From a virus: DNA of 20,029 nt. The stretch spans positions 1 through 20,029 of the IMG/VR virus record IMGVR_UViG_3300007346_000343; one strand, written 5' to 3'. Both the position numbers and the translations under genes were made by a program. The first letter of the stretch is position 1; the number at the start of each line of letters is the position of its first letter. Below are positions 1 through 20,029 of the stretch, in pieces. The notes beneath the pieces were generated by a model. The model had not been told where the DNA came from and made no database searches. It saw nothing but the letters and a program-made list of their open reading frames with translations.

Positions 1-1647
1 ACCACTCTAATATTTGAAGTTGATTATCCTGTAGATAGTGCTTCTAACTTAGATGAGTTAGATATCTTACATACTGAAATAAGATTTAAAACTCCAACAG
101 TTCCTACTACAGATACTACTGCCGTGCAATCAGCTTTTGCTAATGGTGATGTTTTACTACTTATCCCACACCCTTTAACTAGACAAGAAATATCTATAGA
201 TAAAATTGGTGAAGGATCATTCACATTTACAGCTAAAACGGTTGATACTAGCGGTAATAAAGCAGCAAATGCTGTTGCAGAAAATTTTTCAGTAAGTTTA
301 TCCTCTACTACAGAAGCTATAGTTGCATATAACGAAGCAGCGCCTAATGTTGCAGTTTCTTCTTCGATAGTTAATTCCAATTATGGAGATAATAACTTTG
401 TTTCAGTGAATGAATCAGATAATGGTGGTTTTGTGTATGATGTTGATCCTATCACCTCTCCTATAGTTGGTTCAGATACTCCTTCAACAGTATATGAAGA
501 TGCAAATGCTACAGCTTCAGGATTTAGTTGGTCTTCACAGTCAGGAGATACTGATAGAACAGACTTATTGATTACTTCTAGTAATGCTTCATATATTTCC
601 CCTGTAAGAGACTTAGGATCAACTATTAAAGGATCACTAGTAGTATCTTCTAGTGTTAGTAGTAATCTGCTTAAAACAGTAACTGAACTTAGTGAGGTGT
701 TGATAGAAGGGGTTTCTGAAGCTAGTCCTTCAGCGAACGTATTATTCGATGCTGACTTTGAAATAGGTACTGTTGTTGGTTACTCTAATACTGAACATAC
801 ATTCAGCTTTAGTTCTACACATTCTACAATAGTTGATAATTCAGCTAATACTCGTATATTTGCTATTTTAAACCCAGGGCAAGAAGTAGTTGGTGAGGTA
901 GAACCAGGAGACGATATTTCTAATGTATATAGTTATGCTTTTATAGCAGGAGCTATTAATGCTTATGCAGTTGAGTTAAGTAACGTTTATTTTGCGAATG
1001 GTCAAGCAGTTCCTTTAGGAAATGCAAGTAGTAGTACAGCTTTATCTAATTTAACACAAAGTGGCAACACTTATAAACTAATTGATTTATCTCAGTTTAC
1101 TGATACTTTTGGTTCTTTAGACTTCACACCAGATATTACTTTATCTAAAAATACATTTGCAAGATTTTCTAGCGCTAATGTATTCTCTTCTGCAGACGCA
1201 GGATCTTCAAAGCCTCACGGAAATGTAGATCCTGATTTGTTCACATCAACTTCTTTAGATGGAAACTGGACAAAGCAAGTCAGCGGAGTTAGGCAGTTTA
1301 GATATTTCCAAGTTAGAGTAGATCTAGATATTGATAACTATGATGAAAATAATGCAAATGCATTTCTAGATGAGCTTTCTTATGAAGTTTTAGCACAAAG
1401 AAAAACATTTTCTACTACTGTCACCACGACTGGTAATATTTTAGGAAATTCAGCAGTAGACTATAGCAGTACTAGCTTTTATAATATACCTGATGTTATC
1501 ACTCAAGTACTATCTGAGGGATCTTATATTGCAAAAACTAGTAGTTTGACAAATCAAGGGTGCAATGTTAGAATAATAGACACTACGACAGGAAATATTG
1601 TAACTACTGAAGGTATAGAAATACTAGTTACTGCATTAGGGGCATAG
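1..1647 (+). CDS. Tail fibre / host-specificity protein, C-terminal part (partial at left edge)
   Basis: The reading frame is open from base 1, so the GTG at 124 is an internal codon and the gene begins outside the window; 548 codons are visible. The protein is rich in Ser, Thr, Val, Asn and Asp, has no membrane segment and only one cysteine, near its end. Long stretches alternate small polar and beta-branched residues, as in beta-rich phage fibres and baseplate-hub proteins. Around residues 435-460 it has RQFRYFQVRVDLDIDN, a pattern I associate with the C-terminal modules of marine phage tail proteins. It is followed after one base by a second fibre-like gene and then the lysis genes. The role in adsorption is inferred from composition and position; no exact family is claimed. 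Confidence 0.6.
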   Translation, partial: TTLIFEVDYPVDSASNLDELDILHTEIRFKTPTVPTTDTTAVQSAFANGDVLLLIPHPLTRQEISIDKIGEGSFTFTAKTVDTSGNKAANAVAENFSVSLSSTTEAIVAYNEAAPNVAVSSSIVNSNYGDNNFVSVNESDNGGFVYDVDPITSPIVGSDTPSTVYEDANATASGFSWSSQSGDTDRTDLLITSSNASYISPVRDLGSTIKGSLVVSSSVSSNLLKTVTELSEVLIEGVSEASPSANVLFDADFEIGTVVGYSNTEHTFSFSSTHSTIVDNSANTRIFAILNPGQEVVGEVEPGDDISNVYSYAFIAGAINAYAVELSNVYFANGQAVPLGNASSSTALSNLTQSGNTYKLIDLSQFTDTFGSLDFTPDITLSKNTFARFSSANVFSSADAGSSKPHGNVDPDLFTSTSLDGNWTKQVSGVRQFRYFQVRVDLDIDNYDENNANAFLDELSYEVLAQRKTFSTTVTTTGNILGNSAVDYSSTSFYNIPDVITQVLSEGSYIAKTSSLTNQGCNVRIIDTTTGNIVTTEGIEILVTALGA

Positions 1648-1648
1648 A

Positions 1649-2281
1649 ATGGCAATAACCACGTCAAATACATTTCATATTCCAGCTAATTCTGATACCA
1701 TCTCTTCAGCTAGAGGGTATTGGAATTCTAGTTTTAAATCAATCTTGCAAAATTTTGCAAGTGCAAATGCTATTCCAGTTACAACAAATCTTAATTATGA
1801 AGGATCTTTAACAACTGCGCCGGAAGGTATGTTATATTATAACTCTAATACAGGAGGTATATATGTAAATACTACAGGGTCAGATATGAATTTTGGATCT
1901 GGCCCATACGGCACTTTTAGACGACTAGGACTGGGTACTAGAGCCTATGATGATATAGCAACTGCTGCATCCAATGATGCACATTTAGATCCAGGGGAAC
2001 TCATCGTTGTAATTAATGATACTGCAGGTGCCTCTAACAATAGAGTATATTTAGTTTCAGACTCTAGTAAAACACTTGTAGATGTTTCTGTTCCTTACGA
2101 CAGAACTGTACCTAATACAGCAATACAAGCTGAAACTATTACTCAGTACGAAATTGCAGATGGAGCTATTACGAGTGCTAAAATAGCTGATGGCACAGTA
2201 ATAGCTGCTGATATTGAAGACGAAACTATAACAGATTCTAAACTTGACTCATCTCTAGTTATGTTAGGGATGGTACTATAG
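1649..2281 (+). CDS. Fibre-like structural protein with short isoleucine-lysine repeats
   Basis: A 210-residue protein starting one base after the previous stop, so it is probably translationally coupled to it. The N-terminal half has Asn/Thr/Gly-rich beta-type sequence with YYNSNTGGIYVNT near residue 65. Residues about 165-205 contain a tandem pattern built on I-x-x-A-K-I-A-D-G and D-I-x-D-E-T-I-T-x-S-K-L, an approximately ten-residue repeat seen in many phage fibre and collar proteins, where it forms extended beta structure. There is no signal peptide or membrane segment. It probably forms part of the fibre or its attachment. I do not recognise a named family, so the functional call rests on repeat style and neighbourhood. 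Confidence 0.55.
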   Translation: MAITTSNTFHIPANSDTISSARGYWNSSFKSILQNFASANAIPVTTNLNYEGSLTTAPEGMLYYNSNTGGIYVNTTGSDMNFGSGPYGTFRRLGLGTRAYDDIATAASNDAHLDPGELIVVINDTAGASNNRVYLVSDSSKTLVDVSVPYDRTVPNTAIQAETITQYEIADGAITSAKIADGTVIAADIEDETITDSKLDSSLVMLGMVL

Positions 2282-2290
2282 GAGATAATA

Positions 2291-2737
2291 ATGAATATTG
2301 ATAAACTTAGAGAGGAAATTGCATATGACGAAGGAGTTGTTCACGAAATTTATTTGGATCATCTTGGGCTTCCCACTTTTGGTATTGGTCATCTTGTGCT
2401 TGAGAGCGATCCAGAACATGGACTACCCGTCGGAACGGCTATATCTGAGTCTAGATGCAATGAGGCCTTCGAATCAGATATCCAAACAGTCTTGTCTGAC
2501 TGCAACAAGCTTTACGAAGACTTTGAAGATCTGCCAGAAGAAGCTCAGAGAATAATCGCTAACATGATGTTCAATATGGGACGTCCTCGTCTCTCAAAAT
2601 TTAAAGGCATGAAAGCTGGAGTTGATGCTCGTGATTGGAATCGTGCTGCTGATGAGATGGTAGATTCTCGTTGGTATCGTCAGGTTACAAAACGTGCTGA
2701 TAGACTAGTAGAACGTATGAGAGCAATAGATGCTTAA
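2291..2737 (+). CDS. Endolysin, T4-type lysozyme (GH24)
   Basis: A 148-residue lysozyme that would cut the beta-1,4 bond between N-acetylmuramic acid and N-acetylglucosamine in peptidoglycan. The GH24 triad is intact: Glu14 in YDEG, Asp23 in YLDHLG and Thr29 in PTFGIGH, with the same spacing as Glu11, Asp20 and Thr26 of T4 lysozyme. The C-terminal region keeps the family pattern (MMFNMG near residue 92, SRWYRQVTKRADR near residue 126). There is no signal peptide or SAR segment, so release should need a holin, as in T4. An AGGAG site precedes the ATG. The 3' end overlaps the i-spanin start by 8 bases, tying it to a complete lysis cassette. It is slightly shorter than T4 lysozyme (164 residues). 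Confidence 0.93.
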   Translation: MNIDKLREEIAYDEGVVHEIYLDHLGLPTFGIGHLVLESDPEHGLPVGTAISESRCNEAFESDIQTVLSDCNKLYEDFEDLPEEAQRIIANMMFNMGRPRLSKFKGMKAGVDARDWNRAADEMVDSRWYRQVTKRADRLVERMRAIDA

Positions 2738-3233
2738 AATATACGCATTAATTATTATCTTAGGTATTTTAGGAGGAGTAGGATATAGTGCAAAGTACTA
2801 TTATGATACTACTCAAGCTACTATTGCTACATTAAGAGAAAATAATGCACAGCTTGAAGTAGCTGTACAAACAGCTACTGAAAGTATAGAGACACTTCAG
2901 GCAGATGCTGCAAAGATATCTAAACTAAACACACAACTTCAATCTGACTTACAAAAAGCAGAAGCATATACTGATGAGCTTCGTGGTAAGTTAAGTCGTA
3001 TGAACTTAGTAGTAGAAGCTTTAAAAGATGCAGCAGTATTAGAAGGAAAGATGAATGGCGCTACAGCAAAACTATGGCGTAACTTTATGGAAGACACTGG
3101 TAATACTGAGCAGTATCCTCTTCCTGAGTGGTTGCGTAGGGAGGACTCCGGAGCCGGAGATCAAAGTAGTAACGAAGATCGAGAAGACGCAAATACAAAT
3201 AGCGTCGAGACCGAAACCACTCCAGCTAGTTGA
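2730..3233 (+). CDS. Inner-membrane spanin (i-spanin, Rz-like)
   Basis: A 167-residue protein with one N-terminal membrane segment (about residues 4-21) followed by a long heptad-rich coiled coil (about residues 28-100) and a hydrophilic Glu/Asn/Thr-rich tail. This is the N-in, C-out topology of lambda Rz-type i-spanins, which join an outer-membrane lipoprotein to fuse the two membranes at lysis. Position is the strongest support: it overlaps the endolysin end and is itself overlapped in another frame by a lipoprotein gene. The tail from about residue 135 is low complexity, as expected where the DNA must also code for the o-spanin. Spanins diverge too far for sequence identity to help, so the call rests on architecture and synteny. 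Confidence 0.82.
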   Translation: MLKIYALIIILGILGGVGYSAKYYYDTTQATIATLRENNAQLEVAVQTATESIETLQADAAKISKLNTQLQSDLQKAEAYTDELRGKLSRMNLVVEALKDAAVLEGKMNGATAKLWRNFMEDTGNTEQYPLPEWLRREDSGAGDQSSNEDREDANTNSVETETTPAS

Positions 3234-3465
3234 TACTAGAGTAAGAGTAGTTACTAAAGACACCTTAGATACTTTTTTATCTGAGTTTGAAGAACAGTAT
3301 GGTAATATTGTTTTTGTGGCTTTAAGTATGCAAGATTATGAAAATCTCGCCTTAAATATAGCCGATTTAAAAAGATATATTAATCAACAGAAAGAAATTA
3401 TAGTGTACTATGAAAAAATAGCTACTGATGAGGAAGACGGCGCCTCTATAGAAATAAAAAATTAA
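3055..3465 (+). CDS. Outer-membrane spanin lipoprotein (o-spanin, Rz1-like), overlapping the i-spanin
   Basis: A 136-residue protein whose first 179 bases lie inside the i-spanin gene in a different frame. Residues 12-27 form a lipoprotein signal ending in the lipobox LSGC, so Cys27 should be lipidated and anchored in the outer membrane. Mature residues 28-50 are Pro-, Lys- and Glu-rich. The ATG at 3055 is preceded by AAGGA at 3043-3047, a normal site placed inside the i-spanin gene. Phage Rz1 genes are typically nested in or overlapping Rz, so the overlap itself supports the assignment. It is longer than lambda Rz1; residues about 65-136 continue as a helical, charged periplasmic region that could contact the i-spanin. 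Confidence 0.85.
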   Translation: MALQQNYGVTLWKTLVILSSILFLSGCVGRTPEPEIKVVTKIEKTQIQIASRPKPLQLVDTRVRVVTKDTLDTFLSEFEEQYGNIVFVALSMQDYENLALNIADLKRYINQQKEIIVYYEKIATDEEDGASIEIKN

Positions 3466-3495
3466 GTAAAAAATAAAAGCCGTAAAGGAAAGCTT

Positions 3496-3963
3496 ATGCT
3501 AGATCCAGTTTCAGCGTTAGCAACCGCATCTGCGGCTTTTAATGTTATTAAAAAAGGGTTTGAAGTAGGAAGAGATATAGAACAAATGGCAGGCGACTTA
3601 GGTCGCTGGATGGGTGCAATGTCTGATCTTTCTGAAGCTGAACACCAAATTAAAAATCCTCCGATCTTTAAGAAACTTTTTGCTGGCAAGTCAGTTGAAC
3701 AAGAAGCGATGGAGATATTCGCGGCAAAGAAAAAAGCCGAACAAATGAGAGAAGAACTCAAGCAATATATCCAATGGTCACTTGGAACAAGAGCTTGGGA
3801 TGAACTCATTCGAATGGAAGGTCAGATCCGTAAAGAGCGTCAAGAAACTCTTTATAACCAAGCTCGTAGGCGACAAAAGTTCGTAGAGATACTTACTATT
3901 GGTATTGCAATAAGTATAGGTATTGTTTTGTTAACAACTGCTGCACTGGTATTAAAAGGATGA
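3496..3963 (+). CDS. Unknown protein, helical with a C-terminal membrane anchor
   Basis: A 155-residue protein of unknown function. It starts at an ATG preceded by AAAGGA. Residues 1-30 are an Ala-rich helix without a charged signal n-region. The middle (about residues 65-125) is a strongly charged, helical, coiled-coil-like stretch with AKKKAEQMREELKQYIQW, and residues about 131-153 form a hydrophobic segment ending in Lys-Gly, a tail anchor. Such a protein would face the cytoplasm with its C terminus in the inner membrane. From memory this type of sequence recurs in marine T4-like phages without a known role. The stop overlaps the next start as ATGA, so the two genes are coupled. Confidence 0.75.
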   Translation: MLDPVSALATASAAFNVIKKGFEVGRDIEQMAGDLGRWMGAMSDLSEAEHQIKNPPIFKKLFAGKSVEQEAMEIFAAKKKAEQMREELKQYIQWSLGTRAWDELIRMEGQIRKERQETLYNQARRRQKFVEILTIGIAISIGIVLLTTAALVLKG

Positions 3964-4193
3964 TCCACGTATTTTTACTTATGGTATATTTGGGCACTGG
4001 TGATGATAGACGACTTATCTCAAATGATATGTATTTTAGAGATATAAATGATTGTAACTATTTTGCAAAAGAACTAACAAAAACCTATGGTAATTATAAC
4101 TATAATGACTTTATTGACCCAAGAGACAAAATAACTGCTTATTGTACCCCAAAATATATCAATGAGGGAACAGTAAGTATTAACATTTATTAG
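3960..4193 (+). CDS. Small unknown protein, possibly exported
   Basis: A 77-residue protein starting in an ATGA overlap with the upstream gene. The N terminus (residues 3-12, HVFLLMVYLG) is hydrophobic but short and lacks basic residues, so it could be a weak signal or just a buried strand. The remainder is Asp-, Asn- and Tyr-rich with two cysteines (Cys32, Cys62), compatible with one disulfide if exported. There is no recognisable domain. It directly precedes a run of genes with clear signal peptides, which makes an envelope location plausible but not shown. Confidence 0.6.
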   Translation: MIHVFLLMVYLGTGDDRRLISNDMYFRDINDCNYFAKELTKTYGNYNYNDFIDPRDKITAYCTPKYINEGTVSINIY

Positions 4194-4201
4194 GAGATTT
4201 T

Positions 4202-4741
4202 ATGTTTAAGTGGATAGTATTATTTTCAGCACTATTAGTATCAACTGTTGTATATGCTGAAGTGATTGAGACGGACTCAACTACAAGAAGTACTGTGACT
4301 ACAAATGGTGAAATGACTACTACAGTAAAATCACCACCACCTTCTGCTATTTCACCACAATTAGGGGCGAATAGTAATAGTGATTTGTGTACGATCGGTG
4401 TAGCTGGCGCAGTACAAACACAGATTCTTGGTATCTCTGCGGGTACTACATTTACCGAAGAGAATTGTTTAAGGCTTAAGAATGCTAAGACTCTATATGA
4501 TATGGGAATGAAAGTCGCTGCTGTTTCTGTCATGTGTCAAGATGAAAATGTATTTGATGCCATGATGATGGCAGGAACACCATGTCCTTATGAAGGTCAA
4601 ATTGGTGAAGCTGCAAAGATTGGTTGGGAATCACATGAAGAGTCTCAATTAGAAAAAGTTGGGGCTGAGGAGAAAACAAATGTTAAAGAGACTGCTACTT
4701 GGGGCATTGGTGGCCTTCTCACCCTCTTACTCTTACTCTGA
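4202..4741 (+). CDS. Exported protein of unknown function with four cysteines and a hydrophobic C-tail
   Basis: A 179-residue protein with AGGAG just upstream of the ATG and a clear Sec signal peptide (residues 1-19, cleavage likely after VVYA). A Thr/Ser/Pro-rich linker (about residues 24-55) leads to a compact domain with Cys63, Cys89, Cys112 and Cys128, enough for two disulfides; motifs include DLCTIGVAGAVQ and AGTPCPY. The last dozen residues (GIGGLLTLLLLL) are hydrophobic and could insert into a membrane. Those last codons also encode, in another frame, the signal peptide of the next gene. It resembles, from memory, an uncharacterised protein common in marine phages. An envelope location is strongly suggested; the function is unknown. 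Confidence 0.75.
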   Translation: MFKWIVLFSALLVSTVVYAEVIETDSTTRSTVTTNGEMTTTVKSPPPSAISPQLGANSNSDLCTIGVAGAVQTQILGISAGTTFTEENCLRLKNAKTLYDMGMKVAAVSVMCQDENVFDAMMMAGTPCPYEGQIGEAAKIGWESHEESQLEKVGAEEKTNVKETATWGIGGLLTLLLLL

Positions 4742-5573
4742 GAGTATTGCTCCATACTTTGGAACGACCGGAAATGCTGCAGCAGGTGGAACGACTTGGA
4801 GTATGGATAACGTGCTTCCAACACCTCCGGGCCTCGATATTAATGGAGTGATTTATAACTATACAATTCAAAAAGATGTTGATGACTCAGTTAATGTTCA
4901 TGTTCAGAATGAAAATGCTGCTGGTACTGGATATATTTTTAGAGAAACCGATGAGTGGAAGCCCGGGTCTCTTGGTGGTACAGAGATAAGAAAAGTGGTG
5001 CCAGTCATTCCTAATATTCCAAGAACATCTTGGGGAGATGGCTCAATTGAAGTAGAAGGAGAAGGCTCAGTTACAGATCCTAATGTGGTTTATATGTATA
5101 AAGTAGATCCGTGCTTTAATCCACAATTCGACCCTAATTGTCCTGGATATGAAGTACCGATTCCGGATGTAACAGTCTCAATTGAAATATACGATGCAAC
5201 TAAAGATGAATATGTTAACTTAAATAATGATGAAAGAGTTTTGCTTGAAGAGAATGAAAAAACAGTTGAAGAAGAATTAGATGAAGACGAAGAGGAAGAA
5301 GAGAAGCGTAAAAGAGAATATCGATTAGCTATGTTAGCTGATACAAATGCTGCTCAACTTTTTGCCGAAAGCCAAAGAATACAGCAAATGAATGAGATTA
5401 TGCAGAATCAAATGAATCAGACTTATTTAAATAAAGTCATTAATGGTGGCGTATATAATGAAACAATTAAATTAGTTGATAAGAAAATTGAGGATAATAA
5501 GCAAGGTTTAAGAAATGGTCTTGCACAACAGTTATTGCATGAACAAATGGTGAGCATGCAATATTCTAATTAG
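4680..5573 (+). CDS. Exported protein of unknown function with acidic coiled-coil C-terminal half
   Basis: I place the start at the ATG at 4680 rather than 4659, because GAGGAG at 4667-4672 is correctly spaced for it and the resulting N terminus (MLKRLLLGALVAFSPS) is a proper signal peptide. The protein is then 297 residues. The mature N-terminal part is Gly/Asn/Thr-rich and beta-like. Residues 143-157 contain DPCFNPQFDPNCPGY with its only two cysteines (Cys145, Cys154). Residues about 188-212 are extremely acidic, followed by a Gln/Asn-rich helical region to the end. The first 62 bases overlap the upstream gene. A filament, adhesin or periplasmic scaffold are all possible; I know no characterised homologue. 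Confidence 0.72.
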   Translation: MLKRLLLGALVAFSPSYSYSESIAPYFGTTGNAAAGGTTWSMDNVLPTPPGLDINGVIYNYTIQKDVDDSVNVHVQNENAAGTGYIFRETDEWKPGSLGGTEIRKVVPVIPNIPRTSWGDGSIEVEGEGSVTDPNVVYMYKVDPCFNPQFDPNCPGYEVPIPDVTVSIEIYDATKDEYVNLNNDERVLLEENEKTVEEELDEDEEEEEKRKREYRLAMLADTNAAQLFAESQRIQQMNEIMQNQMNQTYLNKVINGGVYNETIKLVDKKIEDNKQGLRNGLAQQLLHEQMVSMQYSN

Positions 5574-5582
5574 GAGAATATA

Positions 5583-6086
5583 ATGTTCAATAGAATATTA
5601 CTAATAACAGTATTAATAATATCAGCAACTAAAGTTATTGCTGAAGAAGTTCCGATTCAAGGTACAGTGCAGTCTCGTTGTGTTATAACAACAGATACCC
5701 CAGGTGTCTATGGGAACCCAAATGCATATACCCTTACAACTGCATCTGCGGATGGTGGTGTACAACCTATCGTAAGATATGATGTAACACTTGCTAATGC
5801 ATATTATGCTCAGATCACTACACCAACTTCATTTGCGCAAAGTCCTTCTTTGTCAGATACAGTTACATGGACTGGATCGACCGAAGTAAGCTCCGTATCA
5901 GATGCAACGAATATGGGTTCATACGAAACAAACAAAGTGACATTTGGTCAGACTACACAATATGATTTGACTGCGACTGGTTCAACTTGGTTTAAGTCCA
6001 GTTCAACTGCGACCTATGGTGGAAATAAAGCATTTCCGGGCGGATCATATACAGCTAATATTGAAGCTGTTTGTATAGCAAAATAA
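5583..6086 (+). CDS. Exported fimbrin-like beta-sandwich protein (tentative)
   Basis: A 167-residue protein with AGGAG before the ATG and a signal peptide (residues 1-20, cleavage after KVIA). The mature protein is Thr/Ser/Gly-rich and almost entirely beta-type. It has one cysteine near each end (Cys33 in VQSRC, Cys164 in EAVCIAK), the last followed only by IAK. Its layout, a Cys-containing first strand and a terminal strand after PGGSYTANIEA, is reminiscent of pilin-like and spore-coat-U-like subunits, in which a single domain is closed by terminal strands. That comparison is only of layout; no sequence identity is claimed. It sits between other exported proteins, which suggests a joint extracytoplasmic assembly. 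It could instead be an independent envelope-binding decoy. Confidence 0.7.
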   Translation: MFNRILLITVLIISATKVIAEEVPIQGTVQSRCVITTDTPGVYGNPNAYTLTTASADGGVQPIVRYDVTLANAYYAQITTPTSFAQSPSLSDTVTWTGSTEVSSVSDATNMGSYETNKVTFGQTTQYDLTATGSTWFKSSSTATYGGNKAFPGGSYTANIEAVCIAK

Positions 6087-6087
6087 T

Positions 6088-6459
6088 ATGATAAAATATA
6101 TAAGTATATTATTGGTATTACTAGTACCTTTATCTTCGTTTGCGCATGAGATGACTCCTACTTATCCTAAGTGGAGAATATCTTCATATGAAGGTTTATT
6201 AGTAACAGAAATGCAGATGTTTAATAAAAGATATGATGTAGAGTACTATGAAATAGCAGTATTAGATGAGGAATGGAATCCTATCCCTTTTGTATCTTCT
6301 TATAAAATATTTAAATTAGATTATCTTGGTAAAATAAATTTTGAAATTTATATTAGAGAGCAAGATAAAGATAAAGTAGAGTATGTATGTTCTAGGTCAA
6401 AAATGAGAGATAAAAAAGCTCCGGGAATTACTTCTATGATCTGCTCGAGATTTGAATGA
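6088..6459 (+). CDS. Exported Ig-like small protein of unknown function
   Basis: A 123-residue protein with a signal peptide (residues 1-19, cleavage before HEMTPTYP). The mature part (about 104 residues) has alternating hydrophobic strands and conserved-looking pieces MTPTYPKW, MFNKRYDVEYYEIAVLD and EYVCSRSK; cysteines at 101 and 119 could pair. The size and strand pattern resemble a single immunoglobulin-like domain, such as one half of a pilus chaperone, but the match is only structural guesswork. The ATG follows the preceding stop by one base with no strong ribosome binding site, so translation probably depends on coupling. Its position directly after the fimbrin-like gene is suggestive of partnership. 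Confidence 0.68.
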   Translation: MIKYISILLVLLVPLSSFAHEMTPTYPKWRISSYEGLLVTEMQMFNKRYDVEYYEIAVLDEEWNPIPFVSSYKIFKLDYLGKINFEIYIREQDKDKVEYVCSRSKMRDKKAPGITSMICSRFE

Positions 6460-6863
6460 GAAAATTTTTAATTATTATAAGCTTATTTCCTACTATAGCT
6501 TTAGCAGAAAGTAGTTCGTTAAACTTACAGCTACCAAATGCTGGTTCGTCATATGGGCAAGATGCATTTCGTTCTGGTGAAATGGATTGTAAAAACTCGA
6601 TTGGCGGTGGAACAAATCTAGAATTCGGGGTAACGGGAATTATTGATAATTATGAATCACCACTTAATCAAAATGACTCATCAGTAGGAAGTAGCACTAA
6701 AGATGTAGGTGTCTATGCTCGAATTACTATTCCGCTTGATGCGCCGAAAGAACGAATTAACTGTAATACACTATACCAATTAGAGTTAAAAAGGAAAAGG
6801 TTAGAAATATTAAAGCTTGAACAAGAGCTGGCAAGACTACAAGCGCTACAAAACGAGGAATGA
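6456..6863 (+). CDS. Exported protein with C-terminal coiled coil, unknown function
   Basis: A 135-residue protein beginning in an ATGA overlap with the previous gene. The signal peptide covers residues 1-17 (cleavage after IALA). The mature N-terminal domain has LNLQLPNAGSSYG, Cys45, a Gly-rich strand, then DVGVYARITIPLDAP and Cys103. Residues 106-135 form a regular Leu/Lys/Glu heptad helix able to oligomerise. The two cysteines are likely paired in the periplasm. It completes the run of signal-peptide genes from 4202. A trimeric or higher periplasmic stalk is possible; no known family is recognised. Confidence 0.72.
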   Translation: MRKFLIIISLFPTIALAESSSLNLQLPNAGSSYGQDAFRSGEMDCKNSIGGGTNLEFGVTGIIDNYESPLNQNDSSVGSSTKDVGVYARITIPLDAPKERINCNTLYQLELKRKRLEILKLEQELARLQALQNEE

Positions 6864-6977
6864 ATGGATAAGACTATATGGATTGTCTATGGTATAGTTG
6901 TTATTACTTCAATAGCAGCACTTCCATTTGTTGTAAGATTACAAACAATGCAGTCTTTTTTATCGATGTGCTTTTAG
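6864..6977 (+). CDS. 37-residue single-span membrane protein
   Basis: A short open frame starting with ATG directly after the TGA of the upstream gene, with GAGGA at 6855-6859 as ribosome binding site (a tight spacing of four bases). It encodes MDKTIWIVYGIVVITSIAALPFVVRLQ and a short polar tail, that is, one membrane span of about 20 residues. It fills what would otherwise be a 123-base gap in a region with almost no non-coding DNA, and the next gene's AGGAG follows its stop. It could be a small holin, pinholin or accessory lysis protein, but nothing specific shows this. Confidence 0.6.
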   Translation: MDKTIWIVYGIVVITSIAALPFVVRLQTMQSFLSMCF

Positions 6978-6986
6978 GAGAATTAG

Positions 6987-7586
6987 ATGGCAAAAGATTT
7001 AGGACAAGAACTTGAAAATATGGAAGAGAGTATCGAGAACCTAAAGAATAAAGAGTTTAGGATTCTTGGTATTAAAGTAACTTTCATGAGTGTATCAGCG
7101 CTTGTTGCTGTTCTCGGTTCTGTACTTGGTGCACTCTATGGTGGTTTCCTAATGTATCAGAAGGTTGAGCAAGCAATTGCGTTTGTTGATCAGCAGGAAG
7201 AATATCAAGAATTGATGGCATCGTATGATCAGCGTATGCAGATAATCGAAACGCAATTAGATGAAGCGATTGGATATGCCAGAGATATTAAAGGTGATTT
7301 GCGCGATGATATTCTTTCGATCGAAAAATCAGTCGATAGAATGGATGATAAAGTTCGTGAAGTAGAAGGTGAAGTTCGTGAAATTATTCAGAACGCAGAA
7401 GAGCGCTTTGAGAATAAAAGAGATGGTCTGCAGAATGACTATGATGAAAAAGCAAATCGTCTACAAGATAGCAACCAAAACCGTATGGATGACCTTGAAG
7501 CAAAGGTTGAACGTGATTTGAAGGATCTAGAAGATCGTCTCGGTAAGAAACTACAGAGAGCATTAGATAACCCACTAGCTAATTAA
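6987..7586 (+). CDS. Membrane-anchored long coiled-coil protein, unknown function
   Basis: A 199-residue protein with AGGAG before the ATG. Residues 1-24 are charged and helical, residues about 27-58 hold one long or two short hydrophobic segments (FMSVSALVAVLGSVLGALYG), and residues about 60-195 are an unbroken, highly charged coiled coil rich in Glu, Asp, Arg and Lys. The predicted picture is an inner-membrane protein with a rod of around 130 residues on one side. No enzyme motif is present. This architecture is shared with i-spanins, but a complete spanin pair is already encoded upstream and no lipoprotein overlaps here, so I do not call it a spanin. It might organise the membrane or virion assembly. 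Confidence 0.75.
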   Translation: MAKDLGQELENMEESIENLKNKEFRILGIKVTFMSVSALVAVLGSVLGALYGGFLMYQKVEQAIAFVDQQEEYQELMASYDQRMQIIETQLDEAIGYARDIKGDLRDDILSIEKSVDRMDDKVREVEGEVREIIQNAEERFENKRDGLQNDYDEKANRLQDSNQNRMDDLEAKVERDLKDLEDRLGKKLQRALDNPLAN

Positions 7587-7596
7587 GGAGCTTTAA

Positions 7597-8028
7597 ATGA
7601 TTAAACATATTAGTATATTTTTTGCAGTAAGTATTTTTTCTTTTACTGCATTAGCAGATAATTTTTTAGAGATGCGGGAATTCAGAGATAGGCTTTGTTA
7701 CGATGGGGACACCTGTTATGTATGGGCAAATTCATTACCTGAACCTCTAAATAAAATGAGTGTAAGAATATTAGGTATTGATACTCCAGAGATTAAAGGA
7801 GAGTGCGAAGAAGAAAAAGAACTCGCATTAAAAGGAAGAGAGTTAGCTAATAACTTATTTAGAAATGCAAAAAGTATAGAATTTAAAAATTTACAATGGG
7901 ATAAGTATGGTGGTAGAATACTAGTAGATGTAGAAATTGATGGTAAAAATTATGCAGATCAAGTTATTGAGGCTGGATTAGCCAGACCTTATTTTGGTGG
8001 AAAGAAGGAGTCTTGGTGTGATAACTAA
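7597..8028 (+). CDS. Exported staphylococcal-nuclease-family (thermonuclease) protein
   Basis: A 143-residue SNase-fold nuclease preceded by AAGGAG and a signal peptide (residues 1-20, cleavage after TALA), so it should act in the periplasm or outside the cell. The family's catalytic set is present: YDGDT with Asp38, VRILGIDTPE with Arg57, Asp62 and Glu65 (same spacing as Arg35, Asp40 and Glu43 of the staphylococcal enzyme) and YGGR with Arg107 (for Arg87). Four cysteines (34, 40, 70, 141) could form two disulfides. The enzyme would hydrolyse DNA and RNA with calcium. Possible jobs are degrading incoming competitor DNA in the periplasm or releasing nucleotides. The next gene starts inside its 3' end. 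Confidence 0.88.
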   Translation: MIKHISIFFAVSIFSFTALADNFLEMREFRDRLCYDGDTCYVWANSLPEPLNKMSVRILGIDTPEIKGECEEEKELALKGRELANNLFRNAKSIEFKNLQWDKYGGRILVDVEIDGKNYADQVIEAGLARPYFGGKKESWCDN

Positions 8029-8191
8029 GCAAGATCGTTATATAGCTTCAAGAATTGAACAATTAAAAGATGATATGGCTAAGGCACATGATGAAATGGA
8101 TAAAGCTTGGTATAATCGTTTAATACAAGAACTTGAATGGGTGAAACAAATGAGTGGAAAACCTACTCATAATTGTTACATGGGTGCATAA
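8018..8191 (+). CDS. 57-residue helical protein, unknown function
   Basis: The open frame extends upstream to 7994, but I choose the GTG at 8018 because AAGGAG at 8005-8010 lies seven bases before it. The product is a short, highly charged helix (MITKQDRYIASRIEQL onward) ending in a conserved-looking tail SGKPTHNCYMGA. It overlaps the end of the nuclease gene by 11 bases, so the two are co-translated. No domain is recognised. Both a nuclease partner or immunity-like role and an unrelated function are open. Confidence 0.65.
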   Translation: MITKQDRYIASRIEQLKDDMAKAHDEMDKAWYNRLIQELEWVKQMSGKPTHNCYMGA

Positions 8192-8467
8192 ATGGATTTA
8201 GTTGCTAGAATGTTTGATGATACACTATGGATTTATACAGCAATTGCTGGATCCCTTTTAGGTGCAGCATTTCTTGCGTACTTTAAAGATACGAGAGCCG
8301 GACTATGGTGTTATGCTAAGTTAGATCAGACTCTCGACTATCTGGTTGAGAGATGGGGTTGGACTTGGTTTGAACAACCAACTGATGCATGGAGAAAGAA
8401 GTATCCATATGTCACAAAGAAAATTGATGAACTTGAAAAACGAATTGAGGAATTAGAAAATAGATGA
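8192..8467 (+). CDS. Small membrane protein with C-terminal helix, unknown function
   Basis: A 91-residue protein whose ATG follows the previous stop with no gap. Residues about 12-31 (LWIYTAIAGSLLGAAFLAYF) form one membrane span; residues 33-65 are amphipathic and Trp-rich (RWGWTWFEQ), and the last 20 residues are a charged coiled coil (KKIDELEKRIEELENR). A peripheral or single-span inner-membrane protein is predicted. It shares its style with its neighbours to 9153, all small membrane proteins. A holin role is possible but there is no diagnostic motif. Confidence 0.7.
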   Translation: MDLVARMFDDTLWIYTAIAGSLLGAAFLAYFKDTRAGLWCYAKLDQTLDYLVERWGWTWFEQPTDAWRKKYPYVTKKIDELEKRIEELENR

Positions 8468-8805
8468 ATATAAAATTCGGAATAGGTGTTGTAGTTGCAA
8501 TTGTGTTACAAGTGTCAGCCTTTGTATGGTGGACCGCACAACAGGCACAAACTATTGAAACACTTAAAGAAGAAGTAAGTGAGCTTACAAGTAAAATGGC
8601 TCTTGAAAATGAAGTTAATATGGCGCGTGATGTTGCTGATATTAAAGAAAAATTAGTAGAGCATGAGCTGTGGATCACTGAAAATTATGAAGATATTGAA
8701 GATTTAATTGACTTTGCCACATTTACAGAAAATAGATGGGCTAAAGAATACACAAGTGATAACACTTATCAAAGAAAGTTTGGGGATAAGCAACCTCCTC
8801 AATAA
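8464..8805 (+). CDS. Single-span membrane protein with coiled coil, unknown function
   Basis: A 113-residue protein overlapping the upstream gene as ATGA. Residues 3-24 form a membrane span (FGIGVVVAIVLQVSAFVWW), followed by an amphipathic coiled coil to about residue 80 and a polar C terminus ending in Pro-Pro-Gln. It has the same N-anchored rod layout as the i-spanin but lacks an overlapping lipoprotein partner. It is transcribed in line with the preceding and following small membrane proteins. Function unknown. Confidence 0.72.
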   Translation: MNIKFGIGVVVAIVLQVSAFVWWTAQQAQTIETLKEEVSELTSKMALENEVNMARDVADIKEKLVEHELWITENYEDIEDLIDFATFTENRWAKEYTSDNTYQRKFGDKQPPQ

Positions 8806-8820
8806 CTTTAGGAGTTTAAA

Positions 8821-9153
8821 ATGGCAGAAGAAACTAAAACAATTGATGCAGCTGCAGTAGAGGGAATTGATGTAAATGGTGATGGTCACATCTCTAAAGA
8901 AGAGATGGAGATGCACCTCGAGTTTAAACGTAAGGCTCTAGAAGATGCTGATGCTCAGAGAGACGCTATTCGCAAAATGGCATGGTTCTCTTTAGTTGGT
9001 TTATTAGTTTATCCTATTGGGATAGCAATCACTTCTGCTTTTGGTATGGACAAGGCAGCAGGGTTGATCGCAGATATTGCGCCTACGTATTTTGCTTCTA
9101 TTGCAGTATTAGTCTCAGCATTTTTTGGGGCAGACGCACTTAAAAAGAAATGA
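8821..9153 (+). CDS. Two-span membrane protein with an EF-hand loop (holin candidate)
   Basis: A 110-residue protein with AGGAG before the ATG. Residues 17-28 are a canonical EF-hand calcium loop (DVNGDGHISKEE): Asp17, Asn19, Asp21, His23, Ser25 and Glu28 occupy the six ligand positions, with Gly22 and Ile24 in the usual places. A charged helix (residues 27-50) leads to two membrane spans (about 54-73 and 88-104) and the C-terminal tail KKK. With an even number of spans both ends lie on the same side, probably the cytoplasm. Size and two spans fit class II holins, and the genome's endolysin lacks a signal and needs one, but this is inference. The single EF-hand would bind calcium as a dimer if at all. 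Confidence 0.75.
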   Translation: MAEETKTIDAAAVEGIDVNGDGHISKEEMEMHLEFKRKALEDADAQRDAIRKMAWFSLVGLLVYPIGIAITSAFGMDKAAGLIADIAPTYFASIAVLVSAFFGADALKKK

Positions 9154-9314
9154 ACATAGAAGAAAAAATTGCTTGGATAAAGCAGCGTATTCATGACTTT
9201 TATTTAAAGTATCCTCAATATAAACATAAACCAGTTAAAAAAGAGGAAATAAAGAGTAATAATACTTTAAATAATAAACTATCACAGTTAAGGAAAACAC
9301 ACGATGGCAATTAA
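9150..9314 (+). CDS. Small basic protein (54 residues), unknown function
   Basis: A short frame starting in an ATGA overlap with the EF-hand gene and ending 11 bases inside the following fibre gene. It encodes MNIEEKIAWIKQRIHDFYLK followed by a Lys- and Asn-rich tail. The N-terminal half is an amphipathic helix; there is no membrane span or signal. It occupies the only sizeable gap in this stretch and is framed by overlaps on both sides, which supports it being real, but its ribosome binding site is weak (AAAGA) and composition is Lys/Asn-rich, as in random AT-rich DNA. Confidence 0.5.
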   Translation: MNIEEKIAWIKQRIHDFYLKYPQYKHKPVKKEEIKSNNTLNNKLSQLRKTHDGN

Positions 9315-10971
9315 TAGATTGAAACCAGGATATATTTCAAATATTACACATGACGGAAGTAATGCGGCTAACGAAACACTCGTTGCTTATAGTTCCGCCA
9401 ATAACAGAGTTGAGTTTTTAAGCTTAACTGCTGATACTACAGATAGAGACTTAGTATCTTCCAATCTAGATGCCTATGCCGCTCAACTTGATGCAAATGT
9501 AAATTCAATCTCTTCTAATGTAGACACTCTTGTAGCGGGTGTAGATGCTTCTGAAGTTTTGGTTAATACTGTTTCGGGTAATGTTGATTCTTTTGCTACC
9601 TATGCAAACTCTACTTTTGTTACTGAAGGTACTTCAGCTAATTCTTTTACCTCAATTGAGATTGTAGATGTAACTGCCGATACAACTAGAACAGGTATAG
9701 TAACAGCAAATGTTTCAGCTGATGAATTAACTTTTGTAGCTGGAAATGGTATTAGTTTTACAGCTAATACAGCTAGTCAAGAAATTACTATTGCTGCTAA
9801 ACTCAATGCTATTTTAAATGATAGATATACGGCAGATGGATCAGCTAATACCTTTACTCTTAGTAGAGCAGTAACAAATCATGATGAAATAATTGTATCT
9901 GTAGACGGTATTGTTCAAGTACCGAACACTAATTATACTGTCTCTTCTACTACACTTACTCTTGCTAACTCTCTTCCTATTATCAACGGTACACTAGTAG
10001 ATGTTAGACATTTACCAGTTACAGGATCAGAAGGTGAACTTAAAGTTATTCCACCTTTAGTCTATCAAGGAGAAACCGCAGGATATGCGTTAACAGGTTA
10101 TAATCAACCTAGTTCTGCTCCTTCTCCCTCAGATGTAATAGAGAAAATTTTATATACTTCTGATACAAATGCTGTAGATATCGCAGAAGGTGGAGTAGGA
10201 AATGATAGTATTTATGGTGGTGGTATAACTACTAACGACGTAGCTTATCAAGTTTATAGCGCTGGTCCTTCTTATGCGGGAATTAAAAGATTTCCATACG
10301 CTACAGAAACACTTTCTTCGCAGCTTGATAGTGCCGGTCCGGCTGATTCTGGCATGATTGCTGGTGCATCTTCTACTACTGCTGGTTACATACACGGAGG
10401 AAATGGAGGAGCTGCGAATAATTTATCTAAGTTTCCTTTTGCTACAGAAACTATTGATGGCGATATAGGCTCTCTAGCATCTTCCTCTACTGGAGGACAT
10501 GCTGCACATCAATCTGAAACGTTTGGCTATATTTCTGGAGGAAGAGGATCTCCAGGTAATCTTGTGATTGATGTAATACAAAAGTATTCCTTATCTTCAG
10601 ATTCTGGTACTACTGACATTGGAGAGACCGCTTCTGCTGATAGATTAAAAGGTACTGTTGGTTCCTCGTCTACAACAGCAGGTTATAGATTAGGTGGAGC
10701 TTCAACAAACGATCAATCAAGTACAAATATAGATAAATTTCCTTTTTCCTCAGACGCATCTGCAACAGATGTGGCAGAGTTAACAGGTAACAGGTTTAAT
10801 GGAGGAGCCGGAAGTTCAACAACATCAGGATACTATATAGGTGGTGCTTCTACTAATAATACTGGTTCTAATGTTATTGAGAAGTTCCCCTTTAGCTCAG
10901 ATGCTCCTGCAGCTTCGGTAGGTAGCCTAGTTATTTATAGAAGAGGCGGAAATAGTTTAGCTAATGATTAA
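9304..10971 (+). CDS. Tail-fibre-like protein with C-terminal Kelch-like beta-propeller repeats
   Basis: A 555-residue protein. The N terminus (MAINRLKPGYISNI) and residues 1-170 are Asn/Thr/Ser-rich with a helical trimer-like stretch (residues 45-85) typical of fibre shafts. Residues 170-245 form a beta module containing GIVQVPNTNYTVSS. From residue 279 there are about six tandem repeats starting at 279, 327, 374, 425, 476 and 525, a period of 47-51. Each has I-x-K-F-P-F, an acidic S-S-D/E segment, then a Gly-Tyr-x-x-Gly-Gly turn. This fits Kelch-like blades, with the C-terminal strand possibly closing the ring. The propeller probably binds a surface glycan or receptor. Cys is absent and there is no signal, as expected for a virion protein. 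Confidence 0.7.
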   Translation: MAINRLKPGYISNITHDGSNAANETLVAYSSANNRVEFLSLTADTTDRDLVSSNLDAYAAQLDANVNSISSNVDTLVAGVDASEVLVNTVSGNVDSFATYANSTFVTEGTSANSFTSIEIVDVTADTTRTGIVTANVSADELTFVAGNGISFTANTASQEITIAAKLNAILNDRYTADGSANTFTLSRAVTNHDEIIVSVDGIVQVPNTNYTVSSTTLTLANSLPIINGTLVDVRHLPVTGSEGELKVIPPLVYQGETAGYALTGYNQPSSAPSPSDVIEKILYTSDTNAVDIAEGGVGNDSIYGGGITTNDVAYQVYSAGPSYAGIKRFPYATETLSSQLDSAGPADSGMIAGASSTTAGYIHGGNGGAANNLSKFPFATETIDGDIGSLASSSTGGHAAHQSETFGYISGGRGSPGNLVIDVIQKYSLSSDSGTTDIGETASADRLKGTVGSSSTTAGYRLGGASTNDQSSTNIDKFPFSSDASATDVAELTGNRFNGGAGSSTTSGYYIGGASTNNTGSNVIEKFPFSSDAPAASVGSLVIYRRGGNSLAND

Positions 10972-10999
10972 GTATAACTAAATTAATAAAAAATAAAAA

Positions 11000-11028
11000 T
11001 TGGCAAACAGGTATAGATACGCTATACT
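11000..11028 (+). promoter_or_regulatory. Sigma70-type promoter
   Basis: TTGGCA at 11000-11005, a 17-base spacer and TATACT at 11023-11028, each box one mismatch from consensus. An A/T-only stretch lies just upstream (10981-11000), as in an UP element. Predicted start about 11035, followed by AGGAG at 11041-11045 and the ATG at 11052, giving a very short leader. It would be read by host polymerase and drives the two small genes that follow. Confidence 0.7.
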
Positions 11029-11051
11029 AGTAAAAATAACAGGAGAATACT

Positions 11052-11252
11052 ATGCCAAAAATTAGAGCAAATCAAGGTGTAACACCTCTTCCAAATGAAT
11101 ACAGAAACTCAGACTCTGTATCAGAAATTGAGCGTGAAATAAAATATGCAAAACTTCGTAGTGCTGATAATCCAGTAATTGAAGAAGGCGTAACTCAAAC
11201 TCGTGGTAATGCGCACGGCATGGTACCAATTTCTAATAAACCCAATAGATAG
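11052..11252 (+). CDS. Small hydrophilic protein (66 residues), unknown function
   Basis: A 66-residue protein immediately behind a strong promoter, with AGGAG correctly spaced from the ATG. The sequence is hydrophilic, without cysteine, membrane span or signal. It begins MPKIRANQGVTPLPNEYRN and has a charged helical centre (SEIEREIKYAKLRSAD). Nothing matches a family I know. The promoter and ribosome binding site suggest high expression, perhaps early in infection, which would fit a host-takeover or structural role. It is co-transcribed with the Gly-rich gene that follows. Confidence 0.7.
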   Translation: MPKIRANQGVTPLPNEYRNSDSVSEIEREIKYAKLRSADNPVIEEGVTQTRGNAHGMVPISNKPNR

Positions 11253-11263
11253 GAGAAAATAAT

Positions 11264-11551
11264 ATGAGACCAGAAGTAAGTGGTAATCCAAAAGACTTAA
11301 TGAATGCTTCACGCGGTGATTCTAATAACTTTATCGAAACTCCAGATGGACGTGGTAAAGGACAGAGAAATATTGCTGGAACACCAGTAAACTCAGATGG
11401 CGGAACAACAGCTATGAGAGGGACTGTAACAGGATCTGCAAATGCAGGAATGGCTAAAGTTGGTGGAGATGTGATTGAGAACCATGTAGGTGCAAAGCCT
11501 CTAGGTTCAGGTAAAGCTTCACGTAAGGTTAAGCCAGGTCACGAAGCCTAA
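11264..11551 (+). CDS. Small glycine-rich basic protein (95 residues), unknown function
   Basis: A 95-residue Gly-, Asn-, Ala- and Lys-rich protein preceded by AGGAG. It appears largely disordered, with pieces such as ETPDGRGKGQRN and SGKASRKVKPGHEA and no cysteine or membrane span. The net basic C terminus could touch nucleic acid, though this is only composition. It is the last gene before the terminator that ends the + strand block and shares the promoter at 11000-11028 with the 66-residue gene. Function unknown. Confidence 0.7.
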   Translation: MRPEVSGNPKDLMNASRGDSNNFIETPDGRGKGQRNIAGTPVNSDGGTTAMRGTVTGSANAGMAKVGGDVIENHVGAKPLGSGKASRKVKPGHEA

Positions 11552-11570
11552 GTTAATTTTTATTAAATAA

Positions 11571-11597
11571 AAAGGCGGCATATAGCCGCCTTTTTTT
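11571..11597. terminator. Bidirectional rho-independent terminator between convergent operons
   Basis: AAAGGCGGC, a five-base ATATA loop, then GCCGCC and seven T residues. The A-run on the left makes it read as a hairpin plus T-run on the - strand as well (further A residues lie at 11566-11573). It stops + transcription after the 95-residue gene and - transcription after the glutaredoxin-like gene, whose stop codon falls at the edge of the T-run. Confidence 0.9.
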
Positions 11598-11952
11598 ATT
11601 CTTCCATTGCTTCTTTAATAGAAGCAAAATAATTTCGTCTATAGTAGTTTTCAAGGTCTCCTACACTTCCTAGAAGTTTACCATTCATAAAAATAGCTGG
11701 AGAATAGTTATATCCAGTTGTAATAGCTTGTTGTGCTGAACCCTCACTAAAAGTGGTAACTTGAACACTTGGTTCGCCATGCTCTTTTAGAAGGTTAACT
11801 GCTTCTTCCACAAAAGTACACCCAGGAACGTGAAGTACTTGCCATCTAATTGTTTTAGTTTTATCTCTAGCCCAAAATTCTTTTGTAGGTTTACTATTAA
11901 TTTTAGGTACTGTAGTTGTATTTTTTACCGTTGTATTAGTATTAGTTGCCAT
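11596..11952 (-). CDS. Glutaredoxin-like protein with a single active-site cysteine
   Basis: A 118-residue protein with a thioredoxin-fold core (about residues 36-110) and a polar Thr/Lys/Asn-rich N-terminal extension of about 30 residues. The redox motif aligns as PGCTFV: Cys45 is kept, but the second cysteine of CPYC is replaced by Val48, making it monothiol. The cis-proline segment YSPAIFMNG (Pro85) and the SVGDLENYY turn match glutaredoxins that bind glutathione. In T4-type phages a glutaredoxin feeds electrons to ribonucleotide reductase; a monothiol form may reduce via glutathione mixed disulfides or have another role. Its start overlaps the end of thyX by 11 bases, so the genes are coupled. 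Identification of the fold is firm, the substrate is inferred. Confidence 0.8.
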   Translation of the reverse strand: MATNTNTTVKNTTTVPKINSKPTKEFWARDKTKTIRWQVLHVPGCTFVEEAVNLLKEHGEPSVQVTTFSEGSAQQAITTGYNYSPAIFMNGKLLGSVGDLENYYRRNYFASIKEAMEE

Positions 11953-12622
11953 TTAAATCTCCTATCATAGGGAATATTTCCGCTATTACTTTAGCACAGG
12001 CCTGTGCAATTTCCATATGTTCTTTTTGTGTTCCATTAGCCCCACGTAACTCAATATAGTGTACCCAAGAGCGAAGTGTTCCGTTCATATATAATCTAGT
12101 TTTAGTACAGCCTTCTGGAAGAACTACTCTAGCTTGTTCTTTTGCGATTCCTGCACGAATAGCCCACTCATATGCTTCTTTAGCTTTTTCAATAACTTCT
12201 TTTTGTACACGTTCCCATTCATAATGTAATTCACTTTCAGAATCAATTTCTACAGAGTTTTGACGATTTTTTACGTCTTGAAGTCTAGCCTCACGAGTAA
12301 CAAACTGATCTCCAAACTCTGCTGGGTCAGCATAGCGTTGTGAAAACTCTTGAAACGAAAATGAGCGATGTCGTACAATTTGATGAGCGATATCACGAGT
12401 AGTATTAATCTCTAAACAAGCATTAACCATTTCAAGAGGTGACCAGTGAGCATGTTTAATTAAGTACTTAATCAGTTTTTCGCTAGTCTCTGAGTTCATT
12501 TGATTGCTAGGATTAGAAACTCTAGCACAAAATGCTATAAGACCTTGAACGCTCCGTAAACTACTATCTTTCTCAAATAGCTCTTTTGATGCCATACTAT
12601 AAGAAATTAATTTAATACTCAT
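11942..12622 (-). CDS. thyX: Flavin-dependent thymidylate synthase ThyX
   Basis: A 226-residue enzyme that converts dUMP to dTMP using methylene-tetrahydrofolate, FAD and NADPH, acting as a homotetramer in the cytoplasm. The ThyX signature RHRX7S is present: Arg84-His85-Arg86 to Ser94, within RHRSFSFQEFSQRY, which binds FAD and dUMP. Further family segments are HAHWSPLEM (57-65) and, near the C terminus, ARVVLPEG, LYMNGTLRSWVHYIELR and AQ(A)CAKVIAEIFP. Length is normal for the family. The gene overlaps the exonuclease stop as ATGA and the glutaredoxin-like gene downstream. It supplies dTMP for phage DNA synthesis in the same operon as DNA-processing functions. Confidence 0.96.
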   Translation of the reverse strand: MSIKLISYSMASKELFEKDSSLRSVQGLIAFCARVSNPSNQMNSETSEKLIKYLIKHAHWSPLEMVNACLEINTTRDIAHQIVRHRSFSFQEFSQRYADPAEFGDQFVTREARLQDVKNRQNSVEIDSESELHYEWERVQKEVIEKAKEAYEWAIRAGIAKEQARVVLPEGCTKTRLYMNGTLRSWVHYIELRGANGTQKEHMEIAQACAKVIAEIFPMIGDLNGN

Positions 12623-13479
12623 TTACTCTTTCCCTTAGTTAACGCTGATTCAAGAACCTCAGTTACTACTTCAGGGTTTTCACTCATAGAGATAGCTCGT
12701 TCAACATTGTTACATAGATCCATCAAAGTCTGATTAAGTTTTAGAGTTTCAAGACCCTCATTGAGATTTTTAATATATTTAGCTCTACCTTTTAAAGGCA
12801 ATGCTTCTACTAAGGTTTGTAAATCTCCATACTCTTTGATCAAAGATTGGCTGCGTTTTTGACCAATACCTTCAATACCAAATATATTATCACTCTTATC
12901 GCCTTCAATAATTCTAGAGTCTAAGTACTGTGAAGGAGAAAGCTCAAATTGTTCTTCTAGTATATCAAGAGTCATCTCTTTACGAGAAAATAGGTTGAAG
13001 ATATGAACATTATCATCTAACAATTGATACAAGTCTCTATCACTAGAAACAATCCAAACATTATCATACTTTTGTTTTAGATGTAGTGTTAGATAAGTAA
13101 TGATATCATCAGCCTCAATCCCTTTAAACTTATAGTGTTCAAAAGGTAGAATTTCAGTAGTAGCTTTTAAACAATCAAAAAATGCTGTAAAGCGAGCTTG
13201 TTCTTCTTCGCTTCGTTCTACTTTTCTGTTTTGTTTATACTGAGGGAAGATTGTTTTTCTAAACAATGAAGCTCCAACATCAAAACAACAAATTGTTCTG
13301 ATTGAGCTATAACTTTTACCTAAACTACTAATAGTTCTAATATAGTCATCAGAAAAACTATCATAGTTAGGTCGATGCAAGTATCTAAAAGCTACGTTAT
13401 TAGCATCAATAAGTAGCAAGTTTTTTTCTTCAAGCTTGTTTTCTTCAAGCTCTGCTAAGTCATTCCAAGTGGTTGTCAT
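12619..13479 (-). CDS. 5'-3' exonuclease / flap endonuclease (T5 exonuclease, T4 RNase H family)
   Basis: I start this gene at the ATG at 13479, not at 13491, because GGAGG at 13485-13489 overlaps the upstream ATG codon region and is spaced five bases before 13479. The product is 286 residues. Metal-binding acidic residues of the PIN-like domain are visible: LLLIDANNVAF (Asp25), GIEADD (Glu122, Asp124, Asp125), SSDRDLYQLL (Asp147, Asp149) and IEGDKSDN (Asp194, Asp197). The helix-hairpin-helix follows as GIEGIGQKRSQSLIKEYG. Such enzymes remove RNA primers and flaps at lagging-strand ends. It leads the operon with thyX and the glutaredoxin-like gene and has its own promoter. Confidence 0.92.
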   Translation of the reverse strand: MTTTWNDLAELEENKLEEKNLLLIDANNVAFRYLHRPNYDSFSDDYIRTISSLGKSYSSIRTICCFDVGASLFRKTIFPQYKQNRKVERSEEEQARFTAFFDCLKATTEILPFEHYKFKGIEADDIITYLTLHLKQKYDNVWIVSSDRDLYQLLDDNVHIFNLFSRKEMTLDILEEQFELSPSQYLDSRIIEGDKSDNIFGIEGIGQKRSQSLIKEYGDLQTLVEALPLKGRAKYIKNLNEGLETLKLNQTLMDLCNNVERAISMSENPEVVTEVLESALTKGKSK

Positions 13480-13502
13480 ATATTCCTCCATAATTATAAG
13501 TT

Positions 13503-13531
13503 ATTATATAATATAATTAAGGAGGTAGCAA
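13503..13531 (-). promoter_or_regulatory. Sigma70-type promoter for the exonuclease-thyX operon
   Basis: On the - strand TTGCTA (13526-13531) is followed by a 17-base spacer and a perfect TATAAT (13503-13508). The predicted start near 13496 leaves a leader of about 17 bases containing GGAGG at 13485-13489, then the ATG at 13479. The -35 box matches at four of six positions. Confidence 0.6.
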
Positions 13532-13546
13532 GATGATTTAAACATA

Positions 13547-13990
13547 TTATGGAGTATCAGTTTTTACAACTTCTATCCAGTTATCGAATAGACCCATTTT
13601 AAAATATAATCCATCTACTTTAACAGTTATCATTTCATCAATTTCAGTTTCATCATCCCAACAACAGTATATCTTACTTCTATCCCACTTATACACTAAA
13701 AGAGGTTTTCTTTTCATTTTATCAGCTTCTCTTACTGTTTGTTTCCAAAAGTCTAAGATTAATGAAGACTTTTTAGCCGTTAAAATATTGTTCCAAGGAA
13801 CTTCTTTATGATGTTTTGCCTCTATACAGTATGGAAATTCAGGAAGCCACGGACAATATACATCTCCTTTTAAATACTCTAAAGCACCTGATAGAGGAAC
13901 ACGTTCAAACTTATTATTAAAATGTTCCGAGAATAAATCTCGTACAACATATTCAAAAGACCTTCCTTTTGTTTTACTCTTACTAGACAT
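13547..13990 (-). CDS. PDDEXK-superfamily nuclease (Holliday-junction-resolvase-like)
   Basis: A 147-residue protein with AAAGGAG six bases before its ATG. The arrangement of acidic residues fits the PDDEXK fold: KGRSFEYVVRDLF with Glu13 in the first helix, KGDVYCPW with Asp43, and CIEAKHHKEV with Glu57-x-Lys59. That is the order seen in archaeal-type Holliday junction resolvases and restriction-type phage nucleases. The second half, with LVYKWDRSKIYCCWDDE, is Trp- and Cys-rich and may shape substrate binding. A role in resolving branched phage DNA or degrading host DNA is likely; which one cannot be told. It stands between the exonuclease operon and the chain of tiny genes. Confidence 0.75.
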   Translation of the reverse strand: MSSKSKTKGRSFEYVVRDLFSEHFNNKFERVPLSGALEYLKGDVYCPWLPEFPYCIEAKHHKEVPWNNILTAKKSSLILDFWKQTVREADKMKRKPLLVYKWDRSKIYCCWDDETEIDEMITVKVDGLYFKMGLFDNWIEVVKTDTP

Positions 13991-14008
13991 AAAAATCTCC
14001 TTTGTTAT

Positions 14009-14037
14009 ATCGTAGTAAAATTTAAAGCATATGTCTA
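14009..14037 (-). promoter_or_regulatory. Possible promoter for the PDDEXK nuclease gene
   Basis: On the - strand TAGACA (14032-14037), a 17-base spacer and TACGAT (14009-14014), or alternatively TATAAC at 14004-14009, precede the AAAGGAG site. The boxes are imperfect in AT-rich DNA, but a terminator sits just upstream, so a promoter is needed about here. Confidence 0.35.
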
Positions 14038-14046
14038 ATTTAATTT

Positions 14047-14073
14047 AAAAAAATGGGCGCTTATTTGCGCCCA
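14047..14073 (-). terminator. Rho-independent terminator of the small-gene cluster
   Basis: Read on the - strand: TGGGCGC, loop AAATAA, GCGCCCA, then seven T residues (14047-14053). The seven-base-pair GC-rich stem with a clean T-run is a standard intrinsic terminator. The stop codon of the 16-residue gene lies in its loop. Confidence 0.88.
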
Positions 14074-14111
14074 CTTAGTTCTTTCCACTCTTCTTCTGTA
14101 TACGGCCACAT
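14061..14111 (-). CDS. 16-residue peptide gene MWPYTEEEWKELSGRK
   Basis: A tiny open frame whose ATG is one base after the TGA of the upstream gene, with TTAGGA about seven bases before it inside that gene. The peptide starts MWPYTEEE, a form I recall from very small genes in marine T4-like phages, which is why I report it despite its length. Its last codons form the upstream arm of the terminator and its TAA lies in the loop, so a translating ribosome would cover the hairpin. Function unknown. Confidence 0.5.
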   Translation of the reverse strand: MWPYTEEEWKELSGRK

Positions 14112-14112
14112 A

Positions 14113-14295
14113 TCAGTTTCCTAACATTAAGCGTTTAGCTTCTTCATGATATCCCATTTGTGATAAAGCACTTGCTGCTCGCGCTCTACTTACTGATTCA
14201 AAAAAGCTGTTTGTCTTAACGCCTGCTGAGATGATTGTGTTTAAAATATTGTCACAAAGTGTGCAAGTTGTGGAGTATAGTGTTTGAGTTGTCAT
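14113..14295 (-). CDS. Small protein with a CxxC pair (60 residues), unknown function
   Basis: I choose the ATG at 14295, which forms an ATGA overlap with the preceding gene and has AAAGGA eight bases upstream, over the ATG at 14304, which would overlap that ribosome binding site. The 60-residue product begins MTTQTLYSTTCTLCDNIL: Cys11 and Cys14 form a CxxC pair that might bind metal or form a disulfide, though no second pair exists. The C-terminal half is an Ala/Arg-rich helix (SRARAASALSQMGYHEEAKR). No family is recognised. It is the third gene in a four-gene ATGA/short-gap chain. Confidence 0.65.
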   Translation of the reverse strand: MTTQTLYSTTCTLCDNILNTIISAGVKTNSFFESVSRARAASALSQMGYHEEAKRLMLGN

Positions 14296-14435
14296 TTTAT
14301 CCATCCTTTAATATTGTGTACATAACTGTACTGTTTGATCATTGATTCTAGTTCATAAATGTCTTTTGCTTCTGATAGTTTTCTTTCCATTGGAGACATA
14401 CTAAATTTTTTCCACCAATTTTTGACTTTTCTCAT
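14292..14435 (-). CDS. Small basic protein (47 residues), resembles DUF3563-type short proteins
   Basis: A 47-residue frame with AAGGAG (14443-14448) seven bases before the ATG, overlapping both neighbours as ATGA. It begins MRKVKNWWKKFSMSPMERKL and continues with a helical SEAKDIYELESMIKQY segment, ending GWIK. The order, a basic aromatic N terminus, SPMERxLSEAxD and a helix ending near a GW, is like short bacterial and phage proteins I know as DUF3563-type, though I cannot test it. Function unknown. Confidence 0.62.
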   Translation of the reverse strand: MRKVKNWWKKFSMSPMERKLSEAKDIYELESMIKQYSYVHNIKGWIK

Positions 14436-14590
14436 CTGTATACTCCTTTTGTTATAGGGGGTTTACCCTTAATGAGCATATGGTTATATGCAAATTCCCA
14501 GTCTTTGCCATATTCTACTTGTGCCCATTTCATTAGATCTTCAGGTCTAGCTTCGTCTAATTTTAATAGTTTTCTTACTAACTTAATCAT
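14432..14590 (-). CDS. Small protein (52 residues), unknown function
   Basis: The frame opens at a GTG at 14617, but the ATG at 14590 has GGAG at 14598-14601 correctly spaced, so I start there. The product begins MIKLVRKLLKLDEARPEDL and continues with MKWAQVEYGKDWEFAYNHML and a Lys/Pro-rich end. It has no cysteine or membrane span. The stop overlaps the next start as ATGA. No family is recognised. It is the first of the four coupled tiny genes. Confidence 0.62.
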   Translation of the reverse strand: MIKLVRKLLKLDEARPEDLMKWAQVEYGKDWEFAYNHMLIKGKPPITKGVYR

Positions 14591-14616
14591 TCTTTTTCTC
14601 CGCGCAAGAATATACA

Positions 14617-14635
14617 CAGCTACTCACTAGCTGTG
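14617..14635 (-). promoter_or_regulatory. Leader hairpin upstream of the small-gene chain
   Basis: A perfect inverted repeat, ACAGCTA and TAGCTGT around a five-base loop, lies about 15 bases upstream of the ribosome binding site of the 52-residue gene and has no T-run, so it is not a terminator. It could be a processing or stabilising stem, or an operator. No function is shown. Confidence 0.4.
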
Positions 14636-14650
14636 TTTGTTTACTATATT

Positions 14651-14749
14651 TTAAGGATTTTGCTTTAGGAGAGCAATACCGCGGTCTCTTCCGCCGTCAC
14701 TGCTTTTGAGGCATGAGTTATGCCCTGGTCTTTGCCGAGTGTCACTCAT
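14651..14749 (-). CDS. 32-residue peptide gene, unknown function
   Basis: A short frame in the otherwise uncoded stretch 14618-14897, starting MSDTRQRPGHNSCLKSSDGG and ending LLKQNP. It is more GC-rich than the DNA on both sides and uses Gly, Arg and Ser heavily, which is unusual for chance frames in AT-rich DNA. There is no good ribosome binding site (only AT-rich DNA before the ATG), so translation is uncertain. From memory, short proteins beginning MSDTRQRP occur in marine phages. Alternatively the segment could be part of an untranslated RNA. Confidence 0.45.
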   Translation of the reverse strand: MSDTRQRPGHNSCLKSSDGGRDRGIALLKQNP

Positions 14750-14771
14750 TTTTTATAAGCTGAGGTCGCTT

Positions 14772-14804
14772 AAAAAAGATAGGTCAGGTGTGTTGACCTA
14801 TCTT
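14772..14804 (-). terminator. Hairpin with T-run, likely terminator of the RNR-mazG-BI-1 operon
   Basis: Read on the - strand: AAGATAGGTCA, a seven-base loop, TGACCTATCTT and then continued T residues (14772-14777). The 11-base-pair perfect stem with a T-run is a good intrinsic terminator roughly 95 bases after the BI-1 stop. A promoter lies between that stop and the hairpin, so the hairpin may also act on transcripts starting there. Confidence 0.75.
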
Positions 14805-14810
14805 ATAACT

Positions 14811-14838
14811 AGTATAACAAAATTAATTTAAATGTCAA
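14811..14838 (-). promoter_or_regulatory. Consensus-like sigma70 promoter abutting a hairpin
   Basis: On the - strand a perfect TTGACA (14833-14838), a 16-base spacer and TATACT (14811-14816). The predicted start is near 14804, the first base of the hairpin stem. The -10 region TATACTAGT is the same as in the + strand promoter at 11023-11031. It could drive the small genes to 14061 if transcription passes the hairpin. Confidence 0.65.
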
Positions 14839-14897
14839 CAAGAAATTAACTTTAAAGATCGTTTTCCTGTTAGATCTACTTGTGTCAATTTAGCCTC

Positions 14898-15572
14898 TTA
14901 TTCTCTATTGCCCAGTAGGTGCAGTAGCATTTGAAAAAGATTGATAAAGTTTAGATATAAACTGATAGCAAACTGCACACCATAGCGTGGATCGCCACCA
15001 TGCTCTGCATAAATCTGTTTGGCATTTTGTGTGTCCCATGCTGTTAAACCTGTAAAGATAAACACACCTAATACACTAATAGTAAACATTAATGCTGAAC
15101 TTGCCATAAACAAATTAACAATACTTGCAATAATAATACCAATTAGTCCCATAAACAAGAAATGTCCAAAGCCTGTTAGGTCACGTTTGGTAGTATAACC
15201 CCATAAACTTGCGCCAGCAAATGTTGCGGCAGTAATAAAAAATACCTGTGCAATACTTGCACCTGTGTACACAGCAAAAATAGGAGCAAGTCCTACACCC
15301 ATTACTGCCGTAAATGCATAATAAAAGTTACGCAGTTTATCATAACTCCAGTTGCGTCCTGCAAAACTATACCATAGGATCATTCCTAATGGTGCAAGAG
15401 CAAACAACCAAATAGCTCCTGCCATAGCAAAAAGCAAGCCCGATGAATATGTAAACCAAGCAACAAGTCCACTGATACCTAATCCAGCGGCTGTGTGGTT
15501 ATACATGTTAAGCATAAACTCACGCAAGCCTTCGTCATAAGTTTTATATTGTCTAAGTGCTTCAATACTCAT
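14898..15572 (-). CDS. Bax inhibitor-1 / YccA family integral membrane protein
   Basis: A 224-residue protein with about seven membrane spans (roughly residues 26-42, 46-70, 84-103, 106-126, 134-155, 160-177 and 200-220). Family motifs are FTGLTAWDTQ (173-182) and SLYLNFINLF (204-213), ending HLLGNRE, an ending I associate with alphaproteobacterial homologues. Bacterial members such as YetJ leak calcium in a pH-dependent way and YccA modulates the FtsH protease. Asp180 is kept, but the usual Asp of YLDFINLF is Asn208 here. The ATG shares a base with the mazG stop and has AGGAG. The coding DNA is richer in G+C than its neighbours, suggesting recent capture from a host. Its role in infection is unknown. 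Confidence 0.9.
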   Translation of the reverse strand: MSIEALRQYKTYDEGLREFMLNMYNHTAAGLGISGLVAWFTYSSGLLFAMAGAIWLFALAPLGMILWYSFAGRNWSYDKLRNFYYAFTAVMGVGLAPIFAVYTGASIAQVFFITAATFAGASLWGYTTKRDLTGFGHFLFMGLIGIIIASIVNLFMASSALMFTISVLGVFIFTGLTAWDTQNAKQIYAEHGGDPRYGVQFAISLYLNFINLFQMLLHLLGNRE

Positions 15573-15976
15573 TAAAGATCTCCTTGTTTACGATTTTCGG
15601 AATAGTAAACATCAAATTCACCACCCGGATAACGCGCTTTTAGTTTATTAACATTTTCCGAGATAATATCATCAAGAGTAAGATCAAGGGTTCTACAGGC
15701 GTTTGCTACATACCACATAATATCTCCAAGTTCCCTCTTGAGATGAAACTGTACATCTTTATCTAATGGTTTGCCTTGAAATACAGCTTTTTTAACAATT
15801 TCAATAAACTCACCACTTTCTGAGGAAAGACCGATAGCGGCTGTAAGAAGCAAACTTGGATTAATGCCGTATTCATTTTCAATCTCAGACATACGAGCAC
15901 TCATCAAATGGGGTTCGTTAGATTCGTCAGAAGTAACTTCTTGAACAAATTCTTTATATTTTTCAAAATCAATCAT
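15572..15976 (-). CDS. MazG-like nucleoside triphosphate pyrophosphohydrolase
   Basis: A 134-residue all-alpha NTP pyrophosphatase. The metal-binding motif ExxE...ExxD is present: Glu53 and Glu56 in SSESGEF, then Glu82 and Asp85 in RELGDIMWY. The length suits a single MazG domain rather than the tandem E. coli form. Such enzymes hydrolyse NTPs or dNTPs to monophosphates and pyrophosphate; phage copies may clean the dNTP pool or lower alarmone levels, and the substrate cannot be told from sequence. The start overlaps the nrdB stop as ATGA, and the stop shares a base with the BI-1 start, so it is in the RNR operon. Confidence 0.88.
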   Translation of the reverse strand: MIDFEKYKEFVQEVTSDESNEPHLMSARMSEIENEYGINPSLLLTAAIGLSSESGEFIEIVKKAVFQGKPLDKDVQFHLKRELGDIMWYVANACRTLDLTLDDIISENVNKLKARYPGGEFDVYYSENRKQGDL

Positions 15977-16680
15977 AGAGAAAATCCTTTAAAAGTATCG
16001 TTTGAAACATCTTGTTTAGTACCTCCAATTACATAACTAGAGATTTCGGTTTCTTGAGGAGCAACTTGTACTTCTGCTCCAGAAATCCATTTTTGAGTCC
16101 AAGGAAGGGGGTTAGCACGAGGAACTTTATAGGGGCTTTGAATACCGATAGCTGTTATACGTTTATTAGCAATCCACTCAATATAGTCTTCTAAAAGTTT
16201 TGCATTAAGACCAATCATTGAACCATCTTTGAATAAGTATTTAGCCCATTCTTTTTCTTGGTCAACAGCTTCTACAAACATTTGAATAACTTCTTCTTCA
16301 CACTCTTTAGCGATCTTAATAAAGTCTGGATCATCTTGTGGTAGAAGTTTAAGAATCTGTTGAGTAGAACCAAGATGTACATTTTCATCACGGGCGATAA
16401 GCTTAATAATCTTAGCATTACCTTCCATCTTTTTTAATTCTGCAAAAGCCCAAGAACAGGCAAAAGATACATAGAAGCGAACACCTTCAAGAATATTAAC
16501 ACTAGCGATACATAAGTATAGTAGCTTTTTTAGTTCATATAGATCTACTTTTATTTGTTTGTCATTAATTTCATGCGTTCCTTCACCGAGCAGTTGATAC
16601 CATTTAGTCATTTCAATCAACTCATCATAGTGTTTAGAAATTGAATCAGCACAATCAACAATTTCACTAATATCCATCAT
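15973..16680 (-). CDS. nrdB: Ribonucleotide reductase beta subunit, C-terminal part (nrdB, split)
   Basis: A 235-residue frame that matches the E. coli NrdB protein from just after FDD to its end: YDELIEMT, LLGEGTH, MEGNAKIIKLIARDENVHL, DYIEW and VQVAPQETEISSY are all in place, and the C terminus FKGFSL fits the tail that docks on NrdA. It carries three of the six diiron ligands: Glu65, Glu99 and His102 (for Glu204, Glu238, His241). The ATG overlaps the stop of the upstream piece as ATGA, with no ribosome binding site in front. The fragment cannot bind iron alone, so it must be joined with the 138-residue piece, by frameshift or assembly, or the gap is a sequencing error. Confidence 0.9.
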   Translation of the reverse strand: MMDISEIVDCADSISKHYDELIEMTKWYQLLGEGTHEINDKQIKVDLYELKKLLYLCIASVNILEGVRFYVSFACSWAFAELKKMEGNAKIIKLIARDENVHLGSTQQILKLLPQDDPDFIKIAKECEEEVIQMFVEAVDQEKEWAKYLFKDGSMIGLNAKLLEDYIEWIANKRITAIGIQSPYKVPRANPLPWTQKWISGAEVQVAPQETEISSYVIGGTKQDVSNDTFKGFSL

Positions 16681-17093
16681 TTATCAAATACTTTTGAAGG
16701 ATTGGGATAGATATTACGAATAATATGAGTGTATGATCGTGAGTGAATAGTTTCTGAGAATGTCCAAGTAATAATCCAGTTTTCTAATTCTGGTAAACCT
16801 ACAATAGAACCGAATGATTCTGCTGGAGCACGACCCTGCACAGAGTCTAACACAATTTGACGCTTAAGATTAGAAGTAAAGATATGCTGTTCGTGAGGAG
16901 TAAGACCTTTAAAATCAGCAGCATCTCTTAATATATCAACTTCTTCAGGTCTCCAAAAAAAACCTAACTGTTTATCAGTAAGTTTATCAAATGCTCTATA
17001 TTTTAGAACATCAAATCTTTGCATACCTAAAGATTCATCAAAAAACATTTTAGATTTTGTATGATCTTTGCTTTTAGTATTTAAAACGCTCAT
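16677..17093 (-). CDS. nrdB: Ribonucleotide reductase beta subunit, N-terminal part with the radical tyrosine (nrdB, split)
   Basis: A 138-residue frame equal to the first third of class Ia NrdB. It contains FFWRPEEVD with Trp47 of the electron-transfer path, VLDSVQGR with Asp83, and SETIHSRSYTHI with Glu114, His117 and the radical-bearing Tyr121 (E. coli Asp84, Glu115, His118 and Tyr122, an offset of one). The frame stops after NPSKVFDK at TGA. Reading one base back continues in the next gene with exactly the spacing of E. coli NrdB (17 residues from FDK to YDELIEMT). AGGTGA precedes the ATG, ten bases after the nrdA stop. Together with the next frame it would make a complete beta subunit. 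Confidence 0.9.
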   Translation of the reverse strand: MSVLNTKSKDHTKSKMFFDESLGMQRFDVLKYRAFDKLTDKQLGFFWRPEEVDILRDAADFKGLTPHEQHIFTSNLKRQIVLDSVQGRAPAESFGSIVGLPELENWIITWTFSETIHSRSYTHIIRNIYPNPSKVFDK

Positions 17094-17103
17094 TTTATTT
17101 CAC

Positions 17104-19398
17104 CTATAAAACACAAGATTCACAAGCTGCTTCGTCTTCAGGATCTAGAAATTGTTCAGTTGCATCTTCGTTTAGTTTTTCTATATCAATTTCACCTTGT
17201 CCATCAAAAGTATTAAAATAGTAAAGTTGTTTACCACCATACTTATAGAACATCAATAAGTGTTGAATCATAAGACTCATCGGAATTTTTTCATCTTCAA
17301 AATGTTGAGGATTATAGCTAGTATTGACACTAATACCTTGATCAATATATTTTTGCAGAACTGCCATTATCTTTAAATATCCTTCAGGAGACTTTTGATC
17401 CCATAGTAGATCGTACTTATTCTTTAGTTTATGGATACCAGGTACTACCTGTTTTAACACTCCGTCTTTAGACTGTTTAATAGAAACAAAAGATCTAGGC
17501 GGTTCAATACCATTAGTAGCATTTGCAATCTGAGCAGATGTTTCAGAAGGCATTAGCGCCATTAGAGTAGAATTTCTAATACCCACTACAGATAGTTCGG
17601 TTCTAAGCTCTCCCCAATTCATTCTCTCTTTATGAGGAATAAGATCGTCTATGTCTTTCTTACGAGTATCAATAGGTACTATTCCTTTAGAGTATTTAGT
17701 CTCTTCTACCCCAGTGCAAGCTCCTTTTTCAGTTGCTAGCGCCATTGAAGCTCTAATTAAATAGTAGCTCCAAGCTTCTGCATACTCATCTACGAGTTCT
17801 AAATTTGGGTCTTGATAACTAGTCCCATTTTTTGCTAACCAATAAGCAAAGTTAATAATACCAATACCAAGAGGTCTACGTTTCATGGTACTATTATAGG
17901 CGGCTTTCACAGGATAATCTTGATAATCAAGTAAAGCATCTAATCCTCTTACAGCTAGCTCACATGGTTTTTCAAAGTCTGCTGGAGTTTTAATCTTTCC
18001 CCAGTTAATAGCACTTAACGTGCATAAAGCTATCTCACCTTCTTCATCATTAAAATCATTTAAAGGTTTAGTTGGAAGATCAATCTCACAACAAAGGTTA
18101 GATTGATGAACGGGAGCTAAAGATTCGTCAAAAGATGAATGAGTATTAGCATGATCAACATTCATTAAATATATACGTCCTGTATTTTTACGCTCTTCCA
18201 TAAACTGAGAGAATAACTCTATAGCTGGAATAGTCTTTTTACGAATACTAGGATGTACCTCTGCTTTTTCGTATAAATATTTAAACTCATTTTGATCATT
18301 GAAAAAGGCTTCATACAAACCTGGAACATCTGACGGAGAAAATAATGTAATATTCTTTCCTTCAAGTAATCGTTCATACATTAGTTTGTTGAATTGCACA
18401 CCGTAGTCCATATGTCGGACTCTGTTGTCGTCGGTTCCTTTATTATTTTTAAGCACGAGCAGATCTTCGACTTCAAGGTGCCAGATAGGATAATACAGTG
18501 TAGCGGCTCCGTTTCGCACACCGCCTTGTGAACAGCTTCTTGTAGCTGACTGGAACATCTTGTAGAATGGAATAACTCCAGTGTGATAGGCATCTCCACT
18601 GCGAATTGGGGAGCCGAGGGCTCTAATACGTCCAGCTCCGATGCCAATGCCTGCTTTTTGGCTGACATACTTAACAATAGAGCTAGTGGTAGCATTAATA
18701 CTATCCAAACTATCGTCTGTTTCAATAAGTACGCAACTTGAGAACTGACGTTGTGGGGTTCTAACACCTGCCATAACAGGGGTAGGAAGGCTAATATCGA
18801 AGGTGGATATAGCATCGTAGTATTCCTTTACCCACTTTAGTCTAGTCTCTTTGTCATAAGATTGAAAAAGAGTCATAGCAATTAGCATATACGCTATTTG
18901 TGGGGTTTCATAGATAGTTTTTGTAACACGATTTTGAACTAAATATTTACCACGAAACTGCTCCATAGCTGCATATGTTAGCGTGTCATCTCTATCATGT
19001 TTAATATATTTATTTAGTTTATTGAACTCTGATTTAGTATACGAGTTTAGTATCTCTTTATCATATAATCCTAGATTTACATTTCGTTTTACGAGATCTA
19101 AAATATCCCAAGGAGTAAACTGACTATAAACTTCCTTACGAAGATGATAATTAATTAGTCTACCTGCAACCCATTGATAGTTAGGAGTTTGCTCTGAGAT
19201 CAAATCCGCAGCTGATTTAATAAGAGTTTCTTGAATTTCACTAGAGGTCATTCCATCATAAAACTGAACTTGAGAATGAATTTCAACTTCACTAGGGCTT
19301 ACACCTGCAATGTTTTCACAAGCAAAGAACACTACCTTATGGAGTTTTTCAATATTTAATGGCTCCGAAGAGCCATCTCTTTTAATAATATTTATCAT
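17104..19398 (-). CDS. nrdA: Ribonucleotide reductase class Ia alpha subunit
   Basis: A 764-residue enzyme reducing ribonucleoside diphosphates to deoxy forms with NrdB. It aligns nearly end to end with E. coli NrdA (761). The N terminus (about 1-90) is an ATP-cone that senses ATP/dATP. Catalytic residues are visible: Cys222 in QFSSCVLI (for 225), thiyl Cys436 with Glu438 in SNLCCEI (439, 441), Cys459 in IALCTLSA (462), Tyr726-Tyr727 in QLYYFNT (730/731) and the shuttle pair Cys759-x-x-Cys762 at the C terminus (ACESCVL). No intein or intron interrupts it. It lies 15 bases after the SbcC-like gene and 10 before nrdB, in one operon. A GC-rich patch lies at about 18421-18660. Confidence 0.97.
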   Translation of the reverse strand: MINIIKRDGSSEPLNIEKLHKVVFFACENIAGVSPSEVEIHSQVQFYDGMTSSEIQETLIKSAADLISEQTPNYQWVAGRLINYHLRKEVYSQFTPWDILDLVKRNVNLGLYDKEILNSYTKSEFNKLNKYIKHDRDDTLTYAAMEQFRGKYLVQNRVTKTIYETPQIAYMLIAMTLFQSYDKETRLKWVKEYYDAISTFDISLPTPVMAGVRTPQRQFSSCVLIETDDSLDSINATTSSIVKYVSQKAGIGIGAGRIRALGSPIRSGDAYHTGVIPFYKMFQSATRSCSQGGVRNGAATLYYPIWHLEVEDLLVLKNNKGTDDNRVRHMDYGVQFNKLMYERLLEGKNITLFSPSDVPGLYEAFFNDQNEFKYLYEKAEVHPSIRKKTIPAIELFSQFMEERKNTGRIYLMNVDHANTHSSFDESLAPVHQSNLCCEIDLPTKPLNDFNDEEGEIALCTLSAINWGKIKTPADFEKPCELAVRGLDALLDYQDYPVKAAYNSTMKRRPLGIGIINFAYWLAKNGTSYQDPNLELVDEYAEAWSYYLIRASMALATEKGACTGVEETKYSKGIVPIDTRKKDIDDLIPHKERMNWGELRTELSVVGIRNSTLMALMPSETSAQIANATNGIEPPRSFVSIKQSKDGVLKQVVPGIHKLKNKYDLLWDQKSPEGYLKIMAVLQKYIDQGISVNTSYNPQHFEDEKIPMSLMIQHLLMFYKYGGKQLYYFNTFDGQGEIDIEKLNEDATEQFLDPEDEAACESCVL

Positions 19399-19413
19399 AC
19401 TATAACTCTCTTA

Positions 19414-20029
19414 TCAAATAATTTTACTGATATTATTCTCTTTTACAATCTCGACTTTAGGTATTAAAGGATGACTGTAATCATGGCTGATTAAAAATAC
19501 ATTTAAACCTATTTCTTCAGATAAAACTTCAAATAGTTTTTCCTTACCAGAATCATCTAAAACTCCAGTTATTTCATCTAAGAATAACAAATTTAATTGT
19601 TTTCCGCCTATTTTTGATAATGTAGCACGAACGGCTAAAAGAACACTGGTTTGAACTCTACTAAACTCACCACCTGATAAAGATTCGATAGTAACTTCAT
19701 GACCGTTATTAATTATAATAACATTCAGTTTTTCACCAGTTAATCTAAAAACTACAGAAAATTGCCCATCAGAGAGAACAGATAAGTACTTATTAATGGT
19801 ATTTTCTAAATCTTTAGCTACATTTTCTAGTTTAAAAGCTACAATTCCAGAAGAGGAAAAAGCTTTCTTTAAAATTTGCAAATTATTCTGCTTATTTTGT
19901 AATATAACTATATCATTTTTTAATAGTTTTTGTCGAGATAAAAATTTTTCTTTTTCCTCGCATAACATATCAATTTTAGTATTATGTAAACGCACCTCTT
20001 CGTTTATTTTCTCTGCCGAGTTTTTTTCT
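19414..20029 (-). CDS. SbcC/Rad50-type (T4 gp46-like) recombination ATPase, C-terminal part (partial at right edge)
   Basis: The frame stays open to the window edge, so the GTG at 19995 is only an internal codon; about 204 residues are visible. They begin with a coiled-coil stretch and then the C-terminal half of an ABC-type ATPase head: signature SLSGGEFSRVQ, Walker B LNLLFLDEITGVLD and switch histidine FLISHDYS. This arrangement, after a long coiled coil, is typical of SbcC/Rad50 and phage T4 gp46, which with an Mre11-type nuclease (gp47) processes double-strand ends for recombination and host DNA degradation. It is the first visible gene of the operon continuing into nrdA. Confidence 0.88.
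   Translation of the reverse strand, partial: EKNSAEKINEEVRLHNTKIDMLCEEKEKFLSRQKLLKNDIVILQNKQNNLQILKKAFSSSGIVAFKLENVAKDLENTINKYLSVLSDGQFSVVFRLTGEKLNVIIINNGHEVTIESLSGGEFSRVQTSVLLAVRATLSKIGGKQLNLLFLDEITGVLDDSGKEKLFEVLSEEIGLNVFLISHDYSHPLIPKVEIVKENNISKII

Follow-up and report, generated by a model that had tools for sequence, protein, structure and literature searches.

A conserved and apparently undescribed six-gene phage module of predicted exported proteins and one membrane protein, with pilin-like and PapD-like fold candidates

The window analysed here is the whole of a virus record, 20,029 bases in length, and by its genes it is a T4-like marine phage fragment encoding tail-fibre-type proteins, an endolysin, Rz-like and Rz1-like proteins, a ribonucleotide reductase and an exonuclease. 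All of the genes named in an earlier note on this DNA were present where it had placed them. Six genes, designated A, B, C, D, E and K after their order, lie on one strand and form the module described below, with the T4-type endolysin gene and the Rz/Rz1-like genes just upstream. The latter two overlap one another at 2730-3465 (PHROG 739 and 812), stand directly before the module and have relatives in Methylophilales phage Melnitz. T4-type late promoters (TATAAATA) were not enriched in the window. The features of the module are as follows.

4202-4741, + strand: A, secreted domain containing four invariant cysteines, followed by a hydrophobic C-terminal tail; PHROG 20531, function unassigned there
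4680-4741, + strand: A/B overlap, out-of-frame, the same bases coding for the C-terminal tail of A and the signal peptide of B
4680-5573, + strand: B, secreted; N-terminal domain, acidic linker and conserved C-terminal segment ending LLHExMVxMQY
5583-6086, + strand: C, secreted, with a predicted and weakly pilin-like beta-sandwich fold and a donor-strand-like N-terminal extension (VPIQGTVQSRC)
6088-6459, + strand: D, secreted single Ig-like domain with the predicted fold of the PapD N-terminal domain
6456-6863, + strand: E, secreted, two invariant cysteines and a charged, helix-like C-terminal stretch
6864-6980, + strand: optional small transmembrane ORF (38 aa), found in a minority of relatives (10 loci)
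6987-7586, + strand: K, single-TM coiled-coil protein with the conserved C-terminus DNPLAN; obligate last member

The earlier note had proposed a block of exported proteins, all with even cysteine counts, and its counts (2, 4, 2, 2, 2, 2 and 4) were correct on recount. The signal peptides it had assigned to A-E were borne out as predictions across homologues, in that a crude custom heuristic (a hydrophobic core plus an A-x-A-like site, not SignalP) was passed by 41 of 44 A, 53 of 53 B, 43 of 44 C, 50 of 51 D and 49 of 50 E proteins. Parity of the counts is by itself weak evidence; the stronger part of the argument came from alignments of 44-53 homologues per protein, in which the mature cysteines were invariant in A (all four, 44/44), C (both, 44/44), D (both, 51/51) and E (both, 50/50), and the pair in B was kept in 45 of 53 proteins and half-kept in none. 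Thus, the even parity in these five proteins is not due to chance; the odd counts seen in some homologues were caused mostly by cysteines within the signal peptide. Export and disulfide bonding of A-E are well supported as predictions.

The description of adjacent and coupled genes held for A-E, with the corrections that A and B overlap by 62 nt and that K had been omitted. Among relatives the overlap measured 62-83 nt and kept the same relative frame in 51 of 51 pairs, and the hydrophobic tail of A was present in 41 of 44 homologues. A matched PHROG 20531 (6e-15), and B-E fell into no informative family. The C-terminal segment of B was shared with the long second protein of one relative, L189 (2.6e-17), and weakly with that of HTVC115P (0.001). 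This B-like protein of L189 (665 aa; positions 7479-9476) carries repeated Cys-Pro-Cys-Gly-Tyr units (e.g., QCSLDPLYNQGCTGY), and B of the window has a single such unit around C145-C154. At the C-terminus of K, NP[LM] fell within the last 9 residues of 164 of 174 K proteins versus 14 of 6626 other ORFs. With the PADLOC profiles of anti-phage defence systems, all matches to K were of the coiled-coil type, the best being ZorA (5e-6), and A-E gave none.

Relatives were collected from IMG/VR in separate seed sets (B and C; A; E; D), and the resulting loci were scanned with profile HMMs of all six genes. The four seeds yielded 275 distinct seed proteins (69, 77, 67 and 62 per seed), every one of them in a collinear locus, with all recognised members on one strand and no exception to the order, although the sets share contigs and these counts do not equal independent phages. 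A preceding count had given the same order in 183 of 183 loci. In a non-redundant set, 110 loci contained A-E, and 101 of these also contained K; L189, which has A, the 665-aa protein and K, was the only locus lacking C-D-E where room for them existed. Relatives in IMG/VR numbered at least 543 for E and at least 552 for A, and carrier contigs reached 328 kb. The flanking genes (labelled by our own reading of the sequences unless PHROG or Pfam is cited) included gp32-like, PhoH-like and thyX-like genes in some loci and terminase, capsid-type or unrelated lysis genes in others. Because the flanks differ so widely between loci, the block travels as a cassette; and since so strict an order of six genes persists across several hundred viral contigs, the module must be important for its carriers. 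The proposal that the genes constitute a single system, for which non-conserved gene order had been named as a refutation, therefore came through this comparison, and we regard A-B-C-D-E-K as almost certainly one system. The databases used assign no function to any of its proteins, and literature searches found nothing on this module, returning phage curli papers instead and turning up no virion proteomics of the carrier phages. The block is thus a genuine phage module that is both widespread and conserved and that appears not to have been described before, in keeping with its nomination as a candidate for an undescribed system.

Among 50,697 phage records searched by tblastn, B, C, D and E had no match, and A matched 11 records: pelagiphages HTVC023P, HTVC033P, HTVC115P, HTVC202P, Baldr and Mosig, roseophages CRP-207 and CRP-810, and three uncultured genomes. 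All 11 encode, downstream of A, a K-like TM coiled-coil protein whose sequence ends in NPL or NPM, and usually a single large protein bearing a secretion-type N-terminus is encoded between the two; a few small genes intervene in some (e.g., HTVC115P), and no protein is annotated in between in MW202675. The K HMM matched strongly in HTVC115P and weakly in the others where it was run, so that several of the K-like assignments are based on gene position, protein architecture and the motif at the C-terminus. In several of these records the second protein begins with a region that resembles carbohydrate-binding domains but scores below the Pfam cut-off, and it contains a long acidic linker. We infer that the arrangement of A, an intervening protein and K is the older core and that C-D-E is an extension of it. 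As this reduced form occurs in cultured SAR11 and Roseobacter phages, the module is testable now.

A bacterial origin of A was considered and rejected. A was found in 1 of 385 alphaproteobacterial genomes and in none of the other 384, and the sole positive was a metagenome bin in which A occurs on five different contigs. The four of its contigs that were retrieved through E contain the module with its gene order unchanged, although one ends before A; this argues for phage contigs in the bin and against a bacterial operon. The bin, Rhodobacteraceae Water_Bin34 (loci L106 and L108-L110), thus appears to be a case of phage contamination of a reference genome, and the module appears phage-specific.

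The clearest structural signal came from D. Its structure, predicted with AlphaFold2 from the D alignment (pLDDT 88), returned chaperone-usher chaperones or their complexes (DraB, FaeE, Caf1M, PapD, SfaE and FimC) as all of the 23 best PDB matches (best E 1.4e-4, TM 0.64 on the query), although the Ig fold is a common fold type; against viral predicted structures only mixed Ig-like proteins were obtained. The mature form would comprise about 104 aa, with C101 and C119 on the last two strands. An invariant His (51/51) is the predicted first mature residue, directly after the signal-peptidase site; an N-terminal His is also known from some copper-binding periplasmic proteins.

C had the highest mean column identity of the five exported proteins (62%), and its predicted structure (pLDDT 87, poorly ordered up to about residue 32) gave pilins as best matches, namely CfaB, the PapG pilin domain, FimF and FimG, with CsuA/B and Caf1 lower; these matches were weak (E 0.008-0.09, none below 1e-3), and other sandwiches were intermixed. 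After the signal peptide, C reads V-x-I-x-G-x-V-x3-C, parallel to FimF, FimG, FimA and FimI of E. coli K-12. This donor-strand-like motif, which was defined after inspection of the sequence, occurred in 36 of 44 C proteins versus 4 of 4271 background ORFs. The C profile also matched the CRP-810 capsid protein weakly, which was dismissed as chance (E 0.4 when scaled). Profile and pairwise comparisons of C and D with PapD_N, Fimbrial and SCPU revealed no sequence relation, in a setting where the SCPU-versus-Fimbrial control was also weak, and for D there was no Pfam match to PapD_N. On the strength of the models, a fold-level likeness of C and D to pilins and chaperones seems rather probable to us, that of D being more secure than that of C.

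The resemblance to chaperone-usher pili has several parts: D has the predicted fold of the N-terminal domain of the PapD/FimC/Caf1M chaperones; C is predicted to be a pilin-like sandwich (FimA/FimG/CsuA-B) with a candidate donor-strand-type N-terminal extension in front of a cysteine, and its C-terminal GxY motif recalls SCPU; and the genes for the subunit-like and chaperone-like proteins are adjacent, as they are in those systems. Unlike them, however, D consists of one domain and has no conserved N-terminal arginine (the first invariant Arg is R48), the two cysteines of C lie on the first and last strands, C-D is embedded with A, B, E and K, and sequence homology is not detectable. In 30 large carrier records, 29 of which yielded E and some of which are fragments, no usher (PF00577) was found over the cut-off. 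With neither an usher nor sequence homology, a likeness of fold is claimed and membership of the chaperone-usher family is rejected. Even so, the predicted folds suggest that C and D may function in the manner of a pilus subunit with its chaperone despite the absent usher.

A second point of comparison is the curli/type VIII secretion genes of pelagiphages (CsgG, CsgF, CsgA/B and FecR), which are likewise a multi-gene exported block carried between marine phages and have been proposed to act in sibling capture, superinfection defence or lysis timing (PMC9599517, PMC9004378). The present module differs in having no recognised curli component and an entirely different gene set and order. The CsgG pore (PF03783) was found in 0 of the 30 large carrier records, the control genomes being positive, and a curli identity was therefore rejected.

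Lysis-type genes are frequent in the neighbourhood of the module. Of the 86 loci whose flanks were usable, 63 had a lysis-type gene no more than 4 kb away, and the remaining 23 had no recognised one nearby. The gene after K often encodes a holin or holin-like protein (a 3-TM holin), with an endolysin gene next, and the endolysins after K are of at least four unrelated kinds (Hydrolase_2, GH19, GH108 and T4-type lysozyme). The commonest of the downstream lysis-type matches, 38 in number, was an EF-hand TM protein that is holin-like by architecture only. The window encodes such a protein at 8821-9153; it is a frequent neighbour of K, a similar-looking one follows K in CRP-207, and it is possibly a calcium-responsive holin. 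The position of the module fits late expression around lysis, and the combination of exported proteins with a TM coiled coil fits an envelope assembly. The earlier note had proposed modification of the host surface, an extracellular structure or a block to superinfection, and the predicted fold likeness of D and C is compatible with such roles. Since the module lies next to holin, endolysin and spanin genes, however, an involvement in lysis, which the note had not raised, is no less probable than those surface readings.

Our main reading, to which we assign a probability of about 0.4, is that the products of this one gene module form a late, phage-specific assembly in the envelope of the infected cell. 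Going by the predicted folds, C would be the pilin-like subunit, its N-terminus resembling a donor strand, and D its one-domain PapD-like partner. Position and architecture suggest that K would hold the assembly at the inner membrane, that A, B and E would be periplasmic or located at the outer membrane, and that the whole may be an envelope-spanning complex acting late, around lysis. As to its effect, we slightly favour a remodelling or weakening of the outer envelope at release over a shielding of the cell from other phages. Should an envelope structure of this kind prove true, marine phages would give infected cells an appendage or release apparatus of their own, beyond the reported curli genes.

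The best surviving alternative, possible though on balance doubtful, is a surface appendage or shield in which C polymerises by donor-strand exchange with the help of D, B and E serve as anchors or tips, and the product blocks superinfection or gathers sibling cells, as proposed for pelagiphage curli. The chaperone- and pilin-like folds and the rank of C as the most conserved of the five proteins speak for it, as do the weak CBM_4_9 carbohydrate-binding signal in B-like pelagiphage proteins, the placement of the module after tail-fibre genes in many loci and the fact that phage-made surface systems have already been proposed for marine phages (PMC9599517). Against it stand the lack of an usher or CsgG pore in the 30 large carrier records, the missing second domain and N-terminal arginine of D, and the lysis genes that are frequently close by. 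We know of no other export route for such an appendage. The boldest form of the idea, an usher-independent fibre system of pilin-like C and the one-domain PapD-like chaperone D, anchored via A, B, E and K, built late in the envelope of infected aquatic bacteria and carried as a cassette by unrelated phages that range in size from small genomes up to a contig of 328 kb, is rather unlikely.

Improbable in our judgement is a role in lysis proper, with A-B-K as an alternative spanin-like system for outer-membrane disruption to which C-D-E were later added. The module shares with two-component spanins (Rz/Rz1) a TM coiled-coil protein, overlapping frames and a lysis neighbourhood: the out-of-frame A/B overlap recalls nested spanin genes, and K adjoins an endolysin in HTVC023P and lies near holin and endolysin genes elsewhere. 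When K was checked as a spanin-type inner-membrane partner, it had one TM segment plus a coiled coil, and the positive-inside test gave 86 of 169, a near-even split that favours neither orientation. Unlike spanins, however, A-E include no o-spanin-type lipoprotein; their alignments contain no conserved lipobox-type Cys, only scattered signal-peptide Cys, and A and B carry no lipoprotein signal. Rz/Rz1-like genes, moreover, stand beside the module in some relatives as well as in the window, where a separate pair already present would make a pure spanin role redundant. Virion components or entry proteins whose N-termini happen to be signal-like are very unlikely, since, although several loci have the genes in the company of tail-fibre and other late genes, a run of five Sec-type signals together with invariant cysteines in the mature proteins suits an oxidising periplasm and not virion assembly in the cytoplasm, and the module sits in contigs with quite different late regions.

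Two genes that the earlier note had counted in the block, those at 3960 and 7597, proved not to be members, because some relatives lack the first and those that have it carry it at differing positions, and few have the second. The gene at 7597-8028 encodes an exported SNase-type nuclease with four cysteines (Pfam SNase, 2.5e-7), which lies near the module in a minority of relatives. The gene at 3960 travels jointly with the one at 3496 (PHROG 32327; the pair spans 3496-4193), and, depending on the relative, the two precede A, follow K or lie on the opposite strand; the pair is a second small mobile unit.
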